Below are positions 1 to 64,000 of a stretch of 64,000 bases of DNA, one piece after another. Within the stretch, counting starts at the first letter, position 1, and every line of letters starts with the position of its first letter. The translations under genes and the position numbers were made by a program. Origin of the DNA: Pseudomonas saponiphila (GTDB taxonomy: Bacteria > Pseudomonadota > Gammaproteobacteria > Pseudomonadales > Pseudomonadaceae). The DNA lies in the NCBI RefSeq assembly GCF_900105185.1, contig NZ_FNTJ01000001.1, positions 2,872,501 to 2,936,500 of the forward strand, given 5' to 3'. Under the pieces are notes generated by a model that saw only the letters and a list, made by a program, of their open reading frames with translations, did no database searches and was not told the origin of the DNA.

Positions 1-238
1 GGTGGACCCGTAGCAGGTCCGCTTCGCTGGCGGGTGGGGCGCTGCGCACCTGCAATTGTCGGGTCAGGCCGCTGACGTCCATCAGGCTTTTCAGGCGGCG
101 CTTGGTCTCCGGGGATTCGGCGTGTCCGGCGGCGGACGGCGGTTGCACCCAGCCGCCCACCGGCAGGGTCAGCACATGGGGGCCGGCGCTGTGCCACAGG
201 CAGAGTTCATCGAAGAGGAACGCGGTTTTGCTCGTCAT
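1..238 (-). CDS. Class II histone-deacetylase-like amidohydrolase, N-terminal part (truncated by window edge)
   Basis: Only the first 79 or so codons are inside the window; the gene runs off the left edge. The visible N-terminus has the sequence FDELCLWHSAGPH, then VGGWVQPP and HAESPETKRRL. I recognise this as the start of the class II HDAC-like / acetylpolyamine amidohydrolase family of Pseudomonas, zinc enzymes that remove acetyl groups from small amines or lysine. The catalytic residues lie outside the window. An alternative in-frame ATG at 250 would add MDIT; neither start has a strong ribosome site. The gene follows an MFS carrier gene on the same strand, so a role on an imported acetylated compound is plausible but inferred. 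Confidence 0.7.
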   Translation of the reverse strand, partial: MTSKTAFLFDELCLWHSAGPHVLTLPVGGWVQPPSAAGHAESPETKRRLKSLMDVSGLTRQLQVRSAPPASEADLLRVH

Positions 239-295
239 GGTGATGTCCATTTTTCAGGGAAAAGAGGAGTGCTGGCCGGGGCGCTTCGCGGCTGG

Positions 296-1459
296 CTAGC
301 GCGGGGTACGGCAACCGAGTACCAAGGCCAGGGACGCCAGGGTGAGCAGCGCGCCCCCCAGCAATAGCCCTTGGAAGCCGCCGCTGCTTTCGATCAGGCG
401 CCCGGCGAGGGTCGGGCCTATGGCCAGCCCGGCGCTGATCACCAGATTGGAGGCATTCATCAGCCGGCCGCTGCGATCCATCTCGGCCATGCGCGCCAGG
501 ATCAGCGGCAGGATGAAGGTCCAGGTGAACTTGAACACCAGCGCCGCCAGGGCAAAACGCGCCAGCCGGGGCTGGTCCAGAAGCAGCAGCACCGAGCCCG
601 CCATCAGGCCGTAGCCCAGCACAAGCAGGACGCCGCGGGGCAGGCGGTCGCCGAACAGGGTGGCGCACAGCGCCCCGACGATGCCCATCAGGGTGGCGAT
701 GGCCAGGATGTCGCCGTTGGTCTGGGCCGAGAGGCCGGACTGGCTGCCAATGGCGCCGATAAAGGTCCAGACCCCGCTGAGGCTGATGTAGAAGGTGAGG
801 ATGCCGAGAATCCCCAGGCCCGCCTTGAGTCGGGAGATCGCCGGTGCCGGCGGCGCGTCGGCGCCAGGGCCTGCCGCCCCCGCCGGAAAGCAGCGGACCA
901 GGGGCAGGCACAGGGTCATCAGCAGCGCCAGGATCAGGTAGCAGGCGCCCAGGCCGAAGCGTTGGAAGAGCATGGGCAGCAGGCTCAGGCCGATGGCCCC
1001 CAGCACCAGTTGACCCATCACCCAGAAGCCGTAGGCACGGCTGGGCGTGGGGCTGGCGGCGGCGCTGGCCAGGCAGATGATCATCAGCGAGCCGCCGGCC
1101 AGGGCGCTGCCAAAGCGCGCCATCAACAACAGCGAATAGTCATGGGCCAGCATCGACAGCAGGTTGGCGACGATGAACAGCAGGGCGCTGCACAACGCCG
1201 CCCGGCGCCAGTCGATGTGTTTCAGCCACCAGATGGCTGGCAGGGTGGCCAGGCTCATGGCCCCCAGCTCGGCGGAAAACAGGTCGCCGATCCGGGTCGG
1301 GCTCAATTGCCATTGGCTGGCCAGTTGCGCGGCGATGGCCGGGGCCATCAACAGCACCGCGGGGGTGATGGCGGCGAACAGCACGATGGCCGCCAGCAGG
1401 CCCAGAGGCGGGTGGTTGAGGTGTGAGGTGACGCTCAAGGTGGGGTTCCGGGTGGTCAT
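296..1459 (-). CDS. Major facilitator superfamily transporter
   Basis: A 387-residue, strongly hydrophobic protein with about 12 predicted membrane segments. The first is near residues 18-45 and the two halves are joined by a Pro/Ala/Gly-rich cytoplasmic loop near residue 200 (sequence PGADAPPAPAI). Length and layout fit an MFS carrier of the inner membrane. The substrate cannot be read from the sequence. It starts 24 bases after the stop of the outer-membrane channel gene and is followed by the deacetylase-like gene, all on the minus strand. The set therefore looks like an uptake-and-processing operon: outer-membrane channel, inner-membrane carrier, hydrolase. Direction of transport (import or export) is not decided by the sequence. 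Confidence 0.8.
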   Translation of the reverse strand: MTTRNPTLSVTSHLNHPPLGLLAAIVLFAAITPAVLLMAPAIAAQLASQWQLSPTRIGDLFSAELGAMSLATLPAIWWLKHIDWRRAALCSALLFIVANLLSMLAHDYSLLLMARFGSALAGGSLMIICLASAAASPTPSRAYGFWVMGQLVLGAIGLSLLPMLFQRFGLGACYLILALLMTLCLPLVRCFPAGAAGPGADAPPAPAISRLKAGLGILGILTFYISLSGVWTFIGAIGSQSGLSAQTNGDILAIATLMGIVGALCATLFGDRLPRGVLLVLGYGLMAGSVLLLLDQPRLARFALAALVFKFTWTFILPLILARMAEMDRSGRLMNASNLVISAGLAIGPTLAGRLIESSGGFQGLLLGGALLTLASLALVLGCRTPR

Positions 1460-1483
1460 GGACAGGCTCCGCAGGCAAGGGGT

Positions 1484-2362
1484 TCAGAACACGTGGACCA
1501 GGCGCAGCAGGGCATCGGTGCCGGCAAAGCCGTTCTCGGTGGCGACGTTTTGCGACAGGCTGAACAGCAGCTGGTTCTGCTTGTCCAGCCAGTGCCCGAG
1601 CTCGAAGCCGACCTGGGTGTAGCGCTTGTGGGTATCGTCGATGCGCCGGTCGTTGATCCGCAGTTCGCCGCCGTCGGCGTGGATCAGGCGCAGGGCGCCA
1701 TAGGTTGAGGGGGTGAAGTCGTAGGAGGCGAAGGCTTGCAGGCGATAGAGCGGGTCCTGCTTGAGGTCGCTGCCCAGATAGTCGTTGTTGCTGCCGTAGA
1801 GCTGGGCTTCGAGGTTGGCTTCCAGCACCCATTTTTCACCCAGGCCCTGGGTGTAGTTGTAGACAAAGGTCGCGCCCCAGCGGTTGGCCCCGGGTGACAC
1901 GTCCGGGTTGCGGCTGTGGTACTCGCCCAGGGGCAGCGTGACCAGGGTCAGCAGGCCGCTGTAGGTGCGGGTTTGCGGCTGGTTGATGAAGAACAGCGTG
2001 CCGCCGACCTGGGGATCGCCGAAGCCGCTTTCGCTGCTGCGGTGCTCGGCGCCGGGCAGGCGGGCGCTGATGTCGGCGAAGGGCACGATGAACTGTGGGG
2101 TGCACAGGGTGCCGCACAGGTCGCTGAAGAACACCTGACGGTAGGCCATGGCGTTGATCCGCAGATCGGCCTTGCCGCTGCTGTCGGCCGGGCCGTGGAA
2201 ATCGCCGGCGCGGGTGGCGGGCAGGTACAGCACGCCGAGGCTGGTGCCCGCGGGGGCGGCGAAGAAGTCCCGGGCGTTGAGGTCCGCGGCGTTGAGCGAC
2301 AGGCTGGCCAGGGCGCCAGCCAGGGCCAGGGCCAGGGCGGTACGGGTCGGAATCCTTGTCAT
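1484..2362 (-). CDS. Outer-membrane channel-like protein of the phenol-degradation MetA family
   Basis: The reading frame continues upstream to 2440, but I choose the ATG at 2362. It gives a normal signal peptide (MTRIPTRTALALALAGALASL...LNA, cleavage near residue 25) and has a purine-rich AAGAGA upstream. The mature part is rich in alternating aromatic and polar residues, with beta-strand patterns such as WVLEANLEAQLYGS and YTQVGFELGHWLDK, and it ends in VHVF, typical of an outer-membrane barrel. The overall look matches the MetA-pathway family (PF13557), which occurs in aromatic-compound catabolic operons. The probable role is passage of a hydrophobic or aromatic substrate across the outer membrane. 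It is cotranscribed with the downstream MFS gene by spacing. Confidence 0.72.
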   Translation of the reverse strand: MTRIPTRTALALALAGALASLSLNAADLNARDFFAAPAGTSLGVLYLPATRAGDFHGPADSSGKADLRINAMAYRQVFFSDLCGTLCTPQFIVPFADISARLPGAEHRSSESGFGDPQVGGTLFFINQPQTRTYSGLLTLVTLPLGEYHSRNPDVSPGANRWGATFVYNYTQGLGEKWVLEANLEAQLYGSNNDYLGSDLKQDPLYRLQAFASYDFTPSTYGALRLIHADGGELRINDRRIDDTHKRYTQVGFELGHWLDKQNQLLFSLSQNVATENGFAGTDALLRLVHVF

Positions 2363-2381
2363 GGGCGGTGCGTCTCTTGTA

Positions 2382-2396
2382 GGTGTTGTTATTCGG
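2382..2396 (-). promoter_or_regulatory. A-rich Crc/Hfq-type (CA) motif upstream of the MetA-like gene
   Basis: On the minus strand the leader reads AATAACAACACC just upstream of the ribosome site. This fits the AAnAAnAA pattern at which Hfq and Crc repress translation of catabolic mRNAs in pseudomonads. Binding itself is inferred. Confidence 0.45.
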
Positions 2397-2498
2397 CGAA
2401 CGGCTCGCCGGCACACGGCAGTGGGGCAAAAAACAGGCAAAGGCTGCCCGTGGCCGTCAAACGCGACGGCGCAAGTCAGTGCGGATCAGCGGTCTGGA

Positions 2499-3476
2499 TC
2501 AGTCGGGCGGGGCGTGGAGCAACTGGGCGATGCGCGCCTTGTCCTTGACGCCGAGCTTGCTGTAGATGGCGCGGATGTGATGGCGCACGGTGTTGGGCGA
2601 TATGCCCAGGTCCCGGGCCACTTCCTTGTAGGTCTTGCCGTCGCCGAAGCACTGGGCGACGGCGTTTTCCCGGGGGCTGAGCTTGGGTAGCAGGGCGCGG
2701 CTGCGGGCCGCCAGCAGGTACAGGTCGCCCACGGCGGAGCAGTCGATCTGCAGGCGCTTGCCCTCGAAGCCGTTGCTGTCCAACGCCATGGGCAATTGCG
2801 GACCGTTCCAGCGCGGCCATTCATTGAGTAGCAGGTCGACAAACCCCCGTTCGGCGCACTGCAGTACCCCGCGCTGGTCGCACACCGCCAGGGCCAGGTT
2901 GCGCGGGCGACTGAGCCGTTCGCGCATCGCCACCAGGGTGCGGATCTGATTGGCCGACACCGCCGCCACCAGGTGCAGCATCAGGTTGTTCAGCAACTGG
3001 CAGTCGTCCTGGTTGAAGCGCGGGGCCCCCGGGGCGCGGTACAGGGCCAGGTGGTTGTTCAGCTGGGTGTGGGGGTCGATGTGCACCACGCACAGCAGTT
3101 CGCCGATGTGGTATTGGCGGCCCAGCCAGTTGAGGCCGGCGCCGTTGTCCGGGTCGGCCATGTCGACGATCACCGCCCGGCCCGGCACCTCGTGCACCCG
3201 GTGCACGGTGACATCGGTGTGGCGGATCGATTGCCAGTCCGGCAGGTAGCTCGGCGGCAGGCGGTACAGGTAGCAGCTGTGCTCATCCGGCAGGCCATCC
3301 ACCAGGGCGGCGCGACCCCACCAGGCGCTGTCGAAGGGCAAGAGTTTGCCGATGCGCGCCAGGGCATGGGGGGGAAGGCTTTCGATGTCCTTGTGCTGCG
3401 CCAGTTGCTGCAAGTCCAGGGTCAGCTCGCTGAAGGCCTGCAACAGGCTGGCCGGAGCGTGATCGGGTCGGTTCAT
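2499..3476 (-). CDS. LuxR-type transcriptional regulator with C-terminal HTH
   Basis: A 325-residue protein. The last 60 residues form a classic LuxR/FixJ helix-turn-helix: LSPRENAVAQCFGDGKTYKEVA, then DLGISPNTVRHHIRAIYSKLGV. The N-terminal about 250 residues resemble no receiver or autoinducer domain that I can name; no receiver-type aspartate motif or TM segment is visible. A predicted effector-binding domain is possible. It starts with ATG at 3476, with AGAGGT about 10 bases upstream. It lies 136 bases upstream of the MetA-like/MFS/deacetylase genes on the same strand and is the obvious candidate to control them. The spacing leaves room for a separate promoter for the downstream genes. Confidence 0.82.
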   Translation of the reverse strand: MNRPDHAPASLLQAFSELTLDLQQLAQHKDIESLPPHALARIGKLLPFDSAWWGRAALVDGLPDEHSCYLYRLPPSYLPDWQSIRHTDVTVHRVHEVPGRAVIVDMADPDNGAGLNWLGRQYHIGELLCVVHIDPHTQLNNHLALYRAPGAPRFNQDDCQLLNNLMLHLVAAVSANQIRTLVAMRERLSRPRNLALAVCDQRGVLQCAERGFVDLLLNEWPRWNGPQLPMALDSNGFEGKRLQIDCSAVGDLYLLAARSRALLPKLSPRENAVAQCFGDGKTYKEVARDLGISPNTVRHHIRAIYSKLGVKDKARIAQLLHAPPD

Positions 3477-3496
3477 GGGGCTGTACCTCTGTGCGA

Positions 3497-3513
3497 CGTT
3501 GTTATTGTTTTCG
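3497..3513 (-). promoter_or_regulatory. A-rich Crc/Hfq-type (CA) motif upstream of the LuxR-type gene
   Basis: The minus-strand leader contains AAAACAATAACAACG about 20 bases upstream of the start, matching AAnAAnAA. It suggests catabolite repression of the regulator; binding is inferred. Confidence 0.45.
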
Positions 3514-3689
3514 TCACGGAAGTGGTTGAGGACCGTACGCCTGGGGGACGTGGGCAGGGCCTGGGACGAGTATCGATGGCTGGGGCGGTGGCCGCCATCC
3601 TACAGATGCAGGAGGTGGCCCATGGCCCAGCGGCGCGGGTCGCTATGCTTGAGCGGGTGAATCCGGGATTCCCATTGGGAGTGAGTTCG

Positions 3690-4532
3690 ATGCCGAGGCT
3701 GCCTTTTTCCGTTTCGCACTGCGTCAGCGGGTTTGATGCGGTCAGGCTGCGGCCCTGGGGGGCGCGCTTGTGCGGCTTCAGCGAAACGCTGCCGGGCAGC
3801 GTGCAACGGCTTGAGGTCGCACAGCCACAGGTCAAGCTGGTGATCGGCCTGGCGTCCCCCTACGGGCTCGCCGCCAATGGGCGCGAGCAGCGCTGCCAGG
3901 CGTTCGTGGTGAGCCGCCCGGCCGCTCCGGTGATCGTCGAGCAGAGCGGTGTGCATTCATGCATCGAGGTGGAGCTGCCGCCCTGGGCCGCGTACCGCCT
4001 GTTTCAGGGCGATAGCCAAGTGCTTGCCAGCCCTTGGCTGGATTTGCCGGAACTGTGGGGCGCGGCGGTTGGCTTGTTGGTCGAGGCGCTGGAAGAAAAC
4101 CCTTGCTGGACCAGTCGATTGCTGCGGGTCGAAAGCTTTCTTGTCGAGCGTCTGCAGAACTCGCGCCGTGACGTGCCGCCGATGGTGCGCCTGGCCTGGG
4201 AGGAACTGCAGCGTAGTGGTGGCTGTATCCCGATCCACCATCTGAGCGAGCGGGCCGGCTGCAGCGGGCGGCATTTCGCCAGTCGTTTCAAGGCCCATCT
4301 GGGGCAAGGACCGAAGGCCTGCGCCCGGCACCTGCGCTTTGCCCGCGCCCAGCAGTTGCTGGAATCGCGACCGGCGCTGGAGCTGGTGCACGTGGCGATG
4401 CTGTGCGGCTACAGCGACCAGAGCCACTTCAGCCGCGAGTTCCAGGCATTCGCCGGCTGTTCCCCGGGCGCCTATGCCCGGGGCGGCTGGGCGACGATCC
4501 CGGGCAAGCCGGCGTCGTTGCTGGAGGGCTAG
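3690..4532 (+). CDS. AraC-family transcriptional regulator
   Basis: The frame is open from 2973, but the part before 3690 is antisense to the LuxR-type gene. I start at the ATG at 3690, preceded by GGGAGTGAG. The 280-residue product has an N-terminal effector domain (about residues 1-160) and a C-terminal double HTH of the AraC/XylS type: IPIHHLSERAGCSGRHFASRF (first helix-turn-helix), then LVHVAMLCGYSDQSHFSREF and FAGCSPGAYARG (second HTH and signature). It diverges from the LuxR-type regulator and is followed 92 bases later by a VOC protein. Its target is not evident. HpaA, the AraC-type activator of hpaBC in enterics, is one thought, but the N-terminal part does not let me claim that. Confidence 0.85.
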   Translation: MPRLPFSVSHCVSGFDAVRLRPWGARLCGFSETLPGSVQRLEVAQPQVKLVIGLASPYGLAANGREQRCQAFVVSRPAAPVIVEQSGVHSCIEVELPPWAAYRLFQGDSQVLASPWLDLPELWGAAVGLLVEALEENPCWTSRLLRVESFLVERLQNSRRDVPPMVRLAWEELQRSGGCIPIHHLSERAGCSGRHFASRFKAHLGQGPKACARHLRFARAQQLLESRPALELVHVAMLCGYSDQSHFSREFQAFAGCSPGAYARGGWATIPGKPASLLEG

Positions 4533-4624
4533 AGCCCATCGCGTCCCAGGTCAGTTTTGTTCAAGACCCTGCCCCGACCCTAGGCGGACACTGGCGACTC
4601 TGTCTCGGTGAATGTGGAGGATGT

Positions 4625-4969
4625 ATGTCAGGTCGACTGTCTCATGTGGAAATTGGCGTGTTCGATGGTGATCGGGCGCTGGTGTTCTTTCAGCAGCTGT
4701 TCGGCTGGTCGCCGCAGCCGCTGGGGGCGGAGCACAACGCTTGGTTGCAGGCGCCGTCGTTCAGCGTCGGGGTACACGGCGACGACCCCGCGGCGCGCAT
4801 GGTCCTGTACTTCCAGGTCGAGGATCTGGCCGGCAGTGTCTTGCAGGTCCGGGCCCTGGGTGGCCAGGCGGGCGCGCTCAGCGAGCACGAGCCCGGCTTC
4901 GGCCGGTTCTGCCTGTGCCACGATCCCCAGGGGGTGTGTTTCGGACTACAGCAGCCGGACCCTTCGTGA
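4625..4969 (+). CDS. VOC (glyoxalase/bleomycin-resistance fold) family protein
   Basis: A 114-residue single-domain protein starting at the ATG at 4625, with TGGAGG ending 4 bases upstream. A second ATG at 4621 is out of frame. It has the beta-alpha-beta-beta-beta layout of the VOC superfamily: HVEIGVFDGDRALVFFQQLFGW at the start, MVLYFQVEDLAGSVLQVRALGG in the second half, then GRFCLCHDPQGVCFGLQQ at the end. The family includes glyoxalases, dioxygenases and antibiotic-binding proteins; nothing here fixes the substrate. The metal ligands typical of the enzymes are only partly present (His near the start). It probably forms a unit with the AraC regulator just upstream. Confidence 0.8.
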   Translation: MSGRLSHVEIGVFDGDRALVFFQQLFGWSPQPLGAEHNAWLQAPSFSVGVHGDDPAARMVLYFQVEDLAGSVLQVRALGGQAGALSEHEPGFGRFCLCHDPQGVCFGLQQPDPS

Positions 4970-5054
4970 AGCGCCGTGGCCACTTCGGTAGCGGCCAGGC
5001 GCAGTGACGTCAGGCCAGCACCAGGTCTTGCCCACGGCCGGCAAGCCAGATCAG

Positions 5055-5567
5055 TCAGGCGGCCGGGCGGGGGTGCTGCAGGCGGTGGAAACAGCGGCTG
5101 AAATACACCAGCGAGTCGCCTTGCTCGCGCACGCTGATTTCATCCAGCTCCACCAGCATCACCGAATGGGTGCCGATTTCCTGGACCTCGGTGATGCGCC
5201 CCTGGAGGCTGGCCAGGGCCCCCTCCAGCACCGGCAGGGCCTGCCGGCCGTCGCGCCAGGGATGCAGGCCAAAGCGCTGGTCCATGGCCACCCCGGTCAT
5301 GCCGGCAAAATGCCGGGCGACCTCTTCGTGTTCGCCGCCCAGGACGTTGACGCACAGCTGGCCGTTGCCCTTGAACACCGGGTTCAGGGCACTGCTGCGG
5401 TTGACGCAGACCATCAGGGTCGGCGGGCTGTCGGTGACCGAGCAGACCGCGGTGGCGGTGATGCCGCAGCGGCCGGCGGGGCCGTTGCTGGTAATGACGT
5501 TGACCGCAGCGGTCATGTGGGCCATGGCGTTGCGAAAGGCCAGTTGCTTGGGATCGAGTACAGGCAT
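5055..5567 (-). CDS. hpaC: 4-hydroxyphenylacetate 3-monooxygenase, flavin reductase component
   Basis: A 170-residue protein of the short flavin reductase family: residues 1-60 carry FRNAMAHMTAAVNVITSNGPAG and CGITATAVCSVTDSPPTLMVCVN, followed by NGQLCVNVLGGEHEE. It uses NADH to supply free reduced flavin to HpaB, which then hydroxylates 4-hydroxyphenylacetate to homoprotocatechuate in the cytoplasm. The ATG at 5567 has GAGGA 7 bases upstream. It lies downstream of hpaB on the same strand but 203 bases away, with a REP pair in between that may change mRNA levels between the two cistrons. The rest of the homoprotocatechuate pathway (hpaDEFGHI) is not in this window. Confidence 0.88.
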   Translation of the reverse strand: MPVLDPKQLAFRNAMAHMTAAVNVITSNGPAGRCGITATAVCSVTDSPPTLMVCVNRSSALNPVFKGNGQLCVNVLGGEHEEVARHFAGMTGVAMDQRFGLHPWRDGRQALPVLEGALASLQGRITEVQEIGTHSVMLVELDEISVREQGDSLVYFSRCFHRLQHPRPAA

Positions 5568-5639
5568 GACGAATTCCTCGTGGGCGCAGGGCAGCCGGGT
5601 GTCTGGCTGCCAACGCGGGGCTGACGGCGAGCTTGACCT

Positions 5640-5755
5640 GTAGGAGCCGGCTTGCCGGCGAAGCGGGCCTGGGGGGGTGTGGTGCTTTGGCGGGCGTCTT
5701 CGCTGGCAAGCCAGCTCCTACACAAGCCCGCTCCTACATGAGCTAGTTCCTACAC
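5640..5755. repeat. REP pair between hpaB and hpaC
   Basis: It begins GTAGGAGCCGGCTTGCCGG and has an inverted partner TTCGCTGGCAAGCCAGCTCC about 60 bases later. Two shorter CTCCTAC/TTCCTAC copies follow on the same side. The whole can fold into a long hairpin in the hpaB-hpaC mRNA. Confidence 0.85.
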
Positions 5756-5770
5756 ACGCCGGCTGCGTGG

Positions 5771-7333
5771 CTATTGGCGGATGCGGTCGAGCATGTTGAT
5801 GTCGTCGGGGTTGCTCAGGTGCGGCACGGTCCAGCCGTCGAGGTCGTAGTCCCCCAGGCACTTGTCCACCAGGTCGGTCATGGCCTTCATCGAGCCGCTG
5901 GCCTGGGCGTGACGCAGGCACTGCATGCGGATCTCGTCCTGGCTGCCGGCGTAGTTGATCTCGTACAGCTCGTGGCGGCCGCCGAACTCGGTGCCGATGG
6001 CGTCCCAGAGCAATTTGAGGATCTTGATCCGCTCTTCGTGGCCCATGCCGCCGGAACCCCGGCAGTAGGTGCTCAGGTATTGGTTGAGCAGCGGGTCCTT
6101 GAGGTCGCGGGAGCCGGAGGGCAGGTAGATCAGGCCGCTGGCCACCACTTGCTCGATGATCTTCTTGATGTCGGTGTAGGCCTGGGGCGCCAGGACTCGG
6201 TACGCCTGCAGCGCCTGGGCACTGGGCAGGTAGGCGCCGTTCAGCCATTCGCTGGCGTTGCCGTGCATGGCGTCGGTCAGCGACCAGAACAGGTTGCGCC
6301 AGGCCAGCACTTCGCCCACTTGCGCCTGGACCCCGCGAAACTCCAGGGAGCCGGTGCATTGCAGGGCCTTGACCAGCAGCCCGCTGATGAAGTCCAGCTT
6401 GACCGCCAGCCGGGTGCAGCCCTGCATCGGGAACAGCCGGCCGAAACCGCCCTGGGGGAACCACTGGCGGCAGCGCTCGAAATCGCGGTAGATCAGCACG
6501 TTTTCCCAGGGGATGAACACCTTGTCCATGATCAGGATCGCGTCGTTCTCATCGAAGCGGCTGGACAGCGGGTAGTCGAAGGGCGATCCGGTCATGCCCG
6601 CCTGCAGCTCGTAGGACGGGCGGCAGATCAGCTTCATGCCGCGGGTATTCATCGGCGCGATGAACATCAGGGCGAAGTCGGTGTTGTCCCCGAGCAACTG
6701 GGCCGAGCCCTGGCCGACGAAGTTGTAGTGGGTCAGGGCCGAGTTGGTGGCCACCACCTTGGCGCCGCTGACGATGATTCCGCCGTCGACTTCCTCATCC
6801 ACCGAGATGAACACGTCCTTGACCTGATCCACCGGTTTGTCGCGGTCGATGGGCGGGTTGACGATGGCGTGGTTGAGGTACAGGCAGGCTTCCTGGATGC
6901 GCTTGTACCAGGTGCGGGCGTTGTCTGCGAAGCGCCCGTAGAACTCCGGGTTGGCCCCCAGGGCGCTGCCGAAGGCGGCCTTGTAGTCGGGGCTGCGGCC
7001 CATCCAGCCGTAGGTCAGGCGCGACCACTCGGCGATGGCGTCGCGTTGCTGGCGCAGTTCGTCGGGGCTTTTCGCCGAGCGGAAGAACTTGTGGGTGTAG
7101 CCGCCATTGCCGGTGTCGGTGTCCCAGCACAGTTGCTCGTGGGTGGCGGGGTCGTGCAGGGCGTCATACAGGCGCGCCATGGAGGCCGCCGAGTTGCGGA
7201 AGGCCGGGTGGGTGGTGACGTCCTTGACCCGGTCGCCATAGATGTAGATTTCACGGTCGTCGCGCAGGCTGGCCAGGTATTCGGCACCGGTCAGCGGGCG
7301 GTCGGTTGCGGCACGAAAGTCTTCAGGTTTCAT
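5771..7333 (-). CDS. hpaB: 4-hydroxyphenylacetate 3-monooxygenase, oxygenase component
   Basis: A 520-residue flavin-dependent monooxygenase very close in sequence and length to E. coli HpaB. Shared blocks include REIYIYGDRVKDVTTHPAFR, LCWDTDTGNGGYTHKFFR, FNHAIVNPPIDR-like LNHAIVNPPIDRDKP, YPLSSRFDENDAILIMD, and DAIGTEFGGRHELYEINYAG near the end. It uses FADH2 made by HpaC to add a hydroxyl ortho to the phenol of 4-hydroxyphenylacetate. The frame extends to 7471, but family members begin MKPEDFRA, which fixes the start at 7333; GAGA sits 9 bases before it. An ATG at 7348 is the other option. The leader contains AAAAACAATG, a weak Crc/Hfq-type site. The chemoreceptor gene diverges from it. Confidence 0.93.
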   Translation of the reverse strand: MKPEDFRAATDRPLTGAEYLASLRDDREIYIYGDRVKDVTTHPAFRNSAASMARLYDALHDPATHEQLCWDTDTGNGGYTHKFFRSAKSPDELRQQRDAIAEWSRLTYGWMGRSPDYKAAFGSALGANPEFYGRFADNARTWYKRIQEACLYLNHAIVNPPIDRDKPVDQVKDVFISVDEEVDGGIIVSGAKVVATNSALTHYNFVGQGSAQLLGDNTDFALMFIAPMNTRGMKLICRPSYELQAGMTGSPFDYPLSSRFDENDAILIMDKVFIPWENVLIYRDFERCRQWFPQGGFGRLFPMQGCTRLAVKLDFISGLLVKALQCTGSLEFRGVQAQVGEVLAWRNLFWSLTDAMHGNASEWLNGAYLPSAQALQAYRVLAPQAYTDIKKIIEQVVASGLIYLPSGSRDLKDPLLNQYLSTYCRGSGGMGHEERIKILKLLWDAIGTEFGGRHELYEINYAGSQDEIRMQCLRHAQASGSMKAMTDLVDKCLGDYDLDGWTVPHLSNPDDINMLDRIRQ

Positions 7334-7701
7334 ATCCAGTCTCGGCATTGTTTTTATGGACTGGGCCCATGATGGGCAGGCGCCGGCGCTGAAAAAATGG
7401 CTTTTCCGGCGAATGAGTTGCACTTTCCATGGCCCCTCTGGCGACCGCTGGCAGGCGCCGAGTGATGGCACTTTGCTGCTTTATCGATTCACTTCGAGCT
7501 GCGCCGTATCAAGCCTGAAACATTTGTCATATTTGGAAATATTTTTGCGAGTCAGCCATATAAAAGCTCAAGTTCGGCCGATATCTCTTACAGGTCCACG
7601 AGCTTAGGTCCCGTGGTGTCCCTCGTCGGTGCAGCACCTGACGCGCCTGACGGTCATTGGCATGGATGCACGTCGCCCCGTTCTCCTTCGAGAGTCGCCC
7701 T
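7334..7701. other. Divergent control region between hpaB and the chemoreceptor gene
   Basis: 368 bases without a convincing gene. It must hold the promoters for hpaB (leftward) and the methyl-accepting protein (rightward). It is richer in A+T around 7490-7600, as expected for promoters. I could not assign a -35/-10 pair or an operator with confidence; a sigma-54-like string near 7466 has the wrong spacing. Confidence 0.5.
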
Positions 7702-9327
7702 ATGTCCTTGCGTAACCTGAATATCGCCCCCCGTGCTTTCCTCGGTTTTGCCTTCATTGCCTTGCTGGTCGTAGTGCTGGGGGTGTTCGCCATCAATCGC
7801 ATGTCGGTCATCCGTGAAGCCTCGGTCGACATGGAAAGCAACCAGCTGCCCAGCGTCGGCTTTCTCGGCAACCTCACCGAGAACGTGCTGCGCCTGCGGA
7901 TTCTCTCGTTCCGGGTGCTGGTCAACCGCGACCCTGCGGGCCTGGCCGAAGCCCAGACGCGCATCGGCGCGCTGGTGGACAAGGTCCGCCAGGCCCAGTC
8001 CGGTTATGCGGCGTTGCCCATGGTTGCGGAGGAGGCGGAGCTCTACAAGGCCTTCGCCCTGACCCTGGAAAACTACCTGCAGGCGCAGAAGGAAATGCTC
8101 GAACTCTCGCGCCAGGACAAGCTGGATGAGCTGCGCAACCTGATCAACACCCGGATCAAGGACGGCACCGACCAGATGGGCGAGCAGTTGAACAAGCTCA
8201 TCGCCATCAACGCCGCCGGGGCCAGGAGCGCGTCCCAGGCCGCCGGCGAGCACTACAGCGGGGCCATCACCGGGATCGTCATCGTCGCGGTGATCGCCGC
8301 CTTGCTGACCATCGTCCTGGCGCTGTTGCTGACCCGCAGCATCGTCACCCCGCTGAACAAGGCGCTGAACGCCGCCGAGGTCATTGCCGGTGGCAACCTG
8401 CGGCAGGTCATCGAGGTCGACGGCAAGGACGAACCGGCGCGGCTGCTGCGTGCCTTGTCCGAGATGCAGGCCAGCCTGCGCCGGACCATCGAACAGATCG
8501 CCGGCTCGGCGACCCAGCTGGCCTCGGCCTCGGAGGAACTCAGCGCGGTCACCGAAGAAGCTTCCCGTGGGGTGCAGCAGCAGAACACCGAGATCGAGCA
8601 AGCGGCCACCGCGGTCAATGAAATGACTGCGGCGGTGGAGGAGGTGGCGCGCAACGCAGTGTCCACTTCCGAGGCTTCCCAGCATTCGACCCAGGCTGCC
8701 CGCGAAGGTCGGGATCGGGTGGTGCAGACCGTCGAGGCGATCCAGACCATGGCCCAGGACGTGCAGGGCACTGCGCTGATGATCGAAGGGCTGGCGGCCC
8801 AGGGTCGGGACATCGGCAAGGTGCTGGACGTGATCCGCGCCATCGCCGAGCAGACCAACCTGCTGGCCCTCAACGCTGCCATCGAGGCGGCCCGGGCCGG
8901 CGAGGCCGGGCGCGGCTTCGCGGTGGTGGCCGACGAGGTGCGGGCCCTGGCCCATCGCACCGCCCAGTCGACCCAGGAAATCGAGAAGATGGTGGCCGGC
9001 ATCCAGAACGGCACCGGCGAGGCCGTGGAGTCCATGCAGCAGAGCAACCAGCGCACCCAGAGCACCCTGCAACTGGCCCGCGCCGCCGGCGAGTCCCTGG
9101 AGCAGATCGCCGAATCGATCAACCAGATCAATGAGCGCAACCTGGTGATCGCCAGCGCTTCGGAAGAGCAGGCCCAGGTGTCCCGTGAGGTGGACCGCAA
9201 TCTGGTGAACATCCGTGACCTGGCCACCCAGTCGGCGGCCGGCGCCGACCAGACCAGCGCCGCCAGCCATGAACTGTCGCGCCTGGCGGTGGATCTCAAC
9301 ACCATGGTCGGGCGTTTCGTGATCTAG
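7702..9327 (+). CDS. Methyl-accepting chemotaxis protein
   Basis: A 541-residue receptor starting at the ATG at 7702 (GAGAG upstream); an earlier ATG at 7657 would add a polar stretch and lacks a ribosome site. Layout: TM1 about residues 11-32, a periplasmic helical domain of about 155 residues (four-helix-bundle type, sequence [19 protein letters not shown]), TM2 about 190-212, HAMP, then a cytoplasmic signalling domain with the conserved hairpin [35 protein letters not shown]. It ends ...VGRFVI without a CheR-tethering pentapeptide. It signals ligand binding to CheW/CheA. The position next to hpaB suggests, but does not show, that an aromatic acid is the attractant. Confidence 0.9.
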
Positions 9328-9412
9328 GGGCACGAACGGTGGGTCCGGGCACTCGACGAGCGGCCCGGCAGCACCTAGGGTTTTGCCTGAGGCATCTTTC
9401 ATGGAGAAAGCG

Positions 9413-10630
9413 ATGCGCTACTCAGCCCTGACCCAACGGATTGCCGGTGAAGGTTCCGCGGCCTGGAACATCCATTACCGGGCCCTGGCCCTGCGCGAGC
9501 AGGGCAGGGACGTGTTGCTGCTGACCATCGGCGACCCGGACTTCGACACCCCCAGGCCGGTGGTCCAGGCGGCGATCGACAGCCTGCTGGCCGGGGACAC
9601 CCATTATTCGGACGTGCGCGGCAATCTGGCGCTGCGCAGCTGCATTGCCCGGCACCATCATCAGCGCAGCGGGCAGATCGTCGACGCCGAACACGTGGTG
9701 GTACTGCCCGGGGCGCAATGCGCGGTGTTCTCCGTGGCCCAGTGCCTGCTCAATCCCGGGGATGAGGTGCTGGTAGCCGAGCCCATGTACGTCACCTACC
9801 AGGGCGTGTTCGGTGCCTGCGCGGCGCGCATCGTGCCGGTGCCGGTGCGGGCCGAGCAGGGGTTTCGCGTTGATCCGCGGGAAGTGGCGGCGCGGATCAC
9901 CCCGCGCACCCGGGCCATGCTGCTCAACAGCCCCAACAACCCCTCGGGCGCCAGCCTGTCCCTGGAAGACTGGCAAGCCCTGGCGCGGCTGTGCTTTGCC
10001 CACGATCTGTGGCTGATTTCCGACGAGGTCTACTGTGACCTGCTGTACGAGGGCCGGCACTTCAGCCCGGGCAGCCTGCCGCGCATGGGCGAGCGCACCG
10101 CCACCATCAACAGCCTGTCCAAGTCCCACGCCATGAGCGGTTGGCGGGTGGGCTGGGTGATTGCCCCGCCGACCCTGGCCGGGCACCTGAGCAATCTGTC
10201 CCTGTGCATGCTCTACGGCCTGCCGGATTTTGTGCAGAACGCGGCGGTGGTGGCCCTGGACCGCGACCTGCCGGAGGTGGCGCAGATGCGCGAAGAGTAC
10301 CGGCGGCGCCGGGATCTGGTGTGTTCGCTGCTGAGCCAGTGCCCGGGCCTGACCCCGATCCGCCCGGATGGCGGCATGTTCGTCATGGTGGACGTGCGCA
10401 GCACCGGGCTGGACGCCCAATCCTTCGCCGACTGCCTGCTGGAGGGCCACGGTGTCTCGGTGCTGGCCGGCGAAGCCTTCGGCCCCAGTGCCGCGGGGCA
10501 CATCCGCATCGGCCTGGTGCTGGACTGCGAGCGCCTGACTGAAGCCTGCCGGCGCATTGCCCTTTGCACCGGCGAACTCCTCGAACGCCGCCCCCCCAAC
10601 CCGCCACCCGTACCCCGTAGCCTCTTGTAG
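9413..10630 (+). CDS. AruH-like class I/II aminotransferase (paralogue of the gene at 29720)
   Basis: A 405-residue PLP enzyme of fold type I: SVGDPDFDTP-like LTIGDPDFDTPRP, LLNSPNNPSGA, SDEVY, and the Schiff-base lysine in SLSKSHAMSGWRVGWV (residue 237). Start at 9413 (MRYSALTQRIAGEG) is chosen because it aligns with the second copy (MRFSQLTQRIAGDG) and has GGAG 6 bases upstream. It is clearly a paralogue of the arginine:pyruvate transaminase gene 20 kb away, yet it stands alone without a decarboxylase gene. It might transfer amino groups from a different basic or neutral amino acid. Its stop TAG is formed by the GTAGGAGC of the REP that follows. Confidence 0.85.
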   Translation: MRYSALTQRIAGEGSAAWNIHYRALALREQGRDVLLLTIGDPDFDTPRPVVQAAIDSLLAGDTHYSDVRGNLALRSCIARHHHQRSGQIVDAEHVVVLPGAQCAVFSVAQCLLNPGDEVLVAEPMYVTYQGVFGACAARIVPVPVRAEQGFRVDPREVAARITPRTRAMLLNSPNNPSGASLSLEDWQALARLCFAHDLWLISDEVYCDLLYEGRHFSPGSLPRMGERTATINSLSKSHAMSGWRVGWVIAPPTLAGHLSNLSLCMLYGLPDFVQNAAVVALDRDLPEVAQMREEYRRRRDLVCSLLSQCPGLTPIRPDGGMFVMVDVRSTGLDAQSFADCLLEGHGVSVLAGEAFGPSAAGHIRIGLVLDCERLTEACRRIALCTGELLERRPPNPPPVPRSLL

Positions 10631-10859
10631 GAGCCGGCTTGCCGGCGAAGAGGCCATCAAGTCCTGCATCGCCCTGGTGAACGCCTTCGCTGGCAAGCCA
10701 GCTTCTACGGTCGCCCTGGCACCGCACGATATTTCCGTAGGAGCCGGCTTGCCGGCGAAGCGGCCATCAGGTCTTGCATCGCCCTGGTGAACGCCTTCGC
10801 TGGCAAGCCAGCTCCTACGGTCGCCCCGGCACCGCACGATATTTCCGTAGGAGCCGGCT
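10627..10859. repeat. Tandem REP units, 110-bp period (left of IS copy 1)
   Basis: REP units begin with GTAGGAGCCGGCTTGCCGG at 10627, 10737 and 10847. Each is followed by an inverted arm TTCGCTGGCAAGCCAGC and a shared spacer containing GCACCGCACGATATTTCC. The third unit is interrupted after GGAGCCGGCT by the IS element. The array resumes at 12082. Confidence 0.9.
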
Positions 10860-10898
10860 TGTAGTGGTCCAGTTTTTTTGGACCACTCTGTAGGAGCA

Positions 10899-11731
10899 TT
10901 AGGCCGCCAGCCTTTCAAAAGCGGCGGGCGGCAGATCGTTCGAGGCGCTGTGGCAACGCCGATGGTTGTAATGGGCAATGAAATCCATCACATCCTTCTG
11001 CGCCTCAAAATGATTCTGGTAGCCATTTTCAGGCGACCAATCGTGTTTCAGTGTCCGGAAATAACGCTCCACCACCGCGTTGTCCCAGCAGTTTGCGCGT
11101 CGACTCATGCTCTGCACGATCTGCTTTTCAGCCAGGTATTCGACAAAGCGATCCGCGGTGTATTGGCAGCCCTGGTCCGAGTGGAATACCAGCGCTGAAC
11201 CAGGCCGACGTATGCCAACAGCCAGCCGCAACGCCTTGAGCGACAGCTCGGCATCGGCGGTCCTGGAAAAGGCCCAGCCGACGATCCGACGTGAAAACAA
11301 ATCCATCACGATTGCCAGGTACAGCCAGCTTCCACCGACGCGAATGTAAGTGATGTCTCCGGCCCAAAACGTATTGGGTGATGCAGGATTAAAGCGACGA
11401 TCGAGGACATTGGCTGCGGTATTGCTGGGCTTTCCGGTCCGACGATAGTGAGCGTAACGGGCTCGTCGCCTGACCAGTCCAAGGTTTTTCATCAGACGGC
11501 CCATACGATGGCGCCCAACCGCTACGCCCTGTTTTTGAGCTCTCTGGCAAATCCCCGGGCGCCCAGGGCACCTCGATGCTCCCGGTGCAGTTGCCGAATG
11601 GTCTTTTCCAGTCGCCGCTCGACCCCAGGTTCAGACCGAGCCACGGGCTTGGCGTAATAGCTGCTGCGAGGCACGCCCAGAAGTCGGCAGCAGTGCCGAA
11701 TGGAGAGCTGTCCTTTCAAACCCTCGATCAT
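10899..11731 (-). pseudogene. IS3-family transposase orfB, frameshifted
   Basis: The DDE transposase. The first part (from 11731) reads correctly to about residue 66, then ends as ...ARELKNRA. The rest (from about 11504 down to 10899) continues in another frame. Comparison with the intact copy shows the cause: a run of six A at 32280-32285 there is only five at 11532-11536 here. The catalytic motifs remain in the second fragment: WAGDITYI, VFHSDQGCQYT, and CWDNAVVERYF. The integrase core alone, starting at the internal ATG at 11504, may still be translated but lacks the N-terminal region. A sequencing error in a homopolymer is the alternative. Confidence 0.85.
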
Positions 11732-12024
11732 TTGATTCGGCTGAACAGCACCTTCAGATGAGAGGGCAATTGCTTTTTTAGGACGCTATTCTCGGCTTCC
11801 AGCAAGGCGAGCCTGGCCTGCAGTGAATCAATCAGTTCCTGGTCCTGAGGGCGTGTGGGCAGCAAGGCTCCTTCATGCTCCTTGCGCCATCTGGCGACCC
11901 AGCGTCGCAGGGCTGTAGGTCCAACCCCGGTTTGCTCACATGCCTTAGGCACCGAGTAATTCATTTCCACGACCAAGCGAATGGCTTCAGCCTTTTCTTC
12001 AGCGCTAACAACCCGAAATCCCAT
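11728..12024 (-). CDS. IS3-family transposase orfA (HTH protein), copy 1
   Basis: A 98-residue DNA-binding protein, identical in sequence to the orfA of copy 2. It has a helix-turn-helix of the IS3/transposase_8 type (EEKAEAIRLVVEMNYSVPKA, then GVGPTALRRWVARW) and a C-terminal leucine-rich coiled coil (LIDSLQARLALLEAENSVLKKQ). It recognises the IS ends, and alone it usually acts as a regulator of transposition. Its stop overlaps the orfB start by ATGA. A slippery A6G site lies near its end (minus strand, 11773-11779). Confidence 0.92.
   Translation of the reverse strand: MGFRVVSAEEKAEAIRLVVEMNYSVPKACEQTGVGPTALRRWVARWRKEHEGALLPTRPQDQELIDSLQARLALLEAENSVLKKQLPSHLKVLFSRIK
11773..11779 (-). promoter_or_regulatory. 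Slippery heptamer for programmed -1 frameshift, IS copy 1
   Basis: Minus strand A-AAA-AAG in the orfA reading frame, as in other IS3 elements, allowing an OrfAB fusion. In this copy the fusion would still hit the orfB frameshift. Confidence 0.7.
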
Positions 12025-12081
12025 GATGCTTCCTTAGGTTGAAACTCCTACAGAGTGGTCCAGGAATATTGAGCCACAACA

Positions 12082-12211
12082 AGCCAGCTCCTACGGTCGC
12101 CCTGGCACCGCACGATATTTCCGTAGGAGCCGGCTTGCCGGCGAAGAGGCCATCAAGTCTTGCATCGCCCAGGTGAACGCCTTCGCTGGCAAGCCAGCTC
12201 CTACGGTCGTC
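12082..12211. repeat. REP units right of IS copy 1
   Basis: The interrupted unit resumes with AGCCAGCTCCTACGG, then the spacer GCACCGCACGATATTTCC. A full unit follows, from GTAGGAGCCGGCTTGCCGG at 12123 to its inverted arm ending near 12211. Same spacer family as 10627-10859. Confidence 0.9.
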
Positions 12212-12237
12212 AGGGGCGCTGTGGTGGTGGCGATTCG

Positions 12238-13233
12238 TTAACCGGCCTGTCGTGTCCTGAGGTCCCAGGCGGCGCTGTTGACCAGGTTGGGCGGGCGCTG
12301 CCCGGACAGGGCCGCCAGCAGGTTGTCCACCGCGCAGCGGGCCATGGCTTCACGGGTTTCGTGGGTGGCCGAGCCCATGTGCGGAGTGGCCACCACGTTG
12401 GGCAGTTGCAGCAGCGCTGAGTCCGGAGCCAGCGGTTCGCGCTCGAACACGTCCAGCCCGGCGCCGCGGATCCGTCGGGCCTGCAAGGCTTCGATCAGCG
12501 CCGCTTCGTCCACCACCTTGCCCCGGGAAATATTGATGAAGATGCTCTCCGGGCGCATCAGAGCCAGTTCGCGGCGGCCGATCAGCCCCTGGGTCTTCTC
12601 GGTCAAGGGCAGGGTCAGGCAGATGAAGTCGGCCTCTTGCAGCAGTTGCTCCAGGCTCCGGTAGCGGGCGTTGAAGCGTTGCTCCACCGCCGGCTTGGGG
12701 CTGTTGCTGTGGTAGATCACCGGCATGCCGAAGCCGAAATGCCCGCGCTGGGCCAACGCCTCGCCAATCCGGCCCATGCCGATGATGCCCAGGGTCTTGC
12801 CGTGCACGTCGCTGCCGAAATGCAGCGGACCGATGTTGCGCTGCCATTGCCCGGCGCGCACCAGGTTGGCCAGTTCCACCACCCGCCGGGCGGTCGCCAG
12901 GATCAGCGCGAAGCCGGTGTCGGCGGTGGTTTCGGTGAGCACGTCGGGGGTGTTGCTGAGCAGGATGCCGCGCCGGGTCAGGTAGTCGATGTCGTAGTTG
13001 TCGACCCCCACCGAGACACTGGCCACCGCCTGCAGGCGCGGTGCCAGGTCCAGCAGTTCGGCGTCCAGGCGCAGGCTCGCGCCCAGCAGCCCGTCGGCGC
13101 TGGGCAGGGCCTGGCGCAGGGCCTTGAGGCCGGCGGGGCCCAGGTCTTCGATCAAGGTGACCACGGTCTGTTCCTGCAGGCGCGCCATCAGCGACGGCGA
13201 GAGTTTCTTGTACAGCACCAGGTGTTTTTTCAT
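12238..13233 (-). CDS. kguD: 2-ketogluconate-6-phosphate reductase (D-2-hydroxyacid dehydrogenase family)
   Basis: A 331-residue NAD(P)-dependent D-2-hydroxyacid dehydrogenase: Rossmann motif in GKTLGIIGMGRIGEALAQRG (around residue 150), substrate arginine in INISRGKVVDE, Glu/His pair in DVFEREPLAP and VVATPHMGSATHETR. It is the last gene of kguE-kguK-kguT-kguD, whose order matches P. aeruginosa. In that pathway it reduces 2-keto-6-phosphogluconate to 6-phosphogluconate, feeding the Entner-Doudoroff route. The ATG at 13233 has AGAGA upstream and the gene starts 19 bases after kguT. By sequence alone it could be called a glyoxylate/hydroxypyruvate/2-ketogluconate reductase (GhrB-like); the operon makes KguD the better name. 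Confidence 0.88.
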   Translation of the reverse strand: MKKHLVLYKKLSPSLMARLQEQTVVTLIEDLGPAGLKALRQALPSADGLLGASLRLDAELLDLAPRLQAVASVSVGVDNYDIDYLTRRGILLSNTPDVLTETTADTGFALILATARRVVELANLVRAGQWQRNIGPLHFGSDVHGKTLGIIGMGRIGEALAQRGHFGFGMPVIYHSNSPKPAVEQRFNARYRSLEQLLQEADFICLTLPLTEKTQGLIGRRELALMRPESIFINISRGKVVDEAALIEALQARRIRGAGLDVFEREPLAPDSALLQLPNVVATPHMGSATHETREAMARCAVDNLLAALSGQRPPNLVNSAAWDLRTRQAG

Positions 13234-13252
13234 GTCGGTTCTCTGTGGCGAT

Positions 13253-14548
13253 TCAGGAATGGGCCAGGCGGCGCGGCAGGGGCAGGCCCTTGGCCCGGGG
13301 CGCGCCGGCGCCGGGTGCCAGCAGCAGGGTCAGCAGCACCGAGAGCAGCAGCGCGCCGCTCATCAGCAGGTAGGAGGCCCCGGGGGAGCCGGTGGCGCTG
13401 TTCAGGTAGCCCACCAGGTAGGAGCCGCCGAAGGAGCCCAGGGCGCCCATGCTGTTGATCAGGGCCATGGCGCCACCGGCCACGTTGGCCGGGAGAATCT
13501 CCGGAACGATGGCGAAGAACGGCCCATAGGGCGCGTACATGCAGGCCCCGGCGATCACCAGCAGGCCGTAGGACCACCAGAAGTGCTCGGCGCCCAGCAG
13601 GTAGGAGGCGTAGAAGGCGAGGGCGGCCACCAGCAGCGGCGGCCAGACGAAGCGCTTGCGCTTCTGGGTCCGGTCCGAACCCCAGGACACCGCGAGCATG
13701 GCGATCACCGCCGCCAGGTAGGGCAGGGCCGAGAGCCAGCCGGCTTCGACCATGTCCATCTGCGCGCCGTGCTTGAGGATCGACGGCAGCCACAGGACAA
13801 AACCGTAGACCCCGATGCTCCAGCAGAAGAACTGCAGGGCAAGGATGATCACCTTGGGCGAGCGGAACGCCTCGGCGTAGTTCTTCACTGCCTTGATGCC
13901 TTGCTGTTCGGCGGTCAGGGCGCTTTCCAGGTCCTGTTTCTCCTGGGCGCCGAGCCACTGGGCCTGGCTGGGCCGGTCATCGGCCAGGCGCCACCAGATA
14001 AAGGCCCAGAGCACGGCCGGCAAGCCTTCGACGATGAACATCCAGCGCCAGCTGAAGTGTTGCACCAGGTAGCCCGAAACCACCGACATCCAGAGCATGG
14101 TCACCGGGTTGCCGAGGATCAGGAAGGTATTGGCCCGGGAGCGTTCGGCCCGGGTGAACCAGTGGCACAGGTACACCAGCATCGCCGGCATCACCGCCGC
14201 TTCCACCACCCCGAGCAGAAAGCGGATGGCGATCAGCGTGTAGGCGTTGGACACGATCCCGGTGAGGGTGGCCAGGCCGCCCCAGAGGATCAGGCTGACG
14301 AAGATCAGCTTCTTCACGCTGCGTTTTTGCGCGTAGATCGCCCCCGGCACCTGGAAGAAGAAATAGCCGAGGAAGAACAGCGCCCCCAAAAGCGATGACA
14401 GCCCGGGGGTGATCTGCAAGTCCTCGGCCATCCCGGAGGCGGCGGCGAAGCCATAGTTGGCGCGGTCCAGGTAGGCCAGGCTGTAGGTGATGAAGACCAT
14501 CGGCATGATGTACCACCAGCGGCGGGCGGCGAGTTTGAGGTTGTCCAT
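13253..14548 (-). CDS. kguT: 2-ketogluconate transporter, MFS family
   Basis: A 431-residue MFS protein of the anion:cation symporter type. It begins MDNLKLAARRWWYIMPMVF, followed by TYSLAYLDRANYGFA, the family signature near TM1. Twelve membrane segments are evident and the central loop (about residues 190-230) is charged. Start 14548 has AGGAG 7 bases upstream; the frame is open further upstream through the REP but without a start signal. It imports 2-ketogluconate made in the periplasm by gluconate dehydrogenase. A REP lies between it and kguK (14625-14706) and an A-rich Crc/Hfq-like site lies just upstream of the ribosome site. Both would allow its level to differ from that of the other kgu genes. 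Confidence 0.9.
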   Translation of the reverse strand: MDNLKLAARRWWYIMPMVFITYSLAYLDRANYGFAAASGMAEDLQITPGLSSLLGALFFLGYFFFQVPGAIYAQKRSVKKLIFVSLILWGGLATLTGIVSNAYTLIAIRFLLGVVEAAVMPAMLVYLCHWFTRAERSRANTFLILGNPVTMLWMSVVSGYLVQHFSWRWMFIVEGLPAVLWAFIWWRLADDRPSQAQWLGAQEKQDLESALTAEQQGIKAVKNYAEAFRSPKVIILALQFFCWSIGVYGFVLWLPSILKHGAQMDMVEAGWLSALPYLAAVIAMLAVSWGSDRTQKRKRFVWPPLLVAALAFYASYLLGAEHFWWSYGLLVIAGACMYAPYGPFFAIVPEILPANVAGGAMALINSMGALGSFGGSYLVGYLNSATGSPGASYLLMSGALLLSVLLTLLLAPGAGAPRAKGLPLPRRLAHS

Positions 14549-14563
14549 GAAAGTTCTCCTGAG

Positions 14564-14576
14564 CTTGTTGTTTTTG
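14564..14576 (-). promoter_or_regulatory. A-rich Crc/Hfq-type (CA) motif upstream of kguT
   Basis: The minus-strand leader reads AAAAACAACAAG directly upstream of the AGGAG ribosome site, matching AAnAAnAA. Expected effect: repression of kguT translation when preferred carbon sources are present (inferred). Confidence 0.5.
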
Positions 14577-14624
14577 TCGCAACAGGTGGTTCTGGGTTTT
14601 CGTTCGGATGCGCAATGCCGGTGT

Positions 14625-14706
14625 GTAGGAGCCGGCTTGCCGGCGAAGAGGCCCTCGAGCCTTGCATCGCCCTGGTGGGCCCCTTCGCTGGCAAGCCAGC
14701 TCCTAC
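14625..14706. repeat. REP pair between kguT and kguK
   Basis: GTAGGAGCCGGCTTGCCGG at the left and its inverted partner ending GCCAGCTCCTAC at 14706. The right arm overlaps the kguK stop codon: TAG of kguK is part of GTAGGAGC. Confidence 0.88.
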
Positions 14707-15665
14707 AGGGCGCAGGCGGTTTTAAGGGGCGGTGCCTGGTCCGGCAGTTCGTGGCGTCGGGGCAGGCCTTCCATGTCGCCACGGCTCTGTATCGCGCGGC
14801 TGCCGACCCAGTTGGCGCGCTGCACCGCTTCGATCACGCTGCGGCTTTCCAGCAGGGCGCTGATCAGGCCCACGGCGAAGGCATCGCCGGCACCGACGGT
14901 GTCCACCACCTGGGACACCGGCACGCCGTCGACGAAGCCGGCGTCCAGGTGGGTGCGGTAGTAGGCGCCATGGGCGCCGAGCTTGATCACCACGGCTTCG
15001 GCGCCCTGGTCCAGGTAGAACGCGGCAATGTCCGCCGGGTCGTCACGGCCGGTGAGCAGGCGGCCCTCGCCGAGGCCCGGCAGCACCCAGTGGGCCAGGG
15101 CCGCGAGGCGGTTGATCTCGCGGATCATCAGCGCTTCGCTGGCCCACAGGCCGGGACGCAGGTTGGGATCGAACGACACGCTGCGGCCGCTGGCGCGCAG
15201 GGTCTGCATCAGGTGGCCCGACAGCTCCCGGGCCGAGTCCGAGAGGGCCGGGGGAATGCCGGTGGCGTGCAGGTGACGGGCCTGGAGCAGGGCCGGGGCC
15301 AGGTCGTCGAGACTCAGGTGGCTGGCCGCCGAGCCGCGGCGGAAGTACTCGACTCGCGGGTCGTCGCCGGTTTCTTCCCGGGACTTGAGCTGAAAGCCGG
15401 TAGGGTGCAGCGGGTCGCGGCGCACGAAGCGGCAGTCCAGGCCCTCGGCTTCGAGGGTGTCGAGCACGAAGCGCCCCAGTGAATCGTTGCCGACCCGGCT
15501 CAGCCACGCCACCTTGAAGCCCAGGCGCGACAGGCCGATGGCGACATTGCTGTCGGCCCCGGCGATGCGCTTGTGAAAGTGCTCGACCTGGGCCAGATCG
15601 CCGCTGTGTTCGGCGACGAACATCGCCATGGTTTCACCGAAGGACAGGATATCGATCTCAGACAT
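14703..15665 (-). CDS. kguK: 2-ketogluconokinase (PfkB family)
   Basis: A 320-residue sugar kinase of the PfkB/ribokinase family: N-terminal substrate motif ILSFGETMAMF, GGxxxN-type AGADSNVAIGLSRLG, and the C-terminal signature DTVGAGDAFAVGL that carries the catalytic Asp and the anion hole. It phosphorylates 2-ketogluconate to 2-keto-6-phosphogluconate in the cytoplasm. I choose the start MSEIDIL at 15665 (GGAG upstream), which overlaps the end of kguE by 8 bases and so suggests coupling. An in-frame ATG 27 bases earlier lies inside kguE. KDG kinases look similar; the kgu context decides. Confidence 0.9.
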   Translation of the reverse strand: MSEIDILSFGETMAMFVAEHSGDLAQVEHFHKRIAGADSNVAIGLSRLGFKVAWLSRVGNDSLGRFVLDTLEAEGLDCRFVRRDPLHPTGFQLKSREETGDDPRVEYFRRGSAASHLSLDDLAPALLQARHLHATGIPPALSDSARELSGHLMQTLRASGRSVSFDPNLRPGLWASEALMIREINRLAALAHWVLPGLGEGRLLTGRDDPADIAAFYLDQGAEAVVIKLGAHGAYYRTHLDAGFVDGVPVSQVVDTVGAGDAFAVGLISALLESRSVIEAVQRANWVGSRAIQSRGDMEGLPRRHELPDQAPPLKTACAL

Positions 15666-16440
15666 GGGCAGGCTCCAGTCGCGATTGGCCAAGGTGCGCC
15701 AGCAGCTTGACCTGTTCGCTGGTGAGCGCCAGCAGGTCGGCGCCTTGCAGCGGGTATTCCACGGCCCGGGTAATGCCTTGAGTCATGTGCCGCAGCAGGT
15801 GTTCCCATTGCCGCAGTTCCGGGGCGTCCGGCGCTATGGCCACCCGCTTGCCGTCGGTGCGCAGGCGCACGGCCTTGCAATGCACGTAGGCCACATGCCG
15901 GCCCAGCAGGCGCGCGGCATCGAGGGCCGATTGCGCCTGCCATTGCCAGTTGCCGATATCGAAGGTCATGCGCAGCGGCAGGTCCAGCCCTTGCACGGCG
16001 CTGAAAAAGCGCTGGAAGGGTTCGATGCGCCCCCCGTGATCGGTCTGGTCGTTCTCCACCAGCAGCCGCACCGGCTGCGCCGCCAGCAGGCGGCCGAGGC
16101 TGTGCAGGTCGTGATGCGCGTTGAAGTGGCCGAGGGACACCTTGAGGTCGCGGGCGCCGAACGCCCGGGCCCGTTGCAAGGTGGCGGCGAGTTCCAGATT
16201 GGGTTCGCGGCGTTCGGCCTGCCACAGCTCCAGGGGCGAGGAAAATACGCTTTCCAGGCCATGTTGCTCGGCGCTTTGCGCCAGCTGCGCGGGGTTTTCG
16301 TCGCTCAGCAGCTCTTCGCGCCATTCAATCCAGGACGCGCCGGCGGCGGCCACCAAGGGGATGAAATGCGCCTGACCGTGCTCACGCACAAGGTCCGCGC
16401 CGTAGCTGGACAGACTGATGGAAACGGGTGATCGCTGCAT
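15658..16440 (-). CDS. kguE: KguE, TIM-barrel epimerase-like protein of 2-ketogluconate utilisation
   Basis: A 260-residue AP-endonuclease-2-like TIM barrel (xylose isomerase-like superfamily): SIDWREELL-type WIEWREELLSDENP, LKVSLGHFN, LLVENDQTDHGG, MTFDIGNWQWQ, VHCKAVR give the expected metal-binding Glu/Asp/His series. It is the first gene of the kgu operon; its exact reaction is not established as far as I know. The frame extends to 16467, but that ATG lies on the PtxS operator. The ATG at 16440 has AGAGG 8 bases upstream and is chosen. The PtxS palindrome at 16453-16466 covers the region just upstream, so repression acts at this promoter. Confidence 0.86.
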   Translation of the reverse strand: MQRSPVSISLSSYGADLVREHGQAHFIPLVAAAGASWIEWREELLSDENPAQLAQSAEQHGLESVFSSPLELWQAERREPNLELAATLQRARAFGARDLKVSLGHFNAHHDLHSLGRLLAAQPVRLLVENDQTDHGGRIEPFQRFFSAVQGLDLPLRMTFDIGNWQWQAQSALDAARLLGRHVAYVHCKAVRLRTDGKRVAIAPDAPELRQWEHLLRHMTQGITRAVEYPLQGADLLALTSEQVKLLAHLGQSRLEPAHV

Positions 16441-16452
16441 GTTTCTGACCTC

Positions 16453-16466
16453 TGAAACCGGTTTCA
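16453..16466. promoter_or_regulatory. PtxS operator upstream of kguE
   Basis: Perfect 14-base palindrome TGAAACCGGTTTCA, identical to the second copy upstream of ptxS. This is the known PtxS recognition sequence in pseudomonads, relieved by 2-ketogluconate. It ends 13 bases before the kguE start. Confidence 0.92.
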
Positions 16467-16505
16467 TTTTTGTTCGTTAAAAAACTCGTGGCGCCTGCGC
16501 CGCCG

Positions 16506-17522
16506 TTACAACACGGTGGAGCCGCGGACGATCAACTGCGCCGGGAAATCCATCACCCGCGGCGCTGCGGCGTCGCCCTGCAGGCGCTTGAGCAGACAGT
16601 CGAAGGCGCTGGCGCCGATGGCGGCGGTAGGCTGGGCCAGGGCCGTGATGCCGCTGCCCACCAGGGGGTACCAGTCCAGGTCGTCGAGACCGATCAGGCC
16701 GATGTCCTCGAACAGCGGGCACTGCAGTTCGCGCAGGGCGCGGGTCGCCGCCAGGGTCGCCACGCCGTTGGCGCAGAACAGCGCCTTGGGCCCGGGACCG
16801 GGGGTGTCGAGAAAGTTCTTCAGGTGGTGGGCCAGGGCCTCGCCGGTTTCCAGTGACTGGCCGCGCAAGGCCGGGCGCCGGGTAATCTCGGCCTGGAACG
16901 CGGCGCTGCGTTCGAGCCGCGAGCTGGTGCCGTCATGGGGTTCGCTGACCAGCAGCAGGTCGCGGTAGCCCTGGTGGTCCAGGTGCTCGATGGCAGTGTG
17001 TACCGCCGCCGGGTTGTCCAGGCCCACCAGATCGGCGTGCAGGGAGGCAAGCTTGCGGTCCACCAGCACCAGGGGCAGTTCCTGCTGCAATTGCTGCAGT
17101 TGCTCCAGGTGGTGGCCCAGGGTATTCACGATCAGGCCTTCGATGTTGTAGGCCCGCAGGTTGGCCAGGTGTCGGGCTTCCTGTGCATCGTCGCGGTCGG
17201 TGTTGCACACCACCAGGCTGTAGCCGTGCTGGCGGCAGGCGGTTTCCACGCCGTGCATCACGGCAATCGAATAGGGGTTGCGGATATCCGCCACCAGCAT
17301 GCCGATCAGGCGGGTGCGCCCGCGCTTGAGGCCGCGGGCCATCTGGTTCGGGCGGTAGCCCAGGTCGTTGATGGCTTGCTCGATGCGCAGGGCGGTGGCA
17401 TCGGAGAGCAGGGCGCGGTCGTCGCCGATGAAGCGCGACACACTGGCCTTGGAGACCCCGGCATGACGGGCGACATCGAGCATGGTGACGCGATTGCGCT
17501 GGGCGGCGGAAAACGGATTCAA
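16506..17522 (-). CDS. ptxS: LacI-family repressor of 2-ketogluconate utilisation
   Basis: A 338-residue LacI/GalR protein: the N-terminal HTH VTMLDVARHAGVSKASVSRF and hinge NQMARGLKRGRTRLIGML lead into a periplasmic-binding-protein-like effector domain (GLIGLDDLDWYPLVGSGIT near residue 280). The start is TTG at 17522 with AAGG upstream; the resulting N-terminal length agrees with PtxS of P. aeruginosa. The first ATG inside (residue 14) would cut into the HTH. It represses the kgu operon and, by the operator at 17578, itself. 2-ketogluconate is the known inducer. Confidence 0.9.
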   Translation of the reverse strand: MNPFSAAQRNRVTMLDVARHAGVSKASVSRFIGDDRALLSDATALRIEQAINDLGYRPNQMARGLKRGRTRLIGMLVADIRNPYSIAVMHGVETACRQHGYSLVVCNTDRDDAQEARHLANLRAYNIEGLIVNTLGHHLEQLQQLQQELPLVLVDRKLASLHADLVGLDNPAAVHTAIEHLDHQGYRDLLLVSEPHDGTSSRLERSAAFQAEITRRPALRGQSLETGEALAHHLKNFLDTPGPGPKALFCANGVATLAATRALRELQCPLFEDIGLIGLDDLDWYPLVGSGITALAQPTAAIGASAFDCLLKRLQGDAAAPRVMDFPAQLIVRGSTVL

Positions 17523-17577
17523 GGGTGCGGACCTTATTCTTGGAATTATCGGTTTGCAGTCGTTCCGGAGATGGAGC

Positions 17578-17591
17578 TGAAACCGGTTTCA
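17578..17591. promoter_or_regulatory. PtxS operator upstream of ptxS
   Basis: Second perfect copy of TGAAACCGGTTTCA, 55 bases upstream of the ptxS start, consistent with autorepression. Confidence 0.92.
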
Positions 17592-17677
17592 GGAAACCGC
17601 AAAAAGCCGTTCGCCGTCAAGGGTGCCGAAGCAGGAAATATCCCGCGCGGCGCTGGATGGCTGACCAACGGTCGCCC

Positions 17678-18610
17678 TCAGGGGCGCGTCAGGTGCTGCT
17701 GCAGGTAACGCAACAGGGCGCTGTAGAGCGCGTCGACTTCGGCGGCCAGGCCCCTGGCGCGCAGGCAACCGTGCACCAGCCCCAGGCCCGGGTACAGCTG
17801 GCTGGCGACCCCGGCCGCGAGCAAGTGCCGGTGATAGCACTCGCCGTCGTCGCGTAGCGGGTCGAACTGCGCCAGGGCGATGAAGGCCGGTGGCAGACCG
17901 TCGAACTGCTGCGCCAGCAGCGGCCGGGCATAGGCCGAGCGCTGTGGCCGGCCAGGCAGGTACAGGGCCTGGAAACAGTCCAGGTCGCTGCTGCTGAGCA
18001 GCGGCGCATCGGCGTACCGGCTGCGCGAGGGCAGGTCGGCCGCGCCACCCAATCCTGGGTAGACCAGCACCTGGGCGGCGGGCAAGGGTTCGGCGGCATC
18101 GCGCAGGGCCAGGCACAGGGCCGCGGCCAGGTTGCCACCGGCGCTGTCACCCATCACCAGCCGTCGCCGGCGGTCCAGGGGCAGCGGGCTCAGGCCCTGC
18201 TCCAGGGCGCGCCAGACCCCCAGGCAATCGTCGAAGGCCGCCGGGAACGGGTGTTCCGGAGCCCGGCGGTAATCCACGGCGATCACCAGGATCTCCAGTT
18301 CGTCGGCCAGCGCGGCGCAGATGAAATCGTGGGAATCCAGGCTGCCCAACACCCAGCCGCCGCCGTGCAGGTACAGCAGCCAGGGCCAGCCCGACGCCGG
18401 GGGCGGACGATCCGGGTGATAGGCCCGCAGCGGCACTGTTGCCAGTTGCAGGTCATGCACGGCCAGCCCGGGCGGACGGGGCGGGGTGAAGTCCCGGCAC
18501 ATGCGCTCATAGCTGTCGCGCAGGCCCTGGAGGCTGCTGTCGGTGCTGGTGTAGCTCAGGGTGCGCCGGACGAAGGCCGCCAGCTCGGCAGAAAGCGGGT
18601 AACGGCTCAT
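17678..18610 (-). CDS. Alpha/beta hydrolase of the hormone-sensitive lipase (type IV esterase) family
   Basis: A 310-residue cytoplasmic hydrolase. The oxyanion motif LYLHGGGWVLGSLDSHD (HGGG) precedes the nucleophile elbow MGDSAGGNLA (GDSAG), typical of HSL-type carboxylesterases; the acid lies near FDPLRDDGECY (AQFDPLRDD) and the His in GLVHGC. The first Met with a good length match is at 18610; the frame upstream passes through a REP. No signal peptide is seen. It lies 87 bases downstream of the choline/betaine-type binding protein gene on the same strand, with a REP between them. A role in cleaving an ester of a quaternary amine is only a guess. Confidence 0.85.
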   Translation of the reverse strand: MSRYPLSAELAAFVRRTLSYTSTDSSLQGLRDSYERMCRDFTPPRPPGLAVHDLQLATVPLRAYHPDRPPPASGWPWLLYLHGGGWVLGSLDSHDFICAALADELEILVIAVDYRRAPEHPFPAAFDDCLGVWRALEQGLSPLPLDRRRRLVMGDSAGGNLAAALCLALRDAAEPLPAAQVLVYPGLGGAADLPSRSRYADAPLLSSSDLDCFQALYLPGRPQRSAYARPLLAQQFDGLPPAFIALAQFDPLRDDGECYHRHLLAAGVASQLYPGLGLVHGCLRARGLAAEVDALYSALLRYLQQHLTRP

Positions 18611-18626
18611 GGATAGCCTCACAGGG

Positions 18627-18690
18627 GTAGGAGCTGGCTTGCCAGCGAAGGTCCGTGAGACCGCCTTCGCCGGCAAGCCGGCTCCTACGG
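18627..18690. repeat. REP pair upstream of the esterase gene
   Basis: GTAGGAGCTGGCTTGCCAGCG and the inverted partner CGCCGGCAAGCCGGCTCCTAC. Here the CTGGC-type and CCGGC-type arms have swapped sides relative to most copies. Confidence 0.88.
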
Positions 18691-18697
18691 AGGGCGG

Positions 18698-19639
18698 TTA
18701 CAGGTTGGCTTTGACCGCGGCCACGCTATCGCCGCCGTCGAAGGTGGTGACCCCCGTCAGCCAGCGCTGCAGGTCCTCGGGATGCTCGCGCAGCCATTGC
18801 CGGGCCACGTCCTGGGGCGTCTTGCGCTGCATGATCGGCACCATCAGCTGGCTTTCCTGGGCCGCGCTGAAGCTCAGGTTCTGCAGCAGTCGATACACAT
18901 TGGGGCAGCGCTCGGCGTAGTCCGGCACGGTGACCGTGGACACCGTGGCCGCCCCCTCGTTGGGGCCGTACACGTCTTCGCTGCCGCTGAGGTAGGTGAT
19001 GGCCATGTTGATGTTCATCGGGTGCGGGGTCCAGCCGACGAACACCACGAATTCCTTGCGATTGATCGCCCGCTGCACCGCCGCCAGCATCCCGGCCTCG
19101 CCGGACTCGATCAGCTTGAAGCCCTTGAGGCCGAAATGGTCGGTGTCGATCATGGTCTTGATCGTGGTGTTGGCGCCGCTGCCGGGCTCGATGCCGTAGA
19201 TCCTGCCCCCCAGCTGGTCCTTGAATCGGGCGATGTCGGCGAAGGTTTTCAGGCCCGCCTGGGCCACGTAGTCCGGCACCGCCAAGGTCGCCTGGGCGTC
19301 CGTGAGGCTGGGCCGGTCCATGACCTTGACCTGCCCGGCCTCCAGGAAGGGCGCGATGTTCTGGTCCATGGCCGGCTTCCAGTAGCCGAGGAAGATGTCC
19401 AGGCGCCGGTCGCGGATGCCGGCGAAGATGATTTGCTGCACCGCGCTGGTCTGCTTGCTGTCATAGCCCAGACCACCCAGCAGCACATCGGCCATGGCAC
19501 TGGTGGCGATCACATCGGTCCAGTTGACCACCCCCATGCGCACGGCCTTGCAGGACGGGGGCTCGGCGGCCCAGGTGGGGGCACTGAGCAGTGCAGTGGC
19601 GCACAGGAGCAGGAAACAACGCTTGAACGGTGTTTTCAT
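18698..19639 (-). CDS. Periplasmic choline/glycine betaine-type substrate-binding protein (ChoX/ProX-like)
   Basis: A 313-residue secreted protein: signal peptide MKTPFKRCFLLLCATALLSA with AEP after the predicted AWA cut, then an OpuAC-type binding domain (NWTDVIATSAMADVLLGGLG, FLGYWKPAMDQNIAPFL, YGIEPGSGANTTIKTMID, VVFVGWTPHPMNINMAITYL). Tryptophan and tyrosine residues in these blocks form the aromatic box for trimethylammonium groups in the family. It should capture choline, betaine or carnitine for an ABC transporter. No permease or ATPase gene lies next to it, so it looks like an orphan binding protein that docks with a transporter encoded elsewhere, as known for P. aeruginosa. Start 19639 fits the signal peptide; an A-rich CA motif is upstream. 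Confidence 0.85.
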   Translation of the reverse strand: MKTPFKRCFLLLCATALLSAPTWAAEPPSCKAVRMGVVNWTDVIATSAMADVLLGGLGYDSKQTSAVQQIIFAGIRDRRLDIFLGYWKPAMDQNIAPFLEAGQVKVMDRPSLTDAQATLAVPDYVAQAGLKTFADIARFKDQLGGRIYGIEPGSGANTTIKTMIDTDHFGLKGFKLIESGEAGMLAAVQRAINRKEFVVFVGWTPHPMNINMAITYLSGSEDVYGPNEGAATVSTVTVPDYAERCPNVYRLLQNLSFSAAQESQLMVPIMQRKTPQDVARQWLREHPEDLQRWLTGVTTFDGGDSVAAVKANL

Positions 19640-19663
19640 CAGAGGATCTCTTGCGGCAGGTGG

Positions 19664-19673
19664 CTTGTTGTTC
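19664..19673 (-). promoter_or_regulatory. A-rich Crc/Hfq-type (CA) motif upstream of the binding-protein gene
   Basis: The minus-strand leader contains GAACAACAAG about 25 bases upstream of the start. It is a weaker match to AAnAAnAA. Confidence 0.35.
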
Positions 19674-19820
19674 AGAGCGGCGTCTTGTTGCGCCGTGCTG
19701 GCCACCTTACGTGGCCCTGATGGTCCGGGAAACGCTCTGCAGCGACCGGCTTTTGCCCTGTGGCGACTGCCCGGGTGCACTTCACGCCCGCAGGCTCATC
19801 CAGGTCGCGATCAGCAACAG

Positions 19821-19840
19821 CCCTGGCGGTTGTGCCAGGG
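19821..19840 (-). terminator. Short hairpin after the autotransporter gene
   Basis: CCCTGGC, a six-base loop and GCCAGGG lie 13 bases beyond the autotransporter stop. There is no T-run, so its role as terminator is uncertain. Confidence 0.4.
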
Positions 19841-19852
19841 CCTGGGCCGCTA

Positions 19853-21820
19853 TCAGAACTGATAGGTAAAGGCGGTTTGAATACCGGTCGTGTCGTTGCC
19901 GCCAGGCTCCTGTGTCCAGAACACACCGGCATGCACGGTGCTGTTCTGGTTCAAGGCATAGCTTGCCCCGGTGCCTGCGGCAAACCGGGTGTAGTGCTGT
20001 TTATCGGCTTGGTAGGTGTAGCGTCCCAGGTCGTCCATGCGGGCTTGAAAGGCATCCTGGTCTTTGTGCAGGTCCTGGATCAGGCCCAGGTTGGCATTGA
20101 GCTCCAGCTGTTTGGTCAGGCGCTTGGCGGTCCGTACGCCGGCGTTCAGGCTGGTCACCGAGCGCTGCATTTTGGCGTAGCTGGCCGCCATTACGGCGCC
20201 GCTGTGCTCGCTATAGCCTTGGCGGCTGACTTGAGTCTGGCTGAGGCCGATGTACGGCGTCACGTTCAGGCTATCGAGGCGCAGGCCATAGCCACCCTCG
20301 ATGCTGAAGGCCTTGCCACGCAGGCTCGAACGCCCTTTACCGGCTTCGGTATAAGCCAGTTGCTCACGGCGGATATCGACCTTGGACGACAGATAGGCCG
20401 CCGCCAGACGCCCCTGCCAACCCAGGCCCTGGCCCGATTCGTCCACGGCAACGAACATCGCCACTGCCGGGGCGTTGGAGCCTGCATTGGTGTAGTTGTC
20501 CGGCAATTGCTGATCGAGGTTCTGCTCCAGGGTGATGCCTACACGCAGGTGTTCGTCAGGACGGGCGCCCAGGGTCAGGCTCGTGGAGGTCTGGCGAGTC
20601 TCGCGGTTTGTGCTGTAGCTGGGGCCAACCCCGATACAGAACGAGCCGCTGTCGATCTGGCACTCCTGGCTCATCAACCGATCCAGTTGCGCACTGCGCA
20701 GGTCCAGGACTCCCCATGCCTGATTGGCGCTTTTGGCCATCGCGGTCCGGGTATTGTCCAGATCAAGCAGGTGAGTGCCGGTTTCCGTGATTTTCCACAG
20801 TGCGGCGTGTAGGGCGCCATTCGCCGTTAGGCTCAGGCCGACGGCAATATTGCCGTCGGCGGACACGCCAGTCGCTGCCGACTGTTGGCCGCCCAACGTG
20901 CCCAAATCGATCATGCCGCCTGCATCGGTGTGTCTGAAGGCGTGGCTATCGCCTTCTGCAGTGATGGCAAACCCGACGACCACGCGGCCGTCGGCGGACG
21001 CCGCGTAAGCACTGGAGTCGCCGCCCCAGGAACCGAGCCCGACCATGCCGTTCGCGTCAGTGTGTTTAAACGCTTGAGTCGCGCCGGTGATGGTTTCTGA
21101 ACTGCCCACCACCACCAAACCGTTGGCGGATACTCCCAAGGCTCCGGAGGTTGTTCCGCCGAGCGTGCCCAGGTCGGTCATGCCGTTGGCATCGGTGTGC
21201 TTGAACGCGTGTTGTACGTTCGAACCGGTATCGGTGTCCGCCAGCCCCACGACTACGCTACCGTCGCCGGACACCGCCGTTGCAAGGGCGTCGCCACTGT
21301 TGTCTGCCTTCAAGGTCCCCAGATCGATCATGCCGGTCGCCTCCGTGTGCCTGAAGGCACGAGTCCGCCCTTGGAGATTCAAGGAGTCGCCAACCACCAC
21401 GGCGCCGTCAGCGGATACGCCATTGGCGCTGGATGACGCGCCGCCCAATGTGCCTAGATCGATCATGCCGGTCGCGTCGGAGTGCTTGAAGGCATGAATC
21501 GAGTCTGGGGTAGCTGATTTTCCCACGACCACACTGCCGTCGGCGGATATGGCATAGGCAAAGGAATCGTCTCCACCCAAGGTCCCCAGATCGACCATGC
21601 CAGTGGCATCGCTGTATTTGAATGCGCGATCCTGGCTTGTGTGTGATGTTGTGTTTATCGCGATTACACGACCGTCAGCGGATATGCCGAAGACCATAGA
21701 GTCCTCGTTACTCGAAGAACCTAAATCAATACCGTCGATTGTAGTGAGTGCATGGGACTGCGCTGAATAAGCAACGCTGTATAGCAGGGCGATTGCTGTT
21801 ATTACGGATGGGTATTTCAA
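19853..21820 (-). CDS. Autotransporter with N-terminal HAF repeats and C-terminal beta-barrel
   Basis: About 655 residues. The signal peptide MKYPSVITAIALLYSVAYSA (cut after SHA) follows a TTG start at 21820 with AAAAGG upstream; the frame also allows TTG at 21853. About residues 30-345 hold seven imperfect repeats of 44-50 residues with the pattern DLGTLGG, GVSADG, VVVG, HAFKHTDA, the HAF repeat family. A linker with a cysteine pair (CQIDSGSFC) follows. The last about 270 residues look like an autotransporter barrel (LGARPDEHLRVGITLEQNL; GVRTAKRLTKQLELNANLG) and end in the outer-membrane signature FTYQF. It should insert in the outer membrane and display the repeat region. No protease motif is seen. 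Substrate or ligand is unknown. Confidence 0.8.
   Translation of the reverse strand: MKYPSVITAIALLYSVAYSAQSHALTTIDGIDLGSSSNEDSMVFGISADGRVIAINTTSHTSQDRAFKYSDATGMVDLGTLGGDDSFAYAISADGSVVVGKSATPDSIHAFKHSDATGMIDLGTLGGASSSANGVSADGAVVVGDSLNLQGRTRAFRHTEATGMIDLGTLKADNSGDALATAVSGDGSVVVGLADTDTGSNVQHAFKHTDANGMTDLGTLGGTTSGALGVSANGLVVVGSSETITGATQAFKHTDANGMVGLGSWGGDSSAYAASADGRVVVGFAITAEGDSHAFRHTDAGGMIDLGTLGGQQSAATGVSADGNIAVGLSLTANGALHAALWKITETGTHLLDLDNTRTAMAKSANQAWGVLDLRSAQLDRLMSQECQIDSGSFCIGVGPSYSTNRETRQTSTSLTLGARPDEHLRVGITLEQNLDQQLPDNYTNAGSNAPAVAMFVAVDESGQGLGWQGRLAAAYLSSKVDIRREQLAYTEAGKGRSSLRGKAFSIEGGYGLRLDSLNVTPYIGLSQTQVSRQGYSEHSGAVMAASYAKMQRSVTSLNAGVRTAKRLTKQLELNANLGLIQDLHKDQDAFQARMDDLGRYTYQADKQHYTRFAAGTGASYALNQNSTVHAGVFWTQEPGGNDTTGIQTAFTYQF
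20760..21700 (-). repeat. Seven HAF protein repeats encoded in the autotransporter
   Basis: Coding tandem repeats with a period of about 135-150 bases, each encoding a DLG(T/S)LGG - SADG - VVVG - HAFKH-DA unit. Copies are divergent at the DNA level; the fourth carries LKADNSGD instead of LGG. Confidence 0.8.
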
Positions 21821-22319
21821 CGTTTTAACCTTTTGGCGAAGCAGAAAGCACAACAGCCCGTAGAAGTTACAGGCTGCTTTTGGGGGGCGGCTGATTGCTG
21901 TGGGCTCTATGGAAGGGGCGTGCGGGTGCTCTATTACAAGTGTTCTGGTCTTTTGCGCATGGCGAGGTCGGCGAATTTCAGGCGTTCAGCAGAGGGGAGT
22001 TACTTTAAAGCGAGGAACTAACGTCAAGTGGTTAGTTGGCTAAGTCCTGGGCTGTAAAAGCCGGCCATTTTATTTTTAGTGCGAGAGAGGGTCTTTAAGA
22101 TAAATCTGAAATTGATCTTGAAGTGATGGGGCGATTTATTGGCGAGCTAGATCAGTGCAACTGATTTTAGTTGGTCAGTACTGGAGGCCGTTCGCATTGG
22201 ATCAACTGCGGTTATCCAGCCTCGCACTCGCCATATGGCATTGCGGACGAGGCCGTCGCGATTCTCACGGACGATCCCGCGCAGCGGCCAGGATCGGCTT
22301 CACGTTGTCTTGTACCGGT
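21821..22319. other. AT-rich intergenic region upstream of the autotransporter gene
   Basis: About 500 bases, clearly richer in A+T than the surroundings around 21930-22160. It holds the autotransporter promoter somewhere on the minus strand. I see no gene with a credible start signal and no clear hairpin. The base composition together with the repeat protein suggests this block was acquired separately. Confidence 0.5.
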
Positions 22320-22961
22320 TCAGCTGAACAGTCCGGCGGCGATATTGATGGAGAAACCCAGGATCGCGGTATTGAACAGAAAACCGATCAGCGACTGGGC
22401 CAGGACGATCCGCCGCAGCTCGCGAGTGGCCACGCCGACGTCCGAGGTCTGCACCGCGACGCCGATGGTGAAGGAAAAATACAGAAAGTCCCAATAGTCC
22501 GGATCGGTCAGGCCCTCGGCGAAGCGCAGTGCCGGCTCCTTGCCGCTCCAGGTGTAATACAGGCGCGCATAGTGCACGCTGAAAATCACCCCCACCAACA
22601 GCCAGGAGCCGATCACCGTGATACCGGTAAAGGCGTAGTGCAGCAGGCGCCGGGTAGTGTCCAGGTCCTTGCTGCCCACCAGTTCCAGGGTAATGGTCAC
22701 CAGACTGGCGATGGCGGCGATGCAGATGATCAGCAGCACCAGCCCGGCGTTTTCATCTTCGGTTTCAGCGATGCGTTTGACCTGATCGGCCCGTGCTCGC
22801 ACGGTGAGCCAGAACATCAGCGCTAGGTAAGACCAGACGGCGGCGTTCCAGCCGATGAGGACCTTGCTGGTCAGGTTTTCGGCAGGGGCCAGAAAGCCCA
22901 CGGCGCAGCCGATCAGCACACCGATGGTCAGACGGGGGTGGGTGCGTATGACGATGGACAT
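22320..22961 (-). CDS. DUF1345 inner-membrane protein
   Basis: A 213-residue membrane protein with about five helices (residues 10-27, 38-54, 75-95, 112-132, 180-205). It carries the family-typical block [41 protein letters not shown]. This matches the DUF1345 family, whose function is not known. The last third has the look of a pore loop region ([13 protein letters not shown] is reminiscent of two-TM channel segments), but that is only an impression. Start ATG at 22961 with a weak GCGAG upstream. It is transcribed away from the REP array that follows at 23010. Confidence 0.82.
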
Positions 22962-23009
22962 GATTGCTCGCAGCTTGGGGAAGAGGGGAGAACAGTAGCA
23001 TCTTGGCGG

Positions 23010-23550
23010 ACGCCTTCGCTGGCAAGCCAGCTCCTACCGAGGGCGGCGGTGTTTCCACGGTCTGGCCCCCCCCCCCCCACATTTCCCGTAAGAGCCGGCT
23101 TGCCGGCGAAGAGGCCCGCGAGGCATGCAGCGCTTGGACGGACGCTTTCGCTGGCAAGCCAGCTCCCACCGAGGGCGGCGGTGTTTCCACGGTCCGGCCC
23201 CCCACATTTCCCGTAGGAGCCGGCTTGCCGGCGAAGAGGCCCGTCAGGCATGCAGCGCTTGGACGGACGCTTTCGCTGGCAAGCCAGCTCCCACCGAGGG
23301 CGGCGGTGTTTCCACGGTCTGGCCCTCCACATTTCCCGTAGGAGCCGGCTTGCCGGCGAAGAGGCCCGTGAGGCATGCAGCGCTTGGGCGGACGCCTTCG
23401 CTGGCAAGCCAGCTCCTACCGAGGGGGGCGGTGTTTCCACGGTCCGGCCCCCCACATTTCCCGTAGGAGCCGGCTTGCCGGCGAAGAGGCCCGTCAGGCA
23501 TGCAGTGCTTGGGCGGACGCCTTCGCTGGCAAGCCAGCTCCTACGGAGGG
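23010..23550. repeat. Tandem REP (BIME) array, 125-bp period, five CTGGC arms and four CCGGC arms
   Basis: The block GACGC(C/T)TTCGCTGGCAAGCC recurs at 23010, 23141, 23266, 23391 and 23516; between them stand inverted arms GTAGGAGCCGGCTTGCCGG. The spacers GAGGGCGGCGGTGTTTCCAC and GGCATGCAGCGCTTGG are almost identical from unit to unit. The first spacer has a run of 13 C (23066-23078) where other units have about 6. The array arose by tandem duplication of one unit. Confidence 0.95.
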
Positions 23551-23784
23551 GCATGCCTCGCCGTCCACCCTCGCGCACTTTTGTCGAGGCTTGTTCGAAG
23601 TTGTAACAACCCCCGCGCAATAACCCCCAAAGCCCAGGTTTTTACCTAATAAAAACAAAGGGATATCTCAAGGATTCGACCAATAGGAGCTCTAGGCCCC
23701 GGCAATTGCCGCCTTGTTGAACACTCGTTTAGTATCACCCTCAAGTCACCCCCTCACGCCAACCACAATAATTCGAGGACGCCC

Positions 23785-24576
23785 ATGACCCCTTCATCGT
23801 CGCTGCTCAACCGGATCGAAGCCGGTGTCGCCTGGATCACCCTCAACCGCCCGGCGCAACGCAACGCCCTGGACATCCCGACCCTCAAAGCACTGCACAG
23901 CCTGCTGGAAACCTATAACAGCAACCCCAACGTCCGGGCCGTGGTGCTGACGGGTAGCGGCCGCAGTTTCTGCGCCGGGGCCGATCTGGCGGAGTGGGCC
24001 GAAGCCGAAGCCCGCGGCGCCCTGGAAAGCTACGGCTGGACCGAAACCGCCCACGCCCTGATGTCCCGCCTGCACAGCCTGGACAAACCCACCATCGCTG
24101 CCATCAACGGCACCGCGGTGGGTGCGGGCATGGACCTGAGCCTGTGCTGCGACCTGCGGGTGGCGGCGCAGTCGGCGCGGTTCAAGGCCGGCTACACCAG
24201 CATGGCCTACTCGCCGGATGCCGGCGCCAGCTGGCACCTGCCGCGCTTGATCGGCAGCGAACAGGCCAAGCGCCTGCTGTTTCTCGATGAGTTGTGGAGC
24301 GCCGACCGGGCCCTGGCCGCCGGCTTGGTGGGCGAGGTCTGTGCCGATGAGCAGTTGATCGCCTGCGTCAGTGAGCTGGCGGCGCGCCTGGCGGCGGGCC
24401 CGACCTTCGCCTTTGCCCAGACCAAGAAGCTGATACGCCAGGGCGCCGAGCGCAGCTTGCCGCAGCAGTTGGCGGCCGAGCTGGCCGCCGGTCTGTTGTG
24501 CGGGCGCAGTGCCGACGGCGCCGAAGCCTTGCACGCCGCCACGGAAAAACGCCCGCCACGTTTCCAGGGGTTGTAG
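23785..24576 (+). CDS. Enoyl-CoA hydratase/isomerase family protein of the aru locus
   Basis: A 263-residue crotonase-fold protein: LNRPAQRNALD, VVLTGSGRSFCAGADLAE (oxyanion block), INGTAVGAGMDLSLCCDLRVA, then YSPDAGASWHLPRLIG. In the usual Glu positions of hydratases this protein has other residues (for example the Asp in SPDAG), so hydratase versus isomerase activity is open. First gene of a six-gene plus-strand operon ending with aruI, aruH and a quinone reductase. Start ATG 23785 with GAGGA upstream. A REP of 80 bases separates it from the acyl-CoA dehydrogenase gene, and its stop TAG is part of a GTAGGAGC string. Confidence 0.85.
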   Translation: MTPSSSLLNRIEAGVAWITLNRPAQRNALDIPTLKALHSLLETYNSNPNVRAVVLTGSGRSFCAGADLAEWAEAEARGALESYGWTETAHALMSRLHSLDKPTIAAINGTAVGAGMDLSLCCDLRVAAQSARFKAGYTSMAYSPDAGASWHLPRLIGSEQAKRLLFLDELWSADRALAAGLVGEVCADEQLIACVSELAARLAAGPTFAFAQTKKLIRQGAERSLPQQLAAELAAGLLCGRSADGAEALHAATEKRPPRFQGL

Positions 24577-24637
24577 GAGCGGCAGGGCGGCATTGCGTTT
24601 GCCTGCGCAAGGGCCCCTGGGTCGTGCGCCCATTTTG

Positions 24638-24720
24638 CAGGAGCCGGCTTGCCGGCGAAGGCGCCCGCAAGAACAGCGCCTTATTCAAGGGCCTCTTCGC
24701 CAGCAAGCTGGCTCCTACGG
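24638..24720. repeat. REP pair between the hydratase and acyl-CoA dehydrogenase genes
   Basis: GGAGCCGGCTTGCCGGCGAAG at the left and TTCGCCAGCAAGCTGGCTCC at the right, about 45 bases apart, inside an operon. Confidence 0.85.
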
Positions 24721-24792
24721 GAAGGTTTTTTCGGCAGGCCGTCCTGCCCGATCACTGGTTTTTTGCACCGTCACTCACTCACAGGTAGCGCC

Positions 24793-25953
24793 ATGAATTT
24801 CCAACTCAGCCAAGAACAAGAAATGCTGGTGGACGCGGTTCGCAGTTTTGTCAGCAAGGAGTTGCTGCCCCACGAAGAGGCGGTGGACCGCGCCGATGAG
24901 GTCAGCGCCGACCTCGCCGGAGAAATCCGCAGCAAGGCCATCGCCGCCGGTTTCTATGCCTTCAACATGCCGGAGGAGGTGGGCGGCGGCGGCCTGGACT
25001 ACCTGTCCCAGGCGCTGATCGAGCGCGAGCTGGCCAAGTGTTCCTGGGCCCTGCATGTGTTCGTTGCGCGGCCGTCGAAGATCCTCATGGCCTGCACCGG
25101 CTCACAGATCGGCGACTACCTGCTGCCTTGCGTGCAAGGGCGCAAGGTCGATTGCTTCGCCCTGACCGAGCCCGGCGCCGGTTCCGATGCCAATGCGATC
25201 AAGACCCGCGCGGTGCGCGAGGGCGGCGACTTCGTGCTCAACGGCAGCAAGCACTTCATCAGCCACGCCGGGCATGCGGATTTCGCCATCGTGTTCGCGG
25301 TCACCGGCACCTATGAGCACAACGGCCGCCAGCGCAACGCGGTGACCGCGTTCCTGGTGGACCGCGACACCCCGGGCCTGACCATCCGCCGTGGCCCCAA
25401 GTGCGTGAGCAACCGTGGCTACCACACCTTCGAGATGTTCTTCGACGACTGCCGGGTGCCCGCCAACAAGGTGCTGGGGGAGGTGGGCAAGGGCTGGGAC
25501 GTGGCCAACGCCTGGCTCACCGCAGGGCGGGTGATGGTCGCGGCCAACTGCGTGGGGCAGGCCCAGCGCGCCCTGGATGCCTCCTTGCAATGGGCGGCGG
25601 ACCGCAAGCAGTTCGGCCAGGCCATCGGCAGTTACCAAGGGGTTTCGTTCAAGCTGGCGGACATGGCCACGCAGATCCGCGCCGCCGAGCTGTTGACCCT
25701 GCACACCGCCTGGAAGATGGACCAGGGCAGCATGACCGACGGCGAGGCCGGCATGGCCAAGCTGTTTGCCAGCGAGGTGCTGGGCCGGGTGGCCGACGAG
25801 GCGGTGCAGATCTACGGTGGCATGGGCCTGATGGATGAGGGGCCGGTGGAGCGCATCTGGCGCAACGCGCGGATCGAGCGGATCTGGGAGGGCACCTCGG
25901 AGATCCAGCGCCACATCATTTCCCGTGAACTGCTGCGGCCGCTGATGCGCTGA
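24793..25953 (+). CDS. Acyl-CoA dehydrogenase of the aru locus
   Basis: A 386-residue FAD enzyme of the acyl-CoA dehydrogenase family: FNMPEEVGGGGLDYLSQ, the FAD/substrate block CFALTEPGAGSDANAIKT, ISHAGHADFAIVFAV, and the C-terminal signature QIYGGMGLMDEGPVERIWR, IERIWEGTSEIQRHIISREL. The catalytic Glu lies near IWEGTSE. It should oxidise an acyl-CoA (to a 2-enoyl-CoA) and pass electrons to ETF. The start is the ATG of MNFQLSQEQEML at 24793; the frame upstream is REP sequence. It lies 21 bases before the acyl-CoA synthetase gene. The physiological substrate may be a guanidino- or amino-acyl-CoA from arginine, by context only. Confidence 0.88.
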   Translation: MNFQLSQEQEMLVDAVRSFVSKELLPHEEAVDRADEVSADLAGEIRSKAIAAGFYAFNMPEEVGGGGLDYLSQALIERELAKCSWALHVFVARPSKILMACTGSQIGDYLLPCVQGRKVDCFALTEPGAGSDANAIKTRAVREGGDFVLNGSKHFISHAGHADFAIVFAVTGTYEHNGRQRNAVTAFLVDRDTPGLTIRRGPKCVSNRGYHTFEMFFDDCRVPANKVLGEVGKGWDVANAWLTAGRVMVAANCVGQAQRALDASLQWAADRKQFGQAIGSYQGVSFKLADMATQIRAAELLTLHTAWKMDQGSMTDGEAGMAKLFASEVLGRVADEAVQIYGGMGLMDEGPVERIWRNARIERIWEGTSEIQRHIISRELLRPLMR

Positions 25954-25974
25954 ACGCCCTGGAGAACTGCCGTC

Positions 25975-28074
25975 ATGTCCCAGACTCTTCGTGACAATCT
26001 CAAGCGCCTGCTGGCCCCGCGGCATCTGGCCTTCGTCGGCGGGCGCAGCATGGCCCGGGCCCTCAGGCGCTGCGCCGAAGGCGGGTTTGCCGGGCCCATG
26101 TGGCTGGTCAACCCGCAGCATGCCGAGCTCGATGGCGTGCCCTGCGTGGCCAGCATCGAACAGCTGACTTGCGGCCCGGATGCGGTGTTCGTCGCCACCA
26201 ACCGCGAGCTGACCCTGAGCTGCGTCGCGGCGTTGGCGGCCAAGGGCGCCGGCGGAGCCATCTGCTACGCCTCGGGCTTTGCCGAAACCGGCGCCCAGGG
26301 CCAGGCCCTGCAGCAGCAATTGCTGCAGGCGGCCGGCAGCATGGCGCTGCTCGGCCCCAACTGTTACGGCCTGCTGGACTACCTGCACAGCGCCGCGCTG
26401 TGGCCGGTGGCCCATGGCGGTAAAGCGGTGCCGAGCGGGGTAGCGGTGCTGACCCAGAGCGGCAACTTTGCCTACAACCTGTCCATGAGCGACCGCTCGC
26501 TGCCGGTGGCCTACATGGCCTCGGTGGGCAATCAGGCGCAGCTGGGCATTGCCGAATTGATGGACGTGCTGCTGGACGAACCCCGGGTCACGGCCATCGG
26601 CTTGCATCTGGAAGGCTTGAAGAATGTGCCGGGCTTTGCCCGAGCGGCGTACAAGGCCCTGGAGAAGGGCATTCCGATCATCGCCCTGAAGACCGGGGTG
26701 TCGCAGATCGGTGCCGAGCTGGCCTTGAGTCACACCAGTTCGCTGTCGGGATCGGACGCGCTGTACGACGCGCTGTTCCAGCGCCTGGGGGTGATCCGGG
26801 TCAGCGGTCCGGTGAGCTTTGTCGAAACCTTGAAGGCCGCGTCCTGCGGCCAGCTGCCGGAAGGTCCGCGACTGATGGCCCTGGCCTGTTCCGGGGGCGA
26901 CGCCGGGCTGATCGCTGACTACGCCGAGCGCAACGGCCTGCAGTTGCCCAAGCTGGATGCCGAGCAATGCGCCGAGTTGGCCGAGGTGCTGCCGGGCTAC
27001 GCCAACCTGGTCAACCCGCTGGATTTCACCACCGCCATCTGGGGCGATGCCCAGGCCCTGCAAACCATGCTCGACAGCGCCCTGCGCACCCAGGCCGACA
27101 GCGCCATGCTGGTGCTGGACTACCCGGCCGAGTTCACCGGCGAGCGCAAGGAATGCGACCTGCTGCTGGAGCTGTTCTGCGCCGCGCTGCAACGCCACGG
27201 CCAGCGCGGCTTCGTCACTTCGGCCTTTCCCGAACTGCTGCCCGCCAGCGCCCGCGAGCGTCTGCATGCCCAGGGCATTCCCGCTTTGCAGGGGGTGGAG
27301 GATGGCCTGGCGGCCTGGGGCCGGATCGTCGCCTATCAGCAGCGGCGTCAGGCGCTGCTGGCCCTGGGCGAGGCGGCCCTGGTGCCGCTGTGCCCGCAGG
27401 CCTTGCATGGCGCCGGCGTGCTGCTGGACGAGTGGCAGTCCAAGCAGGCCCTGCGCGGCTTCGGCCTGAGTATTCCCGACGGCGTGCTGAGCAGCCCCGA
27501 GCAGGCCCTGAGCGCGGCGGCCGCTGTTGGTTATCCGCTGGTGCTCAAGGCGGTCAGCGCACAGTTGCCGCATAAGACCGAGGCCGGGGCGGTGGCCCTG
27601 AACCTCAAGGACCCTGAAGCCCTGAGCGCGGCCCTGCGCCTGATGCGCACGCGGGTGGCCGAGCATGCACCCGATGTGGCCTTTGATCGGGTGTTGCTGG
27701 AGCCCATGGCCGCGCCGCCCCTGGCGGAGCTGATTGTCGGCATCAAGCGCGAGAACGACTTCGGCCTGGCCCTGGTGATAGGCGCCGGCGGGGTGCTGGT
27801 GGAACTGCTCAAGGACAGCCGCAGCCTGCTGCTGCCCACCACCGAAGGGGCGATCCGCCAGGCCTTGCTGAGCCTGCGCAGCGCCGCCTTGCTGCAGGGT
27901 TTTCGCGGGCGCCCGGCGGCCGATCTTGGCGCGCTGGTGGCGGCCATCGGCGCGGTGGCGAACTATGCCTGCGAACACGCCGGGCAATTGCTGGAACTGG
28001 ATGTGAACCCATTGTTGGTCGGTGCCCAGGGCACCGTCGCGGTCGATGCGTTGATTCGCCTTGGCCAGGCTTGA
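25975..28074 (+). CDS. ADP-forming acyl-CoA synthetase family protein
   Basis: A 699-residue protein with the domain order of ADP-forming acetyl-CoA synthetases: CoA-binding Rossmann domain (HLAFVGGRSMARALRRC; MALLGPNCYG), succinyl-CoA-ligase-like domains (VAVLTQSGNFAYNL; ALSHTSSLSGSD with the His that is phosphorylated; LACSGGDAGLIADYAE), then an ATP-grasp domain from about residue 470 (YPLVLKAVSAQLPHKTEAGA, DVNPLLVGAQGTVAVDA). It should make an acyl-CoA from a carboxylate, ATP and CoA. In this operon that carboxylate could be 4-guanidinobutyrate or a relative formed after AruI. Start ATG 25975; the stop is followed by the aruI ribosome site GAGGAGAGA after a few bases. Confidence 0.87.
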   Translation: MSQTLRDNLKRLLAPRHLAFVGGRSMARALRRCAEGGFAGPMWLVNPQHAELDGVPCVASIEQLTCGPDAVFVATNRELTLSCVAALAAKGAGGAICYASGFAETGAQGQALQQQLLQAAGSMALLGPNCYGLLDYLHSAALWPVAHGGKAVPSGVAVLTQSGNFAYNLSMSDRSLPVAYMASVGNQAQLGIAELMDVLLDEPRVTAIGLHLEGLKNVPGFARAAYKALEKGIPIIALKTGVSQIGAELALSHTSSLSGSDALYDALFQRLGVIRVSGPVSFVETLKAASCGQLPEGPRLMALACSGGDAGLIADYAERNGLQLPKLDAEQCAELAEVLPGYANLVNPLDFTTAIWGDAQALQTMLDSALRTQADSAMLVLDYPAEFTGERKECDLLLELFCAALQRHGQRGFVTSAFPELLPASARERLHAQGIPALQGVEDGLAAWGRIVAYQQRRQALLALGEAALVPLCPQALHGAGVLLDEWQSKQALRGFGLSIPDGVLSSPEQALSAAAAVGYPLVLKAVSAQLPHKTEAGAVALNLKDPEALSAALRLMRTRVAEHAPDVAFDRVLLEPMAAPPLAELIVGIKRENDFGLALVIGAGGVLVELLKDSRSLLLPTTEGAIRQALLSLRSAALLQGFRGRPAADLGALVAAIGAVANYACEHAGQLLELDVNPLLVGAQGTVAVDALIRLGQA

Positions 28075-28084
28075 GGAGAGAGAC

Positions 28085-29692
28085 ATGCACGATCAGACCT
28101 TGACCGGTGGCCAGGCCCTGGTGCGCCTGCTGGCCGGCTACGGCGTCGACACAGTGTTCGGCATTCCCGGGGTGCACACCCTGGAGCTGTATCGCGGCCT
28201 GCCGGGCAGCGGCATCCGCCATGTGCTGACCCGGCATGAACAGGGCGCGGGCTTCATGGCCGACGGTTACGCCCGGGTCAGCGGCAAGCCCGGGGTGTGC
28301 TTCGTCATCAGCGGCCCGGGGGTGACCAACGTCGCCACGCCGATTGGCCAGGCCTACGCCGACTCGATTCCGCTGCTGGTGATTTCCAGCGTCAACCACA
28401 GCGCCAGCCTGGGCAAGGGCTGGGGCTCGCTGCACGAAACCCAGGACCAGCGCGCCATCACCGCGCCGATCACCGCGTTCTCGGCCCTGGCCCTGAGCCC
28501 GGAAGACCTGCCGGAGCTGCTGGCCCGGGCCTTTGCCGTGTTCGACAGCGAGCGCCCGCGCCCGGTGCACATCAGCGTGCCCCTGGATGTGCTGGCGGCG
28601 AAAGTCGCCCGCGACTGGACCGGCGAGGTGCGCCGGCGCCCGGCTCGTGGCCCGGCCGCCGCGGCAGATATCCAGCAGGCGGCCGACACACTGCGCCGCG
28701 CCAAGCGGCCGATGATCATCGCCGGTGGTGGCGCGCTGCACGCGGCCGAGCAGTTGCGAGCCTTGAGCACGCGCCTGGGCGCGGTGTTCTTCAGCAGCGT
28801 GGCGGGCAAGGGGCTGCTGCCGGAGGAGGCGCCGCTCAATGCCGGATCGACCTTGTGCGTGGAGCCCGGCTGGCAGTTGATCAGTCAGGCCGACGTGGTG
28901 CTGGCGGTGGGCACCGAGATGGCCGACACCGACTATTGGCGTGAGCGCCTGCCGCTGAACGGCGAGCTGCTGCGCCTGGATATCGACTCACGCAAGTTCA
29001 ATGACTTCTACCCGTGTGCGGTGGCTTTGCACGGCGATGCCCGCGCCACCCTGGACGTCTTGCTCCAGGCCTTGCCATCCACACCGGCCGAAGCGGGGGC
29101 GGCGATTCACGCGGTGGCCGATCTGCGCCAGGCGGTGCAGAACGGGCAGGGGCCCTTGCAGCAGATTCATCGCTCGATCCTGCAACGGATTGCCGCCGAG
29201 CTGCCGGAACACGGCTTTATCGCCAGCGACATGACCCAGCTGGCCTACAGCGGCAACTACCTGTACCCGAGCCGCGCTACTCGCAGCTGGCTGCACCCCA
29301 CCGGCTACGGCACCCTGGGCTACGGTTTGCCGGCGGGCATCGGCGCCAAGCTCGGTGCTCCCGAGCGTCCGGGGCTGGTGCTGGTGGGCGATGGCGGTTT
29401 TCTCTACACCGTGCAGGAGTTGGCCACGGCGCTGGAGGAGCTGGACAGCCCGCTGGTGGTGCTGCTGTGGAACAACGACGCCCTGGGGCAGATCCGCGAC
29501 GACATGCTCGATTTGAACATCGAGCCCATCGGCGTGCTGCCGCGCAACCCGGATTTTGCCGCCCTGGCCCGGGCCTTCGGTTGCAGCGTCAGCCAACCCG
29601 CCAGCCTCGACGAGTTGCAACAGGCGCTGCGCGAAGGCTTTGCCCGCAAGGGCGTGAGCCTGATCGAACTCAAGCACGCCTGCGCGCGCTGA
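28085..29692 (+). CDS. aruI: 2-ketoarginine decarboxylase (TPP enzyme)
   Basis: A 535-residue thiamine diphosphate enzyme: catalytic Glu in VLTRHEQGAGFMADGYARVSG, and the TPP/Mg motif GDGGFLYTVQELATALEEL ending with LLWNND. The three-domain layout is that of acetolactate synthase-like decarboxylases. With aruH directly downstream it matches the arginine transaminase pathway of P. aeruginosa: AruI converts 5-guanidino-2-oxopentanoate to 4-guanidinobutyraldehyde and CO2. The ATG at 28085 is chosen for the very strong GAGGAGAGA just upstream; a frame-start at 28061 lies inside the upstream gene. It is 10 bases after the acyl-CoA synthetase stop and 27 before aruH. The aruRS regulators are not nearby. 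Confidence 0.92.
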   Translation: MHDQTLTGGQALVRLLAGYGVDTVFGIPGVHTLELYRGLPGSGIRHVLTRHEQGAGFMADGYARVSGKPGVCFVISGPGVTNVATPIGQAYADSIPLLVISSVNHSASLGKGWGSLHETQDQRAITAPITAFSALALSPEDLPELLARAFAVFDSERPRPVHISVPLDVLAAKVARDWTGEVRRRPARGPAAAADIQQAADTLRRAKRPMIIAGGGALHAAEQLRALSTRLGAVFFSSVAGKGLLPEEAPLNAGSTLCVEPGWQLISQADVVLAVGTEMADTDYWRERLPLNGELLRLDIDSRKFNDFYPCAVALHGDARATLDVLLQALPSTPAEAGAAIHAVADLRQAVQNGQGPLQQIHRSILQRIAAELPEHGFIASDMTQLAYSGNYLYPSRATRSWLHPTGYGTLGYGLPAGIGAKLGAPERPGLVLVGDGGFLYTVQELATALEELDSPLVVLLWNNDALGQIRDDMLDLNIEPIGVLPRNPDFAALARAFGCSVSQPASLDELQQALREGFARKGVSLIELKHACAR

Positions 29693-29719
29693 CCATCCCT
29701 TTTTGCCTGGAGCCTGAGC

Positions 29720-30928
29720 ATGCGCTTTTCTCAACTGACCCAACGTATTGCCGGAGACGGCGCCGCCGCCTGGGACATTCACTACCGGGCCCTGGCCAAG
29801 CGCGAGCGCGGCGAGCAGGTCTGGTTGCTGTCGGTGGGCGACCCGGATTTCGACACCCCCCAGCCCATCGTCCAGGCGGCCATCGACAGCCTGCAGGCCG
29901 GCCACACCCATTACGCCGACGTGCGCGGCAAGCGCGCCCTGCGCGAGGCCATCGCCCGGCGCCATGAGCAGCGCAGCGGGCAAGTGGTGGCGGCCGAGCA
30001 GGTGGTGGTGCTGGCCGGTGCCCAGTGCGCCCTGTACAGCGTGGCCCAATGCCTTCTGGACCCGGGTGACGAGGTGATAGTGGCCGAGCCGATGTACGTC
30101 ACCTATGAAGCGGTGTTCGGCGCCTGCAACGCCCAGGTGGTGCCGCTGCCGGTGCGGGCCGAGGACGGCTTTCGGGTGCAGCCCGAGGCGGTGGCCGCGC
30201 GCATCACCGGCAAGACGCGGGCCCTGGTGCTCAACAGCCCGCACAACCCCACCGGCGCCAGCATCCCCCGGGCGACCTGGGAGGCCCTGGCGGCGCTGTG
30301 CATCGAACATGACCTGTGGCTGATCTGCGACGAGGTCTACAGCGAACTGCTATTCGAGGGCGAGCACGTCAGCCCGGCCAGCCTGCCGGGCATGGCCGAA
30401 CGCACCGCGACCCTCAACAGCCTGTCCAAGTCCCACGCCATGACCGGCTGGCGCCTGGGCTGGGTGGTGGCGCCGACGGCCCTGGCCGCGCACCTGGAAA
30501 ACCTCGCCCTGTGCATGCTCTACGGCTCGCCGGAATTCATCCAGGACGCCGCCATCGTGGCCCTGGAGCAACCCTTGCCGCAGCTGCGGGACATGGCCGA
30601 AGCCTACCGCCAGCGCCGGGATCTGGTCTGCGACTGCCTGGCCGATTGCCCCGGCGCCCGGCCCCTGAAACCCGATGGCGGCATGTTCGTCATGGTCGAC
30701 ATTCGCGCCACCGGACTCAGCGCCCAGGCCTTCAGCGAGCGCCTGCTGGACGAGCAGGGCGTCTCGGTGCTGGCCGGCGAAGCCTTCGGCCCCAGCGCCG
30801 CCGGGCATATCCGCCTGGGGCTGGTGCTGCAGCCCGAGGACCTGCGCGAAGCCTGCCGCCGTATTGCCCTGTGCGCCGCCCACTGCCTGAGCCGCCGCGG
30901 CGCCCCCGTCACCTTGCCTACCGCCTGA
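29720..30928 (+). CDS. aruH: Arginine:pyruvate transaminase
   Basis: A 402-residue class I/II aminotransferase: VGDPDFDTPQPIVQAAIDSL, VVLAGAQCALYSVAQCLL, LVLNSPHNPTGASI, CDEVYSELLFEGEHVSPASL, and the PLP lysine in SLSKSHAMTGWRLGWV (residue 237). It is very close to AruH of P. aeruginosa as I remember it, and follows aruI. It moves the alpha-amino group of L-arginine to pyruvate, giving 2-ketoarginine and alanine. Start ATG 29720 has CTGGAG 9 bases upstream. The gene at 9413 is a diverged paralogue. The final GAGGA is the ribosome site of the next gene. Confidence 0.92.
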   Translation: MRFSQLTQRIAGDGAAAWDIHYRALAKRERGEQVWLLSVGDPDFDTPQPIVQAAIDSLQAGHTHYADVRGKRALREAIARRHEQRSGQVVAAEQVVVLAGAQCALYSVAQCLLDPGDEVIVAEPMYVTYEAVFGACNAQVVPLPVRAEDGFRVQPEAVAARITGKTRALVLNSPHNPTGASIPRATWEALAALCIEHDLWLICDEVYSELLFEGEHVSPASLPGMAERTATLNSLSKSHAMTGWRLGWVVAPTALAAHLENLALCMLYGSPEFIQDAAIVALEQPLPQLRDMAEAYRQRRDLVCDCLADCPGARPLKPDGGMFVMVDIRATGLSAQAFSERLLDEQGVSVLAGEAFGPSAAGHIRLGLVLQPEDLREACRRIALCAAHCLSRRGAPVTLPTA

Positions 30929-30937
30929 GGAATGTCC

Positions 30938-31666
30938 ATGAAGGTACTGATCGTCCACGCCCACCCCGAGCCGCAATCCTTTACCGCCGCCTTGCGCGAC
31001 CAGGCCCGCAGCACCCTGGAGGCCCAGGGGCATCAGGTGCAGGTCAGCGACCTGTACGCCATGCACTGGAACCCGGTGGCCAGCGCCGCCGACTTTGGCG
31101 CCCGGGATAATCCGGATTACCTGGTGTACGCCCTGGAGCAGCGCCTGGGGGTGAAGAACGCTAGCATCGCTGCCGACATCCAGGGCGAGTTGGACAAGCT
31201 GCTGTGGGCCGACCTGCTGATCCTGAATTTCCCGGTGTTCTGGTTCTCGGTGCCGGCCATGCTCAAGGGCTGGATCGACCGGGTGCTGGTGTCGGGGGTG
31301 TGTTATGGCGGCAAGCGTTTCTATGACCAGGGCGGGCTGGCGGGCAAGAAAGCCCTGGTGACCCTGACCCTAGGCGGGCGCGAACACATGTTTGGCGAAG
31401 GCGCGATCCACGGGCCGCTGGAGGACATGCTGCGCCCGCTGCTGCGGGGCACTTTGGCTTATGTTGGCTGCGACGTACTGGAGCCGTTCGTGGCCTGGCA
31501 CGTGCCGTACATCAGCCAGGAAGCCCGAGAAGCATTCCTGCACAGCTACCGGCAGCGCCTGGAGCACCTTGCAGATGAGCAACCGCTGCGGTTCCCGCGC
31601 CTGGATCAATTCGACGAAGCCCTGCATCCCCTCCCGGCCAGAACTCCCGCCCCACGCCTTGCGTAG
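30938..31666 (+). CDS. NAD(P)H:quinone oxidoreductase of the flavodoxin-like fold
   Basis: A 242-residue protein of the NQO/MdaB-like family: KVLIVHAHPEPQSFTAALRD at the start, then WADLLILNFPVFWFSVPAML, KGWIDRVLVSGVCYGGKRFYD and LVTLTLGGREHMF. It should reduce quinones or similar acceptors with NAD(P)H using FAD. ATG at 30938 has GAGGA six bases upstream; another ATG two codons earlier is possible. Last gene of the aru operon; the same gene order next to aruH is known in P. aeruginosa (PA4975). The TAG stop lies inside the GTAGGAGC of the REP that IS copy 2 interrupts, so the REP defines the protein end. Confidence 0.88.
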   Translation: MKVLIVHAHPEPQSFTAALRDQARSTLEAQGHQVQVSDLYAMHWNPVASAADFGARDNPDYLVYALEQRLGVKNASIAADIQGELDKLLWADLLILNFPVFWFSVPAMLKGWIDRVLVSGVCYGGKRFYDQGGLAGKKALVTLTLGGREHMFGEGAIHGPLEDMLRPLLRGTLAYVGCDVLEPFVAWHVPYISQEAREAFLHSYRQRLEHLADEQPLRFPRLDQFDEALHPLPARTPAPRLA

Positions 31667-31734
31667 GAGCCGGCTTGCCGGCGAACAGGCCTGCAAGCCT
31701 TGCATCGCCTGGGCGGATGCCTTCGCTGGCAAGC
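31663..31734. repeat. REP unit interrupted by IS copy 2 (left part)
   Basis: From GTAGGAGCCGGCTTGCCGG at 31663 to TTCGCTGGCAAGC at 31734, where the IS begins. The arm continues as AGCCAGCTCC at 32958. Confidence 0.9.
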
Positions 31735-31791
31735 TGTTGTGGCTCAATATTCCTGGACCACTCTGTAGGAGTTTCAACCTAAGGAAGCATC

Positions 31792-32088
31792 ATGGGATTT
31801 CGGGTTGTTAGCGCTGAAGAAAAGGCTGAAGCCATTCGCTTGGTCGTGGAAATGAATTACTCGGTGCCTAAGGCATGTGAGCAAACCGGGGTTGGACCTA
31901 CAGCCCTGCGACGCTGGGTCGCCAGATGGCGCAAGGAGCATGAAGGAGCCTTGCTGCCCACACGCCCTCAGGACCAGGAACTGATTGATTCACTGCAGGC
32001 CAGACTCGCCTTGCTGGAAGCCGAGAATAGCGTCCTAAAAAAGCAATTGCCCTCTCATCTGAAGGTGCTGTTCAGCCGAATCAAATGA
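31792..32088 (+). CDS. IS3-family transposase orfA (HTH protein), copy 2
   Basis: A 98-residue protein identical to orfA of copy 1, with HTH (residues about 8-50) and leucine zipper (about 65-88). ATG at 31792 follows AAGGAAGC. Stop TGA overlaps the orfB ATG. The in-frame slippery site at 32037 lies 15 codons before its end; slipping there by -1 continues without a stop into orfB and gives an OrfAB transposase of roughly 375 residues, the usual active form in this family. Confidence 0.93.
   Translation: MGFRVVSAEEKAEAIRLVVEMNYSVPKACEQTGVGPTALRRWVARWRKEHEGALLPTRPQDQELIDSLQARLALLEAENSVLKKQLPSHLKVLFSRIK
32037..32043 (+). promoter_or_regulatory. Slippery heptamer A-AAA-AAG for programmed -1 frameshift
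   Basis: In the orfA frame the codons are CTA AAA AAG, giving the canonical A_AAA_AAG heptamer. The -1 frame is then open through GCA ATT GCC up to the orfB ATG. Confidence 0.85.
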
Positions 32089-32918
32089 TCGAGGGTTTGA
32101 AAGGACAGCTCTCCATTCGGCACTGCTGCCGACTTCTGGGCGTGCCTCGCAGCAGCTATTACGCCAAGCCCGTGGCCCGGTCTGAACCTGGGGTCGAGCG
32201 GCGACTGGAAAAGACCATTCGGCAGCTGCACCGGGAGCATCGAGGTGCCCTGGGCGCCCGGGGATTTGCCAGGGAACTCAAAAAACAGGGCGTAGCGGTT
32301 GGGCGCCATCGTATGGGCCGTCTGATGAAAAACCTTGGGCTGGTCAGGCGACGAGCCCGTTACGCTCACTATCGTCGGACCGGAAAGCCCAGCAATACCG
32401 CAGCCAATGTCCTTGATCGTCGCTTTAATCCTGCATCACCCAATACGTTTTGGGCCGGAGACATCACTTACATTCGCGTCGGTGGAAGCTGGCTGTACCT
32501 GGCAATCGTGATGGATTTGTTTTCACGTCGGATCGTCGGCTGGGCCTTTTCCAGGACCGCCGATGCCGAGCTGTCGCTCAAGGCGTTGCGGCTGGCTGTT
32601 GGCATACGTCGGCCTGGTTCAGCGCTGGTATTCCACTCGGACCAGGGCTGCCAATACACAGCGGATCGCTTTGTCGAATACCTGGCTGAAAAGCAGATCG
32701 TGCAGAGCATGAGTCGACGCGCAAACTGCTGGGACCACGCGGTGGTGGAGCGTTATTTCCGGACACTGAAACACGATTGGTCGCCTGAAAATGGCTACCA
32801 GAATCATTTTGAGGCGCAGAAGGATGTGATGGATTTCATTGCCCATTACAACCATCGGCGTTGCCACAGTGCCTCGAACGATCTGCCGCCCGCTGCTTTT
32901 GAAAGGCTGGCGGCCTAA
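32085..32918 (+). CDS. IS3-family transposase orfB (DDE integrase), copy 2
   Basis: A full-length 277-residue integrase-like protein: N-terminal HTH_21 region (CCRLLGVPRSSYYAKP), then the rve core with the DDE triad: D in WAGDITYIRVGG, D in VFHSDQGCQYTADRF, E in AVVERYFRTLKHDW. Next to the catalytic Glu it reads CWDHAVVE, whereas copy 1 and IS3-family members in general read CWDNAVVE (or AVME). That Asn-to-His change could weaken activity. ATG 32085 overlaps the orfA stop. Confidence 0.92.
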   Translation: MIEGLKGQLSIRHCCRLLGVPRSSYYAKPVARSEPGVERRLEKTIRQLHREHRGALGARGFARELKKQGVAVGRHRMGRLMKNLGLVRRRARYAHYRRTGKPSNTAANVLDRRFNPASPNTFWAGDITYIRVGGSWLYLAIVMDLFSRRIVGWAFSRTADAELSLKALRLAVGIRRPGSALVFHSDQGCQYTADRFVEYLAEKQIVQSMSRRANCWDHAVVERYFRTLKHDWSPENGYQNHFEAQKDVMDFIAHYNHRRCHSASNDLPPAAFERLAA

Positions 32919-32957
32919 TGCTCCTACAGAGTGGTCCAAAAAAGCTGGACCACTACA

Positions 32958-33404
32958 AGCCAGCTCCTACGGTGTCCAGATTTACCGTGTTCCTGTGTAG
33001 GAGCCGGCTTGCCGGCGAAGAGGCCTGCAAGCCTTGCATCGCCTGGGCCGACGTCTTCGCTGGCAAGCCAGTTCCTACGGTGGCCAGATTTACCGTGTTC
33101 CTGCGTAGGAGCCGGCTTGCCGGCGAACAGGCCTGCAGGCCTTGCATCGCCTGGGCCGACGCCTTCGCTGGCAAGCCAGCTCCTACGGTGGCCAGATTTA
33201 CCGTGTTCCTGCGTAGGAGCCGGCTTGCCGGCGAAGAGGCCCGCAAGCCTTGCATCGCCTGGGCCGACGCCTTCGCTGGCAAGCCAGCTCCTACGGTGAC
33301 CAGATTTGCCGTGTTCCTGCGTAGGAGCCGGCTTGCCGGCGAAGAGGCCTGCAGGCCTTGCATCGCCTGGGTCGACGCCTTCGCTGGCGAGCCAGCTCCT
33401 ACGG
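32958..33404. repeat. Tandem REP (BIME) array, 108-bp period
   Basis: Starts with the arm cut by IS copy 2; then GTAGGAGCCGGCTTGCCGG arms at 32997, 33105, 33213 and 33321, each with an inverted TTCGCTGGCAAGCCAGC partner. Spacers CCAGATTTACCGTGTTCCTG and CTTGCATCGCCTGGG repeat almost exactly. The spacer differs from those of the arrays at 10.6 and 23.0 kb. Confidence 0.95.
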
Positions 33405-33437
33405 AGGGAAGGGATGGGGTATTGGGAACGTCAGGCC

Positions 33438-34223
33438 TCAGAATCTCAGAGTCGCGCCGGTGGTCAGCCAGCGGTCGCGGGCTTCGGTCAGGTGCTGGCC
33501 AAGGATCAGGTCCAGGTCCAGATGTTGGCCCAGGTGCAGGCGCGGGCCAGCCTGCCAGCCTTGTTCGCCGCCGCGCTGGCCATAGCGCTCGGCGATCAGG
33601 GTCAGGCTCGGTATCAGGTCGTATTCGACTCCGCTGCCCCAGGTCCAGCGGTGGTTCTGTTCGCCATTGTCATAGGCATGGGTCCAGCCGGCGTTAAGGT
33701 TCAGGCGCAAGCGGTCGCTGGCGCTGAAGGTCAGGGGCAGGGCGAGGTCGCCGCCGTCGAAGCTGTGGTTGCGCTTCAGGGCCCAGTGGGCGGAGCCGGC
33801 CAGGGCCAGTTGCAGGCCCAGGTCTTCGCGGTCCAGCAGGGCGATCTTGAGCTGGGGGCTGACCTGGGTTTCGCCCTGGCCTTCAGCCTGTTGGCGCTGC
33901 ACCGCGGCCCCCAGTTGCACCCAGGGCAGTTGGCTGAAGGTGCAGGCCGGGGCGATCACGCTGTTGTGGCTGGAGCCCTGGTGCCGGGTGCTCTGGTACC
34001 AGGCATCGACGTTGCATTCCCCGGGGGCGTTGATGGCGCCGTCATCCACCACGTAGGCGCCGCCGGCGGCCTGGGCCTTGGAGCACAGGGCCAGGGTCGC
34101 GGTGGCCCCGGCAGTGAGGGCCAGGAACAGCAGGTTGCGTTTGAGCATGCGGCTTTTTGCGGCAGGCAGGGTGTGGCCCCAGGAGGCGGAACGCGAGGAG
34201 CGATGTGGACGGTGCTTGGACAT
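33438..34223 (-). CDS. Exported beta-barrel-like protein of unknown function
   Basis: I do not recognise a family. From the ATG at 34223 (GAGA upstream) the product is 261 residues; from the internal ATG at 34148 it is 236 with a compact signal peptide (MLKRNLLFLALTAGATATL, cut near AQA). The longer form gives an unusually long charged n-region but has the better ribosome site. The mature part shows alternating strands (LRLNLNAGWTHAYDNG, WTWGSGVEYDLIPSLTLIAE, GPRLHLGQHLDLDLILGQ) and ends TTGATLRF with a terminal Phe, as in outer-membrane barrels. The Cys pair CNVDAW...PACTF might form a disulfide. It follows the SLOG-like gene on the same strand. Confidence 0.65.
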   Translation of the reverse strand: MSKHRPHRSSRSASWGHTLPAAKSRMLKRNLLFLALTAGATATLALCSKAQAAGGAYVVDDGAINAPGECNVDAWYQSTRHQGSSHNSVIAPACTFSQLPWVQLGAAVQRQQAEGQGETQVSPQLKIALLDREDLGLQLALAGSAHWALKRNHSFDGGDLALPLTFSASDRLRLNLNAGWTHAYDNGEQNHRWTWGSGVEYDLIPSLTLIAERYGQRGGEQGWQAGPRLHLGQHLDLDLILGQHLTEARDRWLTTGATLRF

Positions 34224-34297
34224 GGCGGATCTCGTTCTGTTGGGGCGCCGGACCGCTTGGTTGGGGAGCCGGCGCGGGTGGGGGCTGCGTGGGGTGT

Positions 34298-34648
34298 TTA
34301 CTGGTCGTCGACCGAAAGGGTCTGGATGCCGCGGACCCGGGCCTGGGCCAGCAGCTCTTCGGTGTCTTCCCCGCCGGGCAGGGCGAGGACGATGTCCGGG
34401 CGGCTGTCGGCCAGCATGAAGCTGTTGCGCAGGCGCTCGGCGTGTTTGCCGTGCAGTTGCCAGTTGGGCGGGTAGCGGACGATGTGGGCCCCGGTTTCCC
34501 GGGCCCAGTCCTCGATGTGGGCACCGAGGAACTGGCTGCCGCCGTGGATCACCACTCGCACTTCATGCAGGCGCTGGAAGGCTTCCAAAACCCGGCGGCA
34601 CAGGCGGCTGTCGGCGTAGTAGCGGCCGGCGCAGATCAGGACGCGCAT
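34298..34648 (-). CDS. SLOG-fold protein of the DUF2493 (YspA-like) family
   Basis: A 116-residue single-domain protein. The order MRVLICAGRYY, VVIHGGSQFLGAHIEDWARE, YPPNWQLHGKHAERLRNSFML, DIVLALPGGEDTEELLAQA matches the DUF2493 branch of the SLOG (nucleotide-binding, LOG/DprA-like) fold. The usual GGARGAD loop is GGSQFLGAHIE here. SLOG proteins bind nucleotide-derived ligands, and some act in conflict systems, but a single-domain copy has no known role. ATG at 34648 has GGAGG 8 bases upstream. It overlaps the end of the Na+/phosphate symporter gene by 13 bases, so the two are translationally linked. Confidence 0.78.
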   Translation of the reverse strand: MRVLICAGRYYADSRLCRRVLEAFQRLHEVRVVIHGGSQFLGAHIEDWARETGAHIVRYPPNWQLHGKHAERLRNSFMLADSRPDIVLALPGGEDTEELLAQARVRGIQTLSVDDQ

Positions 34649-36351
34649 GCTGCGTCCTCCTGGGTTCCGGGCGCTGGATGTTCGGCGCCCGGCATCTCGG
34701 CCAGCGGCTCGTTGAGCAAGCCGTGTTCGATGTCGCGTTCGCCGGCGCGCTCCAGGGCCGGGTAGGCCAGGGCGGCGATGTGGTGGTGGACCCGGCGATA
34801 GTCCCGCAGCAGGCGCTGGAAGATGTCCCCGGATTCGGCCCAAGCACTCTGGTCTTCCCGCAGTTGGCGAAAGTGCTCGCGGCCGGCGGCGGCTTCCAGG
34901 CGCCGCACGTTTTCCTTGCGCCCCAGCAGTTGGTGAGCAGTGGGCAGGTCTTCACGCAGGAACACGGTGATCGCCAGGCTCAGGCTGTCCAGCAACTCCT
35001 GGTGCAGCGGGTACAGGGTGCCCAGCTCGAACTCGGAGAAGGCTTCGCCACGGCGCAGGCGGCGCACCGCCAGTTGCGCCAGGCTGGTGGCGAGGATGTC
35101 GCCGGCGTGCTCCAGGTTGATCACCAGCAGCAGGATCTCCTGGGAGCGGTCGGCGTCCTGGTCGCTGATGCCTTCCTTGCCGACGTCCGCCAGGTAGGCG
35201 CGGATCGCCGCGCTGAGCAGATCCAGGGACTGGTCGATGTGCCGCACCTGCTCGGCATGGGTGATGCTTGAGGTGCGAAACAGCTGCAGCACCCGGTCGA
35301 GCATGCTCGAAAGCATGTCGGCCATGCGCAGGGCTTCGCGGGCGGCGTTGGCCAGGCCGATATTGGCCACTTCCAGGCCGGCCTGGTCCAGGTACAGCGG
35401 CATGCCCGGGTCGGTGACCGGGGCGGGGGCCGGCAGCAGCCGGGTCAAGAGTTTGCCCAGGGGGCGGGTGAAGCCGATGAACAGCAGGGCCAGTACCAGG
35501 CTGAAGGCGCTGTGCAGGTAGACCACCAGCAATTCCGGCGCCAGGGCCTGCACCGCGTCCAGGCGGGCCAGGGCGGTGATCCACGGCAGCACCAGGGCCA
35601 CGCCCAGCAGGCGCACCAGCAGGTTGCCCAGGGGCAGGCGCCGGGCCACGTTGCCGCTGGCGCTGAGCAGCGCCGGCAGAGTGCCGCCCAGGTTGACCCC
35701 CAGCACCAGGGCCATGCTGGTGGCCGGGGACAGCAGGCCGGTGCCGGCCAGGGAGGCGATCAGCAGCACCACCGCGACGCTGGAGTGACACATCCAGGTC
35801 AGTAGCAGCGCCACCAGCAGGGCCAGCAGCAGATCGCCGTCGAGGCTGGTCATCACCAGGCGGAATACCGGGGTGCCTTGCACGGTGCCCAGGGTGGCGC
35901 CCAGCAGGCCCAGGGCCAGCAGCATCAGGCCCAGGCCGATCAGCGCGCAGCCGATGCTTTCGAAGCGCGAGTCGTCCCGCAGGCGCAAGGTCAGGAAACC
36001 CGTCAGCAACAGCACCGGGGCCAGCAGCGACAGGTCGAGGCTGAGCAGCTGGACCACCAGGGTCGAGCCGATGTTGGCCCCCAGCATCACCGCCAGCGCC
36101 GGGGCCAGGCCCAGGGTGCCGGCGGCGGTGAAGGAGCTGGCCATCAGGCTCACCGCGGTGCTGCTTTGCAGCACGCCGGTGATGCCGACGCCGCACAGCA
36201 GCGCCAGCCAGCGGTTGTTCAGGTGTTGGCCGAGCCAGTGCCGCAGCGGGCTGCCGAAGCCGCGCAGGAGTGATCCGCAAATCATCTGCGAGCCCCAGAG
36301 CAGCAGGGCGATGGCCCCGGCCAGGTTGATCAGAAGTGTGGTGCCCGACAT
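34636..36351 (-). CDS. Na+/phosphate symporter with C-terminal PhoU-like domain (NptA/YjbB type)
   Basis: A 571-residue protein. Residues 1-310 hold two inverted repeats of the Na/Pi-cotransporter family, each with a QSS-like motif: GITGVLQSSTAVSLMASSF and MCHSSVAVVLLIASLAGTG, plus GANIGSTLVVQLLS and GVNLGGTLPALLSA. The last about 220 residues are a charged helical PhoU-like domain (REALRMADMLSSMLDRVLQLF). This protein class moves phosphate with sodium, often outward in bacteria. ATG 36351. It lies downstream of mgtA and a 66-codon ORF. Joint control of Mg2+ uptake and phosphate movement would make sense, since both set free Mg/ATP, but that is inference. Confidence 0.87.
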   Translation of the reverse strand: MSGTTLLINLAGAIALLLWGSQMICGSLLRGFGSPLRHWLGQHLNNRWLALLCGVGITGVLQSSTAVSLMASSFTAAGTLGLAPALAVMLGANIGSTLVVQLLSLDLSLLAPVLLLTGFLTLRLRDDSRFESIGCALIGLGLMLLALGLLGATLGTVQGTPVFRLVMTSLDGDLLLALLVALLLTWMCHSSVAVVLLIASLAGTGLLSPATSMALVLGVNLGGTLPALLSASGNVARRLPLGNLLVRLLGVALVLPWITALARLDAVQALAPELLVVYLHSAFSLVLALLFIGFTRPLGKLLTRLLPAPAPVTDPGMPLYLDQAGLEVANIGLANAAREALRMADMLSSMLDRVLQLFRTSSITHAEQVRHIDQSLDLLSAAIRAYLADVGKEGISDQDADRSQEILLLVINLEHAGDILATSLAQLAVRRLRRGEAFSEFELGTLYPLHQELLDSLSLAITVFLREDLPTAHQLLGRKENVRRLEAAAGREHFRQLREDQSAWAESGDIFQRLLRDYRRVHHHIAALAYPALERAGERDIEHGLLNEPLAEMPGAEHPAPGTQEDAACAS

Positions 36352-36378
36352 GAGTGTGCTCCCGGGTCGGTGACAGGT

Positions 36379-36579
36379 TCAGGCGATCGCCACGCGCAGC
36401 GAGGCGCGGGTCAGGGCGGCGCTGAAACCCAGCAGAAAACGAATTTCGACCGCGCTCAGCAGGCCGCGGACATACAGCCGGATGCTCACGCGGGTGAGCA
36501 GGCGGGCGCAGGCGCTCAGGCTGCAGACCAGCAGGGCCTGGAGGCTGCGTTGCAACATGGAAAAAGGCTTGAGGTACAT
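36379..36579 (-). CDS. Short ORF between mgtA and the Na+/phosphate symporter
   Basis: A 66-residue, basic and partly hydrophobic protein (starts MYLKPFSMLQRSLQALLVCS; contains RLYVRGLLSAVEIRFLLGFS). AAAGGAG lies 6 bases before the ATG at 36579, a strong ribosome site, and the stop is 27 bases before the symporter gene. I recognise no family. The pattern of two amphipathic/hydrophobic stretches with Arg between them suggests membrane association. Short membrane peptides that regulate MgtA-type pumps exist in enterics (MgtR, MgtS), but I see no sequence match. Confidence 0.55.
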   Translation of the reverse strand: MYLKPFSMLQRSLQALLVCSLSACARLLTRVSIRLYVRGLLSAVEIRFLLGFSAALTRASLRVAIA

Positions 36580-36664
36580 GGCGATGCTCCTTTCGGGCGA
36601 ACCGCGTCGCCGTCGGCAGGGCGCTGGCCGCGCCGACGGTGGCATCGTTGCTCCAGGTGTATCG

Positions 36665-36692
36665 GGCGCGGCCGTCCGGGGGCGGCCGCGCC
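36665..36692 (-). terminator. Strong GC hairpin downstream of mgtA
   Basis: Perfect 10-bp stem GGCGCGGCCG / CGGCCGCGCC with an 8-base loop, 13 bases after the mgtA stop. There is no U-run, so it may be an attenuating or RNA-stabilising structure rather than a full terminator. Confidence 0.5.
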
Positions 36693-36704
36693 GGGCTCAC
36701 GCCC

Positions 36705-39416
36705 TTAGAACCACTGCTTGAAGCGGCGGATGTACAGGGTCTTCATGGTCTGGGCGACCACGCAGTAGCTGAGCAGGGTGCCCACCAGCCACGGGAAGTA
36801 TTCCCACGGCAGCGGCACCAGGCCGACCATGCTGCCCAGGGGCGAGAAGGGCACGTAGATCCCCAGCGCCATCACCAGTCCCGTGGCCAGCATCACCGGC
36901 AGGGCCGCGGTGCTCTGGATGAACGGGATCTTGCGGGTGCGCAGCATGTGCACCACCAGGGTCTGGGACAGCAGCCCCTCGATGAACCAGCCGGACTGGA
37001 ACAGGGCGGCCATTTCCACGCTGTTGGCGGCGAACACGTACCACATCAGGGCGAAGGTGGTGATGTCGAAGATCGACGAGGTCGGCCCGATCCACAGCAT
37101 GAAGCGCCCGATGTTGTTGGCGTCCCACTTGCGTGGCTTGGCCAGGTATTCCTTGTCCATCTTGTCCCACGGCAGGGCCAGCTGGGAGAAGTCGTACATC
37201 AGGTTCTGCAGCAGCAGGTGGATCGCCAGCATCGGCAGGAAGGGGATGAAGGCGCTGGCCACCAGCACCGAGAACACGTTGCCGAAGTTGGAGCTGGCGG
37301 TCATGTTCAGGTACTTCATGATGTTGCCGAAGGTTTCGCGGCCCTTGATCACGCCTTCTTCGAGCACCATCAGGCTCTTTTCCAGGAGGATGATGTCCGC
37401 CGATTCCTTGGCGATGTCGGTGCCGCTGTCCACCGAGATGCCGACGTCGGCATCGCGCAGGGCCGGGGCGTCGTTGATGCCGTCGCCAAGGAAGCCCACG
37501 GTGTGGCCGTTGGCCTGCAGGGCCTTGAGCACCCGGGACTTCTGCAGCGGGGTGAGCTTGGCGAACACCGTGCGTTCTTCCACCAGGCGCCCGAGCACCT
37601 GATCATCCATGTGCTCGATGTCGCGCCCCAGCAGCGGCTCGCCCACTGCCAGGCCGACTTCGCGGCAGATCTTCGCGGTGACGATGGGGTTGTCGCCGGT
37701 CAGCACCTTGACCGTGACGCCGTTGTCACGCAGGGCGGCGATGGCCGGGCCGGCGGTTTCCTTGGGCGGATCGAGGAAGGTCAGGAAGCCTTCGATCACC
37801 AGCTCGCGCTCATCGCTGGCGCTGTACTGGTTGCGGGTCTGGCCCTTGGGCAGATCCCGGGTGCCCACCAGCAGCACGCGGAAGCCGTCGCGGTTGTAGT
37901 CCTCGGCCAGTTGCAGCAAGGCGGCACGGCGCTCGGCGTCGAGGCTCACGGCAATGCCGTCCTGGCGCACCTGGGTGGCGGTCTCGAGCATTTCTTCCAC
38001 CGCGCCCTTGCACACCAGCAGGTGGTCGCCGCGGGCGTCGGCGAGGATCACCGACAGGCGCCGGCGGACGAAGTCGAAGGGCAGTTCATCGACCTTGCGC
38101 CAGGCGGCCGGCGGGGTGAAGTGCGGGTTGCCCTCGGCGAAGGCGACCACGGCGCGGTCCATCAGGTTTTTCATGCCGCTCTGGTGGTGGCTGTTGAGCC
38201 AGGCCAGTTGCAGCACCGCGTCGCAGCGGCTGCCGCTGATGTCGACGTGGTGTTCGAGGATGATCCGGTCCTGGGTCAGGGTGCCGGTCTTGTCGGTGCA
38301 CAGCACGTCCATGGCGCCGAAGTTCTGGATCGCGTTGAGGCGCTTGACCACCACTTTGCGCTTGGCCATGGCCGCGGCGCCCTTGGCCAGGTTGGCGCTG
38401 ACGATCATCGGCAGCATTTCCGGGGTCAGGCCGACCGCCACCGCCAGGGCGAACATGAAGGCGTCGGCCCAGTCGCCCTTGGTGAAGCCGTTGATTAGCA
38501 GGACGATGGGCACCATCACCAGCATGAAGCGGATCAGCAGCCAGCTGACACTGTTGACCCCACGGTCGAAGGCGGTCTGCGAGCGCGAGCCGACGATGGA
38601 ACGGGCCAGGGAACCGAAGTAGGTGCGCCCGCCGGTGGCCACCACCACCGCGGTGGCGGTGCCGCTGACCACGTTGGTGCCCATGAAGCAGATGTTCGGC
38701 AGGTCCAGCAGGTCTTGCTGATCGGCGGCCTGAGCCTTCGCGGACTTTTCCTGCACGGCGCCCAGGGTGTCGTATTTTTCCACCGGCAGGGCTTCGCCGG
38801 TGAGCACCGCCTGGCTGATGAACAGGTCACGGGATTCGATCAGGCGGATGTCCGCCGGGATCATGTCGCCGGCGGACAGCTGGATGATGTCGCCCACCAC
38901 CAGTTCGCGCATCGGCACTTCGCGAACCCGGGCCTGCATGCCCATCTGCTCGCGGCGCAGCACCGCGGCGGTGGTGCGGACCATGGCCTTGAGGGCTTCG
39001 GCGGCCTTGGCCGAGCGGTGTTCCTGCCAGAAGCGCATCAGGCCGCTGGCCAGCACCATCACCAGGACGATGATCACGCCGGTCAGATCAGTTTCTTCGC
39101 CGGCTTGCAGCGGCAGCCAGAAGTCGGTGAAGAAACTGATACCGGTCAGGGTCATCAGCACATAGATGAAGGGGTTGTTGAAGGCTTGCAGCAATTGCAC
39201 CAGGGCGTGGGGCGGACGGTCGTGGGCGACCTCGTTGTGGCCGTCCCGTTGCAGGCGGCCTTCGGCGTCCAGTTCAGTCAGGCCGGCGGTGCTGGAGTTG
39301 ACGTTGGCCAGGGTCACGGCCAGGCCGTTCTGCGCTTCGCGGGCGGCGCGCATCGACAGTTTGTGGCTGTCGCGGCTGGCGCTGGTGTTGCGGGAAGTTG
39401 TGGTTTTTACAGTCAT
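36705..39416 (-). CDS. mgtA: Magnesium-transporting P-type ATPase
   Basis: A 903-residue P3B-type ATPase: actuator motif AVLTGEALPVEK, phosphorylation site DVLCTDKTGTLTQD, nucleotide-domain segments, hinge GFLGDGINDAPALRDADVGISV, and about ten membrane segments (one with VGLTPEMLPMIVSANLA). It brings Mg2+ into the cell at low outside Mg2+. The ATG at 39416 has AGGAG 9 bases upstream and the preceding frame is not usable. The N-terminus is long and basic (about 40 residues), as in MgtA/MgtB. Two short ORFs with good ribosome sites lie in the 570 bases upstream on the same strand and may be part of its control. Confidence 0.93.
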   Translation of the reverse strand: MTVKTTTSRNTSASRDSHKLSMRAAREAQNGLAVTLANVNSSTAGLTELDAEGRLQRDGHNEVAHDRPPHALVQLLQAFNNPFIYVLMTLTGISFFTDFWLPLQAGEETDLTGVIIVLVMVLASGLMRFWQEHRSAKAAEALKAMVRTTAAVLRREQMGMQARVREVPMRELVVGDIIQLSAGDMIPADIRLIESRDLFISQAVLTGEALPVEKYDTLGAVQEKSAKAQAADQQDLLDLPNICFMGTNVVSGTATAVVVATGGRTYFGSLARSIVGSRSQTAFDRGVNSVSWLLIRFMLVMVPIVLLINGFTKGDWADAFMFALAVAVGLTPEMLPMIVSANLAKGAAAMAKRKVVVKRLNAIQNFGAMDVLCTDKTGTLTQDRIILEHHVDISGSRCDAVLQLAWLNSHHQSGMKNLMDRAVVAFAEGNPHFTPPAAWRKVDELPFDFVRRRLSVILADARGDHLLVCKGAVEEMLETATQVRQDGIAVSLDAERRAALLQLAEDYNRDGFRVLLVGTRDLPKGQTRNQYSASDERELVIEGFLTFLDPPKETAGPAIAALRDNGVTVKVLTGDNPIVTAKICREVGLAVGEPLLGRDIEHMDDQVLGRLVEERTVFAKLTPLQKSRVLKALQANGHTVGFLGDGINDAPALRDADVGISVDSGTDIAKESADIILLEKSLMVLEEGVIKGRETFGNIMKYLNMTASSNFGNVFSVLVASAFIPFLPMLAIHLLLQNLMYDFSQLALPWDKMDKEYLAKPRKWDANNIGRFMLWIGPTSSIFDITTFALMWYVFAANSVEMAALFQSGWFIEGLLSQTLVVHMLRTRKIPFIQSTAALPVMLATGLVMALGIYVPFSPLGSMVGLVPLPWEYFPWLVGTLLSYCVVAQTMKTLYIRRFKQWF

Positions 39417-39469
39417 TGCGTGTGCTCCTGCCGCCTGACTGCGACACGACACACCGACCACTCAACTAA

Positions 39470-39601
39470 TTAAAGACGAGCGAAAGCATGTCGAATCGCA
39501 GATTGGCGATCGATTAGGATCTGGGCGTTTTCAGGTTTTAACGTTCGCTGTCCAAACAATGAAGTTGAATGGGCAGCGAACCTACTACTGGCCTCTTCCA
39601 T
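39470..39601 (-). CDS. Candidate 43-codon leader ORF upstream of mgtA
   Basis: Minus-strand ORF with TTGGAGAAAGTT directly before the ATG at 39601, a near-ideal ribosome site. The product begins MEEASSRFAAHST and ends AIRHAFARL, stop TAA. It ends 53 bases before the mgtA start, in the place where enteric mgtA has the leader peptide MgtL. It is not proline-rich as MgtL is, so the mechanism would differ. It could equally be an independent small protein. Support is the ribosome site and position only. Confidence 0.45.
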   Translation of the reverse strand: MEEASSRFAAHSTSLFGQRTLKPENAQILIDRQSAIRHAFARL

Positions 39602-39700
39602 AACTTTCTCCAACAGAATTAGTTAACTGACAGGCAATAAGAAACCGCCGAACTTCAAACTGGAAAGTTCGTGGATAAACAACGGCGAATAACCGTTGAA

Positions 39701-39988
39701 TCAGGCGGAAGTGCGCGCCCCGAGGTACAGGCCGAAGATCAGTCCGGCCTGTCGCAGCAGGGCTGCGCCCCGACTCTGCGGGTCCTGGCTGTCGTCCAGG
39801 CTCCAGCGCTGCTGCAGCTGGCCGGTCAACGGGCAGACGCGCCAGTTGGCCCGCAGGGCGGTGCTGGTGGTGGGCGAAGAAGAGGAGAAGGGGGAGCGCG
39901 CCAGAGCCTTGGGCTCACGGCACAGCCGGACCCGCATGGTGGCAGCGAAGGCGCGTACGCCTGGCATTACAGAAGATGTGAAGTGCAT
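39701..39988 (-). CDS. Short basic protein upstream of mgtA, W-x-CP-x-TG-x-L motif
   Basis: A 95-residue ORF starting at the ATG at 39988 (GAGG 9 bases upstream); an earlier GTG/ATG at 40045 is less likely. It begins MHFTSSVMPGVRAFAATMRV, then has a Ser-rich middle and the segment NWRVCPLTGQLQQRWSLDD, ending GLIFGLYLGARTSA. I have the impression of a small Pseudomonas family with a CP-TG-L-RW core but cannot name it. It points toward mgtA on the same strand, 285 bases away. Confidence 0.5.
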   Translation of the reverse strand: MHFTSSVMPGVRAFAATMRVRLCREPKALARSPFSSSSPTTSTALRANWRVCPLTGQLQQRWSLDDSQDPQSRGAALLRQAGLIFGLYLGARTSA

Positions 39989-40171
39989 AACTTGTGCCTC
40001 GTGACCGGACTGGTTCCGGGGAGGCAAGTTACGTTGGAGCGTCAAGCCCTAGCGCAGCTTACCCGACCGCGGAGTCGAGTCCCGTCATTGTTCAGGGGTG
40101 CCTGGCGCTGCGCAGCGGCAGTGACCAGACAGCGTCTAGATACTGTGTCCATTGGCTTCTTTAGTGAGTTG

Positions 40172-40194
40172 AAAAAAGGCCGGTTTGACCGGCC
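40172..40194 (-). terminator. Rho-independent terminator (minus strand)
   Basis: On the minus strand GGCCGG, loop TCAAA, CCGGCC followed directly by TTTTTTC. It would stop leftward transcripts coming from 40397-40747 that read through the first terminator, before they reach the mgtA region. Confidence 0.75.
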
Positions 40195-40336
40195 CGCGCA
40201 ATTTACTCAGGAGGGTCCCGGGAGTCAAGGTTAAATTGCCTTGAAAGAGTATTTGCCGATGAAGTTTCAGCTGAGGTTCAGCTAAGCGACTTAGTTAGGT
40301 GCCGCAATAGCCAGGCTTATATAACGAGGAGTAATG

Positions 40337-40377
40337 AAAAAGTGCTCATGCCAGAAAACGGGATGCCATGAGCACTT
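40337..40377 (-). terminator. Rho-independent terminator after the 116-residue gene
   Basis: An 11-bp stem AAGTGCTCATG / CATGAGCACTT with a loop of about 16 bases, followed on the minus strand by TTTC. It begins about 20 bases beyond the stop at 40397. Confidence 0.8.
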
Positions 40378-40396
40378 GATATAACTTTGCCAATGC

Positions 40397-40747
40397 TCAA
40401 TTGAGCACGTGCCGGGAAATGTCCTTGTAAGTGTTGCTGTCGGTGGCGGCCATCAGTTGCCGGCCATCCTTGAGGGTGCCGATGAAGGTCACCTCGTTTT
40501 CCGTCCCCGCCATCAGGTAGCCGGCAATGGCGCCCACCGGCCCCAGCAGCATGGCGCCGGCCACGCCATAACCGAAGGCGTCCTTGTTGGCGACGGGGCT
40601 TTGGGTGGCGATCTCCAGGCTCTTGAAGGCCGAAGCCTTGACCTCGACCCCGGCGCTGTTGAATACCGTCTTGAGCCTGAAGGTGCCGTGCCGGTATTCG
40701 CCGGCGCCTTGCAGAAAATCGCCCGATAGAACTTCGATCTTTGCCAT
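40397..40747 (-). CDS. Small protein with glycine-zipper-like hydrophobic segment, unknown function
   Basis: A 116-residue protein. The N-terminal half is soluble-looking (IEVLSGDFLQGAGEYRHGTF). Residues about 58-80 form a Gly/Ala-rich hydrophobic stretch (GYGVAGAMLLGPVGAIAGYL), and the end returns to FIGTLKDGRQLMAATDSNTY. I recognise no characterised family. The Gly-rich segment may insert in or pack against a membrane. No signal peptide. ATG at 40747 follows AAGGATGATTCAAC. It is a single gene closed by a strong terminator, with nothing on the same strand nearby. Confidence 0.7.
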   Translation of the reverse strand: MAKIEVLSGDFLQGAGEYRHGTFRLKTVFNSAGVEVKASAFKSLEIATQSPVANKDAFGYGVAGAMLLGPVGAIAGYLMAGTENEVTFIGTLKDGRQLMAATDSNTYKDISRHVLN

Positions 40748-41305
40748 GTTGAATCATCCTTGTCCAAGCATAACCAGATAGACCATTGAGCCCCTGGTCA
40801 TGGGGGGCGTCAACGGGGTTGCGATGAAGGGCGCTACCGCCAGTCCACCTTCACCTGTCCTGAGCCTCGGCCAGGATCCTGCGCTCAATGCTGATCCAGA
40901 TCAGGGCTGTGAATGGTTGTAGCAGTCCGCGGCGCCCGGACCGGGTTGTTCCGACCAGCGGCGGCCGCGGAGCCGGGGCGGGGGCCCGGGAATGGCGATG
41001 TTAAAAAATGTTAGATTTAAAAATGTCTTCACATAATCCGTTCATTGGTGGATGATCGTTCACAGCCAACGTTCAACCTGATAACAACAGCAACAGGATG
41101 GCCACGATGATCGATTCGCTCCTGCCTTGCATCGCACCCGCCCTGGGGGCCCTGTGCACCCACGCTGCCTGTTCGGGCGCAGCGCCTGTTGCCGCGTGTT
41201 CACTTTCGTCTACCGGGCTTGCCGCCCGGGTTTCCCTGCCTTTCCCGGTTGCTGTCCGTCGCCTGCCTGGCGTGGCCCGGCCGTGGTCTTTCACTGGAGT
41301 CCCCC
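40748..41305. other. Intergenic region before the tetronate operon
   Basis: 558 bases. Left part: promoter region of the 40397 gene. Right part: promoter and long leader of ltnD. A 71-codon frame at 41098-41313 is open but has weak support and crosses the ltnD start. AACAACAGCAACAGG at 41083-41097 is A-rich like a Crc/Hfq site. Three CGTTCA hexamers stand at 41039-41075. Confidence 0.5.
41039..41075 (+). promoter_or_regulatory. Three direct CGTTCA hexamers, candidate DeoR-type operator
   Basis: CGTTCA at 41039, 41057 and 41070. DeoR/GlpR-type regulators bind short direct repeats of this kind; the DeoR-type gene at 47777 is the candidate partner. Spacing of 18 and 13 bases is irregular, so this is a suggestion. 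Confidence 0.35.
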
Positions 41306-42211
41306 ATGAATAACAACAATGTCGGTGTCATCGGTCTTGGCGCCATGGGCCTGGGCATCGCCCGGTCGTTGCTGCGCAGCGGTTTCAAGGTGCATGCCTG
41401 TGACGTGCGAGCAGCCGTCACCGAACAGTTCGCCGCCGAAGGCGGAGTGGCCTGCGCCTCGGCCGCCCAGTTGGCGGACCAGTGCGACGTGATCATCACC
41501 GTGGTGGTGAATGCCGAGCAGACCGAAAGCGTGCTGTTCGGCGAGGGCGGGGCGGTGGCGGCATTGCGTCCCGGCAGCCTGGTGATCGGTTGCGCCACCG
41601 TGGCCCCGACCTATGCCGTGGACCTGGGCCAGCGCCTGCAGGCCCTGGGCTTGCTGTACCTGGACGCGCCGATCTCCGGGGGCGCGGCCAAGGCCGCCGC
41701 CGGCGAGATGACCATGATGACTTCCGGCCCGGCGGCCGCTTATGCCAGGGCCGAGGCGATCCTCGCCGGCATGGCCGGCAAGGTCTATCGCCTGGGGGAT
41801 GCCCATGGCCTGGGCTCCAAGGTCAAGATCATCAACCAGCTGCTGGCCGGGGTGCACATTGCCGCCTCCGCCGAAGCCATGGCCCTGGGCCTGCGCGAAG
41901 GGGTGGACGCCGATGCCCTGTACGAAGTGATCACCCACAGCGCCGGCAACTCGTGGATGTTCGAGAACCGCGTGCCGCATATCCTCAAGGCCGACTACAC
42001 GCCGCTTTCCGCGGTGGACATCTTCGTCAAGGACCTGGGCCTGGTGCTGGATACCGCCCGCGCCAGCAAGTTCCCGCTGCCACTGTCGGCCACCGCGCAC
42101 CAGATGTTCATGCAGGCCTCCAGCGCCGGCTTCGGCCGCGAGGACGACTCGGCGGTGATCAAGATCTTCCCGGGCATCGAACTGCCTGTGGCCAAGCCCG
42201 ATGCCGAGTAA
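41306..42211 (+). CDS. ltnD: L-threonate dehydrogenase (2-hydroxyacid, beta-HAD family)
   Basis: A 301-residue beta-hydroxyacid dehydrogenase: N-terminal Rossmann GVIGLGAMGLGIARSLLRSG, substrate motif YLDAPISGGAAKAAAGEMTMM, and catalytic Lys in GLGSKVKIINQLLAGVHIA. It oxidises a C4 sugar acid (L-threonate in characterised cases) to 2-oxo-tetronate with NAD+. The start at 41306 has TGGAG 9 bases upstream; the first codons ATGAATAACAACAAT form an A-rich Crc/Hfq-type site over the start. First gene of ltnD-otnK-otnC-gntP-otnI. D-erythronate-type substrates are possible alternatives. Confidence 0.88.
   Translation: MNNNNVGVIGLGAMGLGIARSLLRSGFKVHACDVRAAVTEQFAAEGGVACASAAQLADQCDVIITVVVNAEQTESVLFGEGGAVAALRPGSLVIGCATVAPTYAVDLGQRLQALGLLYLDAPISGGAAKAAAGEMTMMTSGPAAAYARAEAILAGMAGKVYRLGDAHGLGSKVKIINQLLAGVHIAASAEAMALGLREGVDADALYEVITHSAGNSWMFENRVPHILKADYTPLSAVDIFVKDLGLVLDTARASKFPLPLSATAHQMFMQASSAGFGREDDSAVIKIFPGIELPVAKPDAE
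41309..41320 (+). promoter_or_regulatory. A-rich Crc/Hfq-type motif over the ltnD start
   Basis: AATAACAACAAT fills codons 2-5 of ltnD, a clean AAnAAnAAnAA match next to the ribosome site. Confidence 0.5.
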
Positions 42212-42221
42212 GGAAACCGTG

Positions 42222-43514
42222 ATGACTCTCTCCACTCCACGCCCGTTGCTGGGCTGCATCGCCGATGACTTCACCGGCGCCACCGACCTGGCCAACATGC
42301 TGGTGCGCGGCGGCATGCGCACCGTGCAGAGCATCGGCATTCCCAGCGCCGAAGTGGCCGCCGGCCTGGATGCCGACGCCGTGGTGATCGCCCTGAAATC
42401 CCGCACCACGCCAGTGGGCGAGGCGGTGGCCGAATCCCTGGCGGCCCTGCAATGGCTGCGCGAACAAGGCTGCGAACAGATCTTCTTCAAGTACTGCTCG
42501 ACCTTCGACTCCACCGCGGCGGGCAATATCGGCCAGGTCAGCGAAGCGCTGCTCAAGGCCCTGGGCAGTGATTTCACCCTGGCTTGCCCGGCGTTTCCGG
42601 AGAACGGCCGGACGATTTTCCGTGGTCACCTGTTTGTCCAGGACCAGTTGCTCAACGAGTCGGGCATGCAGCATCACCCGCTGACGCCGATGACCGACGC
42701 CAACCTGCTGCGGGTGTTGCAAGCGCAGACCACGCTGCCGGTGGGCCTGCTGCGTTACGACAGCGTGGCCCGGGGCGTGGACGCGGTGCGGGCGAAGATC
42801 GCCGAACTGCGGCAAAAGGGTGTGGCCATGGCGATTGCCGATGCGCTGTCCGACGCCGACCTGTACACCCTCGGCGCGGCCTGCGCCGACCTGCCGCTGT
42901 TGACCGGCGGTTCCGGGCTGGCCCTGGGCCTGCCGGAGAACTTCCGCCGCGCCGGCAAGCTGCGTGACCTGGACGCCGCCAGCCTGCCGCCGGTGGCCGG
43001 TGGCGAAGTGGTGCTGGCTGGCAGCGCCTCGGCGGCCACCAATGCCCAGGTCGACGCCTGGCTGGAGGCCGAGCGTCCAGCCCTACGCGTCGATCCCCTG
43101 GCCCTGGCGGCGGGCGAGCCGGTGGTGGCCCAGGCCCTGGCCTTTGTCCAGGCCCAGCAGGACAGCGTACTGATCTACGCCACCAGCACTCCCGAGCAGG
43201 TCAAGGCGGTGCAGCGGCAATTGGGCGTGGAGCGCGCCGGGGCCCTGGTGGAGAGTGCCCTGGGCGAGATCGCCCGCGGCCTGCGCGACCAGGGCGTGCG
43301 ACGCTTCGTAGTGGCCGGCGGCGAAACCTCCGGCGCGGTGGTCAAGGCCCTGGGCGTGCGCCTGCTGCAGATCGGCGCGCAGATCGATCCCGGGGTGCCG
43401 GCCACGGTCAGCAGCGGCGGCGAGCCTTTGGCCCTGGCCCTGAAATCCGGTAACTTCGGCGGTCGCGACTTTTTCAGCAAGGCCCTGCGCCAACTGGCTG
43501 GAGGTCAGCCATGA
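42222..43514 (+). CDS. otnK: 3-oxo-tetronate kinase (DUF1537 family)
   Basis: A 430-residue four-carbon acid sugar kinase: N-terminal GCIADDFTGATDLANMLV, FFKYCSTFDSTAAGNIGQV, CPAFPENGRTIFRGHLFV; C-terminal VAGGETSGAVVKALG and SGGEPLALALKSGNFGG, the ATP-side motifs. It phosphorylates 3-oxo-tetronate at C4. I take ATG 42222 because AAGGAAACC precedes it; ATG 42201 overlaps the end of ltnD. It overlaps otnC by ATGA. Confidence 0.9.
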   Translation: MTLSTPRPLLGCIADDFTGATDLANMLVRGGMRTVQSIGIPSAEVAAGLDADAVVIALKSRTTPVGEAVAESLAALQWLREQGCEQIFFKYCSTFDSTAAGNIGQVSEALLKALGSDFTLACPAFPENGRTIFRGHLFVQDQLLNESGMQHHPLTPMTDANLLRVLQAQTTLPVGLLRYDSVARGVDAVRAKIAELRQKGVAMAIADALSDADLYTLGAACADLPLLTGGSGLALGLPENFRRAGKLRDLDAASLPPVAGGEVVLAGSASAATNAQVDAWLEAERPALRVDPLALAAGEPVVAQALAFVQAQQDSVLIYATSTPEQVKAVQRQLGVERAGALVESALGEIARGLRDQGVRRFVVAGGETSGAVVKALGVRLLQIGAQIDPGVPATVSSGGEPLALALKSGNFGGRDFFSKALRQLAGGQP

Positions 43515-44149
43515 GCCGCGAAAACGCCCTGCGCGAAGAGATCTGCGATGTCGGTCGCAGCCTGTACCAGCGCGGCTACACCGTGGGCAGCGCCGGCAAC
43601 ATCAGCGCGCGGCTCGACGACGGCTGGCTGATCACCCCCACCGACGTCTGCCTCGGGCGCCTCGACCCGGCGGCGATTGCCAAGGTCAACCTGGCGGGTG
43701 AGTGGGTCAGCGGCGACAAACCGTCCAAGACCCTGGCCCTGCATCGTCAGGTGTATGACCGCAATCCGGGCGTGGGCGGGGTGGTGCACACCCATTCCAC
43801 TCACCTGGTGGCCCTGACCCTGGCCGGGGTCTGGCGCGACGACGACATCCTGCCGCCGCTGACTCCGTACCAGGTGATGAAGGTCGGGCACATCCCGTTG
43901 ATCGGCTACCAGCGTCCGGGTTCGCCCAAGGTCGCCGAGCAAGTGGCGCAACTGGCCAACCGGGTGCGTGGGGTGATGCTCGAACGCCTGGGCCCGGTAG
44001 TCTGGGAAAGCAGCGTGTCCAAGGCCAGCTACGCCCTGGAGGAGCTGGAGGAAACCGCGCGCCTGTGGTTGCTCACCCAGCCGCGCCCGGCGCCGCTGGA
44101 CCAGGCCGCGCTGGATGAACTGCGGGACGCCTTCGGCGCCGTCTGGTAA
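43511..44149 (+). CDS. otnC: 3-oxo-tetronate 4-phosphate decarboxylase (class II aldolase family)
   Basis: A 212-residue class II aldolase/adducin domain: GSAGNISARLDDGWLITPTD, the zinc His pair in VVHTHSTHLVALTL, and a third His region later. It converts 3-oxo-tetronate 4-phosphate to dihydroxyacetone phosphate and CO2. Start ATG overlaps the otnK stop (ATGA), so the two are coupled. Fuculose-phosphate aldolase relatives are distinguished by the kinase neighbour. Confidence 0.88.
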   Translation: MSRENALREEICDVGRSLYQRGYTVGSAGNISARLDDGWLITPTDVCLGRLDPAAIAKVNLAGEWVSGDKPSKTLALHRQVYDRNPGVGGVVHTHSTHLVALTLAGVWRDDDILPPLTPYQVMKVGHIPLIGYQRPGSPKVAEQVAQLANRVRGVMLERLGPVVWESSVSKASYALEELEETARLWLLTQPRPAPLDQAALDELRDAFGAVW

Positions 44150-44230
44150 GTCCAGTACGACCAAAAACGCTTGATGCAAGCCTGTCCCCGGGAGCCTTTA
44201 CAGGGCTCTCGCGGGGAGCGGCTTGCCGTT

Positions 44231-44249
44231 AAAAACAATAACAACAGGA
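44231..44249 (+). promoter_or_regulatory. A-rich Crc/Hfq-type motif before the gntP leader ORF
   Basis: AAAAACAATAACAACAGGA: several overlapping AAnAAnAA matches ending in the AGGA ribosome site of the leader ORF. The best such site in the window. Confidence 0.55.
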
Positions 44250-44258
44250 CTTCCCGAG

Positions 44259-44339
44259 ATGAATGACTGCATTGGCTTTACGGGTTCCAGCGTCACCTGC
44301 CACACCGGCCTGCCACTCTGCGGAGGGTTTGCCCAATGA
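44259..44339 (+). CDS. Candidate 26-residue leader peptide coupled to the GntP permease
   Basis: ATG at 44259 follows ACAGGA and is open for 26 codons, ending TGA so that ATGA joins it to the permease start at 44336. The peptide begins MNDCIGFTGSSV and has three Cys. The permease itself has GGAGG inside this ORF, so coupling is possible but not required. Size and overlap are the only evidence. Confidence 0.4.
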   Translation: MNDCIGFTGSSVTCHTGLPLCGGFAQ

Positions 44340-45799
44340 GCCCGCTGATTCTGATGATCACCGCCGGGGCCGGCATCGCCCTGCTGCTGTTCCTGGTGCT
44401 CAAATACAAGTTCCAGCCCTTTGTCGCGCTGATGCTGGTGAGCATCCTGGTGGCGCTGGTGGCCGGGGTGAAGCCGGCGGAGCTGGTGGCCACCATCGAA
44501 GGCGGCATGGGCAAGACCCTTGGCCACATCGCCATCATCATCGCCCTGGGCGCCATGATCGGTCGCATCATCGAACTGTCCGGCGGTGCCGAGGCCCTGG
44601 CCAAGACCCTGATCGAACGCTTCGGCAACCGCCGCACGCCCCTGGCGCTGACCATGGCCGGGTTCATCATCGGCGTGCCGGTGTTCTTCGAGGTCGGGGT
44701 GATCATCCTCATGCCGCTGGCCTACGGCGTGGCCCGCAGTGCGCGCAAGCCGCTGCTGGTGTTCGCCTTGCCGATGTGCGCTGCGCTGCTCACCGTGCAT
44801 GCCTTCCTGCCGCCCCATCCGGGCGCGGTGGCGGCGGCCAGCCAGCTGGGGGCGGACCTGGGCCGGGTGCTGATGTTCGGCCTGCCGCTGACCGCGCTGC
44901 TGTGCTACGTCGGCTACCGCGTGGCGGGGCGCATGACCCGGCGCAACTACCTGATGACCGACGATATCCGCGCTGAAGTCTATGGCCCGCACGTCACCAA
45001 CGAAGACCTGGCGGCCTGGAACAACGGCGCCGAACAGCCGGCCAGCCCGCAAGCGGTGGCGGCCGTGGCCCACATGGGCCTGGAGGAATCCACCGGCAGC
45101 CTGGCGGCAAAACTGCCGCCGGCACCGCCACCGGGGTTCGGCCTGATCGTCAGCCTGATCCTGCTGCCCATCGTGCTGATCCTGCTGGGCACCCTGGCCA
45201 CCTCGTTGCTGCCGGTGGAATCCGCCCTGCGCGGGGTGCTCACCGTACTCGGCGCGCCGCTGGTGGCGCTGCTGCTGGACACCTTGCTGTGTGCCTGGCT
45301 GCTGGGCTCGCGTCGTGGCTGGAGTCGCAGCCAGGTGTCGGATGTGATCGGCTCGGCGCTGCCCGGGGTGGCCATGGTGATCCTGATTGCCGGGGCCGGC
45401 GGGGTGTTCGGCAAGGTCCTGGTGGACACCGGGATCGGCGCGGTGGTTTCCGACCTGCTGCGTACCACCGGCCTGCCGGTCCTGGCCCTGGGTTTCTTGC
45501 TGACCATGCTGCTGCGCGCGGTGCAGGGCTCGACCACCGTGGCCCTGGTGACCACCGCGGGCATCATCGCGCCGCTGATTGCCACCCTCAACCTGAGCCC
45601 CAACCACATGGCCCTGCTGTGCCTGGCCATGGGCGGTGGCGGGCTGGCCATGTCCCATATCAACGACGCCGGGTACTGGATCTTCACCAAGCTGGCCGGG
45701 CTCAACGTCGCGGACGGACTGCGTACCTGGACGGTGATCACCACCTTGCTCGGCACCTTGGGGTTCTGTATTACCCTGCTGATCTGGCCGTTTGTCTGA
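44336..45799 (+). CDS. GntP-family sugar acid:H+ symporter
   Basis: A 487-residue membrane protein of the gluconate permease family, with about 12-14 helices; family blocks: FVALMLVSILVALVAGV, LGHIAIIIALGAMIGRIIE, FIIGVPVFFEVGVIILMPLA, and VQGSTTVALVTTAGIIAP. A polar Pro-rich loop with PPAPPPGFG sits near residue 260. It should import the tetronate (threonate or erythronate) used by the surrounding enzymes. Start ATG 44336 overlaps a possible leader peptide. It stands between otnC and otnI, as in other gram-negative tetronate clusters. Confidence 0.9.
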   Translation: MSPLILMITAGAGIALLLFLVLKYKFQPFVALMLVSILVALVAGVKPAELVATIEGGMGKTLGHIAIIIALGAMIGRIIELSGGAEALAKTLIERFGNRRTPLALTMAGFIIGVPVFFEVGVIILMPLAYGVARSARKPLLVFALPMCAALLTVHAFLPPHPGAVAAASQLGADLGRVLMFGLPLTALLCYVGYRVAGRMTRRNYLMTDDIRAEVYGPHVTNEDLAAWNNGAEQPASPQAVAAVAHMGLEESTGSLAAKLPPAPPPGFGLIVSLILLPIVLILLGTLATSLLPVESALRGVLTVLGAPLVALLLDTLLCAWLLGSRRGWSRSQVSDVIGSALPGVAMVILIAGAGGVFGKVLVDTGIGAVVSDLLRTTGLPVLALGFLLTMLLRAVQGSTTVALVTTAGIIAPLIATLNLSPNHMALLCLAMGGGGLAMSHINDAGYWIFTKLAGLNVADGLRTWTVITTLLGTLGFCITLLIWPFV

Positions 45800-45820
45800 C
45801 CCTTTGCCCCAGGAGTTCCC

Positions 45821-46603
45821 ATGCCTCGTTTTGCTGCCAACCTCAGCATGCTCTACCCGCAACACGACTTCCTTGAGCGTTTTGCCGCTGCGGCGGCCGA
45901 TGGTTTCAGCGCGGTGGAGTACCTGTTTCCCTACGACTACAGCCCCGCGCAACTGAAACAGCGCCTGGACGATCACGGCCTGCAGCAGGCCCTGTTCAAC
46001 GCGCCGCCCGGTGACTGGGCGGCGGGGGAGCGGGGCATCGTCTCCCTGCCCGGACGCGAGCAAGAATTTCGCCAGGGCTTTGAAAAAGCTCTGGAATACG
46101 CCGCAGTGCTGGGCAACTCGCGGATCCACGTGATGGCTGGCCTGCTGCCCTCGGAAAGCCAGCGCGCCCGGCATCACGGCGTGTACCTGGAGAACCTGGC
46201 CCACGCCGCGACCCAGGCGGCCAAGGTCGGGGTCACGGTGCTGCTGGAACCGATCAACACCCGGGACATGCCGGGCTTCTTCCTCAATCGCCAGGACCAG
46301 GCCCAGGCCATCTGCAAGGAAGTGGGCGCGGCCAACCTCAAAGTGCAGTTCGACTGCTACCACTGCCAGATCGTCGAAGGCGACCTGGCGGTAAAACTGC
46401 GGCGGGATCTGGCCGGCATCGGCCATATCCAGATCGCCGGGGTGCCGGATCGTCATGAGCCGGATCTTGGCGAGTTGAACTATCCCTACCTGTTCCAATT
46501 GCTGGACGAGCTCGGCTATGACGGCTGGGTCGGTTGTGAATACCGCCCCCGTGGCGACACCTCCGCCGGCCTGCAGTGGCTGCGCGACTGGCAGGCGCGC
46601 TAA
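45821..46603 (+). CDS. otnI: 2-oxo-tetronate isomerase (hydroxypyruvate isomerase family)
   Basis: A 260-residue xylose-isomerase-like TIM barrel: [89 protein letters not shown]. Glu/Asp/His positions for the metal are present. It isomerises 2-oxo-tetronate to 3-oxo-tetronate, linking LtnD to OtnK. ATG 45821 has CAGGAG 7 bases upstream. Hydroxypyruvate isomerase (Hyi) is nearly the same family; the cluster decides. Confidence 0.88.
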
Positions 46604-46671
46604 GCGTTCGCCGCCCCTGGCGCCAAGCGCGCCGGGGCCCCTCCGATAACAACCAGTACAGGAGTTTCCCC

Positions 46672-47739
46672 ATGCAGCGTTTTGCCTGCAAGGCCGCGCT
46701 CGGCCTGATTCTGGCCCTGGGTGGCGCCTCCCTGGCTGCGGCAGCCAGCCTGCCGACGGCCACTGAAGGCGACTGGGTCGCCCCGCAGTTCAACTTCCAC
46801 AATGGTGAACAGCTCGCCAACCTGAAACTGCACTACATCACCCTGGGGAACCCCAAGCACCCGGCGATCCTCTACCTGCACGGCACCTACCGGCCGGCCA
46901 GCGATCTCTTGAGCAAGGACTTTGGCGGCGAACTGTTCGGCCCGGGGCAGCCTCTGGATGCGAGCAAGTACTACATCATTGCCACCGACGGCATTGGCGT
47001 CGGCCAGTCGAGCAAGCCTTCCGATGGCCTGCGCGCGCGTTTTCCCCAATACAACTATGACGACATGGTCCAGGCCCAGTACCGCCTGGTCACCGAGGGG
47101 CTGGGGATCAAGCACCTGCGGCTGGTCATCGGCAATTCCATGGGTGGCATGCAGACCTGGCTCTGGGGCCAGAACTGGCCGCAGATGATGGACGCCCTGG
47201 TGCCCATGGCTTCCCAGCCCAGCGAGATGGCGTCGCGCAACTGGATGATGCGCCGCCTGCTGGTGGAGTCGATCAAGCAAGATCCGGCCTGGGAGCAGGG
47301 CAACTACCGGCAACAGCCGCCGTCCCTGCGCCTGGCCAACGCGCTGTTCGCCACCGGCACCAGCGGCGGCACCCTGGCCTATCAGGCCCTGGCGCCGACC
47401 CGGGCCCAGGCCGACAAACTGGTGGATGAGCGCCTCAAGGCGCCGCAGACCGCCGATGCCAACGACTTCATCTACCAATGGCAGTCCTCGGCGGACTTCA
47501 ACGCCGCGCCGGGCCTGGGCAGGATCCAGGCCCCGGTGCTGGTGATCAACTCGGCGGACGATGAGCGCAACCCGCCGGAAACCGGCACCCTGCAAGCGGC
47601 GCTGAAGCAAGTGAAAGATGCCCGCCTGCTGCTGATTCCCGCCAGCGCCGAAACCCGCGGGCATGGCACCACCGGCATGGCGCGGTTGTATGCCCGCGAG
47701 CTGGGGCAGTTCATGACCGAGACTGAAAAAAACCGCTAG
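46672..47739 (+). CDS. Secreted alpha/beta hydrolase (homoserine acetyltransferase-like)
   Basis: A 355-residue protein with signal peptide MQRFACKAALGLILALGG (cut near AAA, residues 22-25). Then the MetX-like hydrolase fold: LHYITLGNPKHPAILYLHGTY, the nucleophile elbow VIGNSMGGMQTWLWG, Asp in VLVINSADDERNPPE and His near SAETRGHGTTG. The active site is complete; the export signal says it acts in the periplasm, not in methionine synthesis. It follows otnI by 68 bases with CAGGAG before the ATG. A lactonase or esterase releasing a sugar acid for the operon is plausible, unproven. Confidence 0.82.
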   Translation: MQRFACKAALGLILALGGASLAAAASLPTATEGDWVAPQFNFHNGEQLANLKLHYITLGNPKHPAILYLHGTYRPASDLLSKDFGGELFGPGQPLDASKYYIIATDGIGVGQSSKPSDGLRARFPQYNYDDMVQAQYRLVTEGLGIKHLRLVIGNSMGGMQTWLWGQNWPQMMDALVPMASQPSEMASRNWMMRRLLVESIKQDPAWEQGNYRQQPPSLRLANALFATGTSGGTLAYQALAPTRAQADKLVDERLKAPQTADANDFIYQWQSSADFNAAPGLGRIQAPVLVINSADDERNPPETGTLQAALKQVKDARLLLIPASAETRGHGTTGMARLYARELGQFMTETEKNR

Positions 47740-47776
47740 CGGCCACTGCGCGCTCTTGTGTGGGGCTAGCGCTGAC

Positions 47777-48589
47777 TCAGGCTGGCGCCGGCAGCAGCAA
47801 TTCCACCCCGTGCTTGCGGATGCCGTCCGCCGCCGCCGGGGCCAGGGCGGCGTCGCTGATGATGATGTCGAACTGCTCCAGCTCGGCGATCTTGTACATG
47901 CCGAAGGTGCCGTACTTGGAACTGCTGGCCACCAGCACCACCTGGGTCGCCGATTGCATCGCCACCTGCTTGACCTCGACCTTCAGCGCCGAGGGCGTGG
48001 TGATGCCCCGGCGCAGGTCCCAGGAACTGGTGGAGATAAAGGCCACGTCCGTGACCACCTGACGCAGGGTGGCCACCGCCAGCCCGCCGACACAGGAATG
48101 GTTGGAGTGATCCAGCTGGCCGCCGGTGTGAATCACCGTGACCTGGGGCGCATCCATCAAGGCCTGGGCCACGCCGAAATCGTTGGTGATCACGGTCATT
48201 CCCGACAGCGCCTTGATGTAGGGCACGATCTCCAGGGTGCTGGTGCCGGCATCCAGGTAGACCGTCATGTCCGCGTGCAACAGGCCCGCCGCGAGCTTGG
48301 CCATGGCCTGCTTCTGCGGCAGTTCCACCACCGCCTTGGACTGATGGCTGGGCTCGCTGTGCAACTGGCTGGCGATGCGCACGCCGCCGGTCACCGAGTG
48401 GGCGCGGCCTTCCTGTTCCAGCAGGGCGATATCCCGGCGCACGGTCATGTGCGAGCAGTCGAACATCTCCATCAACTGATGCACGCTGAGCACCTGATGC
48501 TTGCGCAACTGGCGCAGGATCTGCTCGCGGCGTTGCTCGGGAATCATCGGCGCGCCGCTGTCGCTGGCAAGGTCCTTGGGGGTAGGCAT
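47777..48589 (-). CDS. DeoR-family transcriptional regulator
   Basis: A 270-residue regulator: N-terminal DeoR HTH REQILRQLRKHQVLSVHQLM, CSHMTVRRDIALLEQEGR; then the sugar-phosphate-binding domain with YLDAGTSTLEIVPYIKALSG, VITNDFGVAQALMDAP and ASSSKYGTFGMYKIA. ATG at 48589 has GGAG 7 bases upstream; an internal ATG at 48547 is possible. It faces the tetronate operon across a 37-base convergent gap and is the natural candidate for its repressor, sensing a phosphorylated C4 intermediate. Confidence 0.88.
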   Translation of the reverse strand: MPTPKDLASDSGAPMIPEQRREQILRQLRKHQVLSVHQLMEMFDCSHMTVRRDIALLEQEGRAHSVTGGVRIASQLHSEPSHQSKAVVELPQKQAMAKLAAGLLHADMTVYLDAGTSTLEIVPYIKALSGMTVITNDFGVAQALMDAPQVTVIHTGGQLDHSNHSCVGGLAVATLRQVVTDVAFISTSSWDLRRGITTPSALKVEVKQVAMQSATQVVLVASSSKYGTFGMYKIAELEQFDIIISDAALAPAAADGIRKHGVELLLPAPA

Positions 48590-48680
48590 TGAAGCTCCGG
48601 TTTGGCAGGTCGGCAAAGGCAGAAATCGGCACGCCATAGTAGCGAATGTCAGGGCGGCGCAGGAGATTTTGTCCCGCCGC

Positions 48681-49016
48681 TCAGGCTTGTGCTTCATGCA
48701 GTTGAGCGTAGGCCTCGGCCTCCAGTTCACCGCTGCCGGTGAGGGCCTGGCCGGCTTCGTTGTACAGGGCAAAATCGTGCTGCAGGCCGCCGACGCTGGC
48801 CGCACCATCCAGGCCCAGCAGTAGGGTGTAGAGCTGGTCGCTGAGGGCGCGGTCGAGCAGCGCCAACACCTGGGCCTGCTGCTCGGCAGACAGCGCCAGG
48901 GCGCGCAGCTGTGCAGCGGCGCTGGACGTCCGAGGGGCTTGGAGGCTTTGCAGGTAGTGCTGTTTTTCGGCGATCCAACTGGCGACCAGGGTCTTGGCAT
49001 TCATGGGGGCGTTCAC
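48681..49016 (-). CDS. Small protein coupled to a binding-protein gene, unknown function
   Basis: A 111-residue protein, mostly helical and Ala/Leu/Gln-rich (LRALALSAEQQAQVLALLDR). I know no family. It starts with GTG at 49016, overlapping the stop of the upstream gene (GTGA), so it is translationally coupled to it; a second start, ATG at 49004, is possible. No signal peptide or TM segment, hence cytoplasmic. Confidence 0.65.
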   Translation of the reverse strand: MNAPMNAKTLVASWIAEKQHYLQSLQAPRTSSAAAQLRALALSAEQQAQVLALLDRALSDQLYTLLLGLDGAASVGGLQHDFALYNEAGQALTGSGELEAEAYAQLHEAQA

Positions 49017-49756
49017 TGTTCTGTCGAATGGTAGCGGGCGTGGTCAATCTGCCAGCGCTGCTTGAGCTGCTGCAGGCTGCCGTCGTCCTTCATCGCGTCC
49101 AGGGCCCGCTGCCAACGGGCGACCTTGGCGGCATCGACCTTGGGCGAGAAGGCGATGTAGGCGTCCTGGTGCATCAGCGGCATCTGGTAGCGCAACTGTT
49201 CCAAGGGCAGGCCCGCATTATTGGCGAAGGTGCTGACGCTCATGGTGTCGGCGACCACGTACTGCACGCGGCCGATCTGCAGCAGGCGCATCATGATTTC
49301 CGGGCTGTCGACGCCCCACAGATTGTCCAGGCCCTGCTGCTTGAGGTAGCTGTAGACCAGCCACTTGCGCGGTACGGCGATCTGGCCCCGGGTCTGGTGC
49401 AAGTCGCTGATCTGCAGATCGTCGCTGCTGCGGGTGTAGAGCGCGGTTTCGGTGCGCATCAGCGGGCCGACCCATTGGTAGCGCGATTCACGCTCCTGGG
49501 TGCGCAGGATGGTAAACACCGCGGTGTCGGCATCCTCGCTGGCATCGCGCAGGGCGCGCAGCATCGGCCGTTGCTGGACCTGCACCGGATCGCCGGTGCG
49601 TTGCGCCAGGGCTTGCACCACCTCCACCGCAAAGCCGGTCATGCGCGGGCCCTGCTGAAAGTGCAGCGGCGGGTGGTTGTCGGTCAGCATGCGCAACTCA
49701 TCGGCTTGAACGGTGAGGCTCAACAGCGGCAACAGTGCCTGCAGCATCCATTTCAT
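49013..49756 (-). CDS. Periplasmic amino-acid-type substrate-binding protein (SBP family 3)
   Basis: A 247-residue protein with a short signal peptide (MKWMLQALLPLLSLTVQA) and a family 3 solute-binding fold: LRMLTDNHPPLHFQQGPRMTG, FAVEVVQALAQRTG, DTAVFTILRTQERE, YVVADTMSVSTFAN. No permease or ATPase is beside it; many pseudomonad proteins of this type are orphan receptors rather than transport components. It is followed by a coupled cytoplasmic gene. Start ATG 49756. Confidence 0.82.
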   Translation of the reverse strand: MKWMLQALLPLLSLTVQADELRMLTDNHPPLHFQQGPRMTGFAVEVVQALAQRTGDPVQVQQRPMLRALRDASEDADTAVFTILRTQERESRYQWVGPLMRTETALYTRSSDDLQISDLHQTRGQIAVPRKWLVYSYLKQQGLDNLWGVDSPEIMMRLLQIGRVQYVVADTMSVSTFANNAGLPLEQLRYQMPLMHQDAYIAFSPKVDAAKVARWQRALDAMKDDGSLQQLKQRWQIDHARYHSTEQ

Positions 49757-50203
49757 GCAGTGCCCTTGGGGGGGATAAAGCGCAGAGCTTAGTACGACTG
49801 GTCGGCGCCTGTCGCGCTAAAACTGCGGGCTCTACCACGTGCCTTGGCGGGGCATGCCGGGGCGATTTTGGCGTCGGCTCGGGGGGATTACGACGGGCTC
49901 TACAGCCCCTGGACATGATGCCCCGAGGCCGTGGCTGCCTGTGGCCCGTCAACTATGGCGGCAGGTGAGTGCATAAATTTCGCCGGGCGGATGCTGAAGC
50001 CGGCCGGTGCAGCTGCTAGAGTCTCGGCCCTGGCCGCCTGGGTATCCGCCCGAGGAAGCCGGCACCGGGGCGCCAAGCCTCGGCCGGCCGGACAAATTCC
50101 ATCCGTTGGTGACGCGAAGCCATTGTGAGCGTCTACGACCTTAGCAAGTGACACTGCCGCCGCCGTTACCGGCGCCTGGCACATTGAAATTGGGAGATTG
50201 TGA
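49757..50203. other. Intergenic region before fabV
   Basis: 447 bases, divergent between the binding-protein gene and fabV. GC-rich and with several inverted stretches around 50030-50090 (GCCGGCACCGG, CCTCGGCCGGCCGG), but I cannot make one stable leader fold out of them. GGGAGA precedes the fabV start. No gene seen. Confidence 0.5.
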
Positions 50204-51400
50204 ATGGTCATCAAACCCCGCGTTCGCGGCTTTATCTGTGTGACGACCCACCCGGTGGGTTGCGAAGCCAACGTCAAGCAGCAGATCGATTACGTCACCC
50301 AGCAGGGCGCCATCGACGCAGGGCCGAAGAACGTACTGGTCCTGGGTGCCTCCACCGGCTACGGCCTGGCCGCGCGGATCACCGCCGCCTTTGGCTGTGG
50401 CGCCAACACCCTGGGCGTGTTCTTCGAGCGCGGCAGCGTTGACGGCAAGCTGGGCACCGCCGGCTGGTACAACACCGCGGCCTTCCACAAGTTCGCCGAA
50501 GAAAAGGGCCTGTACGCCAAGAGCATCAATGGCGACGCCTTCTCCGACGCGGTCAAGGCCGAGACCATCGAAACCATCAAGCGCGACCTGGGCAAGATCG
50601 ACCTGGTGGTCTACAGCCTGGCCGCCCCGCGCCGCACCCACCCCAAGACCGGTGAAGTGCTGAGCTCGACCCTCAAGCCCCTGGGCAAGTCGGTGACCCT
50701 GCGCGGTGTCGATACCGACAAGGAAATCGTCAAGGAAACCACCCTGCAGCCGGCGACCCAGGAAGAGATCGACGGCACCGTGGCGGTGATGGGCGGCGAA
50801 GACTGGCAGATGTGGATCGACGCCCTGCACGACGCCGGGGTCCTGGCTGAAGGCGCGAAAACCACCGCCTTTACCTACCTGGGCGAGAAGCTGACCCACG
50901 ACATCTACTGGAACGGTTCGATTGGCGAAGCCAAGAAAGACCTGGACCAGAAAGTCATCGGCATGCGCCAGCAACTGGCCGACCTGGGCGGCGACGCCCG
51001 GGTGTCGGTGCTCAAGGCCGTGGTGACCCAGGCCAGCTCGGCGATCCCGATCATGCCGCTGTACCTGTCGCTGCTGTTCAAGGTGATGAAGGAGCAGGGC
51101 AGCCACGAAGGTTGCATCGAGCAGGTCTACGGCCTGTACAAGGACAGCCTGTACAACAGCGAGCCGGTGATCGACCAGGAAGGCCGCCTGCGCGCCGACT
51201 ACAAGGAGCTGCAACCCGAAGTCCAGGATCGGGTCAAGCAGCTGTGGGACCAGGTGACCAGCGAGAACCTCTACGAAATGACCGATTTTGTCGGTTACAA
51301 GCATGAGTTCCTGCGCCTGTTCGGTTTCGAGATCGAAGGTGTCGACTACGAAGCCGACGTCGACCCGGACGTGAAGATCAGCAACCTGATCCAGCTGTAA
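50204..51400 (+). CDS. fabV: Trans-2-enoyl-ACP/CoA reductase FabV
   Basis: A 398-residue single-domain reductase. Family blocks: [20 protein letters not shown] at the start, [17 protein letters not shown] (NADH site), [20 protein letters not shown], and the catalytic Tyr/Lys pair in [25 protein letters not shown]. It completes the last reduction of fatty acid elongation and, unlike FabI, is resistant to triclosan, a known basis of the intrinsic triclosan resistance of Pseudomonas. Single gene with its own terminator. Confidence 0.95.
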
Positions 51401-51419
51401 TCCGCTTGTAGCACCAGCC

Positions 51420-51453
51420 AGCGCCCCTCCTTCGTGAGGGGCGCTGTCGTTTG
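51420..51453 (+). terminator. Terminator after fabV
   Basis: Perfect 10-bp stem AGCGCCCCTC / GAGGGGCGCT with loop CTTCGT, followed by GTCGTTTG. The T-run is short. Confidence 0.7.
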
Positions 51454-51469
51454 CATCCCCCTATTTCCC

Positions 51470-51590
51470 GTAGGAGCCAGCTTGCTGGCGAAGAGGCCCG
51501 CACGTCTTGTGCTGGTCTTGGAGACGCCTTCGCTGGCAAGCCAGCTCCTACAGCTAGGTTCTGCTGTCGCGTAGGAGCCGGCTCCTACGA
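51470..51590. repeat. REP pair between fabV and azlC
   Basis: GTAGGAGCCAGCTTGCTGGCG, inverted partner TTCGCTGGCAAGCCAGCTCC, then a minimal palindrome GTAGGAGCCGGCTCCTACG at about 51571. Confidence 0.88.
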
Positions 51591-51678
51591 GGGGGGCGGG
51601 GCAATTGCGCAAGATCGTTCAAGCCAGGCGCCGTGTCAGCTGGCACAGTCAGCGTCCGTTATCTGTGTGCAGGGTGTC

Positions 51679-52377
51679 ATGTCCAGCGTTCTTCTACCCC
51701 GTGCCGCGTTTATCCGCGGCGCCATCGCCATCGTGCCGCTGTCCCTGGCCACCGCGCCCTGGGGCCTGCTGGCCGGTTCCATGGCCATCGAGGCCAATCT
51801 CACGCCGTTGCAGGGCCAGGGGCTGTCGAGCATCGTCTTCGCCGGTGCCGCGCAACTGGTGGCCATCGGCATGCTCAAGGGCGGGGCGGGGATCTTCTCG
51901 ATCCTGCTGACCACGCTGCTGCTGACCTCCCAGCATTTGCTCTACGGCATGAGCCTGCGCTCGGTGATCTCGCCCTTGCCCGGACGCTGGCGAGTGGGCC
52001 TGGGCTTTCTGCTCACCGACGAGCTGTTCGCCTTGACCAGCGCCCACGACAGGCAGCAGTTCGACCGCTGGTACGCCCTGGGCGTGGGCCTGACCTTCTA
52101 TGTGGCCTGGAACCTGTTCACCCTGCTGGGCATCGTCCTGGGCAAGAGCATTCCGGGCCTTGAGCACCTGGGCCTGGACTTTTCCATCGCCGCCACCTTC
52201 ATCGCCCTGATCACCCCGCTGGTGCGCAATGTACCCACCGTGGTCTGTGTCGCGGTGTCGCTGTTCTGCTCGGTGCTGTTCAGCTACTGGCACTGGGGCT
52301 CGGCCCTGGTGCTGGCGGGGCTGGCGGGGATGAGCGCGGGTTTTGTCTGCAACAAGCTGCATCGGGGGCGCGCATGA
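51679..52377 (+). CDS. azlC: AzlC-family branched-chain amino acid exporter, large subunit
   Basis: A 232-residue membrane protein of the AzlC/LIV-E family: FIRGAIAIVPLSLATAPWGLLAG at the start, GQGLSSIVFAGAAQLVAIGM, then LLTSQHLLYGMSLR and FLLTDELFALTS. It pairs with the small AzlD to export branched-chain amino acids. ATG 51679 is the first Met after the REP; the start is preceded by CAGGGTG. It overlaps azlD by ATGA. Confidence 0.88.
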   Translation: MSSVLLPRAAFIRGAIAIVPLSLATAPWGLLAGSMAIEANLTPLQGQGLSSIVFAGAAQLVAIGMLKGGAGIFSILLTTLLLTSQHLLYGMSLRSVISPLPGRWRVGLGFLLTDELFALTSAHDRQQFDRWYALGVGLTFYVAWNLFTLLGIVLGKSIPGLEHLGLDFSIAATFIALITPLVRNVPTVVCVAVSLFCSVLFSYWHWGSALVLAGLAGMSAGFVCNKLHRGRA

Positions 52378-52688
52378 TGGTCTGGGCAGTGATTTTCGGC
52401 ATGGGCCTGTTGGTGTTTCTCAATCGCTACGTGTTTCTCGAACCGCGCCTGCCGCTGCGCCTGAGCAGCAACGCGCGGCAATTCCTCGGTTTTGCCGTGC
52501 CGGGCATGCTCACGGCTATCTGCGGGCCGATCGTGTTCATGCCCGATCAGCAGTTGAACCTGCACGGGGACAATCCCTATCTGCTCAGCTCCTTGGTGGC
52601 CATCGTGCTGGTGATCTACACCCGCAATACCCTGGTCAGCATGCTGCTGAGCATGGGTTTCTTTTTCCTTCTGCGCTGGTGGCTCTGA
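52374..52688 (+). CDS. azlD: AzlD-family small subunit of the branched-chain amino acid exporter
   Basis: A 104-residue protein with four membrane helices (MVWAVIFGMGLLVFLNRYVF at the start; VFMPDQQLNLHGDNPYLL; FFLLRWWL at the end). ATG overlaps the azlC stop. Length and neighbour are diagnostic. Confidence 0.87.
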   Translation: MMVWAVIFGMGLLVFLNRYVFLEPRLPLRLSSNARQFLGFAVPGMLTAICGPIVFMPDQQLNLHGDNPYLLSSLVAIVLVIYTRNTLVSMLLSMGFFFLLRWWL

Positions 52689-52755
52689 GGCCGGATTGCG
52701 GTAGCCTTTGCAGCTTTCGGCACAGGCCGACCTTCAACCGCAACGGATGCATCGG

Positions 52756-53745
52756 ATGAGCGACTTTCCCCACGATATCGACCTGGACGCGTTCTGGGAC
52801 CACGCCAGCAGCCGCAAGATCAACCAGCCACCGGCCAGCGCCGCGATGATCGCCGAATTGCAGGCCCTGCTGGGCTATCGGCTGCCGCCGTCCTATGTGG
52901 CGTTCATGCACCGTTACAACGGTGGCTGCCCGCACCTGTGCTGTTGCCCCACGGAGCAGGGCACCTCCTGGGCCGAGGACCACTGCGCGATCGACAGTTT
53001 CCTGAGCATTGGTCGCGACACCCGCTACTCCCTGGGCGGCAGCCTGGGCAGCCGCTTCATGATCGAGGAGTGGGGCTACCCGGACCTCGGGGTGTACATC
53101 TGCAATTGCCCGTCCGCCGGCCACGACATGGTGGCCCTGGACTACCGCGAGTGCGGCCCCGAGGGCGAACCGCGAGTGGTGCACGTGGACCAGGAAGGCG
53201 ACTACGAGGTGACTGTCCTGGCGCCGAACTTCGAGGCCTTTGTCCGCGCTCTGGTGTCCCCCGAGGTCTACGACACCTCGGAGCAGGATTACCTGGACGA
53301 CCTGGACACGGTCGCCGGCGCGCCGTTTTCGCCGTTGCTGGAGGAGCTGCTTGAACACTTCCCGGACGTGCCGGACCTGGGGTCGCTGATCCGTCAGGTC
53401 GCCCTGCGCATCGTCCACGACAAGCGCTGCTTTGCGTTGCACGCCGACCCGCTGTCGCACCTGCTGTACGACCTGCAGTTCTGGCTGTACCAGAACCGCT
53501 ACCCGGTCCCCAGCCAAGAGGCCTACCTGGAGGTCTATCAGGACATGATCGCCTTCGCCAAGGGCTTCGGCACCGGCGGCTACGCCCCGGATTTCATCCG
53601 TGACTGGTTCCGCGCGCGGCTGGCGGACGGTCACCTGCGCCAGGCGGCGGGCGGCTTGGCCCTGACCCCGGCCTACCGCGCGCAGTTACTGGAACAATTG
53701 TCGGGGTTTCGCCCCGCCGACCCACAGACTCAGGAGCAGCCATGA
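52756..53745 (+). CDS. SMI1/KNR4-type protein
   Basis: A 329-residue soluble protein. Residues about 25-145 carry the SMI1/KNR4 (SUKH) pattern: [26 protein letters not shown], then [34 protein letters not shown]. The rest (about 150-329) is not assigned. SUKH proteins often act as immunity proteins to secreted nuclease toxins, but lone genes are frequent; no toxin gene is next to it. Start MSDF at 52756, or three codons earlier. Its stop overlaps the Nudix gene (ATGA), so the two are translated together. Confidence 0.75.
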
Positions 53746-54701
53746 GCGAGGAAAAGATCCGCATCACCGCCGAGAAGACCCTCTCCGACAACTGGTACGT
53801 GCTGAAGAAATACAGCTTCGAACTGCGCCGCCGCGATGGCAGCTGGCAGGCCCAGGAGCGTGAGGTCTACGACCGCGGCAATGGCGCGACGATCCTGCTG
53901 TACAACCTGCAACGGCGCACGGTGCTGCTGACCCGGCAGTTCCGCATGCCGGCCTTCGTCAACGACCACAGCGGCTACCTGATCGAGACGGCCGCCGGGC
54001 TGCTGGACGACGCCAGCCCGGAAGTGCGCATCCGCCAGGAAGCGCAAGAGGAAACCGGCTGCCGGGTGGGGGAGGTGCAGAAAGTCTTCGATGCCTTCAT
54101 GAGTCCGGGTTCGGTGACCGAACGGGTGCATTTCTTCATCGGCCATTACCAGGCCGAGGACCGCATCGACGAGGGCGGCGGGCTGGAGCACGAAGGCGAG
54201 GACATCGAAGTCCTGGAGCTGGATATCGACCAGGCCCTGGACATGATCAAGAGCGGCGAGATCGCCGACGGCAAGACCATCATGCTCCTGCAGTACCTGC
54301 AGTTGCATGTGCTCAAGCCTCGCAGCCTGACGGTGCTGGTGGCCGGCCCCTACCGTTCCGGCACCGGCGACGATCCGCTGTTGCTGGCGCGCAATGTCGA
54401 GGCCATGGAGCAGTGCGCCGCCCAGGTGCTGGAGGCCGGGCATTTCCCGCTGCTGGGGGAGTGGGTGGCCTTGCCCATGACCCGTCTGGCCGGGTCCCGG
54501 GCGGTGGGCGACGAGGTCTACAACCAGCGCTTCCACGCCTATGCCGAGCGCCTGCTGCAACGCTGTGACGCGCTGCTGCGCATCGGTGGCCCCTCGGCCG
54601 GCTGCGACGCCATGGTGCAGATCGCCCAGGGGCTGGGCCTGAGCATCTATCACCAGGTGCAACAACTGCCCAAAGTGACTTCCCGCCCAGGCCAGGACTG
54701 A
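53742..54701 (+). CDS. Nudix hydrolase (NudK-like) fused to a DUF4406 domain
   Basis: A 319-residue fusion. Residues 1-190: NudK/GDP-mannose pyrophosphatase-like Nudix domain; Nudix box at 86-108 with QEAQEETG (catalytic Glu residues present; the first box Glu is Ser, ASPEV). Residues 196-310: DUF4406-like domain ([38 protein letters not shown]), related to nucleoside 2-deoxyribosyltransferases. Known family members hydrolyse GDP-sugars or ADP-ribose; the second domain may act on the released nucleotide. Coupled by ATGA to the SMI1-type gene. Confidence 0.78.
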
Positions 54702-54921
54702 CCCCGGCTGTCTCTTGCCGGGTGCCGCCGGCCCGTTGCCCGGTCGCCGGCGGCATTCCCTGACCCCCTTCGCCATGGCTGCACAGATTTCCTCCCCGGC
54801 TTTTCTTCAGGCTCGGGGGGGAAATACTGTCTATCGTCTAATAGGCAAGCAGGAGCTTCATCTCAGGCCGCGTGGGCTTGGAGCACACGGGTCGGTTTTT
54901 CGCTATGGCGCTTGGAGCACT

Positions 54922-57492
54922 ATGGAAAACCCAGGTCTTGATCTGACGCCGGTGCGCAGTATCTCGAATCAGGCGCTGGCCCGCGCCACCTTGCTCGGAT
55001 GCTCGGGATTGCTGTTGGCGCTGTTCATCTTCACCGGCGTGTTGCTGGTGTACATCGCCCTCGACCAGAACCTGGCCGCCGAGCAGCACAACCGCCTGGA
55101 AATCGAACAGGCCCTGCAATCGCTGAAAAACCATGCCCGTCGCACCGTCAAGGACTATGCGCAATGGGGCGATGCCTATCAGCACCTGCACCTGAAGGTC
55201 GATCCGGACTGGGCCTACACCCGGCGCAACTTCGGCCCGTCCCTGTACCGCGACCTGGGTTTTGACGGGGTGTTCGTCATCGACCCGGCGGGTCGCACGG
55301 CCTACGCGCTGGTGGCCGGTCGCCTGCAGGCGATGGATGCCCGGGACTGGTTCGGCGATGCGCTGCAACCCTGGCTGGCGCAGGTGCGCCAGGCGCCCGA
55401 TGGCAAGGTCTTCAGCCGTTATCACGCGATCGGCGGGACACCGGCGCTGGTGTTCACCAGCGTGCTGAGCCCGGGCAGCGATCCGCAAGTGCAGGTCGAT
55501 GGCGGTCCGCAGTCGGTGCTGGTGTTCGTTGTGTGGCTGGATTCGAGCCGTTTGCTGGTGCTGGGCCGTGAGGCGGGCGTCGAGCGCTTGCAGCAGGTCG
55601 CCGCCGGGGCTCCGGGCCCGCAGCCGACCCTGAGCCTGCCCAACGGTGCCGGAACCCTGCACTGGCAGCCGGCGCGACCGGGGCACCAGTTGCTGGTGTT
55701 GGTGATCCCGCTGTTGCTGCTGGCCGGGCTGCTGGTGGGCCTGATGGCGATCCTGCTGCTGCGGCGCTCCGCAGTGGCGGCGCGGCTCATCGATGATCAG
55801 GTCCAGGCCCTGCGCAGCAGTCGGGGGGCGCTGGAGGCCAGCGAAGAGCGTTTTCGCGATGTTGCCGAAGCCGCTTCCGACTGGATCTGGGAAGTGGATC
55901 CGCAACTGCGCTTCACCTACCTGTCCGAGCGCTTCGAGGCCGTCACCGGCCTGTCCCGAGAGGCCGCCCTGGGACGGCCGATGCATGAACTGCTGAGCGC
56001 CGAGCAGGGATCGCTGCGCAACTGGCTGAGCGCCTCGCAGCGGCGTTCCCAGAGCATCCTGCAATGCGCCTACCTGGACGGTCAGCGCCGACCGCGAGTC
56101 TGCCGCCTGTCGGTACGGGCCATGGACGGCGGCGGTTACCGTGGCACCGCCAGCGATATCACCGAGGAGGTCGCGGCCCGGCGGCGCATCGAATACCTGT
56201 CCCAGCACGATGCACTCACCGGTCTGGCCAATCGCATGCGCATGCGCGAGTACCTTGAAGGTCGGCTGTCGGCTCTGCGGGTGCTGCAGGAGCCGCTGTT
56301 GATGCTCAGTGTCGATCTCGACCGCTTCAAGCCGGTGAACGATCTGCTGGGGCATGCCGCCGGCGACCAGGTGCTGCACGAGGTGTCCCAGCGCCTGTCC
56401 CACTGCCTGCGCAGCGAGGACCTGGTGGCTCGGGTCGGTGGCGACGAATTCGTGCTGGTGGTGCCCGGGCAGATGGCCCAGTTGGACATCGACGGCCTGT
56501 GCCGACGCTTGATCCAGCGTATCGAGGAGCCGTTCTACATTGCCGAGCACGAGGTCTTCATCAGTGCCAGCATCGGTGTCGCCCGGGCCCCGGACGATGC
56601 CAGCCAGGCCGAGGAACTGCTGCGCTATGCCGACATGGCCCTGTACGAGGCCAAGGCGGCGGGGCGCAGCACCTGGCGTTTCTATGCCGCTGACATGAAT
56701 GCGCGGATCATCGAGCGCCGCGGTCTGGAGCGCGACCTGCGTCACGCCATCGACCAGGATCAGTTGCGCCTGCAGTTCCTGCCGCGCTATCGGCTGGCCG
56801 ACGGCCAATGGCTGGGCGCCGGGGTGCTGGTGTGCTGGCAGCACCCGCGGCGCGGGCTGCTGGGGCCCGAGGTGTTCATGCCCATCGCCGAGGACACCGG
56901 GCTGATCCTGCCGCTGAGCAACTGGGTGCTGCACGCGGCCTGTCGTGCCGCCCGCGGCTGGCCCGAACACCTGCAACTGGCGGTGAATCTGTCGGCCTGC
57001 GAGTTCCAGCGCGGCCAGCTGGTGGCCAGGATCCGCTCGGTGCTCGGTCAGAGCGGGCTGGCTCCCTCGCGTCTGGTGCTGGAGGTGGCCGACAAGACGC
57101 TGCTGGACGACGGGCGCCAGGTGCAGGACATCATGGGCGGGCTCAAGGCTCTTGGGGTGCAACTGCTGCTGGACGATTTCGGCAGTGGCTGTTCGGCGTT
57201 GCAGGACCTGCGGACCTATCCCCTGGACGGCCTGAAGATCGACAGCGGTCTGGTGGCCGGGCTGGGTCGCAGTCCGGCCGGTCGCTCGATCGTCCAGGCG
57301 ATCGTCGACCTGGGGCATGCCCTGGGCCTGAAAGTGCTCGCCGAAGGGGTGGATACCCCGGAGCAGTTCGCCGCGTTGCGTGACATTCGCTGCGATGAGG
57401 TCCAGGGGCGGCACCTGAGCCCGCCCCTGGACGCCGATGCCCTGTTGCAACTCTGCGCCCAGGCGCCCCGGGCCGGAAGCTCGATGAGCTGA
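54922..57492 (+). CDS. Membrane CHASE4-PAS-GGDEF protein with degenerate EAL domain
   Basis: An 856-residue membrane protein: TM1 about 26-48, a periplasmic CHASE4-like domain (about 50-255, DLGFDGVFVIDPAGRTAYAL), TM2 about 256-280, PAS about 305-420, GGDEF about 425-590, EAL about 600-845. The cyclase signature VARVGGDEFVLV is intact (506-510) with I-site RSED at 497-500. The EAL motif reads GVLVCW at 634-639 instead of EALVRW, so the first metal Glu is missing; LEVADK and HLSPPL also depart from consensus. I expect cyclase activity controlled by c-di-GMP, with the EAL part as a sensor. ATG at 54922 has GGAG; the frame extends upstream to 54715. Confidence 0.85.
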   Translation: MENPGLDLTPVRSISNQALARATLLGCSGLLLALFIFTGVLLVYIALDQNLAAEQHNRLEIEQALQSLKNHARRTVKDYAQWGDAYQHLHLKVDPDWAYTRRNFGPSLYRDLGFDGVFVIDPAGRTAYALVAGRLQAMDARDWFGDALQPWLAQVRQAPDGKVFSRYHAIGGTPALVFTSVLSPGSDPQVQVDGGPQSVLVFVVWLDSSRLLVLGREAGVERLQQVAAGAPGPQPTLSLPNGAGTLHWQPARPGHQLLVLVIPLLLLAGLLVGLMAILLLRRSAVAARLIDDQVQALRSSRGALEASEERFRDVAEAASDWIWEVDPQLRFTYLSERFEAVTGLSREAALGRPMHELLSAEQGSLRNWLSASQRRSQSILQCAYLDGQRRPRVCRLSVRAMDGGGYRGTASDITEEVAARRRIEYLSQHDALTGLANRMRMREYLEGRLSALRVLQEPLLMLSVDLDRFKPVNDLLGHAAGDQVLHEVSQRLSHCLRSEDLVARVGGDEFVLVVPGQMAQLDIDGLCRRLIQRIEEPFYIAEHEVFISASIGVARAPDDASQAEELLRYADMALYEAKAAGRSTWRFYAADMNARIIERRGLERDLRHAIDQDQLRLQFLPRYRLADGQWLGAGVLVCWQHPRRGLLGPEVFMPIAEDTGLILPLSNWVLHAACRAARGWPEHLQLAVNLSACEFQRGQLVARIRSVLGQSGLAPSRLVLEVADKTLLDDGRQVQDIMGGLKALGVQLLLDDFGSGCSALQDLRTYPLDGLKIDSGLVAGLGRSPAGRSIVQAIVDLGHALGLKVLAEGVDTPEQFAALRDIRCDEVQGRHLSPPLDADALLQLCAQAPRAGSSMS

Positions 57493-57535
57493 GGGCAGGG
57501 GGGCCGGGTCTTTGGCCAGGGAGGGGCGCGGCGCT

Positions 57536-58954
57536 TCAGTCCACTTCGCCGGCCGCTGCCTGGGGGACCTGGCGGATCGGCAGTTCCACGCGAAAGGTGC
57601 TGCCGACCCCCGGTTGGCTGCGGACACTGATCTGCCCGCCGTGTTTCTTGACGATCCCGTAGGACAGCGACAGCCCCAGGCCGGTGCCCTTGCCCACCGG
57701 CTTGGTGGTGAAGAAGGGGTCGAAAATCTTCTGCAGGTGCTGCGCATCGATGCCGCAGCCGGTGTCGCTGACCTCCAGCCAGACATGCTCGCCGTCCACG
57801 CCGTTGCGCAGGGTGATGGTGCCGCGTTCCGGCCCGATGGCCTGGGCGGCGTTGACCACCAGGTTCATCACCACCTGATTGAGCTGGGAGGGCAGGCACT
57901 CGATCGGCGGCAGCTCGTGGAAGTCCTTGACCAGGTCGGCCTTGTACTTGATCTCGTTGGCGACGATGTTCAGGGTCGAATCGATGCCCTGTTGCAGGTC
58001 CGCCAGTTGCCATTGCTGATCGCTGTCGACCCGGGAGAAGTTCTTCAGGTCCTTGACGATCTGCTCGACCCGGCCGATGCCCTCCCTGGACTCCTTGATC
58101 AGCAGCGGGATGTCTTCCTGGAGAAAGTCCAGGTCGATGCTTTCCCGCAGGCTTTGCAGGCGCTTGCGCACTTCCGGTGCGGCGATGGCTTCTTCGCTCT
58201 GGCGGTAGGCGCTGAGCATCTGGCCGATCTGTTGCAGATAACCGCCCAGGCTGCCGAGGTTGGAGGCGACGAAGCCGATGGGGTTGTTGATCTCGTGGGC
58301 CACGCCCGCGGCCAGTTGCCCGAGGGAGGCGAGTTTTTCCGACTGCACCAGCTGGTTCTCCAGTTGCTTGCGCTCGTCGATTTCCTGTTGCAGGGCGGTT
58401 CCGGCACGCTCCAGGTCCGCGGTCCGCCGGGCTACCAGGTCCTCCAGGTGATGCATCTGCAGCAGGGCTCGGGCGGTCATTTCCCACTTGCTGGTGAGGG
58501 TGCTGGCCATCTGCTGGACTTCGATATTGTCGAAGGGCTTCTTCAGGATCAGCAGGCGGTCGTGGCCTTGCAGGCGCTCCAGCAGGTCTTCCCAGGAATA
58601 ATCGGAGTAGGCGGTGCACACCACCACCTGCAGGCGCGGGTCTGCCTGCCACAGCCGTTCGATGGTCTGCACCCCGTCCCAGCCCTGGGGCATGCGCATG
58701 TCGACGAACGCCAGGGCATAGGGGCGCTGCTGCGCCAGGGCCTGGGTCACCTTGTTCAAGCCTTCCTCGCCGCCGTAGGCCGAGTCCAGTTCGAAGGGCT
58801 GCTGGCGGGAGCGGGTCGGGGCGCCGAACAGCTGCGCCTCCAGATCGTCGAGGCCGGCGTTGTCCGTCTGCGGCGTGAGGATCTTGCGAAAGTCCTCGTG
58901 GATCGCGGGGGTGTCGTCGATCAGCAGAATCCGGCGGTTGATCAGTGAGTCCAT
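57536..58954 (-). CDS. Receiver-histidine kinase fusion (soluble)
   Basis: A 472-residue protein. Residues 1-155: receiver ([16 protein letters not shown], phospho-acceptor D85 in [13 protein letters not shown] in ILKKPFD). An extra about 25 residues ([20 protein letters not shown]...) sit between helix 1 and strand 2. Then a coiled coil ([20 protein letters not shown]) and a HisKA/HATPase kinase (H220 in [56 protein letters not shown]). No TM segments. It should take phosphate on the receiver and act as a kinase or relay in the cytoplasm. ATG 58954 overlaps the end of the upstream kinase gene by 13 bases. Last gene of the operon. Confidence 0.88.
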
Positions 58955-60756
58955 GTGGGGTTCTCGGCGTCGATCAGCGGGATGTCCAGAGTGAAGGTGG
59001 CGCCCAGTCCCGGCCCGTCGCTGTGCACGCTGAGCTGGCCGTCCATCTCCATGGCGGCCAGGGCGCAACTGTGCAGGCCGAAGCCGTGGCCCTCCTTGCG
59101 GGTGGTGAATCCGTGGGCAAAGATCCGCGTGAGGTTTTCGGCGGCGATGCCTTCGCCCTGGTCCTGAACCTGGATGCGCAGGGTCCGGCCCTCCAGCACC
59201 CGGACGCGGATGGTCAGGGTGCGGGACTGCTCGTCGAGGTCGGACATGGCGTATTTGGCGTTGCTGATCAGGTTGATCAGGATCAGCAGCATGCGGTGCT
59301 TGTCGCCCATCACCTCGGGCACTTCGGCGTAGTCCTTGACCACCGTGACCTGGTGCCGGACCAGGGCCCCGGAGTTCATGCGCAGGGCGTCGTCGATCAG
59401 TTCGTTGACCCGCAGGGGTTCGACCAGCCGCGAGGCGCCGGCATAGGACTGCTGGGTGGCGACGATTTCCTTGATGTGATCGATACTGCGCCCGAGCTGG
59501 GCCAGCTCGTCGCTCATGCCCTGTTGCTCGCTGGCGATGGCCTCTACCAGCTGGTTGAGGTAGCCGGGGAGCAGCTTGCCCTTTTCGTCTTCAGTGAAGA
59601 ACTGCCCCAGGTCGCCCTGGTGCTGGTTGATCAGTTGCATCGCCTTGCCCAGGCCCTGGGCCTTGCTGGAGCGCAGGGTGCGGCCCAGCAGTTCGCTGGA
59701 GATGTTCACGCTGTTGAGCACGTTGCCGACGTTGTGCAGCACATTGGTGGCGATTTCCGCCATGCCCGCCTGGCGCGCGGCGTGCAGCAGTTCGCTCTGG
59801 GCTTCCTTGAGCTCGTGGGTACGTTCCTCGACCCGTTGCTCCAGGTGTTCATTGGCGCTCTGCAGGGCGGTGTTGACCCGGCGGATCACTCCGTAGCTGC
59901 GCAGCAGGTGGAACACCAGATAGAGGATCAACAGCACCAGCAGCGTCGAGAACACCAGCAAGTACTGAAGGGACTTCTGGTCCTGCAGGTCGGCCTGGAG
60001 CTGGTCGCTGTTGAGCTGGGCGTTGATCTCGTCCAGGCGCTGGGCCACCGGGATCGAGGTGATTTTCTCCAGCAGCTGGTTGACCATCGGCTGTTCGCGC
60101 AGGATCACCGAGACGTGGTTGCTGAGGATTTCCACCGGCTCGTGCATGGCCTCGGGCAGGCGTTGCTTGTTCACCGCCAGCTTGTTCAGCCCCACCAGAA
60201 TGTCGGCGGCCTTGTCGTCGCTGGACACCTGGGCGAACTCCAGGCTGCTGAGCAGCAGGTCGTAGGTGTCGATGGCGATGCTCTGCTGTGCCAGGCGCTG
60301 GGCGTCATCCAGACCGGCCAGGCGGACCTGGATGTCGTCCTCGGCGGTGGGCAGGAAGGCCAGGGAGTTGCGCAGCACCGAGTTGTGGGACTTGAAGCGC
60401 TCCACCAGGTCGGCCTTTTCCTGGAACGCGGCGAGAAAGGCCTGATGACTGGCCTGCCATCCCTGGGGGTCTACATGCTCCTGCTGCGACACCTGATCGA
60501 AGCGACTCCACAGTCGATTGATCTGCTGCACCGGCAGCACCAGGGGATCGTAGTCATGGGTGATGGCGATGCGGGACTTGAGCACCTCGGTTTCCCACTG
60601 GGCGTTCAGTTGCTTGATGTGACCGATCAGGTCCCGGGACAGGGCGTAGTTCGCCGTCTGGCCGATGACCGTCTTCAGGTAGAGGAACGCCAGCGCCAGG
60701 ACCAGGCCGAGGATCAGCAGGGTGAACAGGGTGACGGGCAGGCGGGGCCGCTTCAT
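58942..60756 (-). CDS. Membrane histidine kinase with large all-helical periplasmic domain
   Basis: A 604-residue kinase: TM1 residues 8-28, a 230-residue periplasmic domain predicted wholly helical (DLIGHIKQLNAQWETEVLKSR, HDYDPLVLPVQQINRLW), TM2 265-285, coiled coil, H-box with His341 in EIATNVLHNVGNVLNSV (an unusual LHNVGN type), and HATPase with GHGFGLHSCALAAMEM. The periplasmic part resembles the DAHL domain as I recall it. It overlaps the peroxidase gene by ATGA. It most likely senses a redox or peroxide signal together with the peroxidase product in the periplasm; this is inference. Confidence 0.85.
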   Translation of the reverse strand: MKRPRLPVTLFTLLILGLVLALAFLYLKTVIGQTANYALSRDLIGHIKQLNAQWETEVLKSRIAITHDYDPLVLPVQQINRLWSRFDQVSQQEHVDPQGWQASHQAFLAAFQEKADLVERFKSHNSVLRNSLAFLPTAEDDIQVRLAGLDDAQRLAQQSIAIDTYDLLLSSLEFAQVSSDDKAADILVGLNKLAVNKQRLPEAMHEPVEILSNHVSVILREQPMVNQLLEKITSIPVAQRLDEINAQLNSDQLQADLQDQKSLQYLLVFSTLLVLLILYLVFHLLRSYGVIRRVNTALQSANEHLEQRVEERTHELKEAQSELLHAARQAGMAEIATNVLHNVGNVLNSVNISSELLGRTLRSSKAQGLGKAMQLINQHQGDLGQFFTEDEKGKLLPGYLNQLVEAIASEQQGMSDELAQLGRSIDHIKEIVATQQSYAGASRLVEPLRVNELIDDALRMNSGALVRHQVTVVKDYAEVPEVMGDKHRMLLILINLISNAKYAMSDLDEQSRTLTIRVRVLEGRTLRIQVQDQGEGIAAENLTRIFAHGFTTRKEGHGFGLHSCALAAMEMDGQLSVHSDGPGLGATFTLDIPLIDAENPTWTH

Positions 60757-61739
60757 AGGGGCTTGTCCTGCCATTGCCCGGTCAGGGTCTTGAGAAACTT
60801 GACGATCAGGCCGGTGTCCTGGGGGCTCGGGGTCCGGCCCAGCTGGTACTTGAACATCACCTCCACCGCCTGCTCCAGGGTCTGCGCCGAGCCATCGTGG
60901 AAGTAGGGCGCGGTCACCGCCACGTTGCGCAGGCTGGGGACCTTGAAGACGTTGCGGTCCTGCTCGTCGCCGGTGATCAGGAAGCGCCCCAGGTCGGCCT
61001 CGGTGGGGTTGCCCCGAGCGGCGAAATAGTCGCCCATCACGCCGAACTTCTGCAGCATGTTGCCGCCGATATTGACCCCTTGATGGCAGGCGATGCAGCC
61101 GTAGTCCTTGAAGCGCTGGTAGCCGTATTTCTCGTCCAGGCTGAGGATCTCGGTGTTGCCTTGTAGGTACTGGTCGAAGCGCGAGCCGCTGCTGAGCAGG
61201 GTGCGTTCGTAGCTGGCCAGGGCGTCCTGCACGTTGGCCGCGGTCAGCGCATCCGGGTACAGCTGGGCGAAGCTCTGGCGGTAGTCGGGGTCCTCACTCA
61301 AGGTGCGCAGCAGGTTGGGCCAGTTGTTGCCCATCTCGATCGGGCTTTGCACCACCTGGTCGATCTGCGCTTCGAGGGTGACGGCGCGGGCGTCCCAGAA
61401 CTGGCGAAAGTTCAACGCGGCGTTGAACACGCTGGGGGCATTGACCAGGGTCAGCTGGCCCTTGATGCCCAGGGACTTGGCCTGATTGTCGGCGCCGCCT
61501 TGGTCCAGCCGGTGGCAGCTGGCGCAGGAGCGGCTGTGGTCCTGGGACAGGCGCGGCTCGTTGAACAGTCGGCGCCCCAGTTCCACGCGCCTGGGGTCGA
61601 GGTCGGGGGGCGCGGGCAGGGGCTTGAGGGGTTCGTCCAGGGGCGCCGCGATGGCGGGCAGGGCGATGCCGAGCAAGCACCAGAGCGCCACGCCCAGGTG
61701 GCAACGCCGCAGGCGGCGGGCAAGGGCTGCGCGGTTCAT
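60753..61739 (-). CDS. Periplasmic di-haem cytochrome c peroxidase family protein
   Basis: A 328-residue protein with signal peptide (cut near residue 32, AIAA) and two CXXCH haem sites, CASCH at 72-76 and CIACH at 215-219, plus the family block VVQSPIEMGNNW and SPIEMGNNWPNLLR, and FHDGSAQTLEQAV near the end. It reduces H2O2 using electrons from cytochrome c or similar donors, or is a MauG-like relative. It overlaps the upstream receiver-GGDEF-EAL gene by ATGA and the downstream kinase by ATGA. Such tight packing with signalling genes is unusual for a peroxidase. Confidence 0.88.
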   Translation of the reverse strand: MNRAALARRLRRCHLGVALWCLLGIALPAIAAPLDEPLKPLPAPPDLDPRRVELGRRLFNEPRLSQDHSRSCASCHRLDQGGADNQAKSLGIKGQLTLVNAPSVFNAALNFRQFWDARAVTLEAQIDQVVQSPIEMGNNWPNLLRTLSEDPDYRQSFAQLYPDALTAANVQDALASYERTLLSSGSRFDQYLQGNTEILSLDEKYGYQRFKDYGCIACHQGVNIGGNMLQKFGVMGDYFAARGNPTEADLGRFLITGDEQDRNVFKVPSLRNVAVTAPYFHDGSAQTLEQAVEVMFKYQLGRTPSPQDTGLIVKFLKTLTGQWQDKPL

Positions 61740-63652
61740 GGCTGGTCCTCTGCCGCGGGGCTGGCCCGCTCTTGCAGGAAGCGGGCGAAGTCTGCCGCGG
61801 GCAAGGCCTTGCTGAAGTAGTAGCCCTGGCCTTCCTCGCAGCCCTGCTGGTTGAGAAAGGCCAGTTGCTGCTCTGTCTCCACCCCTTCGGCAATCACGTT
61901 CAGGTTGAGGTTGCGTCCCAACTGGATGATGGCGCTGACCAGGGTCGCGTCCTTGGGGTTGTGGCTCAGGCCGTGGACGAAGGACTGGTCGATCTTCAGT
62001 ACGTCCAACGGGAACTTGCGCAGGTAGCTGAGGCAGGAGTAGCCGGTGCCGAAATCGTCCACCGCCAGGCGCACCCCCAGGTTCTTGATGGCCAGCAGGA
62101 TGGCCAGGGTCGCCTCGACGTTCTGCATCAATACCCCTTCGGTGATTTCCAGCTCCAGCAAGGTCGGGTCCAGGCCGCTGTCCTGCAGAGCGCGGTGCAA
62201 CTGCGCGAGCAACTGCGGCTGGCGGAAATCGCTGGCCGAGAGGTTGACCGACAGGCGGATCGGTGCGAGCCCGGCCTGTTGCCAGGCGCTGGACTGGCGG
62301 GTGGCCTCGCCCAGCACCCACTGACTGACGGCGTTGATCAGGCCGCTGTCTTCGGCCACCGGGATGAACCGGGCCGGGCTGACCCAGCCCCGTTGCGGGC
62401 TGAACCAGCGGATCAGCGCTTCGGCACCCACTACCTGGCCCGAAGCCAGGTGGATTTTTGGCTGGTAGTGCAACACAAACTCCCGATGTTCCAGGGCCTG
62501 GCGAATGCCTGACTCCAGGTGCTGCTGTTCCCGGGCCCGGTGGGTCATGTCCTCGGTAAAGAAGCCGTAGCTGCCCGGTGCCTGGTCCTTACTGTTGCGC
62601 ATGGCCATCTCGGCCTTCTTGATCAGGGTCAGGGCATCCTGGCCATCCTCGGGATACAGGCTGATTCCCAGGCTGGCGGTGACCTGCAGGTCGTACCCGG
62701 CGATGTCATGCACCTGGCTCACCGTGGCCAGGAGTTTGTGCGCGATGCTGCGCACCTGGGGCGGCGGCTGCTGGTCATGCAGCAGCACCACGAACTCGTC
62801 GGAGCCGTAGCGGAACACCGAGTCCGACTCGCGCATGCTTTGCTGCAGGGCCTGGGCGATGCGCTTGAGCAGTTCATCGCCTGTCGGGTAGCCCAGGGCC
62901 TGGTTGATCCGCTTGAAGCGGTCCAGGCCCAGGAACAGCACCGCCAGCTGTTGCCCATAGCGCCGGGCCCGGGCCATGGCCTGGCTCAGGCGATCGCCCA
63001 GCAGGGTGCTGGAGGGCAGCCCGGTGAGCACGTCGTAGTGCAGCAGGTGCGAAACCTTGAGCAGCTCGGCGACCCGCTCCTCGATAGCCCGCTGCAGATC
63101 GTCGAGCTTGTGCCGCGCATCCTGGGCCATCTGCCATTTCCAGGTCAGGGCACTGGCCATCTGGCGGATTTCCAGGCTGTCGAAGGGCTTTTTCAGAATC
63201 AGCAGACGATCACCGAAGGCCAGGCGCTCGGCCAGGGCTTCCCAGGAGTAGTCGGAGTAGGCGGTGCACAGGGCGATCTGCAGCTCGGGGTCGGCCAGCC
63301 ACAGCTGTTCGATGGTTTGCAGGCCGTCCCAGCCCGGCGGCATGCGCATGTCGATGAAGGCCATGGCATAAGGCGTGCCCTGGGCCAGGGCCGCCTCGAC
63401 CTTGGCCAGGGCTTCGCGGCCCTGGAACGCCGAATCCAGGCTGAAGGTCGGTGCGGGGCGGTACTCGGGGCGACCGAACAACTGCTCCTCAAGCTGGCCC
63501 CGGTCCGCTTCCAGCCGGGGGGCGAGGATCTTGTAGAAGTCTTGGTGGATCTCGGGGCTGTCATCGACGATCAGCACTCGCCGGTTGACCCGCGCGAAGG
63601 GCGGGCCCGGGGCGTCTTGCGCGGTTGTCTGTGGGTCGCAGCCAGTATCCAT
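61736..63652 (-). CDS. Response regulator with GGDEF and EAL output domains
   Basis: A 638-residue protein. Residues 20-165: receiver (LIVDDSPEIHQDFYKI; phospho-acceptor D101 in AFIDMRMPPGWDG; K155 in LILKKPFD) with the same extra loop as the receiver at 57536. GGDEF about 205-370: motif is GSDEF (RYGSDEFVVL, 283-287), second Gly replaced, no clear I-site. EAL about 380-630: EALIRW 411-416, NLSASDF, LELEITEG, VDDFGTGYSCL, VLKIDQSFV, VIAEGVETE all present. I expect mainly c-di-GMP phosphodiesterase activity under receiver control. ATG at 63652 is the first gene of the operon. Confidence 0.88.
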   Translation of the reverse strand: MDTGCDPQTTAQDAPGPPFARVNRRVLIVDDSPEIHQDFYKILAPRLEADRGQLEEQLFGRPEYRPAPTFSLDSAFQGREALAKVEAALAQGTPYAMAFIDMRMPPGWDGLQTIEQLWLADPELQIALCTAYSDYSWEALAERLAFGDRLLILKKPFDSLEIRQMASALTWKWQMAQDARHKLDDLQRAIEERVAELLKVSHLLHYDVLTGLPSSTLLGDRLSQAMARARRYGQQLAVLFLGLDRFKRINQALGYPTGDELLKRIAQALQQSMRESDSVFRYGSDEFVVLLHDQQPPPQVRSIAHKLLATVSQVHDIAGYDLQVTASLGISLYPEDGQDALTLIKKAEMAMRNSKDQAPGSYGFFTEDMTHRAREQQHLESGIRQALEHREFVLHYQPKIHLASGQVVGAEALIRWFSPQRGWVSPARFIPVAEDSGLINAVSQWVLGEATRQSSAWQQAGLAPIRLSVNLSASDFRQPQLLAQLHRALQDSGLDPTLLELEITEGVLMQNVEATLAILLAIKNLGVRLAVDDFGTGYSCLSYLRKFPLDVLKIDQSFVHGLSHNPKDATLVSAIIQLGRNLNLNVIAEGVETEQQLAFLNQQGCEEGQGYYFSKALPAADFARFLQERASPAAEDQP

Positions 63653-63850
63653 AGACCGTCCCTAGTGCCCTGAGCGTGCGTTCAACGCTGTGAGCATAGT
63701 CACTGTGTTCTGCGCGGGTGGAGGTTTTTTTTACTTTGGAGCAGAGCGCGAAAGCAAAAGCTGACTAGGATTGCCACAACAATCGAGCAGTTGGCCGGTA
63801 GCCTCTCTGGGGCGCCGGCCAACCTGCAGGATCACCGGGAGACTCATCAC

Positions 63851-64000
63851 ATGGAAGAGCCGCAGTCCGTCGAACCTGGCCGGCGTCCCTGCCTGTTGCT
63901 GGTGGATGACGAAGAATCGATTCTCAACAGCCTGCGGCGCCTGCTGCGCGGCCAACCCTATGACGTGGTGCTGGCCGACAGCGGCGCCAGGGCCCTGGAA
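63851..64000 (+). CDS. Response regulator, N-terminal part (truncated by window edge)
   Basis: ATG at 63851, after CACCGGGAGACTC. The visible 50 codons read MEEPQSVEPGRRPCLLLVDDE, then ESILNSLRRLLRGQPYDVVL, the start of a receiver with the acidic DDE pair. It diverges from the signalling operon across about 200 bases that must hold both promoters. The output domain lies beyond the window; it may take part in the same phosphorelay. Confidence 0.8.
   Translation, partial: MEEPQSVEPGRRPCLLLVDDEESILNSLRRLLRGQPYDVVLADSGARALE

Follow-up and report, generated by a model that had tools for sequence, protein, structure and literature searches.

A gene for a di-haem cytochrome c peroxidase (CCP) lies directly upstream of the gene for a DAHL-domain membrane kinase in Pseudomonas saponiphila, and the same adjacency is near-constant at the DAHL loci that we examined in its class and phylum. 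The pairing of CCP and DAHL stays constant while the outputs behind DAHL differ. CCP and DAHL probably make up a two-protein periplasmic sensory module, with CCP as the input partner.

Operon organization

The window (the whole 64,000-nucleotide stretch of DNA that was analysed) holds a minus-strand operon of four overlapping genes. These genes, their domains and their haem motifs had been described in a first-pass annotation, and ORF calls, Pfam and a motif search bore the description out. RGE (61736..63652, minus strand, 638 aa) is a REC-GGDEF-EAL response regulator whose GGDEF reads GSDEF, and is a predicted phosphodiesterase. CCP (60753..61739, minus strand, 328 aa) is a periplasmic peroxidase with two haems and belongs to the CCPs linked to DAHL. 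It is followed by a membrane histidine kinase arranged as TM, DAHL, TM and kinase core (58942..60756, minus strand, 604 aa), and by RHK, a REC-HisKA-HATPase kinase with no TM-like stretch (57536..58954, minus strand, 472 aa). Both the RGE/CCP and the CCP/membrane kinase junctions are ATGA overlaps, and the membrane kinase and RHK genes overlap by 13 bases. The membrane kinase has an alternative start, an in-frame ATG at 60774. Pfam found EAL, GGDEF, CCP_MauG, DAHL, HATPase_c, HisKA and receiver domains across the operon; the receiver of RGE scored 29.2 bits, slightly below the cut-off of 30.2, and HisKA was matched in RHK alone, going undetected by Pfam in the membrane kinase.

The genomic unit runs beyond the window edge. 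A divergent gene for a 451-aa receiver-HD-GYP response regulator starts at 63851 on the plus strand and occupies 63851..64000, with the remainder outside the window (L009, 8351-9706). The intergenic region between the two start sites (63653..63850, no strand assigned) contains blocks upstream of RGE that are conserved in 7/7 loci aligned. No FNR/Anr box was found within this region, the sole one-mismatch match in the window being inside the kinase gene and at chance level, and a scan for sigma-70-like promoters gave 0 matches. The divergent gene, the degenerate GGDEF and the general association of DAHL with CCP had all been missed in the first-pass annotation.

The DAHL domain spans kinase residues 36-258 (59983..60651, minus strand), is flanked by two hydrophobic stretches and is predicted to be periplasmic. 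Its match to PF19443 (E 2.4e-47) scores 161.9 bits against a curated cut-off of 38, and a sequence-profile search of the PDB with the domain gave no credible match. The kinase core carries the H-box VLHNVGN (His341), and its N-box and glycine-rich ATP-site motifs are represented by NLISNAKYAM, DQGEG and GHGFG.

The peroxidase

CCP matches the di-haem cytochrome c peroxidase family PF03150 (Pfam, E 3.7e-56) and has an N-terminal hydrophobic stretch and two CxxCH motifs, whose Cys and His positions are each retained in 137 to 139 of 139 aligned CCP rows. From the family, we take CASCH (residues 72-76; 61512..61526, minus strand) to be the N-terminal, peroxidatic haem, and CIACH (residues 215-219; 61083..61097, minus strand) to be the C-terminal, electron-transfer haem. 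The Trp between the haems is W115, and is Trp in 83/83 linked CCPs; the Met of the electron-transfer haem is M295, and is Met in 78/83; the catalytic Glu is E135, and the aligned residue is Glu in only 61/83. Asn at the position of N227 is found in all 83 linked CCPs versus 3 of 20 unlinked ones.

MauG carries Tyr instead of the Met ligand, its haem ligation being described as Tyr-His, so M295 speaks against assigning the query as a MauG. CCP entries also score above MauG in a PDB search, and the top NCBIfam match is the MbnH family, below the family cut-off. An assignment to the quinol peroxidase YhjA type was rejected as well, since the query has two CxxCH motifs only and no third N-terminal haem. 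The two c-haems, the Trp between them, the Met on the electron-transfer haem and the catalytic Glu are shared with classical bacterial CCPs as these are described in PMC10094543. Unlike the classical, reductively activated enzymes, the query is encoded with a sensor and lacks the distal loop His, having Ile92 (61464..61466, minus strand) at that position in the alignment. His occurs there in 1/83 linked, 0/55 Pseudomonas-set and 8/20 unlinked CCPs, and the peroxidatic haem of YhjA is likewise reported to be without a distal ligand (PMC10301912).

Linkage of CCP and DAHL genes

Gene order is kept in Pseudomonas, and the co-occurrence of CCP with the periplasmic domain of the kinase, which the first-pass annotation had proposed as a check, holds beyond that genus. 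Among 369 genomes of the class, CCP was directly upstream of DAHL at 54 of the 59 over-cut-off loci other than our own; one of the five loci without an adjacent CCP is at a contig edge. Four of the 15 below-cut-off rows of this search were also inspected. In the phylum sample the count was 29/29, for loci taken one per genome from 69 non-own over-cut-off rows and including three Pseudomonas and one more member of the class; another row of that search, G482:C130, is a type-II locus with no CCP. Further type-I Pseudomonas loci gave 29/29, and close relatives gave 53/54, the latter having been retrieved by kinase-derived peptide patterns, so that some may be the same species as loci of the genus search. 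CCP was alongside 0/30 loci of dCache_1, the sole control family, within about 1.5 kb on each side.

The linkage is tight even though the domain is divergent, with 30 aligned DAHL domains only 16-26% identical to the query. Measured from the CCP stop, the closest start available to DAHL is placed from 17 bases before to 15 bases after it at the 83 junctions of the class and phylum sets, and 60 of these junctions show a 4-base overlap. The outputs are varied: 70 DAHL proteins (28 from first-batch class loci, L069 omitted, all 30 from the second batch, and 12 from phylum loci) include 34 with GGDEF, 27 with EAL, 30 with HATPase_c and 1 with a cyclase domain. Three of the 70 run off a contig end, four have no adjacent CCP, and some have no output domain.

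Linked CCPs and unlinked CCPs of the same genomes fall on either side of one branch of a tree, a separation that none of 500 shuffles matched (0/500 as low). Support for the branch is SH-aLRT 85 only and the root is untested, so that we claim a branch split and no clade. The 20 unlinked rows were hand-picked and are mostly better-scoring; the linked rows L072 and L131-L133 were dropped, and 5 of the 55 Pseudomonas-set rows were kept.

A few loci depart from the pairing. The L039 genome, whose completeness is not given, keeps the DAHL kinase, and no CCP match was found in it. L069 and L112 have no adjacent CCP and possess the signature residues described below; their genomes hold another CCP, 49% and 45% identical to the query, respectively.

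Signature residues of DAHL

Three DAHL residues are conserved beside CCP and mostly lost in a CCP-less Pseudomonas paralogue (type II). Asp70 (60547..60549, minus strand) is present in 81/83 linked DAHLs, 29/29 of type I and 0/16 of type II; Asn130 (60367..60369, minus strand) in 73/83, 29/29 and 0/16; and His214 (60115..60117, minus strand) in 70/83, 29/29 and 5/16. The type-II counts, with D70 and N130 missing from every paralogue, cover 16 of 26 genus-search rows, and neighbouring genes were read at three of these loci. Type II keeps other signature positions in part (Y69 7/16, K122 6/16, S131 6/16, P136 9/16). L122 and L123 retain D70, yet are CCP-less. Trp54 of the query is Trp in only 7/83 linked DAHLs.

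Output proteins

The receiver-GGDEF-EAL assignment of RGE stood for the EAL domain. All six motifs chosen as the EAL catalytic set (EALIRW, NLSAS, LEITE, DDFGTG, KIDQSF, AEGVE) are present, and in a motif survey of 51 RGE copies, our own included, GAEAL was found in 50 and LKIDQ in 49. The GGDEF part is degenerate: the query reads RYGSDEF, which is not an intact diguanylate cyclase motif, and RYGSDEF or RYGADEF occurs in the 50 of 51 copies in which the motif was read. RGE is predicted to act as a c-di-GMP phosphodiesterase.

The receivers of RGE and RHK are 63% identical to each other, and no further close relative of them was found elsewhere in the same genome. Both observations fit the earlier suggestion that the two receivers share one kinase. 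The membrane kinase probably feeds RGE and the second kinase, RHK. RHK in turn probably serves the divergent HD-GYP regulator, because the two are lost or broken together: HD-GYP is missing or broken in 5/5 cases in which RHK is missing from close-relative loci (Fisher p = 1.7e-5, relatedness ignored; a tree-based pair test has too little power). RHK absence was judged at the loci and not across whole genomes, and L027 and L051, at contig edges, were set aside. Split draft genes were scored as present (the L063 HD-GYP in two frames, the L041 and L044 RHK in two pieces), as was the L014 HD-GYP, which contains a gap.

Discussion

No paper linking DAHL with di-haem peroxidases was found in the open literature searched, nor was any characterised system of the exact composition seen here, in keeping with the first-pass annotation; the CCP-DAHL pair itself, however, is already on record from Campylobacter jejuni. 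There docA, a putative CCP gene, is immediately upstream of docB (PMC3156733), which encodes Tlp10, the one studied DAHL protein found in that literature; a further match, PMC8998981, is a methods paper that names DAHL or PF19443. Both docA and docB reportedly have a role in chick colonisation; to H2O2 resistance the two CcP loci are reported to make no contribution (PMC3156733, PMC4518328). The resemblance is one of gene order, a putative CCP gene standing immediately before one whose product is said to bear DAHL, with the Tlp10 domain equated to PF19443 by name alone. The output there is a chemoreceptor and here a kinase, and several small ligands, including malate, are reported for the DAHL of Tlp10 (PMC9796306). 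Where these accounts speak of DocA, it is not treated as a partner of Tlp10 (PMC3156733, PMC9796306, PMC4518328). The reported ligands rule out regarding DAHL as a domain without described function; it is known as a sensor domain, and for one chemoreceptor small ligands have been reported (PMC9796306).

Other systems offer partial likenesses. Accessory periplasmic solute-binding proteins carry signals to membrane kinases in LuxP-LuxQ and ChvE-VirA, whereas here the accessory protein is a redox enzyme and the sensor domain is DAHL. The H-NOX haem sensor of Shewanella is cytoplasmic. The H-NOX/HnoK/HnoB system likewise comprises a separate haem sensor, a kinase and a c-di-GMP receiver-phosphodiesterase, but it is described as sensing NO, and our haem protein is predicted to be periplasmic and enzymatic (PMC8846402). 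HbpS-SenS-SenR of Streptomyces resembles our operon in encoding a separate extracytoplasmic haem-binding protein beside a sensor kinase, and HbpS is reported to bind the SenS sensing domain, controlling autophosphorylation under redox stress (PMC4991794). It differs in that HbpS is an octameric PAS/GAF-like haem binder and not a di-haem c-type peroxidase, and in that SenS-SenR controls transcription while the outputs here are mostly c-di-GMP enzymes or kinases (PMC4991794).

In the module that we propose, the di-haem CCP would meet hydrogen peroxide and/or mirror how well the periplasm is supplied with electrons. The DAHL domain of the kinase would touch CCP and so read its state, be it haem oxidation, turnover or conformation. 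The membrane kinase would then phosphorylate the two sister receivers, RGE and RHK, and RHK would most likely hand phosphate on to the receiver-HD-GYP protein. We infer this contact, the nature of the signal, the direction of information, the phosphotransfer and the sign of any c-di-GMP effect. The peroxidase had been suggested before as a plausible input of the kinase; this is the best-supported reading, though no more than a probable one, because gene order is conserved and the CCP-DAHL linkage is wide. More tentatively, and with somewhat less than even confidence, we suggest that DAHL is a docking receptor for this group of di-haem peroxidases, with the enzyme acting as the detector via its turnover or haem redox state. 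A constant periplasmic receptor for peroxide or redox state, made of two proteins, would then be combined with outputs as different as kinases, c-di-GMP enzymes, other cyclases and the chemoreceptors of the DocA-DocB kind, and the E-haem face of CCP, with N227, would be the contact surface replacing the usual electron-donor site. Docking of this kind would explain how docA can matter in Campylobacter and yet give no protection against peroxide.

Since small-ligand binding is reported for the domain in Tlp10, DAHL may not need contact with CCP. DAHL could instead bind a small ligand of its own, in a pocket around D70, N130 and H214, and CCP could be a co-expressed enzyme that detoxifies or that makes or removes the ligand. 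We regard this as rather unlikely, and yet it remains a strong competitor because of the several ligand classes, malate included, reported for Tlp10 (PMC9796306). The conserved polar residues could line such a pocket, and the type-II kinase and that of L039 are retained with no CCP gene beside them. It accounts less readily for a CCP directly upstream regardless of output, c-di-GMP enzymes included, for the setting apart of linked from unlinked CCPs, and for the reported requirement of docA in colonisation and not in H2O2 resistance.

That the four genes form an ordinary neighbourhood with no common signalling mechanism is very improbable: close packing by itself is frequent in Pseudomonas, but the linkage extends across the phylum sample despite the low identity of the DAHL domains, is absent from the dCache_1 control, and recurs as docA-docB in Campylobacter. 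Only slightly less improbable is a MauG/MbnH-style enzyme that modifies protein, with DAHL as its substrate and an oxidised residue as the signal. Met at position 295 in most linked CCPs, against Tyr in MauG, the higher PDB scores of CCP entries and the rarity of Trp at DAHL position 54 all argue against it, even though the enzyme shares a superfamily with MauG and MbnH and has MbnH as its best NCBIfam match, below cut-off. Signalling by HbpS through oxidative self-modification provides a precedent (PMC4991794).

Di-haem peroxidases are otherwise known as detoxifying or respiratory enzymes. That they are paired with DAHL almost constantly, in front of outputs that can be exchanged, suggests that one group of them acts in signalling. 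The pairing could also account for docA, a CCP gene that colonisation requires and peroxide resistance does not. Soil pseudomonads provide natural comparisons in their CCP-less paralogues, a strain that has lost CCP, and the repeated loss of one output branch. The pairing suggests a link from periplasmic peroxide or electron supply to the c-di-GMP lifestyle switch.

Results

The first-pass annotation described four overlapping minus-strand genes (57536..63652) as one operon, and that operon is real. It encodes a REC-GGDEF-EAL protein (RGE), a di-haem peroxidase (CCP), a membrane kinase and a REC-kinase (RHK), joined by two ATGA overlaps and then one of 13 bases. Domains of all four genes were assigned by Pfam. 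The peroxidase is a CCP family member, and the sensor region of the membrane kinase, flanked by two hydrophobic stretches, is a DAHL domain (PF19443, E 2.4e-47). In RGE the motif at the GGDEF site is GSDEF and all EAL motifs searched for are present, so phosphodiesterase activity is likelier for it than cyclase activity. The start of a divergent receiver-HD-GYP gene lies 199 bases from the first base of RGE, and this gene extends beyond the window. By eye, YN replaces the HD pair (ALYNIGK) in this regulator (63851 (+) onwards; L009:8351-9706 in the fetched loci), and the protein may be catalytically dead. A gene convergent with the operon (54715-57492 (+)), whose product by eye resembles a membrane PAS-GGDEF-EAL protein, was found in the fetched flanks of only six of 54 relatives (L010-L014, L057).

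Using the kinase as query gave 54 Pseudomonas loci and two from outside the genus. Across the former, the kinase is kept at 54/54, CCP at 53, RGE at 50, RHK at 49 and HD-GYP at 48, the last count including one broken copy (L058); two loci (L027, L051) are contig edges. An extra REC-PAS-GGDEF-EAL gene with an intact GGDEF motif (RLGGDEF) occurs at 33 of the 54 and was not found at the window's own locus; in L015 (L015:4808-7114) it overlaps the RGE start. Its EAL is degenerate (LKLAQ in 32/33), so many relatives are predicted to have a cyclase as well as a phosphodiesterase. DAHL was detected above the cut-off in 98 of 249 Pseudomonas genomes.

At one of the two non-Pseudomonas loci, in a Thiotrichaceae MAG (L064), a CCP gene directly precedes the gene for a DAHL protein, and because of this pair a wider DAHL search was undertaken. 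Judging by alignment, the kinase H-box and a large part of the ATP site are apparently lost from the L064 protein (L064:2724-4325). Of 369 gammaproteobacterial genomes, DAHL matched in 57, and in 48 of these it passed the cut-off. At 54 of the 59 above-cut-off matches outside the window's own locus, a same-strand CCP gene immediately precedes DAHL; those without it are L069, L096 (a contig edge), L112, L122 and L123. Below the cut-off, no CCP was found at the four loci fetched out of 15. A phylum search of 398 genomes placed CCP in the flank at 29/29 loci examined, three from Pseudomonas and one from a further class member among them, and further Pseudomonas loci with a kinase of the operon kind (type I) also gave 29/29. 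The control domain dCache_1, searched in Gammaproteobacteria, had CCP beside 0/30 loci. At the 83 junctions from the class and phylum searches, the closest DAHL start that could be used lies from 17 bases ahead of the CCP stop to 15 bases past it, and the overlap is exactly four bases at 60 of them; taking the nearest possible start biases these distances toward short values. In L084 the DAHL-adjacent CCP gene gives its match as two neighbouring pieces, which suggests a frameshift or an interruption. L128 and L129 carry sub-cut-off DAHL-like kinases of 570 aa about 33 bases after a 577-581 aa gene of no known function with a lipoprotein-like N-terminus, possibly another accessory-protein pairing.

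Peroxidases encoded beside DAHL (linked) separate from those elsewhere in these genomes (unlinked). On the CCP tree, 85 linked and 20 unlinked sequences fall on opposite sides of one branch (SH-aLRT 85), a split that 0 of 500 label shuffles brought as low; with no outgroup, either side could be the clade. An Asn after the second haem motif (N227 in the window CCP) is present in 83/83 linked sequences, 55/55 of a Pseudomonas set in which the window CCP and L064 are counted, and 3/20 unlinked ones. The distal loop His is present in 1/83 linked, 0/55 Pseudomonas-set and 8/20 unlinked CCPs, and the second CCP of the window genome (L260) retains it. This His caps the peroxidatic haem in classical CCPs, whereas the window CCP lacks it. 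YhjA is described as having a peroxidatic haem with no distal ligand and as not requiring reductive activation (PMC10301912). By analogy, the oxidised window CCP may be ready for peroxide.

A type-II DAHL paralogue, 51-56% identical to the operon kinase, occurs in 26 of 249 Pseudomonas genomes, all 26 of which also have a type-I match, and no CCP lies near any of the 16 type-II loci fetched (L309-L324). In operon kinase numbering, D70 is found in 81/83 linked, 29/29 type-I and 0/16 type-II proteins, N130 in 73/83, 29/29 and 0/16, and H214 in 70/83, 29/29 and 5/16. Type II retains K114, F121, L128 and R129 in 16/16, and partially Y69 (7/16), K122 (6/16), S131 (6/16) and P136 (9/16). Unlinked L069 and L112 retain the signature; each of their genomes has another CCP, sharing 49% (L069) and 45% (L112) identity with the query. 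Counting against a CCP-linked signature are L122 and L123, with D70 and no CCP, and L039, whose alignment has the signature and whose genome has no CCP match. Recent CCP loss would explain L039.

RHK and RGE carry receivers that share 63% identity, and the next-best receiver match in the 7.4 Mb genome reaches 37% over 81 residues. Sister receivers in one operon fit a single shared kinase. RHK is absent from five loci (L020, L037, L039, L058, L060), a pattern that takes five changes on the kinase tree, of which well-supported branches force three or more. Among the matches listed, HD-GYP has only partial ones (at most 44% identity) in four of these genomes; in the fifth, L058, it is disrupted by stop codons and is intact in the sister L036. 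Both genes are present at all 47 other non-edge loci, with HD-GYP of L063 split across two frames. The co-loss gives Fisher p = 1.7e-5, uncorrected for relatedness, and a tree-based pair test was under-powered. Because retained genes lie between the two, a single deletion cannot explain their joint loss, and RHK probably serves the HD-GYP regulator.

Discussion

The one studied DAHL protein found in our literature search is Tlp10 of Campylobacter jejuni. According to a review, this chemoreceptor is DocB, the putative CCP gene docA is immediately upstream of docB, and both are required for chick colonisation (PMC3156733). The Tlp10 domain is equated with PF19443 by name, and DocA is a putative counterpart of the CCPs described here; with docA directly upstream, the CCP-DAHL rule seems to extend beyond the searched phylum. 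The same review states that neither of the two CcP loci contributes to peroxide resistance, and a second source says the same for strain 81-176 while reporting that Cj0358 mutation alters resistance in another strain (PMC4518328). Detoxification thus does not seem to explain the role of this peroxidase, whose part in colonisation may be that of a receptor partner. Reported binding of several ligand classes by Tlp10, including malate (PMC9796306), weighs against a pure CCP receptor, but CCP and ligand input could coexist.

Among the papers listed by our searches, which left out most subscription journals, no title or abstract opening describes a CCP-DAHL or CCP-kinase-c-di-GMP system, and the available sections of a CCP_MauG superfamily network study do not contain 'histidine kinase', 'signal transduction' or 'sensor' (PMC6405878). 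The nearest mechanistic precedent is HbpS-SenS-SenR (PMC4991794).

The first-pass annotation proposed the peroxidase as the kinase's input. With the phylum-wide association and the Campylobacter precedent behind it, this is the best-supported reading, on genomic grounds. Behind DAHL in 70 proteins we found GGDEF (34), EAL (27), HATPase_c (30), receiver (12), Hpt (6), CZB (2) and nucleotide cyclase (1) domains. That outputs vary while CCP and DAHL persist argues for CCP as part of the input side. Many relatives join the sensor directly to a c-di-GMP enzyme; the window system would connect sensor to c-di-GMP through phosphotransfer.
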